NCBI GenBank assembly: GCA_937944405.1
Contig: CALDYR010000102.1
Span: forward strand, 1-64,000
Reading direction: 5' to 3'
DNA: 64,000 nt
Source of the DNA: an uncultured Pirellulaceae bacterium
Lineage (GTDB): Bacteria; Planctomycetota; Planctomycetia; Pirellulales; Pirellulaceae
The notes beneath the pieces were generated by a model that did not search any database, had not been told where the DNA came from, and was given only the letters and a program-made list of their open reading frames with translations. Shown piece by piece: positions 1 to 64,000 of the stretch (its first letter is position 1; every line of letters begins with the position of its first letter). The position numbers were made by a program, and so were the translations under genes.

Positions 1-4
1 TACC

Positions 5-23
5 GTTGGAAAAGGGTTCCAAC
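5..23 (-). terminator. Hairpin downstream of initiator tRNA
   Basis: A 7-bp inverted repeat (GTTGGAA at 5-11, TTCCAAC at 17-23) with a 5-nt loop lies just downstream of the minus-strand tRNA. It could end the tRNA transcript. Any U-run would lie beyond the window edge, so it cannot be confirmed. Confidence 0.35.
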
Positions 24-33
24 CATCACTGAG

Positions 34-107
<74 letters not shown>

Positions 108-112
108 CCGAT

Positions 113-140
113 ATAGTAGCCAAATGGGGTTTCGCCTCAA
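113..140 (-). promoter_or_regulatory. Likely sigma70-type promoter of the tRNA gene
   Basis: On the minus strand TTGAGG (140-135) and TACTAT (118-113) are separated by 16 bp. A start about 6 nt downstream of the -10 falls on the first base of the mature tRNA, so the precursor may have almost no 5' leader. This is motif reading only. Confidence 0.4.
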
Positions 141-211
141 GCCCTGTTTGAAAGTTTTTTCAACTTTAAAATCTGAGACCGGCTGGCGGCCAATCGAAAA
201 CAGCCCGTCTA

Positions 212-1030
212 TCACTCACCCGGATAAATCGGCGGCTTGGCTTCGCCCTGTTCTGGGGCGGTCGGACGGTAGGTTTCGAGTATCAGAATCTTTTGCCAGA
301 CCTTGTTTGACAGCCCGCCGGTGAGTGCCTCAAGTTCTGATGCTGACGCCATTGCGACCGCATCGTCAAACTGCTGAACGTAAACGGCGGCAATCTTTCC
401 GGTCAGCGCGAGCATTTCGCTGCAGTAATCCAAATACCGGCGCAACTGAAACGCCGTCATATTCAACTTGGGCGACAACCCTACCCCCGCGAATAAAGGT
501 TTCGCGATAATACGATGTGGGTCTTTAGTCAGCTGGTGCATGTCGATGATGTGAGCAATGGAGCGCAGTTCATGTAGTGCTTTAAGGGCACGACCACGTT
601 TGTAACGACGCTCGATCGTGAAAATAAAGAATACCGCAGCTCCAATTAACAACACGTCGTTAATCGCCGCTTCAGTAAAGGTTACGATCGCAGTAAAACG
701 ATTGCCGCCAGTTTGAGCGATATTGAGATCCTCCGACGTGACGCCAATCGCGAACAACATGTACAGGGTCACCGCTAGGATTGTCAAACAGATCCCCCAC
801 GTCAGCGACCGCAGCCATAGCACCGGCCGGCCGATCCACTGCGCACGTTGCACCATCGAGTCGGCAACGGTTCCCAATTGGCCACAAACCCGCACCAGCC
901 CAGAATCGGGAAATCGTTCGCCGATGCGGCCTTCTAAACGCTGGATCGTGCTGACGATGTGTTCCGGGCGGAGCGTCGAATAATCGCCTTTGTTTTTATC
1001 GCCTTCGTTGGCCTTATCGCCTAATCCCAT
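212..1030 (-). CDS. Unknown membrane protein, 272 aa
   Basis: I do not recognise this protein. It has a charged N-terminus of about 70 residues. Two hydrophobic segments follow near residues 75-97 and 122-140, then a basic stretch (ERRYKRGR) and a soluble, helix-rich C-terminal half. The layout suggests two membrane helices with both ends in the cytoplasm. It starts with ATG and stands alone on the minus strand next to the initiator tRNA and a broken transposase. No catalytic motif is visible. It is probably a lineage-specific inner-membrane protein. Confidence 0.6.
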   Translation of the reverse strand: MGLGDKANEGDKNKGDYSTLRPEHIVSTIQRLEGRIGERFPDSGLVRVCGQLGTVADSMVQRAQWIGRPVLWLRSLTWGICLTILAVTLYMLFAIGVTSEDLNIAQTGGNRFTAIVTFTEAAINDVLLIGAAVFFIFTIERRYKRGRALKALHELRSIAHIIDMHQLTKDPHRIIAKPLFAGVGLSPKLNMTAFQLRRYLDYCSEMLALTGKIAAVYVQQFDDAVAMASASELEALTGGLSNKVWQKILILETYRPTAPEQGEAKPPIYPGE

Positions 1031-1656
1031 TGGAACTTGCGTCTCCCGAGTTGAGTGGATTTATTGCGCACTCTGCATCGTAGTGCGGCTTCAGTTTTTT
1101 GATTGTGAATCTTTCGATTCTTCAGCTTGCCGCCGAAGGCAGATTTCAGCCGATACATCACCGTTTCTCCCAAAGCGCGAATATGGGGGTCGGCTTTGAC
1201 TTTCCACGCGTTTGGGCTTGTATGTCGAATCTCTCTGATGGCTTCATCGCGAGGCAGTTTTGGCTTGCTTGAGTTTCCGTGCTGCCAAAGCTGTGCATTC
1301 TTGCGTGACGGAATCACAGGATCGGCAGCTTCGGATTCGAGTACATGGTAAACCTTTCGTTGTTCATAAGCACCATCACCGAAAAATCGATCGATCAATC
1401 GGCTCGTTCACCAGGTTGAACATGTCCTCGACAGGTTCGCTCGACAGGTTCGGCATCGTGCGTGTCGTTACCGGTTGGTTAACTCCCGGGCAACAATCTC
1501 TCCCGTCTTCGGATCGATGCCAACATGAAACTTACGCCAAGTCCGACGCTTGTTTGCACCATGCTTACGGTCTTTCCATTTGGTTCTTCCCGTCTTTTTA
1601 TGGCTTGCTTCGAGATCATCGTGGGATTGGCTGGAATTCCCGATCGCTGTTTTCAC
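1021..1656 (-). pseudogene. Broken IS5-family DDE transposase
   Basis: Two reading frames on the minus strand carry pieces of an IS5-type transposase. The upstream piece (1656-1468) has the KDRKHG...RRTWRKFHVGID block with the first catalytic region. The downstream piece (1398-1021) has GDGAYEQRKVY, the IPSRKNAQLWQHGN block, and the RALGETVMYRLKSAFG block containing the final Glu, and runs to a natural-looking C-terminus. Stops and frame changes lie between them around 1400-1467, and the N-terminus is missing. The break near 1606 coincides with a copy of the dispersed repeat. No terminal inverted repeats were identified, so this is a dead remnant. Confidence 0.75.
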
Positions 1657-1740
1657 GGGAATTCGGCCAATCCCACTACATTATTTGAAAAAGGCAAACT
1701 TTTGGGCGCACGCGGTGTCACAAAGTTCGGAGAAAAACCT
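1607..1740 (+). repeat. Dispersed repeat, copy A, with long hairpin
   Basis: This copy shares blocks with the copies near 7942, 32947, 50112 and 63129: a GCTTCG...GTGGGATTGG start, a GCCAAT...CTACATT middle, AAAAGGCAA, and an ACAAAGTT end. Here it contains a near-perfect inverted repeat of about 21 bp (1621-1642 with 1656-1676) around a loop of about 13 nt. The left edge abuts the broken IS5 transposase. No protein is encoded. Confidence 0.7.
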
Positions 1741-2048
1741 TCTGCAAACAATTGCCGCATGGCCTCTTGGGGCCGGCTTTTTAGCCACTACTGGAGGGGC
1801 AAATTCGGACTGCAGGATCGCCTCGGATTTCCACGGTAGCCCCAATTGACCGTCGGTACCGGCCAGAATTGAAGCGATTTGCTCGCGCGCATAATTTTGA
1901 TGCATTAAATGGTGCGCAGTTGACTATGTTGGTGCTCCGGCGGCGGTTCAGCTATTTTCGCATGCCTATTTTCAAAAGCCGAAAAATGACCACAATCATC
2001 ATTTCAAGTGAAATTGCTCTTTAACAGCTAAATAACCAATCCTGATTT

Positions 2049-3410
2049 ATGTCAAACGCAACGCTTAATAATTGGACGCCGTCATCTTGGCGGAAGAAAC
2101 AGGTTCTCCAGCAACCCACTTACCCCGACCAAGACAAACTTCAGGATGCCGTTTCGCGTTTGGGGCAGCTTCCTCCGTTGGTCACCAGTTGGGAAATCGA
2201 GAGCCTGAAAGATCAATTGGCCGAAGCGGCCCGTGGTAAAGCCTTCCTCTTGCAGGCAGGCGACTGCTCCGAAAGCCTTGACGACTGCGAACCCGATGCG
2301 CTGGTCCGCAATCTGAAAGTGCTGATGCAGATGTCTTTCGTGTTGATCTACGGATCGCTATCGAAAGTCATCCGCGTCGGTCGTATCGCCGGTCAGTACG
2401 CGAAACCCCGTTCCAACGACAAAGAAACCCGGGACGGTTTGACCTTGGACGTTTACCGGGGGGACTTAGTAAACCGTTCCCCCTTCACCGAAGGCGATCG
2501 TATTCCCGATCCGGAATTACTACTTCGAGGATACGAACGGGCGGCGTTGACGTTGAACTTCATCCGCGGATTGACAGCCGGTGGGTTTGCCGACATGCAC
2601 CACCCCGAAAACTGGGATCTCGATTTCGCCAGTGACTCGCCGCGCGCTGATCAATACCACGAAATGGTAAACTCGATCACGTCGTCGCTTCGGTTTATGG
2701 AAGCGGTCATGGGAGCGTCGATCCGACAAAGTGATTCGGTCGAAGTGTTCACGTCTCACGAAGCATTGCATTTAGAATACGAACAAGCTCAAACCCGCCG
2801 CGTGCCTCGCCGTGACGGATGGTACAACATGAGCACGCATTTGCCGTGGCTTGGGTACCGCACCCGCGACGTCAACGGAGCCCACGTGGAATACCTCAAA
2901 GGTATCTGCAACCCCGTCGGCATTAAGGTCGGTCCGAAGTTCGATCCCGACGAATTGGTGAACCTGATTAAAGTTCTCAATCCCAATTCCGAACCCGGAC
3001 GCATCACGCTGATCCATCGCTACGGTGCCGATGAAGTGGCCGATAAACTGCCTATAATCATCGACGCGGTTCAAACTGCCGAACTGGATGTGCTGCATTG
3101 TTGTGACCCGATGCACGGCAATACGTTTTCAACCAAAACGGGCATCAAAACACGTAGCTTCGATAAAATTTCTTCGGAATTGGAATCGCAGTTTAAAATC
3201 CACGAATCCAAAGGCACCATTCTGGGCGGTGTGCATCTGGAATTAACCGGCGACAACGTCACCGAGTGCATCGGCGGCGTGGGGAACCTCGGAGAACCCG
3301 ATCTCGAACGCGCTTACAAAAGCGCGGTTGACCCTCGGTTGAACTACGAACAAGCCATGGAGATGGCGTTTTCAATCGCCGATCATATGAAAAGCAAACG
3401 CAACGACTGA
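2049..3410 (+). CDS. Class II (plant-type) DAHP synthase
   Basis: This enzyme condenses phosphoenolpyruvate and erythrose 4-phosphate into 3-deoxy-D-arabino-heptulosonate 7-phosphate, the first step of the shikimate pathway in the cytoplasm. The 453-residue length fits the class II family. Visible family blocks include NWTPSSWR near the N-terminus, FLLQAGDCSES (with the metal-site Cys), GRIAGQYAKPRS, CDPMHGNT, and GGVHLELTGDNVTEC near the C-terminus. It starts with ATG and is a single-gene unit about 120 bp upstream of rnc. The class I family is unrelated in sequence, so the class call is firm. Nothing in the sequence shows feedback control. Confidence 0.95.
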   Translation: MSNATLNNWTPSSWRKKQVLQQPTYPDQDKLQDAVSRLGQLPPLVTSWEIESLKDQLAEAARGKAFLLQAGDCSESLDDCEPDALVRNLKVLMQMSFVLIYGSLSKVIRVGRIAGQYAKPRSNDKETRDGLTLDVYRGDLVNRSPFTEGDRIPDPELLLRGYERAALTLNFIRGLTAGGFADMHHPENWDLDFASDSPRADQYHEMVNSITSSLRFMEAVMGASIRQSDSVEVFTSHEALHLEYEQAQTRRVPRRDGWYNMSTHLPWLGYRTRDVNGAHVEYLKGICNPVGIKVGPKFDPDELVNLIKVLNPNSEPGRITLIHRYGADEVADKLPIIIDAVQTAELDVLHCCDPMHGNTFSTKTGIKTRSFDKISSELESQFKIHESKGTILGGVHLELTGDNVTECIGGVGNLGEPDLERAYKSAVDPRLNYEQAMEMAFSIADHMKSKRND

Positions 3411-3526
3411 GGTTCAGCGTAAACGGTGCGTTTTTTTGGAATGGGCCTCCTTTTTGATTTGCGATTTTAAAAGGCGATCTTAAATCACATCTACGGTTTG
3501 CTTTTCAAGGTAGGTTACTGCGGAAT

Positions 3527-4279
3527 ATGGTTGCTGCGGATCAATTATCGAAGGCGGAAAAATCGATCGTCGAACGCTGTGAACTGCGTTTGGGATATCG
3601 CTTCAATGATCCGTCTTTAATCATTGAAGCGGTGACCCATTCGTCATTCGCCGATTCACGGCTAAATTCGTATGAACGGATGGAGTTCCTCGGTGACTCG
3701 GTATTGGGCTTTGTCGTGTGCGAGTACCTTTTCCACGAGTTCCCTGAGTATTTAGAGGGCGACCTAACGAAGATCAAATCGAACGTCGTCAGCCGTCGCA
3801 CCTGCGCCAAAATCGGTCGCGCGATGAAACTGCAGGAATTGCTGGTGGTTGGCAAGGGCGTCGGTTCGTCTTCCGGCCAAGTCCCCGCGTCGCTGTTGGC
3901 AAACGTTTTTGAATCCATCGTAGGGGCAATTTTTTTGGATGGCGGCGTCACCGCGGCGCGGAATTTTCTAATGCCATTTGTTGTTCGCCACGTCGAAGAA
4001 GCCGACGGGGGGGGCTTGGACGTGAATTACAAATCTCAATTGCAACAGTACGCCCAGAAACGGTTCGGTTTGCCGCCGTTTTATCAGCTGTTAGCTGATT
4101 GGGGCCCAGACCACTCCAAATGGTTCAACGTTTCGGCTCAAGTGAATAAGAAAACATTTTGCCCGGCATGGGGAAAGAATAAAAAGATCGCCGAACAGCG
4201 TGCTGCGGCTAATGCACTGGCTGAACTGGCTGGAGAAGAGCCTCCGTTTTCCCAAAGCCACCCGGAGGCCGAGCAATAG
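3527..4279 (+). CDS. rnc: Ribonuclease III
   Basis: RNase III cleaves double-stranded RNA during rRNA processing and mRNA turnover. The catalytic domain occupies about residues 10-155 and holds the signature ERMEFLGDSVLGFVV with the metal-binding Glu and Asp. A second acidic site lies in ANVFESIVGAIFLDGG. A double-stranded-RNA-binding domain follows from about residue 165, starting NYKSQLQQYAQ and ending in KIAEQRAAANAL. The length of 250 aa is normal. An AGGTAGG stretch lies upstream of the ATG. Only about 120 bp separate it from the DAHP synthase gene, so partial co-transcription is possible. Confidence 0.96.
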   Translation: MVAADQLSKAEKSIVERCELRLGYRFNDPSLIIEAVTHSSFADSRLNSYERMEFLGDSVLGFVVCEYLFHEFPEYLEGDLTKIKSNVVSRRTCAKIGRAMKLQELLVVGKGVGSSSGQVPASLLANVFESIVGAIFLDGGVTAARNFLMPFVVRHVEEADGGGLDVNYKSQLQQYAQKRFGLPPFYQLLADWGPDHSKWFNVSAQVNKKTFCPAWGKNKKIAEQRAAANALAELAGEEPPFSQSHPEAEQ

Positions 4280-4343
4280 ATCGACAGACCAGAAATTGCA
4301 GAAAATCAATCGTCTTCAATCGGCCTTGCTGATCAAAAACCAG

Positions 4344-4445
4344 ATGGTCAAAGATCGTCCACGCCTGAAATTTGTCACCGGCATCGGCGGATTGGACGAC
4401 CTAGCACCTGAACTAATGGCCGACCAGATCGTTGAAAACAAGTAG
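4344..4445 (+). CDS. Possible 33-residue small protein or remnant
   Basis: An open frame downstream of rnc begins at an ATG in a different frame from rnc and ends in LDDLAPELMADQIVENK. The composition looks protein-like, but there is no clear ribosome site. The same frame is also open back into rnc, so it could be a remnant or chance. It is listed only as a weak candidate. Confidence 0.15.
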   Translation: MVKDRPRLKFVTGIGGLDDLAPELMADQIVENK

Positions 4446-4475
4446 CCTCGTTCTGCCTTGCCTCGTTCTGCCTTG
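4446..4475. repeat. 15-bp tandem duplication
   Basis: The unit CCTCGTTCTGCCTTG occurs twice in perfect tandem just after a stop codon and before a run of seven T. It is one of about ten such short duplications in the window. Confidence 0.85.
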
Positions 4476-4514
4476 CATCGTTTTTTTAATGCTTTCGTTT
4501 GTGTGGGCGTTTCT

Positions 4515-5450
4515 TTACGCGACTTGTCTTTGTGGCGTTGAAGTTTCACTGATATCATCGATCGCCCAGTCCAGCGAATCGATGTATCCCAGTTTTATCA
4601 GTTCTCTGCCGGCTTCTTCGTTGATCCAACCTTTCGCCGCTGCGGTCATGTAATTCCGCCAGTCGCCTACTTGGCCCTTACGATTAAACCCGTTAGGTTT
4701 CTCCTGCGTGTGACCGGGTTTGATCCATTTGGGAATCAATGTTACTAATTTTGGATCCGCATCAAGGAATCGAAACAACTGATTCAGCACAGGGCGAAAG
4801 TTCTTATGCAGATCTTCATACTGAACGAATTTAACCTTCAACCCTTGATGCACCTTGGCGGTGTGATAGTCGGCGTTGATTGTGCGTTTCCAGTTTCTGC
4901 ACGTCTTACGCACAAAGCTTTCACAGCTTAATAAGTCTTGGGGATTTTTTTGAAAGTGCCATGGATCGGCGTCGAACTTTGGCTTCAAAGCGAGTAGTTT
5001 TTCATCGACGTTAAAGTTTGAAATGATCCGAGGCGCGTTAAGGAAATGGAAAACCTTACTGACAACAATGTCGCGCAGATCACGAATCACGCAAATATAA
5101 GACGCGTCTCGAAGGACCACGGGATGGATGGTAGACGGTGTTCGATCCCCAATCAGCCGCGCAGCAGGATCAGCCAGATCAACCATGCAACCACGCACCA
5201 TGGATTCAAGGTGTTTACGAATCGTCGCCGATTCCGATTCGATGCGATCGATATTGACCAAGATCTTGCGGTTCTGTTGATACGCATCAAAGTACTTGTT
5301 CCAATGGTATTCGCCACTGCTGTGAATGTCGGGATGCAGATTCAATAACCGACACACCCAATTAGTTCCGGATTTCATGTGCCCGCGTATGCAAAAAAAT
5401 TGCTTTCCATTGACCGATGGATCTTTAGCAACCTGATTATCAATTGTCAT
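4515..5450 (-). CDS. Sulfotransferase family protein, 311 aa
   Basis: The protein carries the two nucleotide-binding features of PAPS-dependent sulfotransferases. The 5'-phosphosulfate loop is at about residues 23-36 (GHMKSGTNWVCRLL), and a 3'-phosphate region contains CVIRDLRDIVVSKVFHFLN. It probably moves a sulfate group from PAPS to a carbohydrate or small acceptor, but the substrate cannot be read from sequence. There is no signal peptide, so it acts in the cytoplasm or at the membrane face. It is a lone minus-strand gene between rnc and mqnB. Neither neighbour suggests a partner. Confidence 0.85.
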   Translation of the reverse strand: MTIDNQVAKDPSVNGKQFFCIRGHMKSGTNWVCRLLNLHPDIHSSGEYHWNKYFDAYQQNRKILVNIDRIESESATIRKHLESMVRGCMVDLADPAARLIGDRTPSTIHPVVLRDASYICVIRDLRDIVVSKVFHFLNAPRIISNFNVDEKLLALKPKFDADPWHFQKNPQDLLSCESFVRKTCRNWKRTINADYHTAKVHQGLKVKFVQYEDLHKNFRPVLNQLFRFLDADPKLVTLIPKWIKPGHTQEKPNGFNRKGQVGDWRNYMTAAAKGWINEEAGRELIKLGYIDSLDWAIDDISETSTPQRQVA

Positions 5451-5793
5451 ATCAGCTACGTTGGACAGAATGTTTACGGAAGGTGTACCTGAGCGGCTAA
5501 TCCATAATAGAAAAGATCTCCCCCTACCGCAATTGAAATTATGCTAGCGATTGATTGCACCGTAATTTACGTGATTACTCTAGAATTTTCACTTAAAATC
5601 ACACCAGCGCAAAAGCTGTGCGGGGCCGCGAACAGTGAGGGGCCAAACGGTTGTCGTACTGGTGCGTGGAGACAAAACCACTAATGTACTTAATGTAATC
5701 CGTGTTTGTGTTTGGTTGTGCTTTGCGGTTCACGCGCGGACAGTCAACGATCACGAAATTCATTGAGCAACGATCAACCAAGGACGCTGCGTT
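5451..5793. other. Intergenic region without a recognised gene
   Basis: This AT-richer stretch lies between the divergent sulfotransferase and mqnB genes, so it should hold both promoters. A 60-codon minus-strand open frame (5781-5599) has no recognisable features. I see no RNA gene or repeat. Confidence 0.4.
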
Positions 5794-6474
5794 TTGTCGA
5801 TTGAAAATTTGATTCTAATTCCCACCATTCTCGAAAGTTCATTGATCGAACCCCAATTGACGGATCTTCTTGAACGTAACGGGGGAAAATTTTCCCATTG
5901 CGGGTTCGGACCAATCGCCGCCACCGCGTTGGCTCAGCAAAGCATCATTTTGCATCAGCCTCAGCGCGTTTTTTTGGTGGGAATTGCCGGAGCCTACCTT
6001 CCCCAACGCCACTGCGCGGGCCGAAGCATAAATCAAAGCCTTCAACCGCTAGACGTTGGCAGCGCCCACCGATTTGGATCCGTTAGCATCGACGGGATTG
6101 GCGTCGGTGAAGCTCAAGAATTTCAGTCCGCCGGCGAACTAGGGTGGGAGCACTGCGCAGGCAATGGTGATCGACCTTCAATCGGCGATACGTTGGAGTT
6201 GCCATCCGATTCTTCGCATCACTTATTAACGGTGTGCGCTGCGTCGGCCAATGATCAACAGGCGTCGCGTCGACAGCAGCGCTGCGGTGCTGTGGCCGAA
6301 GACATGGAAGGGTTCGCCGTTGCGTTGGCCTGCAGGCTCCACAACGTGCCGCTGCAAATCATAAGAGGCATTTCTAATATGGCCGGCGACAGAGCAAAAT
6401 CGAATTGGAAAATTGCTGACGCAATGCAGGCGGCGGTTGATCAACTGAGTTTGGCGTTGGGGGAATCAGCATGA
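5794..6474 (+). CDS. mqnB: Futalosine hydrolase MqnB
   Basis: MqnB removes adenine (or hypoxanthine) from aminodeoxyfutalosine or futalosine to give dehypoxanthine futalosine in the alternative menaquinone pathway. The 226-residue length and nucleoside-phosphorylase fold blocks fit: GGKFSHCGFGPIAAT near the N-terminus, RVFLVGIAGAY, and AEDMEGFAVALAC with the catalytic acidic residues, then IRGISNMAGDR. The start is a TTG with no clear ribosome site; no in-frame ATG fits the family N-terminus. It overlaps mqnD by 4 bp (ATGA), so the two are translationally coupled. The pairing with mqnD makes the call firm over a generic nucleosidase. Confidence 0.9.
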   Translation: MSIENLILIPTILESSLIEPQLTDLLERNGGKFSHCGFGPIAATALAQQSIILHQPQRVFLVGIAGAYLPQRHCAGRSINQSLQPLDVGSAHRFGSVSIDGIGVGEAQEFQSAGELGWEHCAGNGDRPSIGDTLELPSDSSHHLLTVCAASANDQQASRRQQRCGAVAEDMEGFAVALACRLHNVPLQIIRGISNMAGDRAKSNWKIADAMQAAVDQLSLALGESA

Positions 6475-7355
6475 AGTCCCCCGTTTCCCTTGCCATTTCG
6501 ACTTGCCCCAACGACACCTTCGCCTTCCACGCGATTTTAAATAACCGGATCGATCTGCAAGGATTAGAATTCGACATCCACCTTCTGGATATCCAACAGC
6601 TTAACGCCGGACTGTTTGTGCAAGAGTTTGACGTCGCCAAAGCCAGTTTTCACGCTGCGGCAATTCTTGCCGAACGAACGATGGTACTACCATCCGGTTC
6701 AGCCTTGGGGTTTGGCGTTGGGCCACTGCTATTATCATCAACGGCCGATGGCATTTCGCCTGACGATCCGACCGACCGCCAGTGGCGAGTGCTTTGCCCA
6801 GGCCAACACACGACCGCCACGATGTTATTTCGCATGTTCTTCTCAGAGTCTATAGGGGCGGGACGCACAATCATTGAGCAACGTTTGTTTTCTGACATCA
6901 TGCCGGAACTGCAAAACGCGGCGGCTGACTTTGGCGTCTGCATCCACGAAGGCAGATTCACTTGGCAGGACCAAGGACTGGGCTGTGTGGAAGATCTAGG
7001 CGCGCGGTGGGAACAGGAAACCGATTCGCCGCTGCCTCTGGGCGGGATTTTAGTCTCGCGCGCGTTGACCAATCAATCACCAGAATTGGTTCAGACAATT
7101 CAAAACGTAATCCAATCATCGATCCTCTACGCGCAGCAACACCCCGACGAAGCGCTGACTTCGATGAGGAAACACGCTCAGGAGTTCGACGACAATGTTT
7201 TGATGCAGCACGTCCAACTGTACGTCAATGATTGGACGGTAGAACTGGGGAAGATCGGTCGCATGGCATTGGCTAAACTTTCTCAGAAGGCCAAAACCGC
7301 AGGCATTGTCGATCGAAATGTTGCCGAAATCGAAGTGTTTGGTTCCGGTCGGTAG
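6471..7355 (+). CDS. mqnD: 1,4-dihydroxy-6-naphthoate synthase MqnD
   Basis: MqnD converts cyclic dehypoxanthine futalosine into 1,4-dihydroxy-6-naphthoate, a late cytoplasmic step of the futalosine menaquinone route. The 294-residue protein opens with AISTCPNDTFAFHAILN, the hallmark block of the family, followed by DVAKASFHAAAIL and GFGVGPLLLSS. It has the periplasmic-binding-protein-like two-lobed fold expected. Its ATG overlaps the mqnB stop by 4 bp. The other mqn genes are not in this window. Confidence 0.95.
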   Translation: MKSPVSLAISTCPNDTFAFHAILNNRIDLQGLEFDIHLLDIQQLNAGLFVQEFDVAKASFHAAAILAERTMVLPSGSALGFGVGPLLLSSTADGISPDDPTDRQWRVLCPGQHTTATMLFRMFFSESIGAGRTIIEQRLFSDIMPELQNAAADFGVCIHEGRFTWQDQGLGCVEDLGARWEQETDSPLPLGGILVSRALTNQSPELVQTIQNVIQSSILYAQQHPDEALTSMRKHAQEFDDNVLMQHVQLYVNDWTVELGKIGRMALAKLSQKAKTAGIVDRNVAEIEVFGSGR

Positions 7356-7370
7356 ACCGCCGGCGCTCAC

Positions 7371-7556
7371 TTACACACCGTGCATAATTCCCGCCATGCA
7401 GGCCGTCATACAGCACGCCAACATGCCGCCGAACATCGCGCGAAGACCACGTTCCGCCAATTCGCCGCGCCGGCAGGGCGTCTGCGGACCGATGCCACCG
7501 ATTTGAATTCCAATTGCACCGAAGTTTGAAAACCTGCACAACGCGTAAGTCCAAAT
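7371..7556 (-). pseudogene. C-terminal fragment of a NupC-type nucleoside transporter
   Basis: On the minus strand a frame ending in TAA at 7371 reads TYALCRFSNFGAIGIQIGGI, then GPQTPCRRGELAERGLRAM, then LACCMTACMAGIM. This is the last conserved helix region of concentrative (CNT/NupC) nucleoside transporters. Upstream the frame continues a few codons and then loses similarity, with an in-frame TGA near 7616. The rest of the gene is absent. It is a decayed leftover directly downstream of mqnD. Confidence 0.6.
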
Positions 7557-7646
7557 CTCTTTAGGCTCTCCCCCGAAATGAGTGGGTGAAATGGCGTTAG
7601 CCGGGCATCCTCACTTGAGCTCTTCAGAATGGGGGGCCCGTTCGGC

Positions 7647-7697
7647 ATCGCCATCGTTTCGGCCTCAATTTGCTACGCAGGCCGAAACGACGGCGAC
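7647..7697. repeat. Strong 19-bp hairpin
   Basis: Arms 7647-7665 and 7679-7697 are complementary with only two mismatches and enclose a 13-nt loop. There is no T-run beside it. It could be a bidirectional transcription block or the end of an old mobile element. Confidence 0.7.
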
Positions 7698-7801
7698 GCG
7701 GAAGGGACTCACGGCATCTTCTTTTGTTTTTCAAAACGCATCCTGTTGAATCTCGTGTAAATTGAGTTTGCGAAAACACTTAATCACGCAAGCTCGACCC
7801 A

Positions 7802-7941
7802 ATGCTATTTGAGACTATCCTCAATCATCGTTACCCGCTCAAGGGCTTTGTCTACGGCAACTGCAAGATTGTCGCTAATTCATCCAGCGGCTTGGACGAG
7901 ATCCACGTTGCAGTGGCTGCTCGCAAGAACAGCAAGCCCCG
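7802..7941 (+). pseudogene. N-terminal fragment of an ISL3-type transposase
   Basis: From the ATG the frame reads ILNHRYPLKGFVYGNCKI, then EIHVAVAARKNSKP. This matches the N-terminus of ISL3-family transposases just before their first zinc-finger cysteines. Homology stops abruptly at about 7941, where a truncated copy of the dispersed repeat begins. The finger and DDE domains are missing, so the gene is dead. Confidence 0.6.
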
Positions 7942-8030
7942 CTACATTCACTGGAAAAGGCAAGCCTTGGGCACACCGCCCGCAATAAACGCAATGGGCA
8001 CAATGGGCGAGACAAAGTTCCGGAAAGAAC
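7942..8030 (+). repeat. Dispersed repeat, copy B, right part only
   Basis: This copy starts at CTACATTCACTGGAAAAGGC, shared with the copy at 63129, and ends with ACAAAGTTCCGGAAAGAAC. It lacks the left hairpin arm. It begins exactly where the ISL3 transposase fragment breaks off. A short AATGGGCA-type duplication lies inside it. Confidence 0.6.
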
Positions 8031-8084
8031 ATATCCAGACTCCCCCAAGACGATTTTTTGCGGCGCCGGGCAATCTAGGATGCG

Positions 8085-9428
8085 TTACGGGGTCGGTTGA
8101 TTTGGCAAGGCAGCGTCGCTTTCGGGCGTGGGAGTTGGGGTTTGAACTTGCGGGATGCCGTGTTCATCTGTTTTCAAAGGCGGCAGTTCGTAGGTGCGTT
8201 GCTGATTAACGACCGAGATTTCATCCATTTCGGTATCATCAACGTCTTTACGCAACAGTAAGTATATCGCGCTGGCCATGCACCAAAACAATCCGTAAAC
8301 AAAAGCCGCCGCGACACTGCGCGCCAGCCAAGACCATCCACGGATCAACGCTCGTCCAGCGTACAGGGGTGTCGACGGATCAACGGCGATCACATTTCCG
8401 TTTTCATCGACAGCCGTGGGAGCGGTGAGACTGCGAATGACGTCCATGCGACTATCTTCACCACTGACCAATGCGGTGCCAAAAGAAGTCGACCAGTAAC
8501 CAAGATTCAATATGCCGTCGGTGAGGTTTGCGATCACTAACCAGCAACACCCGCCAAACACCATCGCGATCACCAGATACAGGGCGTAATTCAACGGTCG
8601 TTGAAACGTGTAGGCGTAGGCCCGTGTCATCGCATCGAAGTTGTTTTGCCCTTCACAAGCCACACTGGCCACCATCAACGGCCAACCGAACATCAACCCC
8701 AGCAACAACAGCGCCATCGCCGCGGCCAGTGCTAAAACGACAAACCACAGCAGTCCTACGACCATCACGCCCAAATCACCCCACATCAACACCCCGAAGA
8801 AAAACGTCGGCACGCACATCGCTGCGACCGCCAGCAAAGGGATGCCAACGGCTCCGATCGCGGCTCGGGATTTGTCAATCGCGAATTCGAAAGCTTCATC
8901 AAGACTCATTGGTTCATTGCGGGTCAGTTTGAGTAAACAGATCCGGCAGATGCCAACGCCGACAAAACACCAAACCAACAAACTGAAACCGCAACCGGTC
9001 AATAGGTAGAGAAAGGCCCAGAAGGACCAGCGCGTCGGAGCATCTGTTGCGCCGGACGTTGTGTACTGTGGCATTGAAAACAGGTGTGCAAACGGTTCAA
9101 CGATCTGCGTGAACACCATGCGTGGCCCGCTTAAACGTGCGCCTAAGATATTGATCGAATTGGCTTCATCGTCGGTGGCCAGAAACACGCGTTTGTAAGG
9201 ATTGCGATTGTACTGAATGATCTCCGCCATCACCGCGTCCGACTGTACCCCCTGATCGATGAAGACGGTTTCGGCCACAATCCATCCCATCGGCATCGCC
9301 ACCAACCCCAGTAACGCCAAAATCAGTACCGGGATACTGGTGGCCGCACTTAGCGATCGGAAAATGATCGTCCAAGGACATAGCGATTGCCAAGAAACTT
9401 TGTTGACGTGAACGGGTTGTGCGCTCAT
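8085..9428 (-). CDS. Unknown multi-pass membrane protein, 447 aa
   Basis: I do not recognise a defined family. The chosen ATG gives MSAQPVHVNKVSW; a TTG 63 bp upstream also opens the frame but would sit on the likely promoter. Hydrophobic segments occur near residues 33-55, 138-165, 190-240 and 275-300, with one more at about 380-400, so about six to eight helices are likely. The C-terminus is soluble, acidic and proline-rich. A long extramembrane loop of about 80 residues lies between the first and second helices. It is a lone minus-strand gene downstream of an esterase gene on the same strand. It may be a lineage-specific envelope protein. Confidence 0.65.
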   Translation of the reverse strand: MSAQPVHVNKVSWQSLCPWTIIFRSLSAATSIPVLILALLGLVAMPMGWIVAETVFIDQGVQSDAVMAEIIQYNRNPYKRVFLATDDEANSINILGARLSGPRMVFTQIVEPFAHLFSMPQYTTSGATDAPTRWSFWAFLYLLTGCGFSLLVWCFVGVGICRICLLKLTRNEPMSLDEAFEFAIDKSRAAIGAVGIPLLAVAAMCVPTFFFGVLMWGDLGVMVVGLLWFVVLALAAAMALLLLGLMFGWPLMVASVACEGQNNFDAMTRAYAYTFQRPLNYALYLVIAMVFGGCCWLVIANLTDGILNLGYWSTSFGTALVSGEDSRMDVIRSLTAPTAVDENGNVIAVDPSTPLYAGRALIRGWSWLARSVAAAFVYGLFWCMASAIYLLLRKDVDDTEMDEISVVNQQRTYELPPLKTDEHGIPQVQTPTPTPESDAALPNQPTP

Positions 9429-9490
9429 GGAGGGTTTTCTAAACGGTTTGGAGAGGAGGAAGTATGAGATCCAGTTTTTTTGAAGGCCCA

Positions 9491-9519
9491 ATTATAGACG
9501 ACTCAGCGCGACGTGGAAC
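9491..9519 (-). promoter_or_regulatory. Possible promoter of the membrane protein gene
   Basis: A perfect TATAAT (9496-9491, minus strand) lies about 60 bp upstream of the chosen ATG at 9428. The -35 position (GTTCCA, 9519-9514) matches poorly. If real, it overlaps the stop codon of the upstream esterase gene and argues for the downstream start. Confidence 0.3.
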
Positions 9520-11050
9520 CATCGGCGATTGAGCCTTGTCTATATTTTTCTGCAAGCCCATCGTAAATACGTTTTTTCAAACCCGATTGGAAAAGGTTGA
9601 AGTGATCGCGATTGGGCAGGATTTCGATTTGTGCGTCGCTGCCGACGGTTTCCATTCGCTGCTTCAACAACCGCACCGCTTCGGTCAACACAAAGGTATC
9701 TTGTTGGCCAGTGAAGACGTGCAGTTTGCCCGCCAAGTCTTCCTTCAACACCGGCCAGTTCGATTGCAAGTAGGCGCTGATATCGTACTGTTTCCAGTGC
9801 TTCACAATTTCGAAATCGACTTCCCCTGTTTCGCGATTCCAACACTTCGCCGGCAACCCATCGTCGCCGCGCGGGCTGAAGACGGCTTCGAAACTCCTCA
9901 GTTGTCCGCCCCGCTCCAACACATCATCCATTCTAGAAAAATCCTCATACCAGATGACCGGGCGCCCGTTCGCAATCGCTAACGGGCGGCGTTGACCGGC
10001 TGAATCTTTGAATATATTTGACGCAGCGGCGTAAAGATTGGTGCCCTGCCAATCCCGGAAGTCAACCGGGTCGGGCGACGTACTCCACACCCCACCGAAG
10101 AATTTAGGATAATGCGTTTGCAGCCACAATGAAGACCAACCGCCGCTACTGTGTCCACCGAGCATCCGGCCGTAGGGTTTCGCGACGGCGTTAAAGCGAT
10201 TCTCAATCGCAGGAATCAATTCCTTCACCAAGGCGTCACCGCGCGGGCCGTTCGTTTGGCTGTTGGCATAAACGTGATGCCCCCATTCGCACTGCCCCGT
10301 TAAAAACACGTGTATGAAATCGACGCCTCTGGCACTCACCGCACTGAACTGGTGACGCAACAGCATGTCCTCGATCGTCGCCCCAAATCCTGTGATCTCG
10401 TAGAAAACGGGGTAAGTTTTTTTCGTGCCCGCCGCGTACCCCTGAGGCAGCAAAACCAAAGCCCGATCAATCACCGCGCGGTCGTGATACGCGGAAAGCA
10501 ACGCGCTGCGATGGGCGAACACTTGGGCCGCGGGAGCCCTGTGGATTGTCTTTTCTTTAACTTGGCGACTCAGACTGATTTTGATCTCGTTTTCTGAATC
10601 GTTCGTTAGAACAACACGTTGAGGGGCGGAGTAAAAATTACCGACGCCGTTTTTATGATGTGCGAAATCTGGATTGTGTTTCAGCACCGCCTGAACATAG
10701 TACTTTCCCGGAGACATTTGCCCGAGCGATTGTGGATATGCATCGGTAGCGCCGGTGACGGTCACGCTTTCATTCGTCTGCCAGTCACTCACATTCAACG
10801 CGGCAAATGCCTCTGGCGAAAACCAACTGGGCCCCGTGATAGGCGATGGATTGAATTTAGAAAACAAGACCAGCAGTCGCCCTGACGCTGGCTGCTTCGT
10901 GATTTCATCACCTAAGGTGACCGTAATATTTATTCCAAGACGTGCCTGTTGAGCCACCACCGAATGCTGGCAACACGACAGCATCCAACAAAGTATAAAC
11001 AGCCAGCCCCGTAGCCGAGCAAGAGCAAGGGATGGAAAAATGGAACGCAT
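9503..11050 (-). CDS. Exported esterase (alpha/beta hydrolase), 515 aa
   Basis: Starting at MRSIFPSL gives an N-terminal signal peptide with a hydrophobic core (LFILCWMLSCC) and a likely cleavage after VVAQ. An upstream start would place 28 unrelated residues before it. A beta-rich N-terminal domain of about 150 residues precedes an esterase-D-like alpha/beta hydrolase domain. That domain has YGRMLGGHSSGGWSS with the nucleophile Ser in GHSSGG. A late LPNRDHFNLF stretch is a good place for the catalytic His. It probably hydrolyses an ester in the periplasm; the substrate is unknown. The gene stands alone. Confidence 0.8.
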   Translation of the reverse strand: MRSIFPSLALARLRGWLFILCWMLSCCQHSVVAQQARLGINITVTLGDEITKQPASGRLLVLFSKFNPSPITGPSWFSPEAFAALNVSDWQTNESVTVTGATDAYPQSLGQMSPGKYYVQAVLKHNPDFAHHKNGVGNFYSAPQRVVLTNDSENEIKISLSRQVKEKTIHRAPAAQVFAHRSALLSAYHDRAVIDRALVLLPQGYAAGTKKTYPVFYEITGFGATIEDMLLRHQFSAVSARGVDFIHVFLTGQCEWGHHVYANSQTNGPRGDALVKELIPAIENRFNAVAKPYGRMLGGHSSGGWSSLWLQTHYPKFFGGVWSTSPDPVDFRDWQGTNLYAAASNIFKDSAGQRRPLAIANGRPVIWYEDFSRMDDVLERGGQLRSFEAVFSPRGDDGLPAKCWNRETGEVDFEIVKHWKQYDISAYLQSNWPVLKEDLAGKLHVFTGQQDTFVLTEAVRLLKQRMETVGSDAQIEILPNRDHFNLFQSGLKKRIYDGLAEKYRQGSIADGSTSR

Positions 11051-11096
11051 CAACAAACCTCGGCTGTGGTATAATAAAGTAAAATTTTTCTCGGGC

Positions 11097-11126
11097 CGTG
11101 ATAACACTGGTCGTGATAACACCGGC
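11097..11126. repeat. 15-bp tandem duplication in an esterase/acyltransferase spacer
   Basis: The unit CGTGATAACACTGGT is repeated at once with two changes, and a third decayed unit may follow to 11140. It lies in the divergent spacer, about 25 bp from a second 15-bp tandem repeat. Confidence 0.75.
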
Positions 11127-11163
11127 GGTGACAACGGTAATTTTTTTCAGTGGCGAAATTCCC

Positions 11164-11208
11164 TTCATGTTGTTTAACTTCATGTTGTTTAACTTCATGT
11201 TGTTTAAC
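11164..11208. repeat. 15-bp unit in three perfect tandem copies
   Basis: The unit TTCATGTTGTTTAAC is repeated three times without change. It lies between the divergent esterase and condensation-domain genes. It could be translated if the plus-strand gene started at the GTG at 11150, but conservation suggests a later start. Confidence 0.95.
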
Positions 11209-11284
11209 AATCAGGGAAGACTGCCAGTTGTCGGTCGCTGGGTCAGTTCTTCCCCTTCTCTTTCCTATCATCAAACCTGCTCAA

Positions 11285-12709
11285 TTGAAAGCCACCGAAT
11301 CAGATTCTGTTGCCGAAACGTTTTCTCTGCCACTGACTGGTATGGAGAAATTTCACCGCGCTGCCGACACCCCCGCGTATCCCAATACGATCTTCTGCCG
11401 GATGAGATTCGCCGGTCGGATCGATCAACGCATCGCGCGCGAAACTCTAAAATGCTTGCTGAAACGGCATTGGCTGCTGCAAAAAACGATCAAAGGCAGT
11501 GGCTTGCGACAAAAGTGGGTGCCGGATGACGATCTGGTCGACGTAGCATTGGACGACGAACTGGCCAAAATGATGACTTGGAACTGCGCCGCGGCGGACT
11601 GCCATTTTATGGCCGATGACTTCGCACCTCAGTTACTGTCGGGGAACGAAGAATCGGTCGTACCGCAAATCAACATTGAATCGCAGCGTGGGATCCACAT
11701 GTGGGTGTTCGCAGGCCCAAACAACACAATGATTTTAGCTGGCATCCATCACGCGGTCGGTGACGGCGGTGGTGGAGTTCAACTGCTGAGTGACTTTGTT
11801 CATGTGTACGACAACTTGTACGCTAACCGGGACTGGGACTACGGACTGCGACAGTTGAATCCAAGTCTTTTGAAACAACGCGGCGATATCGGGCTGTTGC
11901 GCTGGAATTACTTGCAGCATCTTTGGAAGCAGCCAATCGCTTTGTTTGGTTTCTTCAAATTCATGCGGAACAAATTCCAAACGTTTTCACCAAATAAACA
12001 CACGCTAACGCCTGCGACTAATTTCCCTGGTATCGTTGGACGCTGGATATCCTCCGACGATTCTGTGGCGATTCAAGCATCCGCCAATCGCAACAAAGTA
12101 CCAGTCAACTCCGTCGTGATGGCGGCGGTATTTCGCGCGTGTCAGCGCTGGCTTGGTGGACGTGGTAACGGGAACGACGCCGGGTGGATCCGAATGTTAC
12201 TCCCGATCAGTTATCGCAACAAATCGGATCTCAGATTGCCCGTCACTAACAAAACAACCATCGTGCAAATTGATCGACGATACCAACAGATGCACCCCTC
12301 CGAAACGTTTTTGCATTACCTCAATCGGGAAATTAACATCGTGGTGGGCTGGCAGTTTCATAAACTTTTTTTAATGGCGATCGAGTCGTTGTCTTGGTTG
12401 CCAGGCGGTTTACAACGCGCCGCCAATACTCCGATCGCGCGCGGCACGATCGTGTTCACAAATCTAGGTACACCGTTTCGTTTTAAAAAGTTCATTAAAC
12501 GTAACGCAATCGGTCCGTTGAATTGGGTCGACTTCGATTTCGTTGGGCCCATTCGCCCGAAAATGCCCGTCAACTTCACGCTCCAACGGCATCATCAACA
12601 GTATCGCCTGTCGCTGCATTTCGATCGACGAGCCCTAACTCAAGCGACCGCTGAGGCATTTTTGGCCTCGATCGAAGCCGAACTTTCCGATCCTCTCCAG
12701 AAGTTTTAA
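11285..12709 (+). CDS. Condensation-domain-like acyltransferase, 474 aa
   Basis: The protein resembles CoA- or carrier-dependent acyltransferases of the condensation-domain superfamily (wax ester synthase, PapA-like). The active-site block is AGIHHAVGDGGGG, which contains HHxxxDG with the catalytic second His. The family start block SLPLTGMEKF lies close to the N-terminus, so I choose the TTG at 11285. A GTG at 11150 would add 45 residues made partly of a 15-bp tandem repeat, and an ATG at 11342 is also possible. A late domain with RWLGG...WIRMLLPISYRN fits the second half of the fold. No carrier protein or NRPS gene is nearby, so it probably esterifies a free alcohol or amine. Substrate unknown. 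Confidence 0.75.
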   Translation: MKATESDSVAETFSLPLTGMEKFHRAADTPAYPNTIFCRMRFAGRIDQRIARETLKCLLKRHWLLQKTIKGSGLRQKWVPDDDLVDVALDDELAKMMTWNCAAADCHFMADDFAPQLLSGNEESVVPQINIESQRGIHMWVFAGPNNTMILAGIHHAVGDGGGGVQLLSDFVHVYDNLYANRDWDYGLRQLNPSLLKQRGDIGLLRWNYLQHLWKQPIALFGFFKFMRNKFQTFSPNKHTLTPATNFPGIVGRWISSDDSVAIQASANRNKVPVNSVVMAAVFRACQRWLGGRGNGNDAGWIRMLLPISYRNKSDLRLPVTNKTTIVQIDRRYQQMHPSETFLHYLNREINIVVGWQFHKLFLMAIESLSWLPGGLQRAANTPIARGTIVFTNLGTPFRFKKFIKRNAIGPLNWVDFDFVGPIRPKMPVNFTLQRHHQQYRLSLHFDRRALTQATAEAFLASIEAELSDPLQKF

Positions 12710-13091
12710 CGGCAACGCGCCCCCTTGGTCGGGTCGCCGGGAGTCGCGGTCTCCCGTACCTTCTGACCAGACCGATTGTCGGGAAATTGTAGTTGTGTAC
12801 CGGAGTCAATCAGGGCAGTTCTCTGCGCCCGCCCGTTTCAAACGGGGATTGCTATCACGCAACGCTATCAGCGTAAGTGGTTGCCTTGGGCCGGTTAAAT
12901 AACCAACGGGCAGTGGCTTCCCCAATTCAGCCGCAAACTTCAAGATTTGGCTCGTTTAGGCCCATGTAAATTCCGAACAACTACTACAAGTGTAAAAATT
13001 TATCGCCGCGTTGTTGATAAACGATTCGACTGCGAATCAGACTAATCCCACGACTCCAACATAACAGGCTGATCGCAAATCAGGCCTCTGT
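12710..13091. other. Intergenic region without a recognised gene
   Basis: There is no coding signal. A short perfect palindrome (CCCGTTT-C-AAACGGG, 12832-12846) could be an operator but has too small a loop for a hairpin. The last 130 bp are AT-rich and may hold the promoter of the next gene. Confidence 0.3.
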
Positions 13092-14228
13092 ATGCTGAAA
13101 CTATCACGCATCGAAGTACCGAAAAGCTTAGCGCTTTTTAAGTTCGGATTCGCCCGTTTCAAGGTGGCGATTTCGACGGTAGCGTTATTGGTGGTGTGGA
13201 ACTTCGGTTTCATCAGCGTTCTTTACGCTCAAGAGATAGCGACCGGGACCAGTGCGCGGCAGCTTCGCAAGGAAGTCGTCCGCAGCCTGCCGTACGCTCA
13301 ATTGAATGCCGAAACCAAAGCAAAAATCGGCGATATTCTTGAAAGGCCGAGCCTTTACAGACGCTTACCGGTAACCGCGATAGCGATCGATCCGGAGTAC
13401 CTTCAGTTCTTGATACGCTACCCTGAGACTGTGGTCGGGATTTGGGATTTGATGGGCATCACGAAAATGAAAACTCAACGGGCCGGTCCGTATTTGCTGA
13501 AAACCGACGACGGCGCAGGCACGACCAGCGCCATGGAACTTGTCTACGGCAGTCCAGATCTGCACATCTATTTTGGGGACGGACATTATGAAGGCCCCGT
13601 TTTACGAAAGAAACTTAAAGGAAAATGCGTCATCATCCTCCGGACTCGACCTCACGCGGAGCACATCGCGGGCGACATTTTGGGCCAACGTCCTGGCGCT
13701 GCGCCCAAAATAGCATGTCAGTTGGACGTGTTTTTGAAACTTGAGAACGGTACCGCAGGCATCATCGCCAAAACCATCAGCCCCATCGTTGGTCCGACAG
13801 CGGACCACAATTTCACAGAGTCGCTCAAGTTTGTGGAACGTTTGAACAGAACAACCGTCGACAACGGTCCCGGCGTTCAGAAAATGGCCGAACGGTTAGA
13901 CGTCGACCAACAGGTCATCGAAAACTTCCAAGCCGTTGCGGGGCGTACGTATGACCGGGCCGTGAAAAGGGCGACGTACAAACACAAGGATTACGATTTC
14001 AGCGCCGACGCGCGTGTCTCTGGGGTCCCCACCCAGCCGCATGCGGTGACCGCTCCGCCGTTCTCATCGGCGCGTGTACCGGATTCTCGGCCTTATGCCT
14101 ATCAGCAACAGTCCTATCAATATCCTCTTCACGGTCGCAGCGACGCCTCCCCCTATCACAGCTACCCCGCTGGCGGCAGTTTCTTCGATTCCAGTTCTGT
14201 CCAGCGCGCAATCTTGCGTGAACAATAG
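13092..14228 (+). CDS. Unknown exported protein, 378 aa
   Basis: I do not recognise a family. The N-terminus has a basic stretch and a hydrophobic helix (VAISTVALLVVWNFGFISVLYA) that would serve as a signal peptide, with likely cleavage after YAQ. The mature part is a globular, mixed alpha/beta region to about residue 280. The tail of about 85 residues is rich in Tyr, Pro, Ser and Gln and is probably disordered. It starts with ATG and runs just upstream of the hybrid kinase gene on the same strand, 133 bp apart. A periplasmic or surface role is inference from the signal peptide. Confidence 0.65.
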   Translation: MLKLSRIEVPKSLALFKFGFARFKVAISTVALLVVWNFGFISVLYAQEIATGTSARQLRKEVVRSLPYAQLNAETKAKIGDILERPSLYRRLPVTAIAIDPEYLQFLIRYPETVVGIWDLMGITKMKTQRAGPYLLKTDDGAGTTSAMELVYGSPDLHIYFGDGHYEGPVLRKKLKGKCVIILRTRPHAEHIAGDILGQRPGAAPKIACQLDVFLKLENGTAGIIAKTISPIVGPTADHNFTESLKFVERLNRTTVDNGPGVQKMAERLDVDQQVIENFQAVAGRTYDRAVKRATYKHKDYDFSADARVSGVPTQPHAVTAPPFSSARVPDSRPYAYQQQSYQYPLHGRSDASPYHSYPAGGSFFDSSSVQRAILREQ

Positions 14229-14361
14229 GTTCTCCGACCACGCATGTTAAAAGATCGTCTTCTGCACGACTTTGTGCCGCGCGTGTCATGGGAAAACCTG
14301 CCCGGCGACCGACAAAACGTTACAATCGACTTTGTCTCTTCAGCGCCCTTGGACGATCGAC

Positions 14362-17130
14362 ATGCCGGTATCGAAAACCATTCTCAGCCAGCTTTTGGAC
14401 CAAATCAGTGATCTGGTTTGGATCATGTCTGCCGATTCACGGGGAATTGTCTACGTCAACGATGCCGCGCGGGACGTGTTTAAAATCGCTGGTGAGGACA
14501 TCATTGATTTGGCCTCGCCCGATACCAATTGGCTTAACGGGTTAAACCAAAACGAGCGCATCATTTTAGACTCCAATTTGGAACAAATTCACGCCTCGGG
14601 CGCCTTCGAACAAACGCTCAAGTACCAGATTGTTCCCGATCGCGTCCATGACCTTCGTACCACTTTTACTTTGGACGAGGGTCGCAACGACACAAGTGGC
14701 AGCCAATTAATCACCGCGATCGCGGTCGACGTCACCGCAAGCCTCAATGCGGAACGGAAGCTTGACGAATCGAAAGCGATCTACCATTCGTTGGTTGAAA
14801 GCCTCCCCATCAGTGTGTTTCGCAAAGACGCCGACGGCAGGATGCAGTTTGGCAACCAGCGTTATTGTGATGACTTGGGGATCTCATTAGAAGAACTAAA
14901 AAATAAACGCGATGAAGAACTCGCACCGGCTGAACTGGCGGAAAAGTATATTCAAGATGACAACGAAGTGCTGAGTACAGGAAAAATTTTTCGCGGCATC
15001 GAAGCGCATGTTTTACCCAACGGCACACGTAGCTACGTCGAGGTTCTTAAAGCGCCTATTCTCGATGTGCATGGGTTTCCCTGCGGCATCCAAGGGATTT
15101 TTTGGGACGTAACGGCGCGACAAAACGCTCAAAATGCGCTCCGCGAAGCGAAAGAACTGGCTGAATCGGCCAGCCAAGCCAAAAGCGATTTCCTGGCCAA
15201 CGTCAGCCACGAAATTCGCACCCCAATGAATGGCATCATCGGCATGTCGAATCTTCTTTTGGAAATGGTCACCGACCGGCAACAGCGCGAATACGTTGAA
15301 ATGATCGCGGAATCTGGCGAATCGCTGCTGACCTTGATCAACGATATTTTAAATTTCTCAAAAATTGAGTCGGGAAAAATTGAGCTAGAAAACATCGCCA
15401 TGTCGGTGCGTGAGACCATAGGTGACGCTGTCAACTTAATTAAATTCCGCGCTCAAGCAAAACCGGTGGTGTTAATCTGCAATGTCGCGTCCGACATTCC
15501 CGACCGTTGCACCGGCGATCCCACGCGGCTTAAACAAATCATCAATAACCTGCTTAGCAACGCCATCAAATTCACCGACCAAGGCGAAATTTGCGTCGAC
15601 GTAAAACTGGCCGAACTTACCAGTACTTCTGTGAAACTTCAGATCTCGGTCGCTGACACCGGCGTCGGAATTGCCGCTGAAAAATTAAAAGTAATTTTTC
15701 GCGAATTCGAACAAGCCGATTCATCAATCACACGGAAGCACGGCGGGACCGGATTGGGATTGGCAATCGCTGCTGAACTGGTCGAACTGTTGGGGGGACG
15801 CCTAGAAGTCGAAAGCAATGTAGGTGAGGGGAGCTGTTTTCAGTTCGTAGCAGAATTTGGGCTGATTGATGATTCACATCGATATCTCGACCCGTCCGGC
15901 GTCCCCATCGAAATCGCGCAGCGACGCGCCTTGGTGGTCGTGTCCAACCCAACACTTTCCAAAGAAGTCAAACGCTGGTTAGAAAGTTTGAAGATGCGGC
16001 ACTCCGTCACTAACGGTGTCCAATCGGCGATTCAGAAAATAAAAGGCTACGCCACCGCTGGCGTTCCTTTTGATATCGTACTCACCGAAGCCAATCTTCC
16101 AGACGGTTCGGGCTACCAATTGGCCGAACAAGTATCATCGATCGCTAATGTTCCACAAACCGAAATTTTGATTATCACCGGCAATATCGACAACAGTGAA
16201 GCCTCGTTGGACGCGGCCCTACACAGCAAATCGAAGTGGCGATCGATCCAAACTCCGTTGGACGCCAATAAACTGCGCGTCGGAATTCTGTCTACGCTTT
16301 CCGATTCGCGGCTCCCGACGACCGATCATGGTGTTTCCAAAACACCGACCGAAAATCTGCGTACCACGTCGCGTGATCTGAAGATTCTTCTAGCGGAAGA
16401 CAATCTCATCAATCAAAAGCTGGCCATTGCGCTACTGGAAAAAGAAGGACACCACGTCACCGTCGCCGCCGACGGCAAACAGGCAGTTGATTTATACACC
16501 CAAGGCAGCTTTGACGTGGTGCTGATGGATGTCCAGATGCCCGTGATGGATGGCATGATGGCCACCAAAGCGATCCGCGCTTATGAAAAAAAGAACAATA
16601 TACACACACCAATTATCGCACTGACGGCGCACGCGGCATCGGTTGATCGTGATCGTTGTTTGGCGTCGGGGATGACCGAATATCTCTCCAAACCTATCCG
16701 TGCCAAAGACTTACGCAGAATGATCGAACAACGAACAGGGAACGTGGCGCGTTCGGCACCTCGCCCCTCCCTTCAATCGGCGGTGACCAATAATCTTGTC
16801 GATTGGGAACGCGCGTTTGAGACTGTCGGCGGCGATCAAGCATTACTCAAGGATTTAATCTCGGTGTTTCTCAAAGAGAAATCCGCGATGGTACGTGAGA
16901 TCGAAATCGCAACGACCAACGATGACGATCCGAACTTACGTTTGAGCGCCCATTCGCTCAAAGGGGCCGCCGCCCATCTGGGCGCCCACGAAGTCTCCCG
17001 CATCGCGCGCGAACTGGAAGTGATCGGGGAGCAGAAGCGCGCCAGCGGCGACGTCACGCTCCCATTGCTGACAAACCTAAAAAGTTCGATCGACGACGTG
17101 TCGGTGGAATTTGAAAGATTCATTGGATAG
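14362..17130 (+). CDS. Hybrid sensor histidine kinase with two receiver domains and HPt
   Basis: The start MPVSKTILS gives 922 aa; the frame is open 90 bp further up, but that part has no family match. Domains in order: PAS (about 1-125), PAS (about 135-255), HisKA with the phospho-acceptor His at about 283 in NVSHEIRTPMNG, and HATPase_c (about 390-510, with NAIKF and GTGLGLAI blocks). A first receiver domain (about 520-640) has Glu (LTEANLP) where the phospho-Asp should be. The second receiver (about 673-790) has the Asp at 723 in LMDVQMPVMDG. A C-terminal HPt has His at about 864 in AHSLKGAAAHLG. No transmembrane helix is seen, so it senses a cytoplasmic cue. It has no response regulator partner beside it. 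Confidence 0.93.
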   Translation: MPVSKTILSQLLDQISDLVWIMSADSRGIVYVNDAARDVFKIAGEDIIDLASPDTNWLNGLNQNERIILDSNLEQIHASGAFEQTLKYQIVPDRVHDLRTTFTLDEGRNDTSGSQLITAIAVDVTASLNAERKLDESKAIYHSLVESLPISVFRKDADGRMQFGNQRYCDDLGISLEELKNKRDEELAPAELAEKYIQDDNEVLSTGKIFRGIEAHVLPNGTRSYVEVLKAPILDVHGFPCGIQGIFWDVTARQNAQNALREAKELAESASQAKSDFLANVSHEIRTPMNGIIGMSNLLLEMVTDRQQREYVEMIAESGESLLTLINDILNFSKIESGKIELENIAMSVRETIGDAVNLIKFRAQAKPVVLICNVASDIPDRCTGDPTRLKQIINNLLSNAIKFTDQGEICVDVKLAELTSTSVKLQISVADTGVGIAAEKLKVIFREFEQADSSITRKHGGTGLGLAIAAELVELLGGRLEVESNVGEGSCFQFVAEFGLIDDSHRYLDPSGVPIEIAQRRALVVVSNPTLSKEVKRWLESLKMRHSVTNGVQSAIQKIKGYATAGVPFDIVLTEANLPDGSGYQLAEQVSSIANVPQTEILIITGNIDNSEASLDAALHSKSKWRSIQTPLDANKLRVGILSTLSDSRLPTTDHGVSKTPTENLRTTSRDLKILLAEDNLINQKLAIALLEKEGHHVTVAADGKQAVDLYTQGSFDVVLMDVQMPVMDGMMATKAIRAYEKKNNIHTPIIALTAHAASVDRDRCLASGMTEYLSKPIRAKDLRRMIEQRTGNVARSAPRPSLQSAVTNNLVDWERAFETVGGDQALLKDLISVFLKEKSAMVREIEIATTNDDDPNLRLSAHSLKGAAAHLGAHEVSRIARELEVIGEQKRASGDVTLPLLTNLKSSIDDVSVEFERFIG

Positions 17131-17210
17131 TTCCTCCTCCATTTTCACAACACCCCCAACGTCCCCTTCGCCAACGCGCCCTACATGGATCTACTAAAGG
17201 GGGAAGTGTG

Positions 17211-17251
17211 CGAGGTAACACCTCGGCCTGACCTTCAGCGATTGGGTCAGG
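17211..17251. promoter_or_regulatory. Two adjacent hairpins in a short leader
   Basis: CGAGGT-AAC-ACCTCG (17211-17225) is followed at once by CCTGACC...GGTCAGG (17227-17251). They lie between the hybrid kinase stop and the phosphatase start. There is no T-run, so they are not clearly a terminator. They may be a leader structure or a small RNA. Confidence 0.35.
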
Positions 17252-17304
17252 TAAGCTACTGAAACTATTTCTCAACGTCCTGTTTGTTTTTATTTGACGC
17301 CGCT

Positions 17305-17838
17305 ATGAAATCGATCGATTGGATAAAATCCCGCCTTGTTTTTTTCCCAACGTTGGCATGGAATGCATTGTTGGGACGCGTTTTAAAGGTCCGGAATTGG
17401 TGGGACCCCATCGATGATCACGTCATTTTAGGAGCCTTTCCATTCCCATCGGACGTAGTTGCACTGGCGGAATTAGGCGTCCTTGGCGTCGTCAACACGT
17501 GCGAAGAATACCGCGGACCAACCCAAACCTACCAGCAATACGGTATCGAACAATTTTACATGCCGACCATTGATTTCACTCACCCCGCGTACGATGACGT
17601 ATGCGGCGCGGTGGATTTCATTGAATCTCACGTCGCCCAAAACCAAAAAGTCTACATCCACTGCAAAGCCGGGCGCGGTCGCAGCGCCACGGTTGCAATC
17701 TGCTGGCTGATGAAATCCCAAAACCTTTCCGCCGCCGACGCCCAAAAGTATCTCCTCAATAAACGCCCCCACATCAACCCTCATCTGCCTCGGAGACCTG
17801 TCGTTCAGCAGTTCGCGTCAAAGATCGACGCGTCCTGA
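17305..17838 (+). CDS. Dual-specificity-type protein or lipid phosphatase, 177 aa
   Basis: The ATG at 17305 starts MKSIDWIK; a TTG 21 bp upstream is less likely. The Cys-phosphatase loop VHCKAGRGRSATV is intact, with nucleophile Cys at about 120 and Arg at 126. The Asp in MPTIDFTHP (about 90) is a good general acid. The overall layout (WWDPIDDHVILGAFPF, then the CX5R loop) resembles PTPMT1-like phosphatases, which act on phosphatidylglycerophosphate in mitochondria and some bacteria. Protein-tyrosine phosphatase activity cannot be excluded. A hydrophobic N-terminal segment may lie against the membrane. Confidence 0.85.
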   Translation: MKSIDWIKSRLVFFPTLAWNALLGRVLKVRNWWDPIDDHVILGAFPFPSDVVALAELGVLGVVNTCEEYRGPTQTYQQYGIEQFYMPTIDFTHPAYDDVCGAVDFIESHVAQNQKVYIHCKAGRGRSATVAICWLMKSQNLSAADAQKYLLNKRPHINPHLPRRPVVQQFASKIDAS

Positions 17839-18562
17839 CGGATAGATTTGGCTTTGAACTGGCCGTGTTAAAGTCTGCGGATTGGATTGGATTGGATTAA
17901 AAGCGACCAACGAAGTGATCTTTCTAAAACCAAGGGCCAAAATTGTCAAAAACAGTCCTGTCGGCAAAACAGTCCTGTCGGCAGGCAATGCTGAGGCACA
18001 AATCAGATCAATCCAACCAATATCAAGTCCCCAAACGCGCCACATTCGATTGTCAGTACCGGCGCGACAAACGGATTCAAAGGGAACGCCAAAGCTTTAG
18101 GTTAGGATGAGTTTCTCTCAAAGACATTGCGCTACCAAGCAGTTCGTTCATCAAACGAACAAGCGTGGTGGTGCTCGGCCGGGGAGGTGATCGCCGGGGC
18201 GATGTTCGACAACGGCCGCTGAAAACAAACGGCGATGGCCCGAACTTCTCCCGTTGCTTATCAGTGACTGTTCGACCGATGAGTTTCACTCAGAGACGGC
18301 TGTCCCCTTAAGAGCTCTGCAAACGCTTGTCCGAAAGCATTGTTCTGATTGCGTTAAACCACAAGTTATCGCGCGAAGAAAGAGAAGATAAGAAAAACAG
18401 GTCCAAGCAGGTCTGCCAACATTTTGAAGTCAAACCAAAAACCGCTTAATTCAGCATCCTCGTTTCCCCCATCCTGGTTTCACGGGCGCCGTTCTCACCG
18501 CAATGCGGGCTGACAGAGCACGCATTCCAAGCAAAACGAGATTGTCTTCATCCGATTTCGTA
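17839..18562. other. Long intergenic region with short repeats
   Basis: No gene is supported. It contains four GGATT units (17879-17898) and a 17-bp duplication (17952-17984). A pair of related blocks beginning GATGAGTTTC occurs near 18107 and 18279. A 7-bp hairpin with a short loop (GTTCGTT/AACGAAC) is near 18141. The minus-strand frame 18289-18077 shows no protein features. Confidence 0.4.
17952..17984. repeat. 17-bp tandem duplication
   Basis: The unit ACAGTCCTGTCGGCAAA is followed by a second copy that is complete except at the last bases. It is intergenic. Confidence 0.85.
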
Positions 18563-19921
18563 TTACGTGAAACTCTGCTGAATCTCCTGATCGGTTTCGC
18601 TGTGAGCACGTTTTTCAAGCACCAATCGGATAGGGACTTCGCCAAAATCAAGTGAATCGCGCAACACACCTAACAGATATTTTTGATACGTTTTGGAAAA
18701 GGAATCGGGATGATTACACTTCAGCATAATCGTCGGTGGCTGAATACCGATCTGAGCGGCGTAGAAAACTTTAGGCCGCCGTTTGTTAGACCCCATCGGA
18801 GGAGGGTGGCGGACGAGCGCTTCTTTGACGATCCGATTTAGTTTCGGGGTGCCAATTCGAGACCGCGATTGCTTGAACAACATCTGAGCATGGTTGAGCA
18901 ATCGTTTGCAGTTCTTTCCGGTGTTGCCGGTGATAAAGGCGATCGGTACGTTCCACAATGACGTGAAATTATCATGCAGGTAATCCACCCATCGCGCGGT
19001 TTCCATGTGCTCGGCCATCAAATCCCATTTGTTGACCACAAAGATACAGGGCTTCTGATTTTGTTCGATGTAATGTACCAATTGACGGTCGACTTTACTG
19101 ATGCGTTTGCCCGCGTCGAACATCATCAACGTCACGTCGGCATGGCGGATCGATCGATGCGCACGATGGGTGCCGTAAAAGTCAATATCGGTCCGCACAC
19201 TTTTGCCGCGCCGCAATCCCGGCGTGTCGATCGCTACCATCGCTTTGCCGTCCAATTCGAACCTGACATCAACGCTGTCGCGCGTGGTACCGGCAACTTC
19301 GCTGACGATCATACGGTCGGTTTCCACCAGCGTGTTGATCAGCGTACTTTTGCCAACATTACGGCGCCCCACCAAGACAAACTTCATCTCCGGGCGGATC
19401 AGTTCTTTGGCGTCGATTTCAGATTGAGGCGGCAAATTTTCGATGATCGCGTCAATGAGGTCGGTTTTGTGACGATTATTTTTCGCGCTGCAAACCAGCG
19501 GTTCACCGAACCCTAAAGAGAAGAACTCGTTGGCCGCGATCTCCCAGTTATCGCCGTCACATTTATTGGCAACCAATAAAACAGGTTTGTCCAAAGACCG
19601 CAGGCGTTTGGCCACGCGCTGATCCAGCCCGATCGGACCGTCTTTGGCGTCGACGACAAATAACAATAGATCTGCGCCCTGGATCCCGATCTCGATCTGA
19701 TGTTCGATTTCTTCGTCCAGTTCGTCAACGTCGTTGATGCCAATGCCGCCGGTGTCTACGATTTCGAAATAACGATCTTCGTGATTGAGCAAATGCTTCA
19801 TGCGGTCGCGCGTAACACCAGCCATATTGTCAACGATAGCCAAACGACGACCGACCAACCAATTGAAGATGCTTGATTTGCCGACGTTCGGTCGACCGAC
19901 AATGGAAACTTGAGGCAGCAT
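18563..19921 (-). CDS. der: GTPase Der (EngA), ribosome assembly
   Basis: Der is a double-GTPase needed for 50S ribosomal subunit maturation in the cytoplasm. The first G domain starts at once with SIVGRPNVGKSS, then DTGGIG and VANKCDGD. The second has LVGRRNVGKST from about residue 180, DTPGLR and VNKWDLM. A KH-like C-terminal domain ends the protein. The length of 452 aa is normal. The ATG start fits the family N-terminus. It is a lone minus-strand gene. Confidence 0.97.
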   Translation of the reverse strand: MLPQVSIVGRPNVGKSSIFNWLVGRRLAIVDNMAGVTRDRMKHLLNHEDRYFEIVDTGGIGINDVDELDEEIEHQIEIGIQGADLLLFVVDAKDGPIGLDQRVAKRLRSLDKPVLLVANKCDGDNWEIAANEFFSLGFGEPLVCSAKNNRHKTDLIDAIIENLPPQSEIDAKELIRPEMKFVLVGRRNVGKSTLINTLVETDRMIVSEVAGTTRDSVDVRFELDGKAMVAIDTPGLRRGKSVRTDIDFYGTHRAHRSIRHADVTLMMFDAGKRISKVDRQLVHYIEQNQKPCIFVVNKWDLMAEHMETARWVDYLHDNFTSLWNVPIAFITGNTGKNCKRLLNHAQMLFKQSRSRIGTPKLNRIVKEALVRHPPPMGSNKRRPKVFYAAQIGIQPPTIMLKCNHPDSFSKTYQKYLLGVLRDSLDFGEVPIRLVLEKRAHSETDQEIQQSFT

Positions 19922-20075
19922 GATGGATCAGAATCGCGCCCGGATGAAGCGCGTTATTTTGGCACTTGATATTGAAGGGGAATCATTTCAAATGTTATAC
20001 GATTTGGAAATTTTTAAGAGAATGAATCCTCTAGGGGATGCTGGAATTCGCGAAACACCTGACTGAAAGCCAATA

Positions 20076-21011
20076 TTGCCTGACATCGACCTCAAAAAAG
20101 CGCTGTTGCAACATCTGGAATCCCTCCGTTGGTCGGGGCTAAGTGATTTACCGGCCGCGGCCGAACTGTCGTTTGACCTAAGCCACCTGCAAGCGGCCGC
20201 ACCCCCGGCCGCTGATTCTTCCACTCCTGCGGCGTCTACCACCAATCCGCGTCAAGCGGTCGCAGCTTCGGCGCGGGCGACGCAAACGCCCACAATCCCA
20301 CCGCCCCCAACCCAAACGGACGGCCCCCGATCGACTGCGGCGGCGGCTTTGGCTCCGTTGGATTCGCCGGCAACGGATCCAACACCAACGGCCTCTGCGG
20401 CACGGTTGGTCGGAACAGGATATGGTGCTCCGATCGTCGATATCGACGCGCGGAACGAAGCTTTATCGGTTGTGGCGAATGAGGTTGGTCAATGCGTTAA
20501 ATGCCCTGAACTTTGTCGTAATCGGACCAACACCGTGTTCGGGACCGGGCCGGCAAAAGCACAAATTGTGTTTTTAGGCGAAGGGCCTGGGGCAACCGAA
20601 GACCAAAGGGGCCAACCGTTTGTTGGTGCCGCCGGCAAGCTATTAGACAAAATCATCGCGGCCAGTTCCCTCAGCCGTGATCAGGTTTACATCCTCAACA
20701 TCGTCAAGTGCCGTCCGCCGGGAAATCGAAACCCTGCCGAAAGCGAAATCAAAAACTGTTGGAACTATTTGGAACGACAATTGGAGATCATCCAACCGAC
20801 GCATATCGTTTGCCTTGGCAGCGTCGCGGCCAAGTCGTTGTTGGACACCAAAGCATCATTGGGCAAAATGAGAAAACAGTTCCACGCTTACCGAGGCAGC
20901 AAGGTGATCGTGACGTATCACCCGGCGTATTTGCTACGCACCCCGGCGGCCAAAAAGCACGTTTGGGAAGACATGAAACTGCTGATGGCTGAGTTCGGCG
21001 TCGAACTATAA
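20076..21011 (+). CDS. Family 4 uracil-DNA glycosylase with Pro/Ala-rich insert
   Basis: The C-terminal 190 residues match family 4 (UDGa) enzymes that excise uracil from DNA and carry a 4Fe-4S cluster. Cluster cysteines are visible in CVKCPELC (from residue 140) and in VKCRPPGNRNP and NCWNY. The active-site block FLGEGPGATEDQRGQPFVGAAG and the late TYHPAYLLR block are intact. The first 35 residues are helical, followed by about 75 residues very rich in Ala, Pro and Thr that look disordered. The start is TTG without a clear ribosome site. It may have a phage SPO1-type polymerase-like relative, but the whole pattern favours DNA repair. Confidence 0.92.
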   Translation: MPDIDLKKALLQHLESLRWSGLSDLPAAAELSFDLSHLQAAAPPAADSSTPAASTTNPRQAVAASARATQTPTIPPPPTQTDGPRSTAAAALAPLDSPATDPTPTASAARLVGTGYGAPIVDIDARNEALSVVANEVGQCVKCPELCRNRTNTVFGTGPAKAQIVFLGEGPGATEDQRGQPFVGAAGKLLDKIIAASSLSRDQVYILNIVKCRPPGNRNPAESEIKNCWNYLERQLEIIQPTHIVCLGSVAAKSLLDTKASLGKMRKQFHAYRGSKVIVTYHPAYLLRTPAAKKHVWEDMKLLMAEFGVEL

Positions 21012-21109
21012 AACCGAAGGCACCTCGTTCGCCGATACGATGTTGGGACGACGATGTTCGCGCCAGAAAATGAGTGTATCATTTTCCAGCGGCCCATTCG
21101 CCGGCACAG

Positions 21110-22201
21110 TTATCGTTTAACACGCGCACTGCCGCCGGCGATTACAGATTCGACTTCGTCCAATGAAGCCATCGTTGTGTCCCCAGCGGTTGTCATCGCC
21201 AGTGCTCCATGAGCGGCCCCATAATTGACGGCCTTTCCTGCATCACCGGTGGTCATAAAACCGTAAATCAATCCCGATGCGAAACTGTCTCCGCCTCCGA
21301 CTCGATCGAAGATTTCCAAATCTGCGCGATGGATGGCCTGATGCAATTGCCCATCACACCAACACAAAGCCCCCCAATCATTGATCGTTGCCGTTTTTAC
21401 CGTTCTTAACGTTGTAGCCATCGCCTGAAAGTTCGGGAACTGTTTGATGGCCTGGGCGATCATTTTTTTATACCCTTCGATCGGCAGTTCTTTCATTTCC
21501 TCTTCTAAACCTTCCACGTGTAACCCCAGACACGCAGTAAAGTCTTCCTCGTTCCCGATCATCACGTCGACCAAAGGTGCAAGGGCGCGATTGACTTTTT
21601 GGCAATTCTCCTTACCACCGTAATCCTTCCACAACGAAGGACGGAAGTTCAAATCATAGGAGGTAATGGTGCCGTGTTTCTTGGCACACGTGAGTGCTTC
21701 TTCGATAACACCGGGAGTCGTATCGGACAATGCCGCGTAGATGCCGCCGGTGTGAAACCAACGCACTCCGTCTTCACCAAATATCTTTTCCCAATCAATA
21801 TCGCCGGGTTTAAGTTGGGACGCGGCGGTGTGACCACGGTCAGGCACACCAAGAGCAGCGCGAATACCGTGTCCTCGTTCGGTAAAGTTGAGTCCGTTAC
21901 GCACCGATCGACCACACCCATCATAGTCAAACCATTTGCAGTAACTCATATCCACGCCGCCGGTGAGGATCAAATCTTCCAGCAACAGCCCCACATCGTT
22001 TTTCGCAAACGCAGAAACAACCGCCCCACGCATGCCAAAACAACGCCGCAATCCTCGGGCCACATTGTATTCGCCACCGCCCTCCCAGACATCAAACGAA
22101 CGCGCAGTTCGGATACGACCCTCGCGCGGGTCGAGGCGAATCATCACTTCGCCCAGTGAAAGAATGTCGTATTTGCACTGATCCGCAGGTTTAATTTCCA
22201 T
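21110..22201 (-). CDS. kdgK: 2-keto-3-deoxygluconate kinase (PfkB family)
   Basis: The protein probably phosphorylates 2-keto-3-deoxygluconate (KDG) with ATP in sugar-acid catabolism. PfkB features are EGGGEYNVARGLRRCFG near the N-terminus and DRVGGGDSFASGLIYG with the catalytic Asp near the C-terminus. The GEVMIRLDP opening and DLNFRPSLWKD block are typical of KDG kinases. Other PfkB sugars, such as fructose, are possible. The length of 363 aa is slightly long because of an insert around residues 105-130. It is a lone gene, so context does not settle the substrate. Confidence 0.82.
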   Translation of the reverse strand: MEIKPADQCKYDILSLGEVMIRLDPREGRIRTARSFDVWEGGGEYNVARGLRRCFGMRGAVVSAFAKNDVGLLLEDLILTGGVDMSYCKWFDYDGCGRSVRNGLNFTERGHGIRAALGVPDRGHTAASQLKPGDIDWEKIFGEDGVRWFHTGGIYAALSDTTPGVIEEALTCAKKHGTITSYDLNFRPSLWKDYGGKENCQKVNRALAPLVDVMIGNEEDFTACLGLHVEGLEEEMKELPIEGYKKMIAQAIKQFPNFQAMATTLRTVKTATINDWGALCWCDGQLHQAIHRADLEIFDRVGGGDSFASGLIYGFMTTGDAGKAVNYGAAHGALAMTTAGDTTMASLDEVESVIAGGSARVKR

Positions 22202-22428
22202 CGTTTGTTTTTCGTAGGTTCTTCATAAAAAGAGGGCAATCCAGTTTGTTAACAGTGTTAAAAAGAGTCTACTTGATCCAAGCCCAGTCGCAATAAGTCG
22301 CTTATTCTTTGACTCCAGATAGTTTGGAATCTCGGCCAGCGGCGTTTCAACGACTGCCAACCAAAAGACTAAAACAGCCCCAAAGCCACCGGAAAAACGG
22401 GTAGGGGAAACCATCGACGGGTTGGGGG

Positions 22429-22473
22429 ATGAAGGATCGCAGTATGAAGGATCGCAGTATGAAGGATCGCGGT
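22429..22473. repeat. 15-bp unit in three tandem copies after argF
   Basis: ATGAAGGATCGCAGT occurs twice perfectly and a third time with one change. The third copy touches the argF stop codon on the minus strand, so the array is in the argF 3' untranslated region. Confidence 0.95.
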
Positions 22474-23393
22474 TACGCGTTGGCTTCTTTGAGCAGCCAA
22501 ACGACTAATCCTTTTTGCGCGTGCAGGCGGTTTTCAGCTTCGTCAATGATCAAACTGCTGCCGCTCTCGATCACATCGGTGGTGACTTCTTCGCCGCGCC
22601 GCGCGGGCAAGCAATGCAGAAACTTCGCATCGCTACGGGCCTTTTCCATCAACGCCGGGTTAACCTGGTAGTCTGCTAAATCGGCAAGCCGTTGTTTTGA
22701 TTCGGCTTCTTGTCCCATGCTGGTCCTAACATCGGTATAGACGAATTCGGCGTCTTGTGCCGCCGCCACCGGGTCTGCCATTTGTTTCACGATTTCGGCG
22801 CCCGCGGCATCATTCAAGTCTCTGACAAACTCAGGGGCAAATTGATACTTCTCCGGTGCACCGAGCGCAAATTCGATCCCCAATCGGCTACAGATGATGG
22901 CAAGGCTGAAGGCGACGTTATTTCCATCGCCCAAAAATGCCACTTTTGAATTCTGAACATCGGTCGAATGTTCTTCAATCGTGAGCATATCGGCAAAAGC
23001 CTGACAGGGATGCGAAACGTCAGTCAAACCATTGATGATCGGACAACGACTGTACTCGCATGCTTCTTCTACTGCGTCGTGGCTTTTGGCACGGATCACC
23101 AACAAATCTAAATAGCTGGTCAGAATTGGAATGAAGTCTTGGACCGGTTCGCGTTCCCCCCAACCAACGTCCTGGCCAAGAAACAGACTGTTCCCTCCCA
23201 GCTGGGTGGTTAGCGTTTCGAAGCTAACACGGGTCCGCAAGGAAGGCTTCTCAAACAAAAGTCCAACATTGTGATTCTCGATCAGCGTCGGACGTTCTCC
23301 TTTGCGAACGCCTTGTTTTAGCTCCTTTGACAACTCCAGCACGCGCTGAATTTCAGTCGTTGATAAATCGAAAAGTGATAAAACGTGTCGCAT
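22473..23393 (-). CDS. argF: Ornithine carbamoyltransferase
   Basis: ArgF joins carbamoyl phosphate and ornithine to give citrulline in cytoplasmic arginine synthesis. The start MRHVLSLFDL fits the family; 18 more codons are open upstream but look unrelated. The carbamoyl-phosphate loop FEKPSLRTR is at 47-55, HPCQ at 128-131, and the HCLPARRG block at about 260. The usual Trp in the DVWxSMG block is Arg here (TDVRTSMGQE). It lies about 50 bp downstream of argB on the same strand, so the two form an argBF unit. Confidence 0.93.
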   Translation of the reverse strand: MRHVLSLFDLSTTEIQRVLELSKELKQGVRKGERPTLIENHNVGLLFEKPSLRTRVSFETLTTQLGGNSLFLGQDVGWGEREPVQDFIPILTSYLDLLVIRAKSHDAVEEACEYSRCPIINGLTDVSHPCQAFADMLTIEEHSTDVQNSKVAFLGDGNNVAFSLAIICSRLGIEFALGAPEKYQFAPEFVRDLNDAAGAEIVKQMADPVAAAQDAEFVYTDVRTSMGQEAESKQRLADLADYQVNPALMEKARSDAKFLHCLPARRGEEVTTDVIESGSSLIIDEAENRLHAQKGLVVWLLKEANA

Positions 23394-23443
23394 GGCACGC
23401 CCCTTATAAAAAATGGAAATTGCGATTGATGTTCGCCGCCGGT

Positions 23444-24322
23444 TCAATCACCGCTGATAACGGTACCAATACCACTGCTGGTGTAAATTTCCAGCAACAG
23501 GCCATGTTGAATGCGTCCGTCAATGATGTGGACTTTTCTGACGCCACGGGAGATGGTGTCCAAACATGCCTCGACCTTCGGAATCATTCCTCCGTTGATG
23601 GTGCCGTCTTTGATCAAAGCTTCCGCTTCGCTGCGGGTCAAAGAAGAAATCAGTGAATCGGGGTCGTCGGGGTCACGCAGCACACCGGGAACATCACTCA
23701 GCACAATCAACTTGTCCGCACTCAACTCCTGAGCTACCTTGGTTGCGGCGGTGTCGGCGTTGACGTTTAACTTCGTACCGTCTTCAGTGATCGCCAAAGA
23801 CGGAATGAAGGGTGTTTGCCCAGCGTAGAGCAAATTGTCGACCACCATTCGGTCGACCTTGGTGACTTCGCCTACCAGTCCCAAATCGACTTCACTACCG
23901 TCCTCCCCCGTCAGTTTCAACACTTCGCCGGTCAGCACGGGGGTCGATTCAAAATTCAGCGTCATCGCCCGACCGCCAATTTCCTCGAACTCATCGGCCA
24001 GAAAATTATTGGTCTCCACTCCCAACACACGCTCCACGATTGCCATTGTCGCGGCGTCTGTGTATCGACGGCCTTGGACGAAATTGGGTTCGATGCCGGA
24101 ATCTTCCATCGCATCGCTGATGCGTTTTCCACCTCCGTGGACAACCACCGGTCGCATGCCGACGGTCTCCATGAAGTGAATATCCACCAATATTGATCTC
24201 AGCGCGTCGAGATCGCTGAGGATGCTTCCGCCGAGCTTAATCACAGTTGTTTTGTCGCGGAAACGCCGGATCCAGCCTAGTGCTTCGATCAGTGTACCGG
24301 CTTTTTCAATAGCAGTTTTCAC
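23444..24322 (-). CDS. argB: Acetylglutamate kinase
   Basis: ArgB phosphorylates N-acetylglutamate, the second step of arginine synthesis, in the cytoplasm. The family blocks are TTVIKLGGSIL, RPVVVHGGGKRISDAM, QGRRYTDAATM and NVNADTAATKVA, and it ends in a normal C-terminus. I choose the GTG at 24322 (MKTAIEKAGTLIEAL) because it gives a family-length 292 aa with the N-terminal helix seen in arginine-sensitive enzymes. An open frame extends upstream to 24481 but reads as non-coding. Arginine feedback is therefore plausible but inferred. argF follows. Confidence 0.94.
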   Translation of the reverse strand: MKTAIEKAGTLIEALGWIRRFRDKTTVIKLGGSILSDLDALRSILVDIHFMETVGMRPVVVHGGGKRISDAMEDSGIEPNFVQGRRYTDAATMAIVERVLGVETNNFLADEFEEIGGRAMTLNFESTPVLTGEVLKLTGEDGSEVDLGLVGEVTKVDRMVVDNLLYAGQTPFIPSLAITEDGTKLNVNADTAATKVAQELSADKLIVLSDVPGVLRDPDDPDSLISSLTRSEAEALIKDGTINGGMIPKVEACLDTISRGVRKVHIIDGRIQHGLLLEIYTSSGIGTVISGD

Positions 24323-24548
24323 GTGTGCTCGATACCGGGTTATAAAAGGAGGGAAAAGGAGGGAGGGCGAAATGAGAGGGCACCATCGTAAGCCCTCCCC
24401 CAACAAAGTCAACGCTAATCGTAAGATAGCATTCTCCAGCGATACCACCCGCCCCTTTTTACGTTTTTTTTCCCCCTCCATCGGCGGTAATCCGAAAGAT
24501 CCTATTGAACGGGTTAAGGCGGACGGGGCCGCGTGCTACCATTTGGCT

Positions 24549-25658
24549 ATGGAAAAAGAATCAAACCTGCTTACCCCGACATCTTTTATCTACATCTGCT
24601 GCCAGCAGGGTGTGGAGTCGGTGGTCAAAACCGAAATCGCCAAAAACCACTCGGAGCTATCCTTTGCATTTTCGCGTCCCGGTTTTGTGACCTTTAAAGT
24701 GTTGCCCCCGGGTAAGCTGGCCTTGAAATTTCCCCTTGCATCAACCTTTTCACGGAGTTTCGGTTGGTCGGTGGGCCGTGCCGACGGCGACGACGGTGCC
24801 ACACTGGTCCAACAAATTGTATCTTCCAACGCTGCTGCCCACTGTAGGCACATCCACGTCTGGCAACGCGATCGCGCGGTACCGGGGCAACGCGGGTTCG
24901 AACCCGGAGAAACGGCGTTGGCCCAAGCGGTCGGTCAACAGATCGCGGAATCCGAAGTTTTTTCCGGTCGTGACGTCGCAGTCAACCGGGCCGCGCGCCC
25001 TGACGACCTCGTCTTGGACGTTGCGATCGTGGAACCCAACCAGTGGTGGTACGGATTTCACTACGTTTCCACCGTCGCTGGTCGCTGGCCTGGCGGGGTT
25101 CCTTTTTTTGACACCGAAACCGAAGTCGCCAGCCGCGCCTATTTCAAAGTGCGCGAAGCCCTGCTCTGGGCGGGAATTACCATCCAAAAAGAAGACACCT
25201 GTGCTGAAATCGGTTCAGCCCCCGGCGGAGCGTGTCAGTTTCTGCTGGAAGCAGGTGCCACCGTCATCGGCGTTGACCCTGCCGAAATGGAACCTGAAAT
25301 TCTCAAGCATGAAAAATTCACTCACATCCGGCGACGGGGCAACGAAGTCAAAAAGAAGGATCTTAAAGACGTAAAATGGTTGTTCGCCGATCTCAACGCG
25401 ACCCCAACCTACACCCTCGATGCGATCACCGAAATTGTCAGCAGCCAACACGTCGACGTCACCGGTTTGGTCCTCACGCTAAAAATGACCGACATCAGAA
25501 TGGCCGAAGAAGTCGAAACCATTCGCAAACGAGTCAGCCAATTAGGATTCGGCGTCGTCAAAACCCGACAATTAGCGTTCAACCGAGGTGAATTCGCTCT
25601 GGTGGCCGTGAAAGACAAATTCGCCCTGCGGTCGGCACGCAAGAGAACCAAGTCATAA
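24549..25658 (+). CDS. RlmM-like 23S rRNA 2'-O-ribose methyltransferase
   Basis: The protein resembles RlmM, which methylates the 2'-O of C2498 in 23S rRNA using SAM. The C-terminal Rossmann domain has the SAM loop CAEIGSAPGGACQFLLEAGA followed by VIGVDPAEM. The Asp in WLFADLNA and the Lys in LTLKMTD fit a K-D-K-E RrmJ-type active site. The N-terminal half would hold the THUMP-like RNA-binding region. The ATG at 24549 gives 369 aa, near the length of E. coli RlmM. A much longer open frame extends upstream through the argB start region and is not used. Exact target base is unproven. Confidence 0.82.
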   Translation: MEKESNLLTPTSFIYICCQQGVESVVKTEIAKNHSELSFAFSRPGFVTFKVLPPGKLALKFPLASTFSRSFGWSVGRADGDDGATLVQQIVSSNAAAHCRHIHVWQRDRAVPGQRGFEPGETALAQAVGQQIAESEVFSGRDVAVNRAARPDDLVLDVAIVEPNQWWYGFHYVSTVAGRWPGGVPFFDTETEVASRAYFKVREALLWAGITIQKEDTCAEIGSAPGGACQFLLEAGATVIGVDPAEMEPEILKHEKFTHIRRRGNEVKKKDLKDVKWLFADLNATPTYTLDAITEIVSSQHVDVTGLVLTLKMTDIRMAEEVETIRKRVSQLGFGVVKTRQLAFNRGEFALVAVKDKFALRSARKRTKS

Positions 25659-25932
25659 CCGGATTTTTGTTGGGCCAAAACTTTTTTACGCCAAAGCCGT
25701 GTTTGTGCGAACTATTTGTGGCAAAGGCGGGTTAAAAACAGGATGATGACTCATCGCCCACAACAGGAGCGGTCGCCATTCATTTTTTCGGGTTGCTGGA
25801 TTGGTCAGAATCCGGCTAACGGTAAGCCAATCGAGGCGACTGCCAAAACTGCGGATCTGAACAACCCTAATTTCTATTCCAGCCAAACCCATTACATTTC
25901 CGTTTTATTACCGTCACATCGGGAGTCGACCG

Positions 25933-28212
25933 TTGAACCCTAAGCTATTGTCTGTCGCTTGTCTAATACTGCCGCTAATGTCGTTATCGGCTCATTCGAG
26001 CGCGGCCGATTCCCACGCCACCAGCATCTTGCTCGAAACCGAAAGCTTCGATCAATACGGCGGATGGAAATTAGACACACAATTCATTGACGAAATGGGT
26101 TCCCCCTATCTCCTGGCCCATGGCATCGGGCGGCCCGTTGGAGACGCGACCACTTCGGTTGACTTCCCCCAATCGGGCACCTACCACATTTGGGCTCGTA
26201 CCAAGGACTGGGTCGCTCGGTGGGACGCGGCCGGAGATCCTGGCAAATTCCAGATCGCCGTTGACGGCAAAACTCTGCCTACCGTTTTTGGCACACAGGG
26301 CAAACAATGGCTGTGGCAGTCTGGCGGTACTGTTGAAATCACACAACCTATCGGCGTCCCAATCAGCCTCAAAGACCTGACCGGTTTCGACGGGCGCTGC
26401 GACGCCATCTATTTTTCACTGGACGACAAATCACCGCCGGAAGACAAAACGCTCAGCGATTGGCGCGCCAAACAATTGGGCGTTTTGGCCGCACCGGAGG
26501 TCGTCGACGGATATGATTTGGTGGTCGTTGGCGGTGGATATTCGGGGATGGGTGCCGCGCTCAGCGCCGCACGGATGGGTTGTAAGGTTGCTTTGGTCCA
26601 GAATCGCCCGGTCCTCGGCGGCAACGGATCAAGCGAAGTGCGCGTCTGGGCGATGGGCAACATCCGCCGTGGCCCTTACCCCCGTGTTGGTGAAATCATC
26701 AACGAGTTCGCCGACAGTGCAAGCAAATCGCCGGGCACTTACGAGGAATTCGGTGACGATTTAAAACAACAAATCATCGACGCCGAATCCAATATCGATT
26801 TGTTTCTTAACCACCACGCCTTCGCCGCGACCGCCGAAGATGAGAAAGTTGTCAGCGTCACCGCATTCGACACTCGCACCAGCGCACGCAAAGAATTTCG
26901 AGCCCCTTTATTCGTCGATGGAACCGGACACGGAACGCTTGGGTTCTTGGTCGAAGCTCAATGGGAAATGACTCCCGGCGGTCGGATGGGGATGAGCAAT
27001 ATGTGGGCTTGGGATGAACAGGCTGCGACCGTTGAATTCCCCAACACCCAGGACTGGGCATTAGACCTGACGATGGAAGATTTTCCTTACCCTCGTGACC
27101 ATCACGGACAATGGTTTTGGGAAAGTGGATTTGACAAAGACCCTTTGTACGACGCCGAAGGAATTCGTGATTGGAATCTACGGGCAGTGTTCGGAGCCTT
27201 CAATGCGATGAAGAACGGAGACGGAGCCGACGATCATAAAACGGCATTTCTCACTTGGGTCGCCTACGTTGGCGGTACACGCGAGTCCCGTCGGTTGATC
27301 GGCGACGTTCATTTAACTCAGGAAGACATCGCCAAAAAACGAGTCTTCAAAGATGGCTGCGTCCCGACGACTTGGTCTATTGACTTGCACTACCCCAAAG
27401 AAGAATACGCCAAAAAATTCCCCGACAACCCCTTCATTTCCAAAGCCGTGCATGATCGCGCGATCGACCGCAACATCGGTTACCCGGTGCCCTATCGATG
27501 CTTCTATTCAAAGAACATCAAAAATCTTTTCATCGTCGGACGCTGTGCCAGCGTCACCCACGAGGCGTTGGGGACAGTCCGGGTGATGAAAACATGCGGC
27601 ATGATGGGCGAAGTCGTAGGCAAAGCGGCGTCTATTTGTCGTTTGCGAGACTGTTCGCCGCGCGAAGTCTACGAACGTTACTGGGAAGAGATGGATAAAT
27701 TGTTGAAACTACCGGGGCAAGCCAAACGCCCCACCGTGCGAGACGCCATCGTCATGCCAGAACAAGCCGGCGACATTCCCCCTAGCGCCCAAAGATTAAA
27801 AATTGCCGGCGGCATCGCCATGGACGATTCGATGGCCCAAAACCAAGGTGTCTGGAAAAACGGGCAGAAGATCAAAGGATTTCATGGTAAAGGATACCAA
27901 TACGCTTTGGCTAAAACAGACGCGTCTATGCGATTCCTGCTTCGCAATAAGAAATCTGGCAAGCACGACGTGCGAATTAGCTGGCGTCCCCACGAAAATC
28001 GCGCCTCCAATGCCAAAGTGATCGTTAAGTTCAGCGATAAACAAAAAGACTTCTCTGTCGACATGCGGCAAGCCCCCAATTTAAAGTCATCATTTCAGTC
28101 GATCGGCGAAGTCACGCTCGAAGGACGAAGCCGAGTCGAAATCATCTTCGACGCTAAAGAAGCCGACGGGGTGGTCTGTGTTGATGCCGTTCAACTGGCA
28201 CCAGTGAAGTGA
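25933..28212 (+). CDS. Exported FAD-dependent oxidoreductase, 759 aa
   Basis: A Sec-type signal peptide (about 1-25, cut after HSSA) is followed by a beta-rich domain of about 150 residues. The FAD domain begins near 190 with DLVVVGGGYSGMGAALSAAR (the dinucleotide-binding loop) and RPVLGGNGSSEVRVW. This pattern fits FAD-dependent oxidoreductases that act outside the cytoplasm. The last 130 residues form another beta-rich domain (about 625-759), of the kind seen as a carbohydrate-binding or golvesin-like module. The start is TTG. It lies 1 bp from the next redox gene, so the two form an operon. Substrate is unknown; a sugar or polysaccharide acid is a guess. Confidence 0.82.
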   Translation: MNPKLLSVACLILPLMSLSAHSSAADSHATSILLETESFDQYGGWKLDTQFIDEMGSPYLLAHGIGRPVGDATTSVDFPQSGTYHIWARTKDWVARWDAAGDPGKFQIAVDGKTLPTVFGTQGKQWLWQSGGTVEITQPIGVPISLKDLTGFDGRCDAIYFSLDDKSPPEDKTLSDWRAKQLGVLAAPEVVDGYDLVVVGGGYSGMGAALSAARMGCKVALVQNRPVLGGNGSSEVRVWAMGNIRRGPYPRVGEIINEFADSASKSPGTYEEFGDDLKQQIIDAESNIDLFLNHHAFAATAEDEKVVSVTAFDTRTSARKEFRAPLFVDGTGHGTLGFLVEAQWEMTPGGRMGMSNMWAWDEQAATVEFPNTQDWALDLTMEDFPYPRDHHGQWFWESGFDKDPLYDAEGIRDWNLRAVFGAFNAMKNGDGADDHKTAFLTWVAYVGGTRESRRLIGDVHLTQEDIAKKRVFKDGCVPTTWSIDLHYPKEEYAKKFPDNPFISKAVHDRAIDRNIGYPVPYRCFYSKNIKNLFIVGRCASVTHEALGTVRVMKTCGMMGEVVGKAASICRLRDCSPREVYERYWEEMDKLLKLPGQAKRPTVRDAIVMPEQAGDIPPSAQRLKIAGGIAMDDSMAQNQGVWKNGQKIKGFHGKGYQYALAKTDASMRFLLRNKKSGKHDVRISWRPHENRASNAKVIVKFSDKQKDFSVDMRQAPNLKSSFQSIGEVTLEGRSRVEIIFDAKEADGVVCVDAVQLAPVK

Positions 28213-28213
28213 T

Positions 28214-30004
28214 TTGCCCGTGCCATCTGCGCTTTCTCAACTGCCCGTAATACCGCTCCCATCGCCGCAGAATTCTTCTGCGATCGGCCGGTGGGTCCAC
28301 CGATTGCGGATGTTGGTGCTGGTGGGAATCGTAATTGTTATTCGTTGTGCCAATCAAAGCGTCTCCGATGTGGACTACGATCTTTCGGCTGATCCTACTG
28401 CGATTTCGTTCGTCGAATCAGCCTTCACCGGCCAAACACCCGCGACACTTGAACCCGCGGGCAGCGCTGGCGAATGGAACGTAGTCACCAACGGTGAAAA
28501 ACACGGCTTGGTTATCCGGACATCGCCTACTTCCGATGACATCACCGGTTTTTCTGGGCCGACGGACTGTTTGATCGCCCTCGACATCGCCCACCAGATT
28601 TTGTCGATCGGCATCCTCAGCAGCCGTGACACAACCGAACACGTCGACCTAATCGAAAAAACACCGCAGTTCTTCGAATCATTCAAAGGGTTTGGAGATC
28701 AATCGCAAAAATCATGGGCCGATATCGACGCGGTTTCCGGAGCGACACTGACCAGTTACGCAATGATCGCGTCGGTCGCCAAACGGATCAGTGGCCGAAA
28801 ACCGGCGTTGAAATTCAACGCACAACCTAGCCTGGAAAAGATTCAAATGCTTTTCTCCGCTGCGCGCCTTGTGACTCCCACAGACCGACCTTTTATGTTT
28901 GAAGTCCAAGACGGCCAAGGCAATACGATCGGCCAAGCCCTATCGACTTCTCCGGTGGCCGACGATTTGATTGGCTATCAGGGGCCCACCGCTACACTGA
29001 TCGGTCTGCGAGAAGAAGCCGGAGAACTCACCTGCATCGGTCTGGTGGTAGACCAAACCTACGACAATCAACCTTACGCATTTTATTTAGATGACGATTA
29101 TTCGTTTCAAAAAAAATACAAAGGCAAAACGTTATCGGAGCTGGCAAGGATGCACCCACAAGAAATGGGTATCGAAGGGATTTCTGGTGCAACAATGACC
29201 AGTATCAAAGTTGCCGAAGCAATTCCATTGGCAACAACGGCGGTCTTAAAAACCGTCACCCCCGCCACGCAAGGTACTGCACTTGGATTGCAACCGATGA
29301 CCCGCGATCGGTGGTCCTACGTGGCAGACGCAGTGACGATTGTATTGACCATAGTCGGAGTCGCCTTTTCTCTCACAAAACTCTCCAGTAATCGCTGGTT
29401 GCGAATGGGTTATCAAGTGGCTGTCGTTGTGTTGTTGGGATTTTACAGCGGCCACATGTTGTCCCAAGCGTCCTTGGCGGGGTGGGCTGCACACACCGTT
29501 CCGTGGACCTTGGCACCGGGTTTAGTTTTGCTCAGCTTTGCCGCGGTGGCGGTGCCGATGTTCTCAAAACACCAGCCATACTGCCAACACATCTGTCCCT
29601 TTGGCGCGATGCAACAATGGGCTCGGTCACCGATCGTCAAACGGATCATCCCGTGGACCGTGAAGCTTCCGCGCCGCGCAGTATTTGGGCTGCGTTGTGT
29701 GCCGATCATATTATTGACCGTCGTCGTGGTAACTGCGGTCTCAGGATCAAATTTCAGTTTGGCTGCGATCGAACCGTTCGACGGTTTCGATTTATCGGTC
29801 GCTGGTTGGGCGACGATCGGGGTGTTTGCCGTGGGGCTGCTGTTTTCTTTCGTTTCACCGATGGCCTACTGTCGCTTCGGTTGCCCGACAGGTGCGATGC
29901 TTAATTTCATCCGCTTCCGAGCCGATAGCCACCGATTAGGTTTGAGGGATTGCATCGCGGTGGCACTTTTGTGCGGTGCGCTGTTGCTGCTTTACTGTCG
30001 GTGA
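28214..30004 (+). CDS. NosR-like membrane protein with two FMN-binding domains and Fe-S motifs
   Basis: This 596-residue protein has an N-terminal membrane anchor (about 36-55). Two extracytoplasmic FMN_bind-like domains follow. Each carries the flavinylation-type motif: DAVSGATLTS (about 175) and GISGATMTS (about 320), where ApbE enzymes attach FMN to the Thr. The C-terminal third has several helices and two cytoplasmic CxxxCP motifs (YCQHICPFGA and CRFGCPTGA), as in NosR and related polyferredoxins. It could move electrons between a cytoplasmic or quinone pool and the exported FAD partner. The start is TTG at the stop of that gene. No apbE is in the window. Confidence 0.85.
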   Translation: MPVPSALSQLPVIPLPSPQNSSAIGRWVHRLRMLVLVGIVIVIRCANQSVSDVDYDLSADPTAISFVESAFTGQTPATLEPAGSAGEWNVVTNGEKHGLVIRTSPTSDDITGFSGPTDCLIALDIAHQILSIGILSSRDTTEHVDLIEKTPQFFESFKGFGDQSQKSWADIDAVSGATLTSYAMIASVAKRISGRKPALKFNAQPSLEKIQMLFSAARLVTPTDRPFMFEVQDGQGNTIGQALSTSPVADDLIGYQGPTATLIGLREEAGELTCIGLVVDQTYDNQPYAFYLDDDYSFQKKYKGKTLSELARMHPQEMGIEGISGATMTSIKVAEAIPLATTAVLKTVTPATQGTALGLQPMTRDRWSYVADAVTIVLTIVGVAFSLTKLSSNRWLRMGYQVAVVVLLGFYSGHMLSQASLAGWAAHTVPWTLAPGLVLLSFAAVAVPMFSKHQPYCQHICPFGAMQQWARSPIVKRIIPWTVKLPRRAVFGLRCVPIILLTVVVVTAVSGSNFSLAAIEPFDGFDLSVAGWATIGVFAVGLLFSFVSPMAYCRFGCPTGAMLNFIRFRADSHRLGLRDCIAVALLCGALLLLYCR

Positions 30005-30040
30005 CCCGATCAGGTGCGGGCAATGAATCGCGTGACGACT

Positions 30041-30075
30041 GGCGATCGGCGATTGGCGATCGGCGATTGGCGATT
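30041..30075. repeat. 7-bp/14-bp tandem repeat downstream of the redox operon
   Basis: The 14-mer GGCGATCGGCGATT occurs twice, then a half copy. The basic unit is GGCGAT(C/T). It lies between the convergent redox operon and selO. Confidence 0.9.
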
Positions 30076-30132
30076 CAACCAAGTGACACTTGATCGATCG
30101 GCCCGAAGTATTGTGATGATCCATGGTCGACA

Positions 30133-31797
30133 TTAGGAACTGCAAGACAACGTCGAACAACCGGGACGATTGCGAGCCCATTGGGGACGTTTTTCAGCGA
30201 AGGACTCCCGGGAAGGCTGTTCGGCGTAGGGATTTCTCAGTACCTCTAAAAGATCGGCCACTGCTGAAAATTCACCGGTTTCAGCTTTATCGATCGCAAG
30301 TTGAGCCAGATAGTTCCGCAGCACGTATTTAGGGTTCACTTCGTTCATTCTACGTTTGCGTTGGTCCTCATCAGACGCGTCACGGGAAATCCGTTTTTGA
30401 TAGTCGCGCACCCAATCGGCGATTTGTGTTTTGACTTCCGGTGTCAACTGTTCTGGGAGGTAGTACGCATCGATCAGCACCGCGATGCAATCGTCAGCGC
30501 TCGGTGGGGTGGTCTGCAGAGCCGGTACGTTGGCAAGCTTTCGATAAAAGATTGTCATGTCCGTTTCGGCCAATTGTAAAACTTCGGCCAAACGATCGGT
30601 CAGCGTTTCGTCGGTCGATTCGTCAAAACTTTGCAGTCCCAGTTTTGCCGCCATCATGGTTTGCCAACTGCTTTTATAAGTTTCCGCCGCGATCTCTAAC
30701 CCCTCTTGAAGCGGTTTCGCATCGCCGACCACGGGATAAATCGCGTTAGCCAATTGCAACAGATTCCACTGAGCGATCCCCGGTTGATTTCCAAAACAGT
30801 ACCGGCGTCCCTGAGCGTCGGTGGTATTGGGCGTCCACATGGGATCGAAATCCTCCAACCAACCATACGGACCGTAATCAATCGTCAGCCCCAATATCGA
30901 CATGTTGTCAGTATTCATCACGCCATGGACAAATCCAACACGCATCCAATGCACCATTAGATCTGAAGTCGTGCGACAGACTTCGTGAAACATCAGCGTG
31001 TACTTCTCCGTTTTACTTTTACTAAGTGCATCGATTTTGGGAAAATCAGTTGCAATCGTATAGTCCAACAACTGAATCAGCGTTTTGTTGTCCCCACGTG
31101 ACGCAAAAATTTGGAAATTTCCAAACCGCGTAAACGAAGGCGCGACTCGGCAGACAATCGCCCCCGCTTCATAGGCCGCATTGCCGTTGTAGAACATGTC
31201 ACGCATGACTTTTTCGCCGGTGGTGACTAAACTGAGCGCTCGGGTCGTCGGCACGCCAAGATGGAACATGGCTTCACTGCAGAGGAATTCACGCACAGAA
31301 GATCTCAGGACCGCCAGGCCGTCACCGCTGCGAGAGTAGGGCGTCGCACCGGCGCCTTTTAATTGCAACGCCAAACGCTCCCCCCGGTCATTGACCGTTT
31401 CCCCCAAATTGATGGCCCGTCCGTCGCCCAATTGCCCCGCCCAATTGCCAAATTGGTGTCCGCCATAGCACATCGCATAAGGGTCCATGCCCTTAAGTAT
31501 TTCATTGCCTGCAAAAATTTTCGTAAACCTTCTCACGAACTCCGGTGAAGAAAAATCCGCTAAATCCATCCCCATAGATTCCGCCACCTCGCGTGAGTAG
31601 GCCACCAATTTTGGCGCTGCAACAGGGGTGGGGGGCACACGCGAAAAACAGGCCCCGGTAACTTGCCGACGTTCATTACTTATTTCGGGATCCGCCGGTA
31701 GTTGGCGTGTGAAACGGTTGTCAAATTTCAACCCCTCAAAACCGCCGACGGAACGGCGCGGGGAGGAACCAACGGAAGAGCGATCGGACGAAGTCAT
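30133..31797 (-). CDS. selO: Protein adenylyltransferase SelO
   Basis: SelO transfers AMP from ATP to Ser/Thr/Tyr on proteins and has a kinase-like fold. The clear family block is CYGGHQFGNWAGQLGDGRAINLGE near residue 107, with LQLKGAGATPYSRSGDG and the NTDNMSILGLTIDYGPYGW block further on. The C-terminus ends in PGCSTLSCSS; the last Cys matches the position of selenocysteine in eukaryotic SelO. The 554 aa are longer than E. coli YdiU (478), mainly from an N-terminal extension. ATG start. No selenocysteine signal is needed. Confidence 0.95.
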   Translation of the reverse strand: MTSSDRSSVGSSPRRSVGGFEGLKFDNRFTRQLPADPEISNERRQVTGACFSRVPPTPVAAPKLVAYSREVAESMGMDLADFSSPEFVRRFTKIFAGNEILKGMDPYAMCYGGHQFGNWAGQLGDGRAINLGETVNDRGERLALQLKGAGATPYSRSGDGLAVLRSSVREFLCSEAMFHLGVPTTRALSLVTTGEKVMRDMFYNGNAAYEAGAIVCRVAPSFTRFGNFQIFASRGDNKTLIQLLDYTIATDFPKIDALSKSKTEKYTLMFHEVCRTTSDLMVHWMRVGFVHGVMNTDNMSILGLTIDYGPYGWLEDFDPMWTPNTTDAQGRRYCFGNQPGIAQWNLLQLANAIYPVVGDAKPLQEGLEIAAETYKSSWQTMMAAKLGLQSFDESTDETLTDRLAEVLQLAETDMTIFYRKLANVPALQTTPPSADDCIAVLIDAYYLPEQLTPEVKTQIADWVRDYQKRISRDASDEDQRKRRMNEVNPKYVLRNYLAQLAIDKAETGEFSAVADLLEVLRNPYAEQPSRESFAEKRPQWARNRPGCSTLSCSS

Positions 31798-31937
31798 AGA
31801 TATGCTAAAATTTCTGTAGAAGCCTTTATGAAAGGCGGTTTGTTATCGGCGGTGGCGAGTTGTTAGCGGCGAACCAGTTGTTATCATATCGCAGTGTCCG
31901 CCTTCCCACTGAAAAAGCCGATCAACATCGGTTACCC

Positions 31938-32912
31938 ATGATGGAAACTGATCTCGATTTAACCCGACCGCCATTCCCGCGCGTCGATTCGATCGATATC
32001 GTAATTTGTACTTGGAATCGCGCCACACAGCTATCACAAACCTTCGATTCGCTGACCAGACTAATTGTGCCTTACGATCGTCAACTGCGAATTATCGTCG
32101 TTAACAACAACAGCACCGATGAAACCTCAGAAGTAATCGATCGGTTCGCGGCACACAAGTTCTTTGTTCGCCATCGATTTGTTTCGTTGTTCGAACCACA
32201 ACAGGGACACACTTACAGCCGAAACCGCGCCATCGATCACCTCCAAAGCGATCTCGTGATGTGGACTGATGACGATGTCGTGGTCGATCCGTTTTGGGTC
32301 CAAAAAATGATCAATTGCGCCGACGACCATTCCGAAGTCGCGTTTTTTGGAGGCCCCATCTGTGCAAAGCTCCAACCAACGTGCCCCGATTGGGTCGAAG
32401 AAAATTGGGAGACCTTGAAAGGCTGTTTCGCCGATCGACAACTGGGCGATCAGCCGTTGGAATTGTCCAACCGTTGCCTCCCATACGGTGCCAATTTTGC
32501 GGTGCGCACGACGGTGCAACGCGCGTTTCGATTTGACGTAAACCTTGGCCGGCGCAAAGAAAGTGTTCTTGGCGAAGACGAACTTGACGTGATGCGTCAA
32601 ATGTTAGCGGCGGATTTAAAAGGGGTTTGGACCCCCGAAGCGCGCGTCGTTCATGTGATTGATTCCCAAAGAGTCAACGAAGAATACATTCGGCAGTACT
32701 TCTTGGGCCAGGGCCGCGCGATGATCCGCAAAGGCACCGACTGGGGGGCCAGCCAACGGAAACTGTGGTGGTCAGCCATTGGCGATTACCTAGCGTACCG
32801 ATTCAAACGAAAATTCGCACCCGCCCCCGAATGGTTAGGGCATCTCATTCGCAGCGGACTGGCCGAAGGACAGTACGCCGAACTCACCGACACCTCCACG
32901 CCAAACGAATAA
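31938..32912 (+). CDS. Family 2 glycosyltransferase
   Basis: The ATG at 31938 (MMETDLDLTRP) is preferred over a TTG 78 bp upstream. The GT-A fold opening is DIVICTWNRATQLSQTFDSL, followed by VVNNNSTD and the metal site MWTDDDVVVDPFW. A late block, EDELDVMRQM, is a good catalytic-base region. It lacks signal peptide and clear membrane helices, so it is cytoplasmic or membrane-associated. It is divergent from selO. The sugar donor and acceptor cannot be read; the 2OG oxygenase beside it is on the opposite strand. Confidence 0.85.
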   Translation: MMETDLDLTRPPFPRVDSIDIVICTWNRATQLSQTFDSLTRLIVPYDRQLRIIVVNNNSTDETSEVIDRFAAHKFFVRHRFVSLFEPQQGHTYSRNRAIDHLQSDLVMWTDDDVVVDPFWVQKMINCADDHSEVAFFGGPICAKLQPTCPDWVEENWETLKGCFADRQLGDQPLELSNRCLPYGANFAVRTTVQRAFRFDVNLGRRKESVLGEDELDVMRQMLAADLKGVWTPEARVVHVIDSQRVNEEYIRQYFLGQGRAMIRKGTDWGASQRKLWWSAIGDYLAYRFKRKFAPAPEWLGHLIRSGLAEGQYAELTDTSTPNE

Positions 32913-32946
32913 GCTCTCACCAATGAACAACGACCAGTAAGCAAAA

Positions 32947-33062
32947 GGTTCTTCCCGGAACGTTGTAGCACCGAGCGCGCCCCCAAACTTACCGTTTCGA
33001 GTGAATGAGCGGGGTGGATTGGCGTTAATCCCACTACGGTTTCCAAACTTGCCACTGAAATC
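32947..33062 (-). repeat. Dispersed repeat, copy C (minus strand)
   Basis: The minus strand reads GTGGCAAGTTTGG, then GTAGTGGGATT, then GGTAAGTTTGGGGGCGCGC and ends with ACAACGTTCCGGGAAGAACC. This follows the order of blocks in copies A, D and E, although the middle is diverged. It lies in the spacer between the glycosyltransferase and the 2OG oxygenase. Confidence 0.6.
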
Positions 33063-33155
33063 CCAGATGAATAAAATTGGAGATGAACAGGCAATTATCG
33101 ACGGCAGGCCTGAGTGGCGTTGGGGCTGATGTAGATTGGTCAACCGGCCGCGCGT

Positions 33156-33851
33156 TTAAAACCGTTTCCAACGTTCCACCGGAGGCATCAGCGTTTCATG
33201 ACCGCCGCTATCTCTAAGGGTCAGCACCACGTCGGCAGAAATAGAGACACGCGGCATCGTCGTCATGTTGGGCGCGGTGCTGTGCAGCGTCTTGGACGGG
33301 AAGATAATGATTTCATCCTGTTCGGGTTCCAAATAACATCGGTTTATTCCGCGCAGGGCCCCTGCCGGAGACAAAATCCCATCCTCGGATTTTTGCAACG
33401 TAAACAGGCCTTCGGCTAATTCATTAGGATGTTCGGCGATACTGAAATAGATCCCTCCGCCGTCGCCGGGTTTTTGCAAATAGTAGGCAAACGAAATATG
33501 CGATTGCACGTGGGCGTGTTCGAAAATGCGTTGCCCTTGCCGGCTGACTGTGGCCCACGATCTTTGAAAGTAGAAATTCAACCGTTCGGGCCGTATGCCC
33601 AACCCTGCGACATAGCATTTGACTGACGCCGCGATCTTCTCAAACAGCGGACCAAACTCGGGCACCTCAAACAGAAACTCATGCCCCGACGCGTCGCCCA
33701 GCCATGCGGTTTCTTCATCGACCGGCGTCGGCTTTCGTTGTTCATCGGTTAGGATAATTTCAGTCAAACGGCGACGTAATGATTCTTCCAACCCAACACC
33801 CGCACGATAAACGCTCAACGGGAACAAATCAGTGAATTTCCCACCAGTCAT
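33156..33851 (-). CDS. Putative 2OG-Fe(II) oxygenase, 231 aa
   Basis: The protein resembles the putative 2OG-Fe(II) oxygenase family (PF13759 type). The likely iron site is in FEHAHVQSHISFAYYLQKPG, with the distal His in FPSKTLHSTAPN and a later Arg (PRVSISADV) for 2-oxoglutarate. It would hydroxylate an unknown substrate. Its ATG overlaps the stop of the acyl-CoA dehydrogenase by 4 bp, so the two are co-translated. That suggests a shared pathway, perhaps on an acyl chain, but this is inference. The N-terminal LFPLSVYRA opening fits the family. Confidence 0.78.
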   Translation of the reverse strand: MTGGKFTDLFPLSVYRAGVGLEESLRRRLTEIILTDEQRKPTPVDEETAWLGDASGHEFLFEVPEFGPLFEKIAASVKCYVAGLGIRPERLNFYFQRSWATVSRQGQRIFEHAHVQSHISFAYYLQKPGDGGGIYFSIAEHPNELAEGLFTLQKSEDGILSPAGALRGINRCYLEPEQDEIIIFPSKTLHSTAPNMTTMPRVSISADVVLTLRDSGGHETLMPPVERWKRF

Positions 33852-35608
33852 TGGGCTTTTGGTTTCTCAGATGTTGTCGCCGGGAGAGGACCATTTGCAT
33901 TCTCAAACCGCCGGGTCAGCCAGTGGTCGGCGACGGCCGCTTTTTCACCGTCCAAATTGATGTTTAACTGTTCTAACAAATCAAGGTCGCGGGTTTTGGA
34001 TTGCTGTAAGAATAAAGAACCGGCATCAAAATCGATTTGTTTTTCAGGTTCGGGAATCGTTCCATTGACCATCAACGCTGAAAGTTTGGCGAACGTGCAA
34101 CTGGACACCAATAGGTTCGTGGCCAGTTCCGCCACACGACCTTTTTGCAAACCGTCCTCCTCCACTGCACTGTCCAACGATCGACAACACCGACCAAATT
34201 TTCCAATATGATTGGCTAACCAGCGCGCGTGAAAACGGAGGTGTTCGTGTTTCACATCAATGGTCGGGAATGTCGGCAACATCCTGCCGGCCGTATTCCA
34301 CCATTGGTGTTTGGGGCTGGGGGAAGCCGGCGCGGCGTCTTCAATCCCGTTGAGTTGGCCGGCGATCTGCTGTTTAAGCAAATCGTTGCTGCCTTCGGAA
34401 ATCAAACTGTGGCGGACATCCCGCATTACACGTTCTAAGGGATTGGTTTTGAAGACGCTGTTACCTCCCAAAACGTCCATCGCATCGTTAACCGCGCTCC
34501 ACAACGATTGGCTGGAAAAAAGTTTCAACATTTGTGACTCGCGTGTAACCGACGCCCGGTCACAGTCATACTGCGAAGCAACGTGATAAACCGTCGCCTC
34601 CAAAGCGTAAAGATTAGCCGCGACTTCAGCGATCTTCTGTTTGACTTGCCCAAAACTGCCAATCGTTTTCCCAAACTGAGTACGAGTTTGCGCTTGGATG
34701 ACCATCGCCTGTAACAGACTTTTCAAAACGCCTACTGCCGTGGCGGCAGACGCGATCCGATCTAATACGGTGACCTTTTCTACCATCGCAACGGCAGCCC
34801 CCGCGCTTCCCAGCAAATCAGCGCCCGCCACGACGACATTCTCAAAAGCGATCGTTGCGACGGAAACGCCTTTTAAGCCAAGCTTGTTTTGGGTACAGTT
34901 ATCAATCGAAACACCTTCGGCGTTGCCGGGCACTAAAAAAGCGCTGACGTTTCCCCAAGGAAGATAGTCATCCGGCGTACGCGCCAACACGATCAACAGA
35001 TCAGCTTCGCTGCCGTTAGCGATCCAGCGCTTTTTACCGGTTATCTTATATCCCTTGCCATCGCTTTGAGGTTCAGCGGCGGTGTGTACGTTGCCGAAAT
35101 CGCTCCCGGCGAGCTCCTCGGTGATCGCCAACGCTCCGGTTTGGTCACCTGAAGCGATCCCCGGAATCCATTTTCTCTGTTGCTCGGTTGAACCGTAAGT
35201 CCGCAGCAGATTCAAAACGACGCAGCTCTGCAGTCTCACCATCGCAGCGGTCGATCCGCAATGCCCACCGAGGACTTCCAGCACGCGACAAAAGTTAAAG
35301 GTCGACATCTCGTTGCCGCCTAACTCCTTTTCCACTGTCATGCCGGTCACGCCAAGGTTGCCCATGCCTTTGATAATGCCCGCCGGCAGCCGCATGTGCT
35401 GATCAATACGATCAGGGAAAACAAACTCCTGACAATAGTTTTTCGTTTTGGCGACCATCGAATCGCCAGAGGCCGCCGCGTTTTCAAGCTGCTCAAAGTA
35501 GGGCATTAACTCGTCGCCGGCGAACTGCCCTAAAAACAAGCGATCAGCAAAACTGGGCAAACCGGCAACGGTAGGTCGTCCGGGGGGCCGGGAAGGAGTT
35601 TCAGCCAT
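33848..35608 (-). CDS. Acyl-CoA dehydrogenase, long type, 586 aa
   Basis: The protein oxidises an acyl-CoA at C2-C3 with FAD, in the cytoplasm. Family blocks are the FAD/substrate region ALAITEELAGSDFGNVHT (about 168), KRWIANGSEADLLIV, and a C-terminal domain with RTQFGKTIGSFGQVKQK and MRDVRHSLISEGSNDLL (about 400; the Glu in SEGSN sits at the usual catalytic-base position). A C-terminal extension of about 170 residues makes it longer than a typical 380-residue enzyme, as in VLCAD/ACAD9-like proteins. It overlaps the 2OG oxygenase (ATGA). The substrate is unknown. Confidence 0.88.
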   Translation of the reverse strand: MAETPSRPPGRPTVAGLPSFADRLFLGQFAGDELMPYFEQLENAAASGDSMVAKTKNYCQEFVFPDRIDQHMRLPAGIIKGMGNLGVTGMTVEKELGGNEMSTFNFCRVLEVLGGHCGSTAAMVRLQSCVVLNLLRTYGSTEQQRKWIPGIASGDQTGALAITEELAGSDFGNVHTAAEPQSDGKGYKITGKKRWIANGSEADLLIVLARTPDDYLPWGNVSAFLVPGNAEGVSIDNCTQNKLGLKGVSVATIAFENVVVAGADLLGSAGAAVAMVEKVTVLDRIASAATAVGVLKSLLQAMVIQAQTRTQFGKTIGSFGQVKQKIAEVAANLYALEATVYHVASQYDCDRASVTRESQMLKLFSSQSLWSAVNDAMDVLGGNSVFKTNPLERVMRDVRHSLISEGSNDLLKQQIAGQLNGIEDAAPASPSPKHQWWNTAGRMLPTFPTIDVKHEHLRFHARWLANHIGKFGRCCRSLDSAVEEDGLQKGRVAELATNLLVSSCTFAKLSALMVNGTIPEPEKQIDFDAGSLFLQQSKTRDLDLLEQLNINLDGEKAAVADHWLTRRFENANGPLPATTSEKPKAQ

Positions 35609-36149
35609 ATTGAGAGAATCCTAGTTCAGTAACAGGTTGGCGTTGGTGCCAACGAAAAAAACACGGTCGCACAGGCCGCCGAATCACTAAGCCCACTTCA
35701 ACGACGAAACATCGGGAAATCAGAGCTCCGAAAACCTGAGCGATCGCCGCCCACGCGTCTCTGAGGCAGAATGCCCCAAAGGACCGTTTACCGATGCACC
35801 GTCATAATAGTGCGGTGGTATCAAACAGTTGGACGACTCCAGATCGCCTTCAAGCTATCTCATCGCAACGCCTGTTGCAACGCAGCCGGTAGAATAATGA
35901 ATGATCGGCTTATCCGAAGCAGGTGGGCCTTGGATGGTTCATCGATGCCCGCTTTGGCCTTGAATCCCTCAGGGGCCGGATCAACAGCCTCCGTTGTCTA
36001 CCGGCGCCGTCACGAAACCAAACGCTAGCACGCCCTCAACTATTCTGGCCACCACTTTGATATAGGAGGCGGATTGGGAACTGGATAGACTTTAGGCAAT
36101 CTTTAAAGTTTAAGGACATTTCGCTGAAGAGGCACAAGGAGGGCTTCCG
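35609..36149. other. Intergenic region without a recognised gene
   Basis: It lies between the divergent acyl-CoA dehydrogenase and SbcD-like genes. A 6-bp palindrome CGTTGG-TG-CCAACG (35641-35654) is followed by seven A. No coding signal or repeat copy was found. A strong AGGAGG ends the region. Confidence 0.35.
36138..36149 (+). promoter_or_regulatory. Strong Shine-Dalgarno site of the SbcD-like gene
   Basis: AGGAGG (36138-36143) lies 6 nt upstream of the ATG at 36150. It is one of very few canonical ribosome sites in the window, so high translation of this gene is likely. Confidence 0.7.
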
Positions 36150-37415
36150 ATGGCAGACGCTATCAAATTCATACACGCGGCCGACTTTCATCTCGACCAA
36201 CCTATCAGCGGTCTCACCGAATTTCCGGCCCACCTGAAGACACGTTTGGCAAACGCTCCTTACGACGCGGCCAGCAAGGTCTTCGATCTGGCGGTCGCGG
36301 AGCGCGTCGATTTTGTGTTGTTGACCGGCGATTTGTTCGACGTCGAATCCGGCAGTGCGCGGGCTTACGCGTTTTTGCTATCGCAATTCCAACGGCTGGC
36401 GGAAAAGAATATCCACATTTACTGGTCCGGCGGCGAGTCAGATTTTCCGGATCGATGGCCCAGTTCAGTAGCGTTGCCCGACAACGTGATCACATTTTCA
36501 TCCTCCATCATCGACGAGATCGAACACCGGCGCGATGGTGAGCGCGTTTGCGCGATCTTTGCCAGCGGATTTGATTCAAAGCGTCTTTCCCTTAACGATT
36601 TCGATGGCAGCGAATCGGACATCTTCAACATCGGCATGACCTACGGGCCATTCGAATCGGGTAACCTGACCGGCGCTAACATTCATTATTGGGCGTTAGG
36701 GGGGAAACACAAATCGACCACATTTGAGAAATCAGAAACAATCGGCGTCTACCCCGGTACACCTCAAGGACGTCGCCCCCAAGAAACCGGGGCCCACGGC
36801 TTTAAACTCTGTCGCGTCGATGGCAAAGGAAAGCTGCGCGTTCAAACCGTCGAATCTGATTTGGTGCGGTTCATTCCGCAAAAGGTAGCAATCAGTGAAA
36901 ACGTCAGCGTCAAAGCCCTCAAAGAATCACTCACCGAACGCGCGATGAAACTGGTTGGCGACTCTCCCGAACAGCTCGTGCTGACGCGATGGTATTTAGC
37001 CACCGAAGGCGAATTCAATCCCCGCATTCGCAAATCCGAATGGGCAGCAGAATTGTTGGAGTGGCTACGAGACGAATTCGGACGCGGAGAACAAGCCGTC
37101 TGGTCGACCGATGTCAAAGTCGAAGCCCCAAAAAATTTGCCATCCAACTGGTACGAAGAAGACACGATTCTCGGCGAATACATGCGCGCCGTGGCGCGTT
37201 ACCAAAGCGATGATTCGCTAAAGTTGAACCTGCACCAATACATTCCCCAAGCGGTCAAAGGGGACACCATAGGCGACATCGGTTTCGTCAGTCGTGAAAG
37301 CCGCGACTCCATCCTACGTAAAACAGGCATGGTCGGCATCGAGTACCTAGCGGCCCACAAAGAAATCGCCGAAATCAGTTCCAACGAAATCGAACTGGGA
37401 ATCGAAATCGAATAA
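36150..37415 (+). CDS. SbcD/Mre11-like protein with degenerate active site, 421 aa
   Basis: The fold is that of SbcD/Mre11/YhaO calcineurin-type nucleases. Motif I (ADFHL, residues 11-15) and motif II (TGDLFD, about 59-64) are intact. Motif III, normally GNHD, is GGESD (94-98). The later H of the metal site is replaced in IGMTYGP (about 161-167). Motif GHxH reads GGKH (184-187), so the first His is lost. The nuclease is therefore probably weak or inactive. The C-terminal half is about 230 residues. It is followed 207 bp later by the YhaN/Rad50-like gene, so the two should be partners. A structural or DNA-binding role is inference. Confidence 0.85.
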   Translation: MADAIKFIHAADFHLDQPISGLTEFPAHLKTRLANAPYDAASKVFDLAVAERVDFVLLTGDLFDVESGSARAYAFLLSQFQRLAEKNIHIYWSGGESDFPDRWPSSVALPDNVITFSSSIIDEIEHRRDGERVCAIFASGFDSKRLSLNDFDGSESDIFNIGMTYGPFESGNLTGANIHYWALGGKHKSTTFEKSETIGVYPGTPQGRRPQETGAHGFKLCRVDGKGKLRVQTVESDLVRFIPQKVAISENVSVKALKESLTERAMKLVGDSPEQLVLTRWYLATEGEFNPRIRKSEWAAELLEWLRDEFGRGEQAVWSTDVKVEAPKNLPSNWYEEDTILGEYMRAVARYQSDDSLKLNLHQYIPQAVKGDTIGDIGFVSRESRDSILRKTGMVGIEYLAAHKEIAEISSNEIELGIEIE

Positions 37416-37488
37416 CGCCCCCAAACGCCCCCAAAACCGTCGCGCTCAATCCCCATGAAGCGGACGTAAAACATGTCCCGACAAACAC

Positions 37489-37557
37489 GCACCGATAAAC
37501 AAGCACCGATAAACAATCGCAGACAGACGATCGCCGATGGGCAATCGCCGATGGACA
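37489..37557. repeat. Two 14-bp tandem duplications upstream of the YhaN-like gene
   Basis: GCACCGATAAACAA occurs twice (37489-37516). ATCGCCGATGG(G/A)CA occurs twice (37530-37557). Both lie in the spacer between the nuclease-like and ATPase genes. Confidence 0.85.
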
Positions 37558-37622
37558 CGCAACGTTAGCAACACAACGACCGGCCGGAAGCCAGTCCAAC
37601 CACAACTCAGGGAGAGCATGCG

Positions 37623-40600
37623 GTGAAAATAGACAATCTAAACGTCGACGGATTTGGCGTCTGGAAGGGCCTGCAAGTTGACGGCGTTTCAGAACATCTG
37701 ACATTGTTCTGTGGCCAGAACGAGGCCGGTAAAACGACGATGATGAAATTCATCCGTTCGATGATGTTCGGTTTTTCCCCGGATCGGTTAAGCAAATATA
37801 CCCCGCCGGTTTACGGTGGTTTGGCCGGTGGTTCGGTCGACCTAATGACGCCAGCGGGCACCTACGAAGTCCAACGCCACGTCGATCCCAACCGACACTC
37901 AGACCCCATCGGGGATCTAACGGTGATTGACGGCAACGACGGGTCGGTCCACGGCCGGGCTCAATTAAATGCCTTGATGTCGGACATCGACGAATCGATC
38001 TTTAACAATGTGTTCGCGATTGGACTACGGGAGATCCAGGAACTCGGCGCGCTCAATTCAACCGACGCGGCGGAGCATTTGTATAAACTTACCAGTGGCA
38101 TGGATCGCGTGTCGTTGATCGACGTGATGAAAGACCTCCGTCGCCGGCGTGAGGAGATCTGGGCATCGGATCCCGTGAAAGAATCGAAACTAGCGCTGTT
38201 GAACAATCGCCGGGCCAAGTTAACCCGCGAAATTGAAGACCTCAAACAGCGTTCTAAACGCTGGTCGCGCATCGCTGCGGAAGTCACCGACGTAACCCAT
38301 CAGCTGGCCGACATCGACGTGGAACTTGAAAACGTCGAACGCGAAAGCCGCTTGTTGGAGATCGCAATCCAAATCAGCGCGCGCTGGCAAAGTCGCCGAT
38401 TGATCGACCAACAGATCGCCGCCTACGGTACGTTGCCCAATCCGCGCGACGTTTCTGTTGAGCAGCTCGACCAGTGCAACGCGCGGATTACCCAACAAAA
38501 AGAACGCATCGAACAGATTAAACAGCAACGCAAGAAAATCAAAAAGGAAGCCATGGCGTTGCCGATCAACCGGCAACTCTACGCTCAGAAGTCTCGCATC
38601 GAAGCGATCTCGGAACATTCACCGTGGGTCGAATCCCTTGAACGGCAAGTCCTCCAGTTGCAGGAAGAGATCGACAAAATCGAAAACAGCATGGTCAGCG
38701 AAGTCGATGGGCTGGGCAGCCAACTACAAATTCGCGCCAAAGACGTGCGCGACCTCGGCAACCGTGGCCTGCGGCAGCTTGAAGACGCCGGTGGCAAATT
38801 GACGTCCGAACTGGAGCGGATGACGAAACTTAAAGAGGAGCTCGACAGAACAGAATTCGAGGTCACCCAAACCAAAAAACGTATCGGCAGCTCCTTCGGC
38901 GACATCAACCCTAACGAATCCTACGAAGAAACCTCGAAACACGTCAGCCGGCTACGCCGCCGCATCGAATTAGAGGAAAAGATCGATAAACTCAACCGAT
39001 CGCGGTTGGGTTTAGAACGCGATATCGACTCAATCGTTGCCGAACAAGTTCTTCCGGTGAACAAACTTTCGATCATCGGCGTGGCGTTCATCTCCGGCAT
39101 GATCCTCTTGGGATTCGGCCTGTTGAACATCGGCGGCGCCCTAGCGGAGGCTTCCACCTCGGGCGGCTTAGTTTTGATGCTCTGCGGCCTGGTTGCGTTC
39201 TTTGCCTCCATCAGCCTCAAGTACCATTGGGAAAAAATTGCCAAGGACGAACTGGATGATTTCCGGCACCAGCTGGAGATCAACCGTCAACAGATGAAGC
39301 GCTCCAAACACGAACGTGAGGAAATCGAACAACAGCTGCCCGCCACTGCGACCGGCCAATGGGACATCAATCTCAAAGACGCCGAGGGGCGCTTAACGCG
39401 TCTGCAGGATTTAGTGCCGATGGAGAATCGCATTCAAAAATCCAAAGCGATGGCAGATGAAATTCGTCGTCACATCCAGACCCAAGAACGAACCATCGAA
39501 ACGGTGCGCGGTCAATGGCAAGCATCTTTGAGGACGGCAGGATTGCCCGACGCACTTCTCCCCCACCAGTTGAAGGAAATCACTCAACGCAGCGAACGCA
39601 TCGGCACCTTCCATCTGCGATTGGAGCAATTAACCTCCGAGAAAAACCAACGCCAGAAAGAGCTTACCGCGCTCAACCAACGCATCAACACGATGCTGTA
39701 CGAAACCGGCGTACAGTTCAAAAATGATAGCCTGACCGACCGATTAAATCAGATCAATAGCGCGATCAACGACCAAAGAGCGATGGTTGGTGCCAGAAAA
39801 GAGCTAGCCAATAAATACAAAACCCTTCGCAGCCGCCTACAGAAAACAAAACGGGAGCTCGATAAAGCACTCGGCAAACGCCAGCGACTGCTGACCAGCG
39901 CGGGTGCCGATTCCGAAGAACTTTATCGGCAGTTCGACATCAAGCACAAAGACCGTCGTAAGCTAATTCAAAAACGGGATAACCTTTCTGAGCAAATCGA
40001 TGCTGGGTTGGGGGCCAACTACAAACAGGAGGACTTGACCGCACTGATGGAGGCCTATGGTCAGTCGGGATTGGAAAAACACTGGGAATCGGTACTGAAA
40101 ACCATCGAGGAACTAAAAACCAGCCAGGCCAATCTCCAGCAGCAACGCGGTGAATTCCTTCAAGAGGTCAAGGCACTGGGCGAAGATTCGCGCATGGATC
40201 AGGCTCGGATGGAACTTAATATCATCGACGCCAAAATTACGGTACTGAAAAAGGAGTGGCAAAAACTGGCCGTCAGTACGCAAATGCTGGAGCTGATTCG
40301 AGAAAGTTACGAATCCAAACGACAGCCTGAAACATTAAAGGAAGCTTCCAACTATTTGACGCGTTTAACAGAAAATCACTACGTCAGGATTTGGACTCGT
40401 TTGACCGGCGAAGAACTTTTAGTCGACAACCACGAAGGGGAAACGATCCCCGTTGACAAACTTAGCCGGGGAACCCGTGAAGCGGTCTATCTTAGCCTTC
40501 GCATGGCGTTGGTGGGAGCTTACGCCCGGCGCGGCGCGGTGATTCCCATGGTGCTGGACGATGTGTTGGTCAACTTTGACGGCCGAAGAACACGCGCCGC

Positions 40601-41147
40601 GGCAGAAGTCCTATGCGATTTCTCCCGTAACGGATATCAAATTTTGATGTTCACTTGCCACGACCACATGCGCGACCTATTCCATGAACTGGGAGCCGAT
40701 GTCCGAATTCTACCCGACCACAAAGAAGTGTACGAGCATCAGGCCAAACCGGTACGTTTTGGAGATCGATCAACGCAACATGCACAAGAGGATCACGAAA
40801 CGATCGTGTTTGAAAATGCCGTCCGCGCCCCCGTCGAACAATCTGCCGAACCGACGTTGAAGCAGCCGGCCCTCAAGAAACCGCGTCATTTCGAAACACA
40901 GGTCGAAACCTTTGATGCCATTCCCGTAGAATACGTCGCACCCTCACGGAACTCGCAGATCGATCTTGACGCCGACAACTACGATGCTGAACTTGAGTAT
41001 GAATTGTCGGCCATCGTCAACGACCAACACGCCCATCAAAGGCTTCGGCACGAATTGGTTTACGTCACGCCCAATCAGAAATTGCCAATCGATCTCTCAG
41101 GAAACGAAGCGATCTGGCATGAAACGTCACCGCAACCGATGACCTAA
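37623..41147 (+). CDS. YhaN/Rad50-like AAA ATPase, 1174 aa
   Basis: The N-terminal half-ATPase has Walker A GQNEAGKTT (31-39) after MKIDNLNVDGFGVW. Long coiled coils follow. A hydrophobic pair of segments (about 482-535: VAFISGMILLGFGLLNIG and LVLMLCGLVAFFA) interrupts the coil, as in YhaN, and may fix the protein to the membrane. The C-terminal half has the ABC signature LSRGTREAVYLSLR (about 946) and Walker B IPMVLDDVLVNFD (about 977). A further 150-residue acidic extension is not seen in typical YhaN. The start is GTG; GGGAG lies upstream. It probably works with the SbcD-like protein in DNA end or membrane processes. Confidence 0.88.
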   Translation: MKIDNLNVDGFGVWKGLQVDGVSEHLTLFCGQNEAGKTTMMKFIRSMMFGFSPDRLSKYTPPVYGGLAGGSVDLMTPAGTYEVQRHVDPNRHSDPIGDLTVIDGNDGSVHGRAQLNALMSDIDESIFNNVFAIGLREIQELGALNSTDAAEHLYKLTSGMDRVSLIDVMKDLRRRREEIWASDPVKESKLALLNNRRAKLTREIEDLKQRSKRWSRIAAEVTDVTHQLADIDVELENVERESRLLEIAIQISARWQSRRLIDQQIAAYGTLPNPRDVSVEQLDQCNARITQQKERIEQIKQQRKKIKKEAMALPINRQLYAQKSRIEAISEHSPWVESLERQVLQLQEEIDKIENSMVSEVDGLGSQLQIRAKDVRDLGNRGLRQLEDAGGKLTSELERMTKLKEELDRTEFEVTQTKKRIGSSFGDINPNESYEETSKHVSRLRRRIELEEKIDKLNRSRLGLERDIDSIVAEQVLPVNKLSIIGVAFISGMILLGFGLLNIGGALAEASTSGGLVLMLCGLVAFFASISLKYHWEKIAKDELDDFRHQLEINRQQMKRSKHEREEIEQQLPATATGQWDINLKDAEGRLTRLQDLVPMENRIQKSKAMADEIRRHIQTQERTIETVRGQWQASLRTAGLPDALLPHQLKEITQRSERIGTFHLRLEQLTSEKNQRQKELTALNQRINTMLYETGVQFKNDSLTDRLNQINSAINDQRAMVGARKELANKYKTLRSRLQKTKRELDKALGKRQRLLTSAGADSEELYRQFDIKHKDRRKLIQKRDNLSEQIDAGLGANYKQEDLTALMEAYGQSGLEKHWESVLKTIEELKTSQANLQQQRGEFLQEVKALGEDSRMDQARMELNIIDAKITVLKKEWQKLAVSTQMLELIRESYESKRQPETLKEASNYLTRLTENHYVRIWTRLTGEELLVDNHEGETIPVDKLSRGTREAVYLSLRMALVGAYARRGAVIPMVLDDVLVNFDGRRTRAAAEVLCDFSRNGYQILMFTCHDHMRDLFHELGADVRILPDHKEVYEHQAKPVRFGDRSTQHAQEDHETIVFENAVRAPVEQSAEPTLKQPALKKPRHFETQVETFDAIPVEYVAPSRNSQIDLDADNYDAELEYELSAIVNDQHAHQRLRHELVYVTPNQKLPIDLSGNEAIWHETSPQPMT

Positions 41148-41177
41148 CACCGGACGGGAAATGGCCTTGTCCGGCGC

Positions 41178-41207
41178 AAAAAAAACCTGCCTGGGGGAGG
41201 ACTCCGC
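41178..41207 (-). terminator. Rho-independent terminator of SRP RNA
   Basis: The 3' arm of the closing stem (41207-41189) is followed within 3 nt by eight T on the minus strand (41185-41178). Confidence 0.75.
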
Positions 41208-41303
41208 ACAAAAGTACACCGCTTAGAGCTGCTCCATATTTCAGGCCTGACCCGGTTCACAGCTTCTCCTCGCGGAGTCCACCCTCAAACAGGCTTTCTC
41301 AAC
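41186..41303 (-). ncRNA. ffs: Small SRP RNA (4.5S type)
   Basis: The minus strand contains GGGTCAGGCCTGAAATATGG, then AGCAGC, matching the core hairpin of SRP RNA (SRP54/Ffh site). Long flanks pair: 41294-41272 (GCCTG...GGACTCCGC) with 41207-41189 (GCGGAGTCC...CAGGC). The RNA is about 106-118 nt and ends in eight U. It binds Ffh in the signal recognition particle. Ends are approximate. Confidence 0.88.
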
Positions 41304-41310
41304 AGAGGTT

Positions 41311-41339
41311 AATGTATTGCACGATCGCTACATCGTCAA
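41311..41339 (-). promoter_or_regulatory. Promoter of SRP RNA
   Basis: TTGACG (41339-41334) and TACATT (41316-41311) are 17 bp apart on the minus strand. They lie just upstream of the RNA, with a start predicted around 41304. Confidence 0.6.
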
Positions 41340-41495
41340 ACGGGGTTACTGCGGTTAAATTGCAATTGGCCCAAAACGCTGGTAGGCTTGATTGAATGCC
41401 GGAATTGACGCCCGGACAAAGCCACAGCCACTGGTGAACTCACCGCAGGCCCGCATCCTCAAATTCCCGGCGACAGCCTCTCGGGGGCAGCAAAC

Positions 41496-42434
41496 ATGAA
41501 CACCCTAGGGAAACCCGCAAAATCCGCCCAAGAAACTCTCTCAACAACGCCCCACCCAACGCCGTTGATTGACCCTGCGTTGATGGTGAAGCTGGAACAA
41601 ATGGAGCTTGTGAGTCGTAAAATTTTTCGGGGACGCATGAAGGGGGAACGCCGCAGTCGACGAAAAGGACAAAGCGTCGAATTTGCGGACTTTCGTAATT
41701 ACGTCGCCGGCGATGACCTCCGTTTTGTCGATTGGAACATGTACGCCCGATTGGATAAGCTATTCCTCAAACTTTTCCTTGAAGAAGAAGACCTCCATTT
41801 CTACACGCTGATCGATGTTAGTGAATCGATGCAGTTCGGGCGACCGACGAAACTACATTACGCCAAACAATTGGCCGCGTCTCTGGGCTACATTGGGCTG
41901 TGCCGATCCGACAGAGTCAAAATCGAACCGCTAATCGGTTCCAAACAAAATTCGGTTCCCGTTTTTCGCGGCCGCAAAAACCTTTGGGAAATGATGAAGT
42001 ATCTGGAAGAACTTCCCACCGGTTCCGACGTTTCACTAACCCAAGCGGTACGTTCCTTCTGCCTGCGCAACGCAGGCAAAGGCATTCTCTTGCTGATCAC
42101 CGATCTGATGGACAAATCGGGCTATCAAGAGGCGCTGAAATATCTGGTCGCTCAACAAATGGATGTTTACTTAATTCACATCCTCTCTCAAGAAGAAATC
42201 GACCCTGACATCACCGGTGATTTAAAACTGGTCGACTGCGAAGATGCCGACGTTGCCGAAATCAGCGTCAGCCAGCGTTTGATCGATCGATACCGCGGCA
42301 CGCTGGCTAACTTCATCGAACAGGCGCGTGATTTTAGTTCGAAACGAGGCATCGTTTACACCATGACCAGCACCGAACGATCGGTCGACCGATTGGTTGC
42401 GCGTTACCTTCGACAACGGGGATTGGTCCGATGA
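41496..42434 (+). CDS. DUF58 domain protein, 312 aa
   Basis: The family block is FRNYVAGDDLRFVDWNMYARLDKLFLKLF, followed by a von-Willebrand-A-like fold: HFYTLIDVSESMQFG (a DxSxS-type metal site) and LLLITDLMDKSGY. There is no signal peptide. Such proteins usually pair with MoxR ATPases and VWA membrane proteins in cell-envelope or protein-folding roles. Here the VWA protein follows with a 4-bp overlap, but no MoxR gene is in the window. ATG start. Confidence 0.88.
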   Translation: MNTLGKPAKSAQETLSTTPHPTPLIDPALMVKLEQMELVSRKIFRGRMKGERRSRRKGQSVEFADFRNYVAGDDLRFVDWNMYARLDKLFLKLFLEEEDLHFYTLIDVSESMQFGRPTKLHYAKQLAASLGYIGLCRSDRVKIEPLIGSKQNSVPVFRGRKNLWEMMKYLEELPTGSDVSLTQAVRSFCLRNAGKGILLLITDLMDKSGYQEALKYLVAQQMDVYLIHILSQEEIDPDITGDLKLVDCEDADVAEISVSQRLIDRYRGTLANFIEQARDFSSKRGIVYTMTSTERSVDRLVARYLRQRGLVR

Positions 42435-44440
42435 ATTTCATGACCTCCAGCCTCCCCTGGTGGAGTTGGTTGACACTGCTGATGGTGCCGCCTCTGATCT
42501 TTTTGCTGTACTTCTTAAAACTCCGTCGGACGCCGGTCCAAGTGCCAAGCACCTACCTGTGGTCCAAGACGATTGAGGACATGCACGTCAATAGCTTCTG
42601 GCAGCGTTTGCGTCGCAACCTTTTGTTATTTCTGCAAGTGTTGTTTGCCCTGATGTTGTTGGCGACGTGTTTACGACCGGGTTGCGATGGCACCGAACTG
42701 GTAGGCGCACGTTTCATCTTTCTGATCGACAACTCCGCCAGCATGTCGGCAACCGATAACGCACAGGGCAAACCACGATTAGAAACCGCCAAACTGGAAA
42801 TTAGCAACGCAATCCAAAACATGCCCGCCGGTTCGTCGGCGATGCTGATCAGTTTCTCTGATTCGGCCAGCGTCCAGCAATCTTACACCAGCAACAAATC
42901 GGAACTGCAACGCAAACTGGCCCAAATCAAACAGACCCAACGCACCAGCGATCTCAACGAAGCACTCACCGCCGCCGCGGGGTTGGCAAATCCCGGCCGC
43001 TCCAGCGACAAAGCGAGCGCGTTGGACGTACAAGTCGCCGACGCCCTCGATGCAGTGTTGTACATTTACAGTGATGGAGGCGTTCGCCAAGTGCCACGAT
43101 TTGCGCCAGGATCGCTCAGTCCTGAATACCATGCCGTTGGTTCATTTGAAAATCGGCCGACCAATGTCGGCATCACCGCGTTTTCGGTCGGTGAACCTTC
43201 GGCCATCGATGGTTCAGTGCAAATTTTTGCGCGGCTTCAAAACTCCGATGACGTCGACCAAACGGTCGATGTTTCGTTCTACGTCGGTGACGCCCTGCAA
43301 GACGCCGTTGGTGACATTTTGGTTACCGCAGGTGGCACCAAGGGTATCAGTTTCAATCTCTCAGGTGAATCGGCATCGGTTAACCAACCCACGACCGTAC
43401 AATTGAAAATCGACGACGAAGACGTTTTCATGTTGGACAACGAAGCTTTCGCGGTGCTCAATCCGCCTCGGAAAACCAACGTCATCATCATCAGCGAAAA
43501 TACTCCCTACTTTCGTTACGCGTGCAGCACCGACGCGATCACGAAACGCACCAACGTTGAATTTCACGGGGCTGAGTATTTAAACGACAGCACCTACCTT
43601 CAACGCGCCCAAGAAGGGTATTACGATTTGGCGATATATGATTCGCTGGTGCCCCAAACGATGCCCCTGTGCAACACGATGATTTGGAACCAGATTCCCT
43701 TGGGAGATCAATGGAATCGCAGCGCTGTACATTCCCCCACGCCGGTGCTGGATTATGACGGTGCCCATCCAATCATGGCGGCGGTCAAAATCGGCGGGCT
43801 AACCATCGTTAACAGTCGCGACCTCGAAGGGCCACAAGGCAGCCTGTCCTTGATCGAATCCACGACTGGATCGATTGCTGTGCTTGGACCGCGGGAAGGT
43901 TATTTAGATTTGGTCATGGGATTTTCCATCATCGAAACAGACGAAAACGGCGAAACGTACGTTAACTCTGATTGGCCTAAAAAACTCAGTTTCCCGATCT
44001 TTATGCAAAATGTGATTGAAGACCTGAGCGGGATTTCGGCTTTCTCTGCTGGTGCCAATCTCCACCCCGGCGATTTGATGACGATCAAACCGTCGATTCC
44101 TCTTGAGAAAATCAAAATCCAATCCCCCGGCGGTGAAACGACAGAAATACGACCACAAGCTGACCGAACTTTTGTGTTTTCAAACACCGAAACTTCAGGG
44201 ATCTATGAAGTTTCGGACGCCCTTAGCGGCATCGTCGACCAACGCATTGCCGTCAATCTCATGGACGCCAACGAAAGCAATATCGCGGTACGCGCGGATT
44301 TAAATCTTGGCTACTCTCAGTTGCAGCGCGTGACATCTCAAATCCCGGAAAGGAAAGAGTTCTGGCGGTGGCTGTTGATGGGCGGTTTGATCCTGCTGAT
44401 GGTGGAATGGATCATTTACAACCGGCGAGTCTTCATTTAG
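42431..44440 (+). CDS. BatA-like VWA membrane protein, 669 aa
   Basis: An N-terminal BatA-type region has two membrane helices (about 10-28 and 55-75) flanking KLRRTPVQVPSTYLW. The VWA domain begins near 93 with RFIFLIDNSASMSATD (metal site DxSxS) and continues to about 280. A long beta-rich part follows, and a final helix (about 640-660: RWLLMGGLILLMVEWII) leaves a short tail. The VWA domain is therefore outside the cytoplasm. It overlaps the DUF58 gene by 4 bp. The end overlaps the convergent WecG gene by 8 bp. Confidence 0.85.
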   Translation: MNFMTSSLPWWSWLTLLMVPPLIFLLYFLKLRRTPVQVPSTYLWSKTIEDMHVNSFWQRLRRNLLLFLQVLFALMLLATCLRPGCDGTELVGARFIFLIDNSASMSATDNAQGKPRLETAKLEISNAIQNMPAGSSAMLISFSDSASVQQSYTSNKSELQRKLAQIKQTQRTSDLNEALTAAAGLANPGRSSDKASALDVQVADALDAVLYIYSDGGVRQVPRFAPGSLSPEYHAVGSFENRPTNVGITAFSVGEPSAIDGSVQIFARLQNSDDVDQTVDVSFYVGDALQDAVGDILVTAGGTKGISFNLSGESASVNQPTTVQLKIDDEDVFMLDNEAFAVLNPPRKTNVIIISENTPYFRYACSTDAITKRTNVEFHGAEYLNDSTYLQRAQEGYYDLAIYDSLVPQTMPLCNTMIWNQIPLGDQWNRSAVHSPTPVLDYDGAHPIMAAVKIGGLTIVNSRDLEGPQGSLSLIESTTGSIAVLGPREGYLDLVMGFSIIETDENGETYVNSDWPKKLSFPIFMQNVIEDLSGISAFSAGANLHPGDLMTIKPSIPLEKIKIQSPGGETTEIRPQADRTFVFSNTETSGIYEVSDALSGIVDQRIAVNLMDANESNIAVRADLNLGYSQLQRVTSQIPERKEFWRWLLMGGLILLMVEWIIYNRRVFI

Positions 44441-45245
44441 TGCTCAGCTGCTTGAGTACCAATTGCGGAAAGATCCAAGCGTCTTTGGCGTAACGTTTGA
44501 CCAATCGTTTGGGTTCACTGCACATTCGGTGCATCCATTCCAGACCATTTTTCTGCATCCAAAGCGGTGCACGTTTCTTTTCCCCGGCCAGAAAATCGAT
44601 CGTCGCTCCAACGCACAGTGCGACTTTGGCGTCGATGGATTGAAAGTGCCGATGAACCCATAGCTCTTGCTTTGGCGCTCCGAGCCCGACCACCACAACA
44701 TCGGGTTTGCAGGCGGAGATACGCTGGAGAATAATGTCGCATTGGGCGTCGTCTTTTTCAAACCCCATCGGTGGGCTGTAGATTCCGACCGTTTTGATGT
44801 TTGGCCACTGTGCCTCCATGTTCTTTGCTGCGGTTTGGGCAACCCCCGGGGCCGCTCCCAGCAGGAACACCGTCAGTTCCTCAGATTGATCGTAGGAATC
44901 AAACAACGCCGGAACGAGCTCCGAACCGGCGACTCTTTCGGGTAATGGCTGCTTCAACAAACGCGATGCCCAAACAATGGGATGCCCGTCTGCCAAAACC
45001 ATATGAGCGTCCTCATAGGCGTCGCGTAACGGTTGGTTTTCTTGTAACAAAACTGCGTGATCAACATTCGGAGTGACCACAAAACGGCAACCTTCATCTT
45101 CGCCAACCCACTGCCTGAGCGTGTCGACGGCGTCTTGCATCCTAAGATTATCAATGTCGATTCCAAAAAGGCTTCGCTTGGCGTCGGCCTTACAAGGAAG
45201 TGTACTTGAGTTTGGCAGTTGTTGATTATCGGTGAGGGTGGGCAT
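44433..45245 (-). CDS. WecG/TagA/CpsF glycosyltransferase
   Basis: This family (GT26) adds a sugar to a lipid-linked precursor of surface polysaccharide at the cytoplasmic membrane face. The blocks VTPNVDHAVLLQ, LADGHPIVWASRLL, GLGAPKQELWVHRH and CVGATIDFLAGEKKRAP are present, the last carrying the usual Asp and basic residues. The length of 270 aa is normal. ATG start. It is divergent from the deacetylase gene and overlaps the VWA gene by 8 bp at the tail. A role in exopolysaccharide fits the neighbours. Confidence 0.92.
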   Translation of the reverse strand: MPTLTDNQQLPNSSTLPCKADAKRSLFGIDIDNLRMQDAVDTLRQWVGEDEGCRFVVTPNVDHAVLLQENQPLRDAYEDAHMVLADGHPIVWASRLLKQPLPERVAGSELVPALFDSYDQSEELTVFLLGAAPGVAQTAAKNMEAQWPNIKTVGIYSPPMGFEKDDAQCDIILQRISACKPDVVVVGLGAPKQELWVHRHFQSIDAKVALCVGATIDFLAGEKKRAPLWMQKNGLEWMHRMCSEPKRLVKRYAKDAWIFPQLVLKQLSTK

Positions 45246-45475
45246 AAGTGTCTATCTGATAAGAAACGGAAAGATTGTTATCTGTGCGGCGGTTCCGCCC
45301 AAAAACGTATGCCACTTCAGCGTACCGGCAACGACAAAAACACAAGAAAGTCAACGCCCGCCTGCAAGGCTTTCGGTTCTAACAATTATGCGGATTGCGT
45401 TGTTTGGAGATGACAAATTTACTGATCAATTCACAAACCTGAACTATTTCTGGCAAACAATGGTCAACACTTCCG

Positions 45476-46516
45476 ATGAAAGGGTTAGCGTATTCCAAAA
45501 CTGCGCTGCGCTTCTTCTCCTACCCGAAAGCCTTCAAAACTTCAAGACTGAGCATGCAACACTGGAAAGCAAAACTGATAGACGCCTATCGGCTCTCAAC
45601 AGTTCCGTACAGAAACTGGAAGCTTCGACAGATGATGAAAACGGGCCAAGTTCCGGTTTACTCTTTATTTTATCACCGCGTCGCCAACGAAACCCCCACA
45701 CCTTGGACGATGACGGAGAAACAGTTCAAGCAACAAATCGACTGGCTGAGCGATCATTTTGAAATCGTCGATCTGCAAGAATGTCAACGTCGCATCAACA
45801 GCGGATTCAATGACCGCCCGACCGTATCATTGACTTTTGATGACGGTTACGCGGAGAACTGTGAATTCGCTTTACCGATGTTGATTGAGCGCAGGCTTCC
45901 AGTTTGTTACTTTGTTTCATTGGATTTCATAACCCAGCAAAAATACTTCCCACATGATGTCGAACTAGGGCTAGAACTGCCGGTCAACACGATCGAATCG
46001 CTTCGCGCCCTCGACCTCTCTGGTGTTGAAATCGGTGCACACACCCGCACCCATATCGATCTAGGAAAAGTATCCGACCCGGAGGTGCTGGCCGACGAGG
46101 TGATCGTGGCGTCCAAAGAATTAGAAGACTTGATTGGACGAAAAGTGCGCTATTTTGCGTTTCCGTACGGGCAGTACGGAAACCTTAATTCGGCTGTTTT
46201 CAAAATGTTGAGGGAACATGGTTTCCTCGGCGCCTGTTCCGCATACGGTGGTTGGAACGAAATCGGTGAAGACGCATTTCATATTGAGCGAATTCACGGT
46301 GATCCGAACTTAGAACGAATCAAAAATTGGTTGTCCTTCGATCCGCGCATCGCGAGTGTTCGGTCCTTTAATTACAACCGCGCCCGCGACAACATAAAAT
46401 TACCTAACAAAAGCATCGCAGAAGTTTTCGAAGGCATTAAGTCGCCTGTGACCATTCCAGAAAACTTTGCGTCTCCTCACTCAGTCCCTCAAAATTCACT
46501 CGACACGACTTCTTAA
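45476..46516 (+). CDS. Polysaccharide deacetylase (NodB family)
   Basis: The protein should remove N-acetyl groups from a polysaccharide. The NodB blocks are SLTFDDGYAENCEFALPML (metal and base Asp pair) and VEIGAHTRTHIDLG (two metal His), with YFAFPYGQYGN further on. The start ATG at 45476 gives 346 aa; ATG at 45554 (MQHWKAKL) is also possible. I see no clear signal peptide. It is followed 29 bp later by a glycosyltransferase, so the two form an operon. Confidence 0.88.
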   Translation: MKGLAYSKTALRFFSYPKAFKTSRLSMQHWKAKLIDAYRLSTVPYRNWKLRQMMKTGQVPVYSLFYHRVANETPTPWTMTEKQFKQQIDWLSDHFEIVDLQECQRRINSGFNDRPTVSLTFDDGYAENCEFALPMLIERRLPVCYFVSLDFITQQKYFPHDVELGLELPVNTIESLRALDLSGVEIGAHTRTHIDLGKVSDPEVLADEVIVASKELEDLIGRKVRYFAFPYGQYGNLNSAVFKMLREHGFLGACSAYGGWNEIGEDAFHIERIHGDPNLERIKNWLSFDPRIASVRSFNYNRARDNIKLPNKSIAEVFEGIKSPVTIPENFASPHSVPQNSLDTTS

Positions 46517-46545
46517 GTTGGTGTTAACGACAAGGAGCTACTATT

Positions 46546-47718
46546 TTGAATACGCATCATTCGCATCGCCCTATAAGAATCATGTTCCTCATCACCAGCA
46601 TGCCTGTTGGAGGTGCTGAAACGTTGTTGGTGAATATGGTTCGCCGTTTCGACCCCAATCGCATCACGCCGATGATCGGTTGCCTCAAAGAGAAAGGCGT
46701 GTTGGGCGAAGAGTTAGCGAGTGACTTTACCGTCTTCGAAGACCTTATTCATCACAAGTATGACGTGGGTGTTGCGGTTCGGTTGAGGCGATTATTTCTT
46801 GATCAGAAAGTCGACGGGGTGATCACCGTCGGCGCTGGTGACAAAATGTTCTGGGGACGACTGGGCGCTAAAAGCGCTCGCCTGCCCGTTATTCTTTCTG
46901 CGCTGCATTCAACGGGGTGGCCTGACGGAGTGGGGCGACTCAACCGCATGTTGACCGGGATCACCGACGGATTCATCGCGTGTGCCGATTCCCACGCACA
47001 GTATTTAGTCGAAAAAGAAAAATTTCCCGACGAAAAGGTTTTTATGATTCCTAACGGAATCGACACCAACCGATTCGTCCCCGATGAAACAGCGCGGGCC
47101 ACGTGGCGAAAGCGGCAGGGAATCGCCTTTGATGCACCGGTCGCTGGCATTGTCGCGGCGCTGAGGTCAGAGAAAAATCATGATCTGTTCCTAGAGGCCG
47201 CACGGCGCACCCTAGAGGTGATTCCAGAATCCCGTTTTGTGATCGCCGGCGATGGGCCGGAACGTCCACGACTCGAAGCGCTGGCTGAAGAGAAGAAGAT
47301 CGCCAACGAAGTCCACTTCATCGGATCGACGCCGGATATTCCGGGTGTGCTTTCAATGATGGATGTCTTCTCCCTGACGTCACACAACGAAGCTAAACCG
47401 GTTTCCATTTTGGAAGCGCTCAGTTGTCAGCGCCCTGTTGCTGCTACGGCGGTCGGTTCAGTGAACGAATCGGTGATTGAAGGCGAAACGGGTTTTTTGG
47501 TGCCTGCTGGCGACGAAGAAATGATGGCTCAGCGCTGGATCCAACTTCTGTCTGATGAAAAACTCCGCAGCACGATGGGAACCACAGGTCGTGCCCATGT
47601 CATTGAACACAGTTCCTTAGACAGCATGACCACTGGTTACATGGAACTGGTCGAATCGATCTTCCATTCCAAGGTAGACGAAGATTCCAATCAGGACCGA
47701 TGTCTTCAAAAGGCGTAG
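46546..47718 (+). CDS. Family 4 glycosyltransferase
   Basis: A GT-B enzyme that probably builds surface polysaccharide in the cytoplasm. The N-terminal half opens with IMFLITSMPVGGAETLLVNM. The C-terminal donor-binding half has VFMIPNGIDTNRF, FVIAGDGPERPRLE and the EX7E-type block SHNEAKPVSILEAL. It starts with TTG, supported by AAGGAG at 46532-46537 (8-nt spacing). It is downstream of the deacetylase. Confidence 0.9.
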   Translation: MNTHHSHRPIRIMFLITSMPVGGAETLLVNMVRRFDPNRITPMIGCLKEKGVLGEELASDFTVFEDLIHHKYDVGVAVRLRRLFLDQKVDGVITVGAGDKMFWGRLGAKSARLPVILSALHSTGWPDGVGRLNRMLTGITDGFIACADSHAQYLVEKEKFPDEKVFMIPNGIDTNRFVPDETARATWRKRQGIAFDAPVAGIVAALRSEKNHDLFLEAARRTLEVIPESRFVIAGDGPERPRLEALAEEKKIANEVHFIGSTPDIPGVLSMMDVFSLTSHNEAKPVSILEALSCQRPVAATAVGSVNESVIEGETGFLVPAGDEEMMAQRWIQLLSDEKLRSTMGTTGRAHVIEHSSLDSMTTGYMELVESIFHSKVDEDSNQDRCLQKA

Positions 47719-48118
47719 GCGAAGTACATCGGCTTCGCATGATGCGGGTTAAGTTCGTCCCAGTTGGTCGTTCCTAACCATCAAATTTGTCGCCCTATTT
47801 TTTCAGCGTCGCGTTCTTCAAAGCTGCGCGTACAAACCCGAAGCGACAACAAATGAGTCCCTCCGCGCTCTCACGATTTAATTGCCGCGCAGCGCGCTGG
47901 TGGTGTAACACTCCCCGGTTAACCGGACTGCTCCACTGGACGCATCGTCAACAGACTGGCAAACGGCCTTCCCAATTCGTATAATCCTGCGGTGGTTGGG
48001 GCTGGTTGAACATGACAATCGGTACGCCCCAATTACTGCTGAAGCGGTTTCGGCGGCAGCGGGCGTCTTTTAAACCAACTGCCAACAAATCAAACAACGC
48101 GCACCTGGTCCTGACGGT
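47719..48118. other. Intergenic region before the RDD gene
   Basis: No gene is recognised. A perfect TATAAT lies near the end. Short frames here are low in protein character. Confidence 0.3.
47957..47985 (+). promoter_or_regulatory. Possible promoter of the RDD gene
   Basis: TATAAT at 47980-47985 has only a weak -35 (TGGCAA, 47957-47962). It would give a leader of about 125 nt. Confidence 0.3.
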
Positions 48119-49045
48119 TTGGCAATCAATCCCCCCCACCAACAACTCGACACAGTCCTGCGCGTTGACACGCCGGAAAAAATTTCCTTCGTCTACCAGA
48201 CCGTTGGACCGTTTCGTCGACTGTTTGCTTATATGTTGGACCTGATTATTGTCGGCGCAATTCTGTTCGGTTTGGCGGTAATTACGTGGCTTTTGTTTGT
48301 GTCGTTGGTTGTACCCCTGTTGTATAACATGGGATTGGGAAGTTGGGTGCAAGACCTTAGTTTATCGATGTTTGGAATTACAGGATTGCTTGGCACGGTG
48401 GTGTTTTGGTTCTACGGGGCCTACACCGAAACCTATCGAAACGGGCAAACGTGGGGAAAGTCGATCGCTCAGATCCAAGTCCTCTCCGTTGATGGGTATG
48501 CCATCGACGGAGTACAGGCCATGACGCGCAACCTATTTCGCTACTTAGACGTTTTGCCATTTGTGCCAACCACACTGCTGTACGTATTCGAATTCGAATC
48601 CACCCAACTATTTCTTCCGACTTGTTTAATAGGGCTGATTTGCATGACGATCAGCCCGCGCTACCAACGCATCGGCGATCTTGTTGCTGGGACGATGGTG
48701 GTCTCGGTCGAGAAGAAGTGGGTGCCTGACCTTGCCCAGTTCGATGATGCTCGTGTCCCGCGGTTGGCCGAATTGATTCCGGTCACGTTTCAAACGACAC
48801 CGTCGCTGGCGAACGCTTTAGCGACCTACGGCGACGCGCGGTCGCGGTTAACTCCCCAACATCGGTCTGAAATTGCATCGCACTTAGCGGTGCCCTTAAA
48901 AGAAGAATTTGGACTACCGGCAGATACTGACAACGATCTTTTGCTCTGCGCACTTTATTTCCGAACCTATTCAGAAATCGACGCCAATCAGGCGGAACAA
49001 TTATCTGGCAACCAATTATCGCTCAAACGCGACGCTGCGACTTAG
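48119..49045 (+). CDS. RDD family membrane protein, 308 aa
   Basis: RDD proteins are small membrane proteins, some linked to ion or osmolyte transport. The N-terminal RDD core runs from about 25 to 200: FVYQTVGPFRRLFAYMLDLII with the typical Arg and Asp, then further helices and RYQRIGDLVAGTMVV. The last 100 residues are soluble and unknown. Start is TTG; no clear ribosome site. Lone gene. Confidence 0.82.
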   Translation: MAINPPHQQLDTVLRVDTPEKISFVYQTVGPFRRLFAYMLDLIIVGAILFGLAVITWLLFVSLVVPLLYNMGLGSWVQDLSLSMFGITGLLGTVVFWFYGAYTETYRNGQTWGKSIAQIQVLSVDGYAIDGVQAMTRNLFRYLDVLPFVPTTLLYVFEFESTQLFLPTCLIGLICMTISPRYQRIGDLVAGTMVVSVEKKWVPDLAQFDDARVPRLAELIPVTFQTTPSLANALATYGDARSRLTPQHRSEIASHLAVPLKEEFGLPADTDNDLLLCALYFRTYSEIDANQAEQLSGNQLSLKRDAAT

Positions 49046-49065
49046 ACGCTGCTCAACGCTGCGTG

Positions 49066-49983
49066 TTAGTTGTTTTCACCGTGGGCGTTTGGTTGAAGAT
49101 GTTGATCAAAGAACTTAATCACGTCCATCATCAGATCCATACGACTAAACGTCGCGATATGCCCACTGCTGGGGATCGGCACAAACTTCGAATCGACTTT
49201 GGCCTGTTGTAAAGACTGATGGAGCAATCGGGGCGAAGAAATCGGCACCAACCAATCCGTTTCTCCATGAAACAGGAAAAAAGGTGGGTCGTCAGGAGTG
49301 ACAAAATTGATCGGTGACGCACCACGATAAATCCCTTGTGCTTTGGAGCGCGGCGCCCCGAGCCAATAGGTCAGCACATTAGAATCTGGAGCGATCCAGC
49401 TAAATTCGGCCGGCGTTCCACCGACCGCAGCGGCGCGGATCTTGATGGCGTGGTTTTGTTCGTTTGTCACCGCTAATATCGATGCCATTTGAGCGCCGGC
49501 GGAATACCCATAGACCCCAACGCGCTGAGTGTCGATTTTGTATCGATGCGCGTTTACATTTAACCAATCAAGCGCAACGCGGCAATCTTCGATTTGTGCT
49601 GGCCACGGGTATTTAGGGGCCAACCGATAATTGATCGCCATCACGACATAACCAACGCGCGACAGGCGTCGCGCGTGTCGAAGCATCGAAACTTTTGAAC
49701 CCGTTCGCCACGCACCACCGTGAATCATCACCACCGCCGGCATCGTTTGATCGGTCTGGATCGGGGCAATGGGTTGATAGATGTCACACTTCAACAGATA
49801 AGTGTCAGCGGTGTGATAGACAATCGCCCCGTGTTTCTCGATGCCAAATTTAACTGCCGGTCGGTTCACGGTTTGAGCGATCGTGACCGGCGACATCATC
49901 GCTCCGATCCCCAAGACGAAAATAAAGCCGACGAATAATTTCACCGCCCCTGAAAAATGTAGCGCGGTAACGTGCTGTTTCAT
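49066..49983 (-). CDS. Exported alpha/beta hydrolase (esterase)
   Basis: The start MKQHVTALHFSG gives a signal peptide with a hydrophobic core (LFVGFIFVLGIGA), cut after IAQ. An upstream in-frame start adds 18 residues without purpose. The hydrolase core has the oxyanion block HGGAWRTGSK, the nucleophile in VGVYGYSAGAQM, and a late FHGETDWLVP with the acid Asp and SSGHIATF with the His. This fits the BD-FAE/esterase-lipase class. The substrate, perhaps an acetylated sugar or xenobiotic ester, is unknown. Confidence 0.85.
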   Translation of the reverse strand: MKQHVTALHFSGAVKLFVGFIFVLGIGAMMSPVTIAQTVNRPAVKFGIEKHGAIVYHTADTYLLKCDIYQPIAPIQTDQTMPAVVMIHGGAWRTGSKVSMLRHARRLSRVGYVVMAINYRLAPKYPWPAQIEDCRVALDWLNVNAHRYKIDTQRVGVYGYSAGAQMASILAVTNEQNHAIKIRAAAVGGTPAEFSWIAPDSNVLTYWLGAPRSKAQGIYRGASPINFVTPDDPPFFLFHGETDWLVPISSPRLLHQSLQQAKVDSKFVPIPSSGHIATFSRMDLMMDVIKFFDQHLQPNAHGENN

Positions 49984-50111
49984 CGACAGTCTATTCCAAA
50001 AAACAATCATGGTTCGCGACTTGGTTTCCATCGTCAACCGAACGTTCTACTCCGAATCGGCGGCTGTGGGCTCATTTTTTCACACATCCCTAAAACATTG
50101 GCTGTTCCCGT

Positions 50112-50261
50112 ATTTTAGTGTCAAGCTTCGCGATCGTGATGGGATTCACCAGAATTTCCGCTGGCTGCGTTTAACGAAATCTGGGCCAATCGCATTACAT
50201 TTACCCCAGAAAAGGCGAACGTTAGGGGGACGCAGCGCTACAAAGTTTCGGGCGGAACCAA
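50112..50261 (+). repeat. Dispersed repeat, copy D
   Basis: This copy begins ATTTTAGTGTCAAGCTTCG, contains ATGGGATTCACCAGAATTTCC and GGGCCAATCGCATTACATT, and ends ACAAAGTTTCGGGCGGAACC. Just upstream (50085-50108) is a block like the one after copy E (TCCCT(G/A)AAAC(G/A)TTGGC). It lies between an esterase gene and the large ATPase gene. Confidence 0.7.
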
Positions 50262-50344
50262 GACATTAAACCTAAATCCGAATCATCGGGACAAACCGCC
50301 CTGGGTCAGCGGTCGACGGATCCATTGGATTCACTGTTTTCTCT

Positions 50345-53300
50345 TCAGGCAGCCTGCAGCGATCTGGTTTGTTGCGCCCAAGCGATCCAGTCGGTAATCT
50401 CAGCGAGATCCGGCTTCTTTCCAGAACGAATGATTTTTAATCCTTCTTTGGTGTCGGAAAAGGGTTCGATGACACTAAACAGTGACTGAGGCTGCAACGC
50501 GGCAATCTCTTCAGGTTCAATAAATTCACACGCGACCAGCAATTGTGCATCATGGCCTCGCAGGTTGGGAATGCGACACACCAAACGGGCCTGCTGCTGC
50601 CAGCCACGGACGACGTCTACCGACATGCGTTTATAGTTTAGCTTTGCCGCCATCGATTCAGCGGTTTGCTTTAAAAATTCAGCGATCGTGAACACGCCTA
50701 TTTTCTCAAACCGCTCCGCCGTTTTAGGGCCAATCGAAGGCGCCGCTTCGATGTGGTCTTCTAAATCGAGGTAAAATTTATAAGCCGATTTTGTCGGTTG
50801 GGGGGAGGTTCGGGTCGCGGCGGGTTTCGTTTCCTTAGTGCGGTTAGATTCTGGTGCCAGAGCTGGAACGGACCGTCGATAGGTCTCAGGCGTTGGCGTT
50901 GACATACGCGGCGAGCGGATCGGTCGCGGCGTGGACCGCGACCGTGGTTCGCGCCCTTGAGATTCACGGGATCGAGATTCACGGGATCGGGAAGACGAGC
51001 GGTCTGCGCGAATAATCTCTTGGGCACGTTGGGGGGCCCCATCATCGAAACGGCTAATACGAGGCCCGTTGGAACGTGTCGCTCTATTTACTCGGTCATA
51101 GTGCTCCCTGCCATAATCCGATCGATCATAGTCCGATCGATCATAGTCCGGGCGACCGTTACTGGGTCGGTGTTCGTTGGACCGGTCGTCACGAACCTCA
51201 ACGGCCCGTGCAGATCCGTTTTCATACCCGCGATTGGACCGGCGACGGCCTTGTCGACCGTTTCGCCAGCGCTGACGAGTCCTACGAATGCCTTGGTGCC
51301 AATCGTTGATACGGTTGATCGTGATGCGATAGGAATCGTTAAATTCGTGATCGGCTTCGTTTGCGTTGAGGTAACGCTGGACGCGTTCGAGCAACATTTG
51401 CGCGGCGGACGTTTCGAGTTGATCGGGTTCACAGATTCCGCAAGCGACTAAAACGTGAGCGTCGTACGGGCGTAGCGCCGGCACGCACGTTAACAACCAG
51501 ACTTCGGACTGCATATTGGCAACCACGGCACGGGAGAGTCCCGCTTCGCCCCAGTCACTGGGCAACTGCTGTGGGTCGATGTCCAACAAATCACCTACTG
51601 AGAAGATACCGCTGTCATTGAGCGTCCTTAATTGCAGCGAATCAAAAATTTCGATTGTGTTCAATGGTGAATGGTCTTCAAGCGTTACCGCATACTCCAA
51701 CCGATCGCCAATTTTATTTGCTTTGATGCTGGCCACCGGTGGCGCTGCTGCGGTTTGGAAGCGCCCGATCTCGGGGCTTAAATAACGTGTTGAGTTCGCA
51801 GGGGATGGCGTCGCAACAGACGCCAAGACTTCAGTAGTCAGGTGCGAGGCTGAAACAGGTGAGGGATTGATACCGTTGGGCACGATTGGCTTGGCGTTGG
51901 AGAAGGCGATCGTTGCAGGGCTCGCAACGACTGGTGCGTCCCAAGGTTGGGGCAGCGCAGTGGACGCTCGATTTTCGATGTCGAAGAATTTGATCATGCC
52001 GTAATTATTGGCTCGATCGATCAAGAATCGATGCTGCGTCAGCATGATCACCTGATGGCCGCGAGCGGAAAATTCGGCCAGGTACTGCAACGCGGTGTCA
52101 ATTCGGTCGCTGTCGAAGTCACCAAAAAGTTCATCGATAATCAGCGGGGCCACCAAGCCTTGAGCGGACAACGCGCGATGGGCCGCCAGAATCAAACTCA
52201 GTTCTGTCTGCGTCCGCATCGTCGGGGTCAGGTGCGCTGAATCGATCACGCGCTGTTGTCGGTCTTGGATTTGAAGGTCGATACGATCGCCATGGCTAAC
52301 TAACCACGCCGCCGATAAATCGCCATGAGAAAGACGAGCCAGAATCTGGGACGCTTCTACCAATATGGCGTTGGGGGCAATCGAAGTCATCTTCACCGCT
52401 TCTTCGAGCCGTAAATTTAGTGACTCACGTGAAGCCAAATGAGATTGCAACGCAGTTTGAACGTTCGCTAGTTCCAGTTTCCACGGCGCGTCGTTGGCGG
52501 GTGCAAGGGCGTTGCGTTCGTTTCGCAAGTTCATCACTTGCGATCGTAACTGCGTCATCTCAAGGGTGTCTGTCGCACCATGGCGTTGGATTTCCGCGCG
52601 ACGATTCTCTAACACGGCCAGCTGACTGCGCTGTTTTGTTAAATCCGGAGCGACCATCTGCGGGGCTGGTGGGATCGTTACCACAGGCCCAACGAATCGC
52701 TCACGCGCCTTGAAATAGCCTTCATGAGCCGCACATTGACAGAATTTTTCGTCGGCGCGAACAATCGCATCGGCCCCCAAGGGATCGGTCACTCGTATTT
52801 TATCGACCATCTTCTGGCGACGCTGCAACAGTCGCGTAACGTTTTCGGTGATCTCTTGGTAGCAGCGTCTTAAACGTTTCAGTTCAGCGGCGGCAGAACG
52901 ATGGCGGATTTGATTATATTGCTTTCCTAATTCGTCGCAAAGGTCGTAAAGGTCTTCTCGCATACCCTGGCAAACGTCGTTCACGAACCCCGCAGCCTGG
53001 TTGGAGTCGATCGGGCCGTGCGAATTGAGCCATTGAACGGACTGGGATTCTGCTTGATCGACCCGCAGTTCCAGATTCAGCAGAATTTTTCGAGCGTTGT
53101 GATAAGGATGTTGCTCGGATTCCAAGGTCATCTCATTCCACAGCAGCATTTCGTCTTTTAACTGCACCCGTTGTTGCTGGACATCGTTTTGAACGCTTCG
53201 CCAGCGACTGATTTGGGAGTCAATTTCATCCAATTGCTCGTAATAGATCGAACCATGATCAACCACCGGTGTCGGCGGGGTGACATAAGTTGGAACCGCA

Positions 53301-54067
53301 GCGCTGATTGTCTGTTTTAGATTCCCAATTTCAACGTTGATCTGAGCCAATTGCTGAGCGTTAGGGTTGTTTGTTAAAGCGGCAAGCCGACTGTCTATTT
53401 CCACAATCTGCTGGTCAAGCTGATTGGCGCGGATTGTGACCGAAGAAGCGTTGGCCGTGATTTGGGCTTGTAGTTGCTGGGACTGATCTTGTAATGCTGA
53501 GATCTTTGCGGTGACCTGTTCGATTTCCAATCGCAACAGATTGGCCGTTTGCGTTTGATGTCCGCCGACGCCTGAGTCGCACGCATGCTCTGGACCGATA
53601 CCGACGCCCAATCGACGATGGAGTGTTTGGGGTAACCCCGCGTTGGCGGTGCCCCCTGAAGACGATTGATTGGCAAAAGAGACACTGAAGAGATTATCGT
53701 AAAGTTCGAAATCGAGCGGTCCGCCAACGAAATGCTGAAGGCTGGTGGAAACACGATTGGCAGCAACGGCGGGCGTTACATCGAGTTGATTGCCGGTGAG
53801 CAAGGAGCGTTTCAAGACGAACTTTTCAGCGGCGTTGTGAAGTTCCAATTGACCTTCGATGGATTCTCCAAAATGGAGCGCCGCCCGGTCTCCCGTTTGT
53901 CGCGCTTCGTTTGCGTGGCCAAATAAAACACCACCGATAAAGTTAGCAAGCCGCGTTTTGCCGGATCCTTTTTCTCCATAAACCAGATTCATCGCAGGGC
54001 TGATTTGCATCAATCGAATGTTGTGCAGCTTGCGATAGCCATCGATGGTAATTCCAGTCAGCTTCAT
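50345..54067 (-). CDS. Rad50-like ATPase fused to DUF4332-type domains, 1240 aa
   Basis: The N-terminal half-ATPase has MKLTGITIDGYRKLHN and Walker A GEKGSGKTR (31-39). Long coiled coils reach about 600. Near the coil middle is FCQCAAHEG (about 445). Walker B LIIDELFGDFD lies at about 640, preceded by TPTMRTQTELSLILAAHRA, where the usual LSxG signature is degenerate. Then comes a DUF4332-like region (about 790-905). An Arg/Ser/Asp-rich disordered linker (about 950-1090) contains in-frame 15-bp repeats. A second DUF4332-like helix-hairpin-helix unit follows, with APSIGPKTAERFEKIGVFTI (about 1105). No nuclease gene is beside it. A DNA repair or chromosome role is inference. Confidence 0.8.
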   Translation of the reverse strand: MKLTGITIDGYRKLHNIRLMQISPAMNLVYGEKGSGKTRLANFIGGVLFGHANEARQTGDRAALHFGESIEGQLELHNAAEKFVLKRSLLTGNQLDVTPAVAANRVSTSLQHFVGGPLDFELYDNLFSVSFANQSSSGGTANAGLPQTLHRRLGVGIGPEHACDSGVGGHQTQTANLLRLEIEQVTAKISALQDQSQQLQAQITANASSVTIRANQLDQQIVEIDSRLAALTNNPNAQQLAQINVEIGNLKQTISAAVPTYVTPPTPVVDHGSIYYEQLDEIDSQISRWRSVQNDVQQQRVQLKDEMLLWNEMTLESEQHPYHNARKILLNLELRVDQAESQSVQWLNSHGPIDSNQAAGFVNDVCQGMREDLYDLCDELGKQYNQIRHRSAAAELKRLRRCYQEITENVTRLLQRRQKMVDKIRVTDPLGADAIVRADEKFCQCAAHEGYFKARERFVGPVVTIPPAPQMVAPDLTKQRSQLAVLENRRAEIQRHGATDTLEMTQLRSQVMNLRNERNALAPANDAPWKLELANVQTALQSHLASRESLNLRLEEAVKMTSIAPNAILVEASQILARLSHGDLSAAWLVSHGDRIDLQIQDRQQRVIDSAHLTPTMRTQTELSLILAAHRALSAQGLVAPLIIDELFGDFDSDRIDTALQYLAEFSARGHQVIMLTQHRFLIDRANNYGMIKFFDIENRASTALPQPWDAPVVASPATIAFSNAKPIVPNGINPSPVSASHLTTEVLASVATPSPANSTRYLSPEIGRFQTAAAPPVASIKANKIGDRLEYAVTLEDHSPLNTIEIFDSLQLRTLNDSGIFSVGDLLDIDPQQLPSDWGEAGLSRAVVANMQSEVWLLTCVPALRPYDAHVLVACGICEPDQLETSAAQMLLERVQRYLNANEADHEFNDSYRITINRINDWHQGIRRTRQRWRNGRQGRRRSNRGYENGSARAVEVRDDRSNEHRPSNGRPDYDRSDYDRSDYGREHYDRVNRATRSNGPRISRFDDGAPQRAQEIIRADRSSSRSRESRSRESQGREPRSRSTPRPIRSPRMSTPTPETYRRSVPALAPESNRTKETKPAATRTSPQPTKSAYKFYLDLEDHIEAAPSIGPKTAERFEKIGVFTIAEFLKQTAESMAAKLNYKRMSVDVVRGWQQQARLVCRIPNLRGHDAQLLVACEFIEPEEIAALQPQSLFSVIEPFSDTKEGLKIIRSGKKPDLAEITDWIAWAQQTRSLQAA
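50961..50990. repeat. 15-bp tandem duplication inside the Rad50-like gene
   Basis: GATTCACGGGATCGA is repeated with one change. The unit is five codons, adding the SRESR-type peptide to the linker. Confidence 0.85.
51117..51146. repeat. 15-bp tandem duplication in the same linker
   Basis: TCCGATCGATCATAG occurs twice perfectly, encoding YDRSD units. Decayed units flank it. Confidence 0.9.
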
Positions 54068-54564
54068 TGCTTAACTCCAAGGTTGAAACACGATCACGTG
54101 CTTGGCCGGGCCGAACATCCTGTCGACCATAAACTATAGTGTCATTCAAAGTTTTGTCTTCGATCCCCAATTCGATCGGGGTGCCCAAAGCGCCGAAGCA
54201 TTAACGACGGCCAGTTGAACGGTCACCTATCCTGTCCCCAGTGGTCAGTCCCCTACGGTGCTCGAACAACGATCGCCGACCGTCAGTCACAGTGGAAAAA
54301 GTGGCTCAAACCGATGACTCAATTAAAATAATTTAATCCAACGCCATTTAACTACCTAGGCCACTTCGCCTACGCCTCCAACTTAAACTATCGGTGCTAG
54401 CGTTAACTGCACCGCGCGTTTTATCGTCAGCTTCGTCAACGGGATGGGGTCCGGCGATTCTTCCAAGGTGTTCTCAGCGGGGTTGCGATTCCCTTGCCGG
54501 TTTACTAACTTCGGCTCCAGAAGTTCTCTTGGGATGAGAACGTAAAATTTTTGCGGAATCGAGT
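54068..54564. other. Intergenic region without a recognised gene
   Basis: This spacer lies between divergent genes. I see no coding signal, RNA or repeat copy. It may hold promoters for both sides. Confidence 0.35.
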
Positions 54565-55350
54565 ATGCTCTCCAGAGAAGTCGGTGTTGACGAAGACCCG
54601 TTTAACGAAAAACCGTCGTTACTGTGGCGACTAATTTCTGGCGCCCTCAAATTGACATTCGTGTTGGTCATGTTGCTGTTTGCGGGGTTGTGTGCTGTCT
54701 ACTATCTGTCCCAAAGTGCGCCCGATTTTTATGTCGCCGCGATGAAGCAGGAAGACGAAGAGCTGCGCGTTTTGGGTTCGCAATTGGAAACAACCGCTTT
54801 TAACATTTACAATTCGGCTTTAATCCCTTCGGCATGGCAGGGCGCACTGGCCGAAGCGGAAATCAACGGATGGCTGGCATCGGAACTACCCGCGAAGTTT
54901 CCTGAACTGCTGCCCGAAGCCGTCAGAGATCCGCGCGTTTCGCTGGCCGACAACAAAATCACCATCGCGTGCCGTTGCAAATACAAAGATTTGCATGGAA
55001 TGTTGGTGGGGCAATTCGATCTGTTTTGCACCGACCAACCTAATCATGTCGCCATCCGCATCGTCAGCATCAAATTGGGTATTGTTCCATTTCCGGTCCC
55101 CCAGTTTGCCGCCTATATCACCGAAAGCTTACTGAAATCGGGGTACGAATCCAGTTGGACTCAAATGGAGGGCGATCCGGTATTGATCGTTGCTGTGCCG
55201 GATGATCATTTGGTCATCGAACAGTACTACCGGATCCAGGTAACGTCCTTTGATATCAAAAACAAAAAAATCATGATCACCGGCGAAACGGCCCCAATCG
55301 ATTCTGATGATGCCGACTCTCAGGCAGACCGTGTCAACCGCGGAGGTTGA
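54565..55350 (+). CDS. Unknown single-pass membrane protein, 261 aa
   Basis: I do not recognise a family. A hydrophobic helix (about 28-52: LTFVLVMLLFAGLCAVYYL) follows a short acidic N-terminus, so the rest is outside the cytoplasm or in the periplasm. The main part is mixed alpha/beta, with no Cys pair or catalytic motif. The tail is acidic. ATG start. A second unknown exported protein follows on the same strand about 190 bp later. Confidence 0.65.
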   Translation: MLSREVGVDEDPFNEKPSLLWRLISGALKLTFVLVMLLFAGLCAVYYLSQSAPDFYVAAMKQEDEELRVLGSQLETTAFNIYNSALIPSAWQGALAEAEINGWLASELPAKFPELLPEAVRDPRVSLADNKITIACRCKYKDLHGMLVGQFDLFCTDQPNHVAIRIVSIKLGIVPFPVPQFAAYITESLLKSGYESSWTQMEGDPVLIVAVPDDHLVIEQYYRIQVTSFDIKNKKIMITGETAPIDSDDADSQADRVNRGG

Positions 55351-55539
55351 AGGCAGCTGCCACCAAAGATTCGTTGGGTCTCAAAAAGGCTCCGACACGG
55401 TGGCGTATCAATGAAGTTGCGAAACAAAAATTCGTGTTGACGGTGGTTGCGAAAATAGCCAGACTCAGTGACCGTCTGCGAACGGGAACAAGTTTTTCTA
55501 TCGCGACAGAGCCAACGCCAACTCACCAATGGAATCGGA

Positions 55540-56241
55540 ATGAGTTACTTACGATCTTTTTTCTACAAAAAACAACATGGTTTTATCCGTCCCGTGGTCG
55601 CAGTCGCGGGACTGACGGTGGCGGCAATGACCTTGGGATGCGGGGAATCAGAACTAACCCATTCCGCCAAAATTGGTGATGCGCCTTTGTCACAAACGCC
55701 CTCCGCGGCCAGTCAAGAAGCCACAACTTCAGTGGCCGTTTCGGCAACCAAGACAGAAGTTTCACCCGCCAAGCGAGAAACAAAGTTACCCGACGCCGAC
55801 ACCAGCCCCGAAGCGGTCTGTCAACTGTTCATGAAATACTTAAACTCTGGCGATCGCGTCAAAGCCGAACGCCTATTGACGTCGGTTGCTTTCGACACGA
55901 CGGCCAAAGCGGGGCTATATTTGCAACCGATGGGAAGTGTCGACGCTGATGTCACAATCAGCCCGGCGGTGTATGCGACCAATCAACAACAATTGGCTCA
56001 CGTTGAATGCACAATTACGGAAATCGAAAATGGGAAACCCATTCGAGACGAACTGACATGGATGGTTCGAAAAAGCAAATCCGGTTGGCGAATCTTTGGC
56101 ATGTTGCTAACCCTTGAAGAAGGCAGGCAAGATTTCCTCAGCCTCGAGAACGTTCAAGATGTCGATGCGATTTTGCTAATGAGCGGCGACAATGCCTCGA
56201 TGCGAAATGCGCAGATTGACTCAGCGGTGTTGCTAAAATAA
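55540..56241 (+). CDS. Putative lipoprotein, 233 aa
   Basis: The ATG at 55540 gives MSYLRSFFYKKQHGF, then a hydrophobic stretch ending VAAMTLGCGES. The LGC is a lipobox with the lipid-modified Cys at about 31. A Thr/Ser/Ala-rich linker follows. The C-terminal domain (about 85-225) has the SPEAVCQLFMKYLNSGD and GWRIFGM pattern of small alpha+beta (NTF2-like) domains. Function unknown. An upstream frame opening (55468) is not used. Confidence 0.65.
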   Translation: MSYLRSFFYKKQHGFIRPVVAVAGLTVAAMTLGCGESELTHSAKIGDAPLSQTPSAASQEATTSVAVSATKTEVSPAKRETKLPDADTSPEAVCQLFMKYLNSGDRVKAERLLTSVAFDTTAKAGLYLQPMGSVDADVTISPAVYATNQQQLAHVECTITEIENGKPIRDELTWMVRKSKSGWRIFGMLLTLEEGRQDFLSLENVQDVDAILLMSGDNASMRNAQIDSAVLLK

Positions 56242-56327
56242 CGACGCCGTGTTTTTCCGGATGACTTGGATGGAACCGGCGTCTTGATGCAGCCTTAACA
56301 GCACTTTAGCCCTATTGAAGAACGTTA

Positions 56328-58547
56328 TTACGGCGAAACCAATAGCGCCTGTTCGACCTTTGTGCGCAGCCAATCGTTGGTCGCCAAAAAGAGATAACTA
56401 CCCAACGACTGAGATCGCGCAGAAAAATACGCGCGGCCACGTTGCCCCGAATGAAGCGTTTGGCTGGTCGAGTCATCTAACGCCACCAGCACATCAAATC
56501 GAGGCGACAGCAGTACCATGCTTTGCTCCGAATTCGTGTTACTGTCGCGTGGTGCGGGCATCAACGGTAACGGTCCTCCAGCATTCGCACACAGTGATGG
56601 ATGCAATGGCCTGTTAGATGCGATTGGGTCAATACGTGTGATTGGGGATTCAAACAACCCGATTCCCGGCAACGCAATCCTCAAGGCACGGTCTTGGCTG
56701 AGTTGGATTGATTCTAAATCGCGTTGATCCACCGATACGATAACCTCTTTGGTATCCCGTTTGGCAACTGTCATCAACGGGTCGCCTTGGTTGACGAAAC
56801 TGCCAACCATTTGATGGAGTCTACGACCAAAAACGAAACCATCCAACGGGCTGCAAACGATCAATCCGTCGGCTTGCGCTCGTTTTTCGGCCCACTGCTT
56901 TTTCAGCCCGGCCAGTTTTTCGGCCTCAACACTGGCCTGCACTAATTCATTTTGTTGACGGTAGATCCTCTGCTGGATCGTCGCCGATTTGATTTCGCTG
57001 GCCAGCGCGTCGACCTCCAAGCTAAGTTCTTCGTTTCGCAAACGTATCAAGGGTTGGCCTTGAACGACATCCTCACCGTTACCGATTAGAATTTCGTCCA
57101 CAAATCCATCAGCCGTCGAACGAAGAATCGTCTCTTCGGCAAACTGCACAATCGCCGGGGCTGACTTTGTTGGCGGGGCCTTCAACACCCAAAACAATGC
57201 GCCGATCAATACCGTTGCTGACAACACACTCAACGCGACGCGTTTTCGGTTGATGGGTTTAGGAGATTCTGGCGAGAAATGGAGTTTGTACTGTTTCATC
57301 AGCGGCAAACCGAACCAAAGCACAACGCCCAACGCACCGAGTATCAGTCCGGCCCCGTTGAACATGACACTAGCGGTAATCACCAAACCGATGCTGACCG
57401 AAAACTTCCAAAAGAACGCCAATGCCCCGTAGATCTTAACGACCCGACGCTCGCGGTGGGGAAACAAGTTCGGCGTCTTCGGCGTGCCCAGCAAAAAATG
57501 TTTCAGTCGATCGCCGAACCATTGGGTCCCTTTGGTATAAAGATTGGGAACCTTCAGTAAATCCGAAAGAATGAAATAGCCATCGAAACGCATCAGTGGG
57601 TTGGCGTTAAACAATACCGTCGTTACGCTGGCCATGATGAAAACATTGTAAGCGGTATCAGCGGTCAATCCTCGACTGTTGGCCCAGATGATCAGCGCGA
57701 CGAAGGAAACGAACAATTCAACATACATACCCGCAGCGGCCACGATAATCCTTTGCCAGCGACTGGGGAACCGCCACATCGATGTCACATTCACGAACGC
57801 CATCGGCGTGAACAGCAACATCAAAACGCCGGCTTCGGGCACTTCACCGCCGTATCGCTTACAGGAAACGCCATGAGCGAATTCGTGAATGATTTTCAAA
57901 ATCAACCAAAATACCAACAGCGATATCCAACTGGTGCCTGACAAAATCCCCTGCGACGCGGCACAAAACTTTGGCCACTGCGTGATCACGGTCTGCATCG
58001 CCCACGCCCCAACGCATAACCATCCCAGCAAGAACCACTTCGAAAACAACTTGTCAAACCAAGGTTCAGCCGCCGACAAAAAACGATTGGGGTCGAACAA
58101 TTTGATTTTGAACGAGATTGGATTGACCTTGCTCATTAGCGCCTGATTCTTCAGCGCTTCGGATTGGGTCTTAATTCTATTGGTCGAATCCAGCGACTGC
58201 GAAATGGTAAGGTTTGATCGCACCAACCACTGGCAAATCGTTCCGGCTTGATCTTCGTTGACTGCGTCATGTCCGTTGCTGTGTAATTCGGCGATCACTT
58301 CAGCGACCGTACGGGCACCATCAAGAGACGCGATAAATTGAAATTCGGCGACTCCAATTTGAAAGTATTTCGACCGCACCGGGTCTTCGACAACGACAAA
58401 AGTGTTTTCGTCTTCGGACCGTGTATCAAATTTCAATTCCGTCCGAAGCTTCAGCTTTGCCTGGAGCCATTGTGATCTCGGGTTTGACGCTTCTTCAGCG
58501 CGTTTGGCACTGGTGAACACCGTTGAAAATTGTGGTGAGATGCTCAT
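56328..58547 (-). CDS. PqqD-like / peptidase M50 / HlyD fusion, 739 aa
   Basis: The start ATG (58547-58545) shares a base with the upstream stop (TAATG), so the two are coupled; a longer frame start is not used. Residues about 40-115 look PqqD-like. A membrane metalloprotease of site-2 type follows, with IIHEFAHG (His221, Glu222, His225) and the later NPLMRFDGYF (Asp about 322) to complete the zinc site. Several helices surround it. From about 460 a helix leads to a HlyD-type adaptor region (lipoyl-like and coiled-coil) outside the cytoplasm. It probably cleaves or exports a peptide or protein, with the two adaptor genes. The substrate is unknown. Confidence 0.85.
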   Translation of the reverse strand: MSISPQFSTVFTSAKRAEEASNPRSQWLQAKLKLRTELKFDTRSEDENTFVVVEDPVRSKYFQIGVAEFQFIASLDGARTVAEVIAELHSNGHDAVNEDQAGTICQWLVRSNLTISQSLDSTNRIKTQSEALKNQALMSKVNPISFKIKLFDPNRFLSAAEPWFDKLFSKWFLLGWLCVGAWAMQTVITQWPKFCAASQGILSGTSWISLLVFWLILKIIHEFAHGVSCKRYGGEVPEAGVLMLLFTPMAFVNVTSMWRFPSRWQRIIVAAAGMYVELFVSFVALIIWANSRGLTADTAYNVFIMASVTTVLFNANPLMRFDGYFILSDLLKVPNLYTKGTQWFGDRLKHFLLGTPKTPNLFPHRERRVVKIYGALAFFWKFSVSIGLVITASVMFNGAGLILGALGVVLWFGLPLMKQYKLHFSPESPKPINRKRVALSVLSATVLIGALFWVLKAPPTKSAPAIVQFAEETILRSTADGFVDEILIGNGEDVVQGQPLIRLRNEELSLEVDALASEIKSATIQQRIYRQQNELVQASVEAEKLAGLKKQWAEKRAQADGLIVCSPLDGFVFGRRLHQMVGSFVNQGDPLMTVAKRDTKEVIVSVDQRDLESIQLSQDRALRIALPGIGLFESPITRIDPIASNRPLHPSLCANAGGPLPLMPAPRDSNTNSEQSMVLLSPRFDVLVALDDSTSQTLHSGQRGRAYFSARSQSLGSYLFLATNDWLRTKVEQALLVSP

Positions 58548-60466
58548 TACCAAATCGTCCAATAACGCAGCGATTCCCATGCGCCATGGAACAGGTTCCA
58601 ACCAATGGGCGACCAGCGCGTAGTGATTTTGGCGTTCCCTTCCATCCCCGGTCGAAGGTCTCCGGCTGAATTATCGATTTCGACTTCAGCAATGAAAACC
58701 GTTTGATCGTCAACAATTTCGGCGCTGGGGTGAATTTGCTGGACCTTCCCTGCCCAACTCTGGTAAGGGAAAGCGTTGATTTTCAGGGCGACCGCATCGC
58801 CTTGGTGAACATAATGAATTTCTGATTCGGGTATGCCAATTTCCGCAACCATCGTTTCCAGCGGCGCGACCTCAAATAGATTCTGCCCCATCTCAAGCGG
58901 GGCGCCTTGGGCCTTCTCCATATCTCCGGCAACAATGACACCGCCGATCGGTGAGCGCGTCTCAAGATCTTTCATGCGATTGTTGAGCAACTGAATTTGC
59001 GACCAAAACCGATTCATTTCGCTTCGCGCGATTTGGCTTTGTGCAATCTCGCGCACCGCAAGGGATGAATCCCTTCGGCGTTTGGCGCCCTCGTACTGGG
59101 CTTCTAACCCGGCTAATTCTATTCTCAACTGCCGTCCGTCAAGCCGAGCGATGATTTGATCTTGGGAGACCACGTCACCAATTTTGACGAAAGACTTTTC
59201 TAAAATTCCGTCATAGGGAGCGGCCACAAAACGCCGCTCAATCGGCTGAAGTTGGCACTCGCAGGGTACGCGGTAAGGCATCGGCACCGCCATCAGCCCG
59301 ACGACAATAAGTGCTGCGATACACAGCTTCCGCATTGTCGATTTTCCTTTCCTCAGTTTTAACCTTAACAGCTCACCGGTCGAACAAGTCGCTCGGCTGA
59401 CGATATAAAACTGCTTCGCGACCAACGCCGCCATTTTCTCAACGTAAGGTTGTTGATTGATTCGGTCGCGATCAGCAAAGGTGACCAACAACGCACCGAC
59501 GATTTCATCGCCATCTACTTTCATCGGCAGACTGATCGCGGAGGCAGCATTGGCGTCGGCGCACCAATTCTCAAGCGGCAAAACTCGCGCCGCGGCGATT
59601 TGGGCGTCCTGATTTGGAAACGCGACCGACGCCCTCGAAGATACCGATTGATCGATCGCGGAAAGCAGTCGTTTGTTATTTGTCGCCGCGGCGTCAAGGT
59701 TTTCCACGTCAGAGACTGCCAGCAAATGGGATCTTTGGTGGACATCGACCTGAGCGATCGCGACTTGGTTGGCATCAAACAGGCGGCGAAAGTTGTTCAC
59801 AATCGCAATCGCGGCTTCGGTGGTGTTCTTCGAATCGCTGATTTCGTTTAACAACTGCAAGGCTTCGTTGAGCGTCTGGGATTGGGATTTCACCAAAACT
59901 AATTGTCGCCGTTGTGCCCACTGGCTGACAGATTGCGAAACGATGCCCAGCATCCACTGTAATCTCAATGTACTCTGATCGTTCGCAGCAAAACATGCCG
60001 TCAGGATTTCGCGCGAATCGTCTTGTGATAACCCCGCCTCAAGCGGCGCCGCAACCAGAACATGTTCACGATCGGGCAATACCAACGCGCTGCAAATTTG
60101 ATCATACGATTCGGATTTCTGCACGACATCGGTAATTTGGTCTTCCACCGACAGCCACACAGCAGCAGCGCTGTCATCAGAAACAGCTGATGTGCGGAGC
60201 GTCTTATCGGCGGCAGCAACTTGAACACGCCACAACGCCAGACACTCCGTTTGGACGGCAATAATCTCAAAGAGCGCTTTGAAAAGTTCATCGGCGGTAC
60301 CGGCCGCATCGACCGCCCGCGCAACGTCCCGAATCAAAGGCTGGGTTTCGATTTCCAACAGCTCCACACCGATCGGTTGTGACGAAACGGCGTTGCGCGG
60401 GTCGTCTGCAGAGGCGCTGGTAACGCGCGGCGAAACGGAATCGGGAGTTGAAGGCAACTGCGACAT
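58547..60466 (-). CDS. GAF-domain HlyD-type membrane fusion protein, 639 aa
   Basis: The N-terminal 370 residues look like two GAF-like units, cytoplasmic by topology. A single helix (about 376-396: KLCIAALIVVGLMAVPMPY) then leads outside. The last 240 residues form a HlyD-type adaptor: PYDGILEKSFVKIGDVVSQDQ (lipoyl half), a coiled coil, a second lipoyl half and a beta-barrel. ATG start. It lies between the simple adaptor and the M50 gene in the same operon. A GAF on an adaptor suggests that the export complex is gated by an internal ligand; this is inference. Confidence 0.83.
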   Translation of the reverse strand: MSQLPSTPDSVSPRVTSASADDPRNAVSSQPIGVELLEIETQPLIRDVARAVDAAGTADELFKALFEIIAVQTECLALWRVQVAAADKTLRTSAVSDDSAAAVWLSVEDQITDVVQKSESYDQICSALVLPDREHVLVAAPLEAGLSQDDSREILTACFAANDQSTLRLQWMLGIVSQSVSQWAQRRQLVLVKSQSQTLNEALQLLNEISDSKNTTEAAIAIVNNFRRLFDANQVAIAQVDVHQRSHLLAVSDVENLDAAATNNKRLLSAIDQSVSSRASVAFPNQDAQIAAARVLPLENWCADANAASAISLPMKVDGDEIVGALLVTFADRDRINQQPYVEKMAALVAKQFYIVSRATCSTGELLRLKLRKGKSTMRKLCIAALIVVGLMAVPMPYRVPCECQLQPIERRFVAAPYDGILEKSFVKIGDVVSQDQIIARLDGRQLRIELAGLEAQYEGAKRRRDSSLAVREIAQSQIARSEMNRFWSQIQLLNNRMKDLETRSPIGGVIVAGDMEKAQGAPLEMGQNLFEVAPLETMVAEIGIPESEIHYVHQGDAVALKINAFPYQSWAGKVQQIHPSAEIVDDQTVFIAEVEIDNSAGDLRPGMEGNAKITTRWSPIGWNLFHGAWESLRYWTIW

Positions 60467-60588
60467 GGTAGGTGGGAGCGACCTTACGATAGTCAGAAGT
60501 GGGGTTAGGTTACTGTCGCGGCGTCAGCGGCACGCACTGTGATATGTCTTTTTATGTCTGTCATCCGTGGGCCTTTTCTGGAACATCG

Positions 60589-61395
60589 TTAAACGTTCAA
60601 AGTGCAACTTTCGCCGCTGCGAATCTGGTAGTTTTCGTTGTCGATCACGAATTTGATTTCCACGGTCCCGCTTTGGGGATTGATCTCCACCCCCACACTA
60701 TGGACCTCTGCCTGAACGGTGGAACCGCTACTGAGTTGGAGATCGTAGGTTTGGCCAACCTGAAAATCGCGGGCCGTTCGTGAATCGACATTAAACGTTG
60801 CCAGTAGTTTGTCGACTTGGATCAGTGTGCAAATTTCTGGATGCAAAGGCGATAGGAACTCGCCTTCGCGGCTAACGACCTTCGAAATAAATCCATCGAA
60901 AGGGGCTCGTATAGTACGGCGTTCGAGTTGCACTTGCGCTCTTCTCTTTTCGATTTCGCGTACTGCGGCCTCTTCTACAGCGTTGAAGTAATTTGCTTCG
61001 GCGATCGACATTTCCAATGAAGCGCGAATGATTTCGCTATCGCTGGCATGCCCCTGTTGTTTTAAAAGTTCCAAACGTTGTGTGATCGCGCGGCGTTTTT
61101 TCAGAGTGTTACCAGCGGAGCGCTGTTGGCTTATTGAACCAGCGACCTTGGTGGCAATTTCTAATTGAATCTGTTGGACTCGTGAATCCAATTTTGCGAC
61201 GACGTCGTTCTCCCGGACCGTTTGGCCTTCCACAACCATCAATTCAGCGATCGCGCCGGTTTCGTCACTGGAGAGTTCGATCCTGCGAAAGGGTTCGATG
61301 AAACCTTCGACCGCAAAATTTTCTGATTGTGCGAATGTGACTTGAGCCGACACAGCAACGATTAAGAACGTTAATAGTGTTGTGAACCGTTTCAT
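60589..61395 (-). CDS. Periplasmic adaptor (HlyD/RND type), 268 aa
   Basis: The start MKRFTTLLTFLIVAVSAQVTFA is a signal peptide; an upstream ATG adds 32 unrelated residues. The mature part has the two lipoyl halves (RIELSSDETGAIAELMVVEG and APFDGFISKVVSREGEFLS) with a coiled-coil hairpin between. No RND or ABC pump gene lies beside it. It is first in the operon, 122 bp before the GAF-HlyD gene. It probably forms the outer-envelope part of the same complex. Confidence 0.85.
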   Translation of the reverse strand: MKRFTTLLTFLIVAVSAQVTFAQSENFAVEGFIEPFRRIELSSDETGAIAELMVVEGQTVRENDVVAKLDSRVQQIQLEIATKVAGSISQQRSAGNTLKKRRAITQRLELLKQQGHASDSEIIRASLEMSIAEANYFNAVEEAAVREIEKRRAQVQLERRTIRAPFDGFISKVVSREGEFLSPLHPEICTLIQVDKLLATFNVDSRTARDFQVGQTYDLQLSSGSTVQAEVHSVGVEINPQSGTVEIKFVIDNENYQIRSGESCTLNV

Positions 61396-61700
61396 GATTT
61401 TTACAGCCTGTGGGACGCTATTGGGGGGCAGCGGAAGCTTTTGCTGGAAGAGTAAAATCTTTCGTTCTCTGAAACGCTGATAAAGCCGCATTTTGCGGCA
61501 GACAGATGCCAGAAGACTTCGGACATTGATAAAACGTTAGCTTACCGATAACCTGCGGACAGAATATGGAGGAAATTCTTTGCGTCTCAGACCGCGCGTG
61601 CCTCCCCAGACCCAACAACCGTTGTGACGGTTAAACTTTTAAGCGAAACAAGTCCTCAAATCGAGCACTGTGCCAACCAAGATAAAATTTAGAGGTGACG
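61396..61700. other. Spacer between divergent adaptor and Cys-rich genes
   Basis: A perfect 6-bp hairpin GCCGCA-TTT-TGCGGC lies at 61485-61499. Promoters of both genes should be here; none is clear. No coding signal. Confidence 0.3.
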
Positions 61701-62597
61701 ATGAAACGAACTGCGGCCGTATTGGGGCCAACGCCACCTTTTATACGGTGGGCGATCAAGAAGGAATGCGCTTTACGGGACCTCGAAGTTGAAAATTTGG
61801 CGGACCAAACGTTTCGCCAATTAAGAAACCTGCGCGAACTTTCCAACGGCTATCGTGAAAATCGCGTTTTCGATGGTATCTGCGTTCATCCCGCACCAAT
61901 CGGCGCAGCGACACAGCTTCGTGCTTTCCCCATCAAAGAGGTATTCGATTTTTTTGGTGACCAACAATCGTTGTCCTCCCGTTGCGGAAATTGCACCGCA
62001 AACAGCTGCGCTCACCGCGACGACAATTTAGAAACCGACTGGGCGGGATGCTTTGGATTGCTGCCAGTGAATCTCAATTTCACTTTCGGACACACACGCC
62101 AATGCCAAGCGTTACCGACGGACGATCTTGTCGCTTTGGTCGATAACGCACTGGAAAAAGAGAATGACTTTCACCGACTTTGGACCCAAAAATGGGTTCC
62201 GCCGAACGCCGTCAGTGAATTGGCGACCATCTTTGAAGCGGTCTCCGCGCAGCGAAAAAACCATCCGCACCTGCAGCAGTTCACCGATGCTTGCCGCCGG
62301 TGTGCCGATTTCAATCTGCCGTTGTTTGCCGAACTAATCCCCAGCGGATTTTCGGATGGCGTTCATTGGAAATTGAATAGGGCTTGTGAAGTATGCCGGT
62401 TCGAATCAACAACGCCGCGCACCAAAGGGATGGCTTGCCCGGTCTGCAAGACGCGCCACGCAGACGATTTTGGTAGAAAGGCGAAGGTGCTGGGGTTGAG
62501 GCCCTACTTACGGTTGGCGCGGGTCATCGGGGAGCCGCAAACGCACCAATTCATTGAACGCTATCGCGCACATTTAAAACAGCACCGTCCGAATTAA
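61701..62597 (+). CDS. Unknown Cys-rich protein, 298 aa
   Basis: I do not recognise a family. An AGAGG site 5 nt upstream favours the ATG at 61701 over the GTG at 61695. There are several Cys/His clusters: CGNCTANSC at about 93-101 followed by His, DACRRCADF near 195, and CEVC...CPVC near 230-250, the last a zinc-ribbon pattern. The first group could also bind Fe-S. There is no signal peptide, so the protein is cytoplasmic. Its function cannot be read. Confidence 0.65.
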   Translation: MKRTAAVLGPTPPFIRWAIKKECALRDLEVENLADQTFRQLRNLRELSNGYRENRVFDGICVHPAPIGAATQLRAFPIKEVFDFFGDQQSLSSRCGNCTANSCAHRDDNLETDWAGCFGLLPVNLNFTFGHTRQCQALPTDDLVALVDNALEKENDFHRLWTQKWVPPNAVSELATIFEAVSAQRKNHPHLQQFTDACRRCADFNLPLFAELIPSGFSDGVHWKLNRACEVCRFESTTPRTKGMACPVCKTRHADDFGRKAKVLGLRPYLRLARVIGEPQTHQFIERYRAHLKQHRPN

Positions 62598-62638
62598 AAC
62601 AGCATCATCGACAATTAGAGAATAGAGATTGGCAAAAT

Positions 62639-62830
62639 TTAGCGTTTGAAAAAACCCCGTAGCGAATCCTTGGTCTCGAACTCGGAGTACAATTTTTCGA
62701 GTTCGTCTAACTGCGTCTCCAACCAACCCTCAAATTCGGCTTCCGTTCGGAACGGGCTTACGTTCTTTGTACGGGCCGCGATTTTGGGAAGATCATCGGT
62801 CAAGTTGTCGTATTTATGAGTCTTGGTCAT
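62639..62830 (-). CDS. Small helical protein, 63 aa
   Basis: The frame starts at MTKTHKYDNLTDDL (an ATG 12 bp further up is also open). The sequence is charged and helical, with FEGWLETQLDELEKLYSEF, and ends GFFKR. No family recognised. It has good coding character for its length and runs opposite to the Cys-rich gene. It might be a lineage-specific small protein. Confidence 0.5.
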   Translation of the reverse strand: MTKTHKYDNLTDDLPKIAARTKNVSPFRTEAEFEGWLETQLDELEKLYSEFETKDSLRGFFKR

Positions 62831-63348
62831 CACCGGCCTCACTTTTAAAAGTTAATGCGAGTTTGACATGTGCTAGAAGTGGTTATTATTTGGACGCAAA
62901 AGACATGCCGAATGTTTCACAAAATATCTAGGTTTTCTCACGTGCGGGGAAAACGTGAAAAACATTCGTTTTATGCTGGATTTGTTAACTTTAAAATTCT
63001 CAACAAATTCCCTCGGCTGACGTGGCCCATATTTCGACGTGTCATAAAGGCAACGGGTTCGCTACTTTTTAATAACCCGGTTGATGCTTTTTGAGGTAAC
63101 TGCTGGGCGAATTTTTGGCTCTTCACGAATTTTAGTGGCGAGCTTCGAAATCGTAGTGGGATTGGCCAGAATTCCCAATGGCTGTGTTTGAGGGGCTTCG
63201 GGCCAATTCGACTACGTTCACTGGAAAAGGCAAGCTTGGGCGCGTTAATCTTGGGGGCCACCCGGTGCCACAAAGTTTCTGGAAGAACCATTTTTTACTC
63301 AATGTCCCTGAAACGTTGGCCGAATGCCAACCACGCAAGGATCGAAAG
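62831..63348. other. Intergenic region holding repeat copy E
   Basis: A TTGACA (near 62855) with a TTATTT 17 bp on may be a plus-strand promoter, but the next gene starts about 490 bp later. The right half is repeat copy E. No gene otherwise. Confidence 0.35.
63129..63318 (+). repeat. Dispersed repeat, copy E (most complete)
   Basis: The order of blocks is ATTTTAGTGGCGAGCTTCG, GTAGTGGGATTGGCCAGAAT, GGGCCAATTCGACTACGTTC, ACTGGAAAAGGCAAGCTTGG, GCCACAAAGTTTCTGGAAG, then TCCCTGAAACGTTGGCC. It ends about 30 bp before the S9 peptidase gene. The inverted repeat is weaker than in copy A. Confidence 0.7.
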
Positions 63349-64000
63349 ATGCAGGAAGCAATGACCACTTTTCGCCCTTCAACGCCACACGAACCCGCCG
63401 GTGGCTACCGTCTACCACCTGGATCGGTCGCGGATATCATCAGCGCGTCTTCAGAACCAAACGTCCTGCTTAGTCCCGACGGCGGTGGGATGTTGATGAT
63501 TGAGTCAGATACGATGCCTGACATCTCCGACCTCGCGCGACCGATGGATTGTTTAGCCGGGTTACGAATCGACCCGCAGGCTAACGTTCTTTTCCACTCC
63601 CGTTACCGCACAGGGATTCTTTATCAACCCATCCATTGTTCGACGAAGCCTGCCCCAACGGAGCGCGTCGAAATGAAAATGGACGGCGAAAGCGGTTTCG
63701 GAAATTCCGACAGCAACCGTCGTACGAAGATTGGATTAGTGAAATGGTCACATAATAGTCACGACTTCGTCTTCACCGTATTGACGGCCACTGGCACGGC
63801 TTTATTCGCCGCTGATACTGATTCCCTTCACCCCAAACTAATCCATCCTCGTTTCTCCGGGGTGCTCAATGATTTAAAGTGGATGCCCGACGGGAAGCAT
63901 CTGGTTTTCTCGGTCGTGCCAGAAAACCACTGCCCTCCACCGATCCCCGTTTCTCCTCTTGGGCCTCAAATTCAAGAGGCTTCTGGGGAAACGTCCCCAA
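63349..64000 (+). CDS. S9 family peptidase, N-terminal part (runs off the window)
   Basis: The frame is open from ATG 63349 (AAGGA 7 nt upstream) to the window end, 217 codons. It reads MQEAMTTFRPSTPHEPAGGY, then blocks typical of the beta-propeller of prolyl-oligopeptidase relatives, such as LKWMPDGKHLVFSVVPENH, and PQIQEASGETSP near the end. The catalytic domain would lie beyond the window. No signal peptide is seen, so it is probably cytoplasmic or uses another start. ATG at 63361 is an alternative start. Confidence 0.7.
   Translation, partial: MQEAMTTFRPSTPHEPAGGYRLPPGSVADIISASSEPNVLLSPDGGGMLMIESDTMPDISDLARPMDCLAGLRIDPQANVLFHSRYRTGILYQPIHCSTKPAPTERVEMKMDGESGFGNSDSNRRTKIGLVKWSHNSHDFVFTVLTATGTALFAADTDSLHPKLIHPRFSGVLNDLKWMPDGKHLVFSVVPENHCPPPIPVSPLGPQIQEASGETSP

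Follow-up and report, generated by a model that had tools for sequence, protein, structure and literature searches.

The three-gene operon at positions 56328-61395 of the window, by which we mean the whole analysed stretch of 64,000 nucleotides from an uncultured Pirellulaceae bacterium, is, with a probability that we put at roughly two in three, a copy of a module that exports very large surface proteins by means of an N-terminal LEPR-XLL leader, a leader-reading RRE-M50 protein, SecA, and adaptors with TolC. Many relatives of the module adjoin, or share genomes with, giant surface-type proteins that start with this one short tag, and their company suggested both the cargo and the mode of its recognition. 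Gene content, folds, conserved loci, and the association between module and motif were established, and the export reading builds on them.

The operon and its three proteins

The genes lie on the minus strand and form one unit, as judged from the sequence and its open reading frames. The sequence-only reading had described an adaptor, a GAF-HlyD protein, and a PqqD-M50-HlyD fusion coupled through TAATG, and its coordinates and overlap were confirmed, with the GAF part assigned by homology. The features are as follows.

60589..61395, minus strand: HlyD/RND-type periplasmic adaptor with a signal-peptide-like N-terminal segment (TIGR01730; ATG and N-terminus read directly)
58547..60466, minus strand: GAF-HlyD protein with a divergent N-terminal sensory region, one probable transmembrane segment (by eye), and an HlyD domain (HlyD_D23, 2.6e-19)
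58643..59227, minus strand: residues 414-608 of the GAF-HlyD protein, its HlyD barrel-sandwich part
58545..58549, minus strand: TAATG, where the stop of gene 2 overlaps the start of gene 3
56328..58547, minus strand: RRE(PqqD)-M50-HlyD fusion, 739 aa (Pfam and NCBIfam-type models; AlphaFold model with mean pLDDT 88.7)
58197..58460, minus strand: RRE/PqqD-like domain, residues 30-117, probable leader-peptide reader (profile match and predicted fold)
57186..58088, minus strand: transmembrane M50 metalloprotease region, residues 154-454 (Pfam M50; helices in the AlphaFold model)
57873..57887, minus strand: HExxH zinc site, HEFAH, residues 221-225 (direct reading and alignment)
57582..57584, minus strand: probable third zinc ligand D322 in NPLMRFDGY (direct reading and alignment)
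56382..57182, minus strand: HlyD/MacA-like adaptor domain of the M50 fusion, residues 456-722 (fold match)

Pfam placed HlyD domains in all three proteins and M50 in the third. The adaptor, taken as the longer ORF, passed the TIGR01730 (RND_mfp) cut-off (112.9 bits against 94.9); its start is the ATG at 61395, and its N-terminus resembles a signal peptide by eye. For the M50 gene, the most likely start is the ATG (58547) within the TAATG overlap and not the TTG with which the ORF tool gives a longer frame. Pfam found GAF (PF01590) in 21 of 41 proteins scanned, the window copy being counted among the 41, and none in the window copy itself, so that its GAF assignment comes from relatives. The predicted fold of the adaptor domain in the M50 fusion matched MacA chain 9qgy_G (Z 16.2, rmsd 3.9 over 218 residues), and a search with the full-length fusion returned matches dominated by adaptors over residues 456-722, with no M50 or RRE protein among the matches listed.

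Sequence and predicted structure assign the N-terminal domain of the M50 fusion to the RRE fold, a class that binds leader peptides. A profile of this domain found PqqD 3g2b in the PDB at E = 4.9e-5, and the domain folded alone matched both a lasso RRE with its leader, 6jx3 (Z 10.1, rmsd 3.0, 83 residues), and PqqD 5sxy (Z 9.0, rmsd 2.9, 89 residues). The assignment draws on the profile match and the two fold comparisons taken together; Foldseek E-values were weak (best 9.7e-3), and methyltransferase and GdmN domains, interspersed with RREs, also matched the model at Z 9.1-9.7. Pfam PqqD was detected in 17 of the 80 proteins scanned, a set of 17 that does not include the window copy. The PqqD-like end noticed from the sequence alone is thus real, by the PDB profile match and the leader-binding fold, and the modelled domain probably binds a leader peptide. 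It shares fold and remote sequence similarity with known RRE elements (PqqD, TbiB1, TfuB1), but here it is fused to a membrane protease and an adaptor, and we propose that it pairs with the leader carried by a giant protein.

With its HExxH motif and distal Asp, the third protein is a predicted intramembrane metalloprotease. All 85 aligned homologues (85 of 85) retained H, E, H, and D as ligands, a count that is partly biased because most homologues were fetched with two scan patterns, one of which contained HE[FL][AG]H, and three M50 paralogues found in the own genome by whole-protein search likewise keep them. The claim of an intact zinc site therefore held for HEFAH and D322, and mutated ligands are not the rule among homologues. 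Alignment A4 comprised 80 of 85 M50 proteins, A7 the window copy and 59 of 76, and A8 the window copy and 40 of 69, hand-picked.

LEPR-XLL giants as candidate cargo

The search for the motif started from background knowledge and one own-genome example. Profile A6 was then made from 23 of 24 N-termini (L026, with a variant motif, was excluded), of which 20 came from planctomycete or own-genome loci, three were verrucomicrobial, and none was gammaproteobacterial. Of 10 chosen N-termini of giant genes at related loci, 8 scored above the cut-off of the NCBIfam model LEPR-XLL (NF012209); this model gave no match in the own genome and none in 14 controls either, and A6 was used instead. With A6, the own genome showed 13 matches at E<=1 and 6 at E<=0.001, outside the window. 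Motif ORFs can be giant, reaching 12776 aa in Dyella and 18012 aa in Thiomicrospira.

Across 229 gammaproteobacterial genomes, with those lacking an M50 gene as the control, A6 at E<=0.02 matched 20 of the 31 genomes with M50 versus 6 of the 198 without (Fisher p = 5e-16, kinship ignored), and at E<=0.001 the counts were 11/31 versus 3/198 (p = 1e-8, kinship again ignored). The motif spans 28 residues and is weak per hit, with about 5 chance hits expected at E<=0.02 over the 229 genomes. A motif ORF lay at the module, on its contig, in 8 of the 31 genomes (G065, G093, G106, G124, G174, G202, G218, G236), and at L193 the motif gene sits between the adaptor and GAF-HlyD genes. In a Planctomycetota sample, non-independent and including the own genome, A6 at E<=0.001 matched 15/46 genomes with M50 versus 1/153 without. 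Among 13 module genomes, some of which supplied profile rows, 12 matched at E<=0.001 and the remaining one at 0.007. At the chosen thresholds the motif was absent in 11 of the 31 gammaproteobacterial and 31 of the 46 planctomycete M50 genomes. These include all nine genomes of family f3, whose fetched M50 loci were laid out differently; at E<=0.2, seven of these nine matched, yet so did four of nine genomes without M50.

A hydrophobic 11-residue peak of at least 2.0 was present in 3 of 24 motif N-termini versus 55 of 66 adaptors, indicating that a classical signal-peptide core is missing from the majority of motif N-termini. Altogether, comparison of sequences argues for a fairly strong link between the module and LEPR-XLL giants as its putative cargo. 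The LEPR-XLL domain serves as the N-terminal tag of the candidate cargo; it is found on the cargo and not in this operon, and its model gives no function.

Likely motor, proposed mechanism, and competing explanations

Our census covered 80 named loci with 81 M50 genes of at least 520 aa, shorter M50 ORFs being excluded and adjacency meaning the same contig only. Near the 81 genes we counted GAF-HlyD 72 times, the adaptor 62, TolC 27, short SecA 25, and a LEPR-type N-terminus 21, where many loci are cut by contig ends and the LEPR count uses loci that supplied the profile. Among the 46 named loci with longer flanks, short SecA and TolC occurred in 19 each, and SecA, TolC, and motif were all absent in 17. 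Short SecA was present in all 13 genomes holding L025-L031 and L033-L038, and the own genome has three, all away from this contig. Genome G264 has M50 but no short SecA, and an RND-like gene lies nearby (by eye). Two short SecAs, of 652 and 622 aa, were scanned; both fell below every SecA2 cut-off and had no detectable SecA_SW, for which reason short SecA may work unlike housekeeping SecA. Because many related loci carry short SecA or TolC, a motor is likely; the "pump" is probably not missing at all, the likely motor being a short SecA encoded elsewhere in this genome.

As we envisage export, the RRE domain of the M50-HlyD protein would bind the LEPR-XLL leader at the cytoplasmic face, as its fold suggests, and the intramembrane M50 part, given its intact zinc site, would serve as a gate or cleave the leader. 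Short SecA, an operon member in relatives, would drive the chain, and HlyD-type adaptors with a TolC-type channel would carry it through the envelope, consistent with their domains and with TolC in related loci. The exported chains would be giant adhesin-like proteins.

The module could instead shed, anchor, or regulate surface proteins while LEPR-XLL proteins exit otherwise, the association reflecting shared lifestyle or co-regulation, which we consider improbable. Motif genes number up to 41 per genome at E<=1, far above the modules seen, some clades of the M50 tree (108 of 113 proteins, ORFs below 650 aa excluded) are mostly without motif, SecA, and TolC at the locus, and GAF domains suggest regulation; however, motif genes lie at the locus in the eight gammaproteobacterial genomes and within the gene set of L193, most motif N-termini lack a signal-peptide core, and adaptor, TolC, and SecA all belong to transport machinery.

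An equally improbable explanation, compatible with the export reading of the family, concerns the window copy only: a diverged paralogue that lost its export role and now senses or degrades something. It would fit the four M50 copies of this genome, the window's included, and our failure to find SecA, TolC (one-sequence profile), or a LEPR-XLL gene in the window or on this contig (1-80900 of 81970 searched). The retained operon order, zinc site, and RRE, together with motif genes near the related loci L026, L029, L030, L034, and L038, argue otherwise.

The idea first drawn from the sequence, here narrowed to a RiPP-like pathway in which the RRE-M50 protein matures a small peptide that the adaptors export, appears slightly less probable still. 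Besides the RRE fold, it is favored by the nearest models of the M50 part, the daptide intramembrane protease NF041824 (171.2 bits, cut-off 300) and YydH/LiaK, although both stayed below cut-off. Daptide and epipeptide M50 proteases (NF041824, NF058609) share the intramembrane metalloprotease core, NF041824 spanning residues 58-428 of the longer ORF, but the module protein is below the equivalog cut-off and HlyD-fused, and no precursor peptide was found. The search for conserved small peptides near homologous operons covered 2586 ORFs around 83 loci (the window, L015, L017, and the 80 named), and the 12 widest clusters held no precursor-like peptide; they consisted of DUF3467, initiation-factor-like, ferredoxin-like, and ACT-like proteins and antisense ORFs (by eye except DUF3467). 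The widest, DUF3467, a protein of ~110 aa, recurs beside the module and matched only immunoglobulin chains among PDB sequences (E 1.4 and 1.7). Of the proposed peptide substrate, probable leader binding by the PqqD-like domain stood, whereas a small exported peptide is unsupported, the association being with giant genes.

That the adaptors serve small-molecule or metal efflux together with an RND or ABC pump whose gene lies elsewhere is very improbable: adaptor 1 passes the RND_mfp cut-off, and L235 has an RND-like gene with its own adaptor near M50 (by eye), but an ABC-ATPase signature lay within 10 kb of M50 in only 3/81 loci, where inspection by eye of 35 further large ORFs showed one RND-like gene, and RRE, M50, SecA, and giant genes would be left unexplained. 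The window has no ABC-ATPase signature, in agreement with the initial description of an export-type unit that has no ABC or RND pump beside it, and no conserved pump gene of either kind adjoins the module in relatives.

Relation to described systems

Type I secretion relies on a C-terminal RTX signal. The module resembles such systems (HlyBD-TolC) in its HlyD-type adaptor fold, the TolC-type channel of related loci, and adhesin-like candidate cargo; unlike them, it is without an ABC exporter (none in the window), and its putative signal is N-terminal and RRE-read. With the accessory SecA2 systems of Gram-positives it has in common a second SecA, which we propose to serve special cargo, whereas the scanned short SecAs differ by the SecA2 scores and missing SecA_SW given above.

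The suggestion of a new export system did not hold, as Kamneva, Poudel and Ward (2015; PMC4452313) described a locus type of T1SS-like adaptors with a secondary, short SecA. Like the module, it combines M50-HlyD, GAF-HlyD, and HlyD proteins, sometimes OEP, and secondary SecA with no ABC transporter, in overlapping phyla. The window operon has the M50-HlyD, GAF-HlyD, and HlyD genes together (GAF by homology); unlike that locus type, it has no short SecA_DEAD in the window or 61000-80900, three being encoded elsewhere in the genome, and no OEP/TolC over the same range (one-sequence profile), TolC being present at the paralogous locus L015. The 2015 paper remarks on secondary SecAs not co-encoded with partners found elsewhere, names the operon MexAM1_META1p2402-2399 of Methylobacterium extorquens AM1, and gives the broader role of such loci as "completely unknown"; its main text makes no mention of LEPR, PqqD, giant, DUF3467, DUF4347, adhesin, or cargo (PMC4452313). 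Among the open-licence PMC papers that our searches listed, we saw none linking LEPR-XLL to the module. New here are the RRE fold predicted on the M50 protein, the tie of LEPR-XLL giants to the module, and the recurrence of DUF3467 beside it. The chances are about even that this is a distinct secretion class, in which an RRE-M50-HlyD receptor reads the LEPR-XLL leader, a truncated SecA replaces the ABC ATPase, adaptors and TolC export the chain, and DUF3467 may be a soluble chaperone or adaptor.

With a leader-binding fold predicted on the membrane protease, these loci and LEPR-XLL, a named domain for which we found no annotated function, come together in one testable hypothesis. If true, the function of LEPR-XLL would be that of an export signal, and the export, in several phyla, of proteins with open frames up to ~18,000 codons would be explained, which suggests a route by which bacteria export some of their largest proteins.

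Architecture of an intact member of a described locus type

All three genes that a sequence-only reading had assigned to the operon, together with their TAATG coupling, are present on the minus strand of the window, where TAATG joins the GAF-HlyD and RRE-M50-HlyD genes as an overlap:

60589-61395, minus strand, HlyD adaptor
58547-60466, minus strand, GAF-HlyD protein
56328-58547, minus strand, RRE-M50-HlyD fusion (RRE, a PqqD-like leader-peptide-binding domain class)

The assembly to which the window's contig belongs is 3.95 Mb long and 93% complete; Pirellulaceae MAGs are its nearest named relatives among the matches listed. The predicted structure of the fusion (mean pLDDT 88.7; model from a 60-sequence alignment) revealed an N-terminal winged-helix-like domain, followed by a transmembrane metalloprotease and a MacA-like adaptor, the last matching MacA with Z 16.2 and rmsd 3.9 over 218 residues in a fold comparison of the model. 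The zinc site, previously judged intact, is confirmed by HEFAH and D322 in the metalloprotease part. Near the operon, positions 50345-54067 encode a 1240 aa AAA_23/SMC-like ATPase with two stretches of DUF4332.

The PqqD-like character proposed for the N-terminal end was upheld by both profile and fold. With a domain profile from 60 sequences, the three best-scoring PDB sequences were PqqD 3g2b (4.9e-5), PqqC/D (0.029), and TfuB1, a lasso-peptide RRE (0.03); Pfam PqqD matched 17 of 80 proteins scanned at E<=0.01. When the domain was predicted separately (pLDDT 82.4), its four best Foldseek matches were leader-bound lasso RREs (E about 0.01-0.02, probability 1.00). A second structural comparison gave Z 10.1 for 6jx3 (rmsd 3.0, 83 residues) and Z 9.0 for PqqD 5sxy (rmsd 2.9, 89 residues), although a methyltransferase and GdmN domains also scored Z 9.1-9.7. 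We infer that the domain binds a leader peptide.

An account of the same module was given by Kamneva, Poudel and Ward (2015; PMC4452313), who suggested SecA as a possible ATPase, M50 as a possible pore, and GAF as a possible sensor, and termed the role of the module "completely unknown". Because of that description, the operon itself is no new system, and the earlier proposal of a new export system does not hold; the operon is an intact representative of a locus type already in the literature and has a domain of RRE fold. Relatives were sought by scanning genome contigs, and the best 80 of at least 497 were used, with titles including Planctomycetota, Verrucomicrobia, Chlorobiaceae, Desulfuromonadaceae, Nitrospira, Magnetococcales, Aquabacterium, Thiomicrospira, and Dyella, among others. 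Near their 81 M50 genes we found GAF-HlyD (72), adaptor (62), TolC (27), short SecA (25), and a LEPR-type N-terminus (21); for the 46 with longer flanks, the counts were 44, 37, 19, 19, and 14, respectively, and 17 of the 46 lacked SecA, TolC, and the motif alike. In the M50 tree, the window groups with Pirellulaceae-type loci in a set of 12 rows (support 100), at none of which SecA was detected, and another clade, including an own-genome paralogue (L016), mostly lacks SecA, TolC, and the motif nearby.

The LEPR-XLL motif and its co-occurrence with the module

In a second own-genome paralogous locus (L017), the protein directly upstream of SecA carries an N-terminal GALEERRVLA, which we took to resemble the LEPR-XLL domain, and the loci were therefore searched for this motif. 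Across loci, it sits close to the N-terminus of large ORFs: in ORFs >=600 aa, a strict form was found at 18 places within the N-terminal 120 residues (38,040 residues in total) versus two in the remaining 222,543, and 8 of 10 chosen N-termini exceeded the cut-off of the NCBIfam LEPR-XLL model. Among 11 motif proteins scanned, seven contained DUF4347, several contained cadherin, Ig-like, or laminin-G domains, and one was a thermolysin-type peptidase. The threshold for a hydrophobic signal-peptide core was reached by 3/24 motif N-termini versus 55/66 adaptors, so that such a core is missing from most of the motif N-termini. Three own-genome proteins (L015:1-2469, L213:3042-7811, L214:3-5591) share near-identical N-termini around LE(D/P)RVLFDGVPDA(A/T)FILPQTDA with DUF4347 behind each, and likely form one cargo family. 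At another locus, two LEPR-type genes follow M50 (L029:6090-10616 and L029:10905-14030); the first encodes a thermolysin-like peptidase, and cargo may therefore include enzymes. In the Thiomicrospira microaerophila genome, the motif lies in an open frame that runs for 18,012 codons (G002:C10:53906-53959).

Near the 46 longer-flank M50 genes (best 80 of at least 497 relatives), the motif accompanied 11/19 with TolC versus 3/27 without. As an independent sample we used 229 genomes of Gammaproteobacteria, the class of the Thiomicrospira genome; the motif profile had been built from 20 planctomycete or own-genome and three verrucomicrobial sequences, and no gammaproteobacterial ones. M50-HlyD matched in 31 genomes (E<=1e-20) and the motif in 26 (E<=0.02, with about five chance matches expected). 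With relatedness uncorrected, the motif occurred in 20/31 genomes with M50 versus 6/198 without (Fisher p 5e-16), in 11/31 versus 3/198 at E<=0.001 (p 1e-8), and in 17/31 versus 3/198 for ORFs >=700 aa (p 1e-14). Eight of the 31 genomes had a motif ORF at the module itself, on one contig with it, for example between adaptor and GAF-HlyD (L193) or just after M50 (L195); the sole match in Dyella sp. OK004 is a 12,776-codon ORF ending, by coordinates, about 5 kb before GAF-HlyD. Among 199 genomes of the window's phylum, a sample that is non-independent because it includes the window's own genome and was scored at E<=0.001 rather than 0.02, the motif was found in 15/46 with M50 versus 1/153 without.

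At these thresholds, the motif was missing in 11/31 gammaproteobacterial and 31/46 planctomycete M50 genomes, including all nine of one planctomycete family (E<=0.001), whose retrieved M50 loci (10 regions) have a different layout without SecA, a short SecA lying elsewhere in 8/9 genomes. At E<=0.2, seven of the nine matched, a signal that does not discriminate because 4/9 genomes without M50 matched too. One M50 locus of this family (L235:4142-7309) has an RND-like gene, by eye, with its own adaptor nearby; short SecA was not found in that genome (G264).

Candidate motor and neighboring DUF3467

The window's genome encodes one full-length SecA (ORF 1269 aa) together with three short ones (646, 636, and 664 aa), four in all; a short SecA lies beside M50 in two paralogous loci (L015, L017), and TolC in L015. 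At least one short SecA occurred in 13/13 genomes tested around the window (those holding L025-L031 and L033-L038), and three genomes without M50 (G241, G243, G249) had one SecA gene each. Two short SecAs scanned matched SecA_DEAD, SecA_PP_bind, and P-loop_SecA, with no match to SecA_SW. The helical wing and two-helix finger of SecA would be missing without SecA_SW, and a different mode of pushing is therefore likely. An orphan short SecA on another own-genome contig (C88; L023:9008-10945) is a candidate motor of the window operon; the 19.5 kb stretch that holds it showed no module gene.

The peptide substrate suggested by the sequence-only reading was not borne out by the small-peptide check, which, in the 12 widest clusters of 2586 small ORFs from 83 loci, turned up DUF3467 (PF11950, about 110 aa) instead of a precursor. 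We identified 21 such ORFs in 20/135 stretches scanned, adjoining GAF-HlyD or M50 in all 20 (L061:17789-18085, L070:703-1029, L201:12871-13176, L208:6078-6395, and 16 further stretches), and three of five members scanned exceeded the Pfam cut-off. They span planctomycete, verrucomicrobial, Nitrospira, Desulfuromonadaceae, and gammaproteobacterial loci; DUF3467 was not found in the window. By eye the protein looks soluble, and it could be a cargo chaperone or an adaptor; a PDB sequence search gave no hint of its role, and the main text of PMC4452313 contains no match to "DUF3467".

Proposed export of LEPR-XLL proteins

Statistically and by position, the module family is associated with LEPR-XLL giant proteins. 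Export of these proteins by the family has, in our estimate, roughly a two-in-three probability: the RRE would read the leader, SecA would act as the motor, M50 would cleave or gate, and the route would run through the adaptors and TolC. For the window copy, the odds are slightly better than even; none of SecA, TolC, and the motif was found in the window, and an export role is therefore assigned by analogy. No report linking LEPR-XLL to the module was found in the open-licence literature searched.
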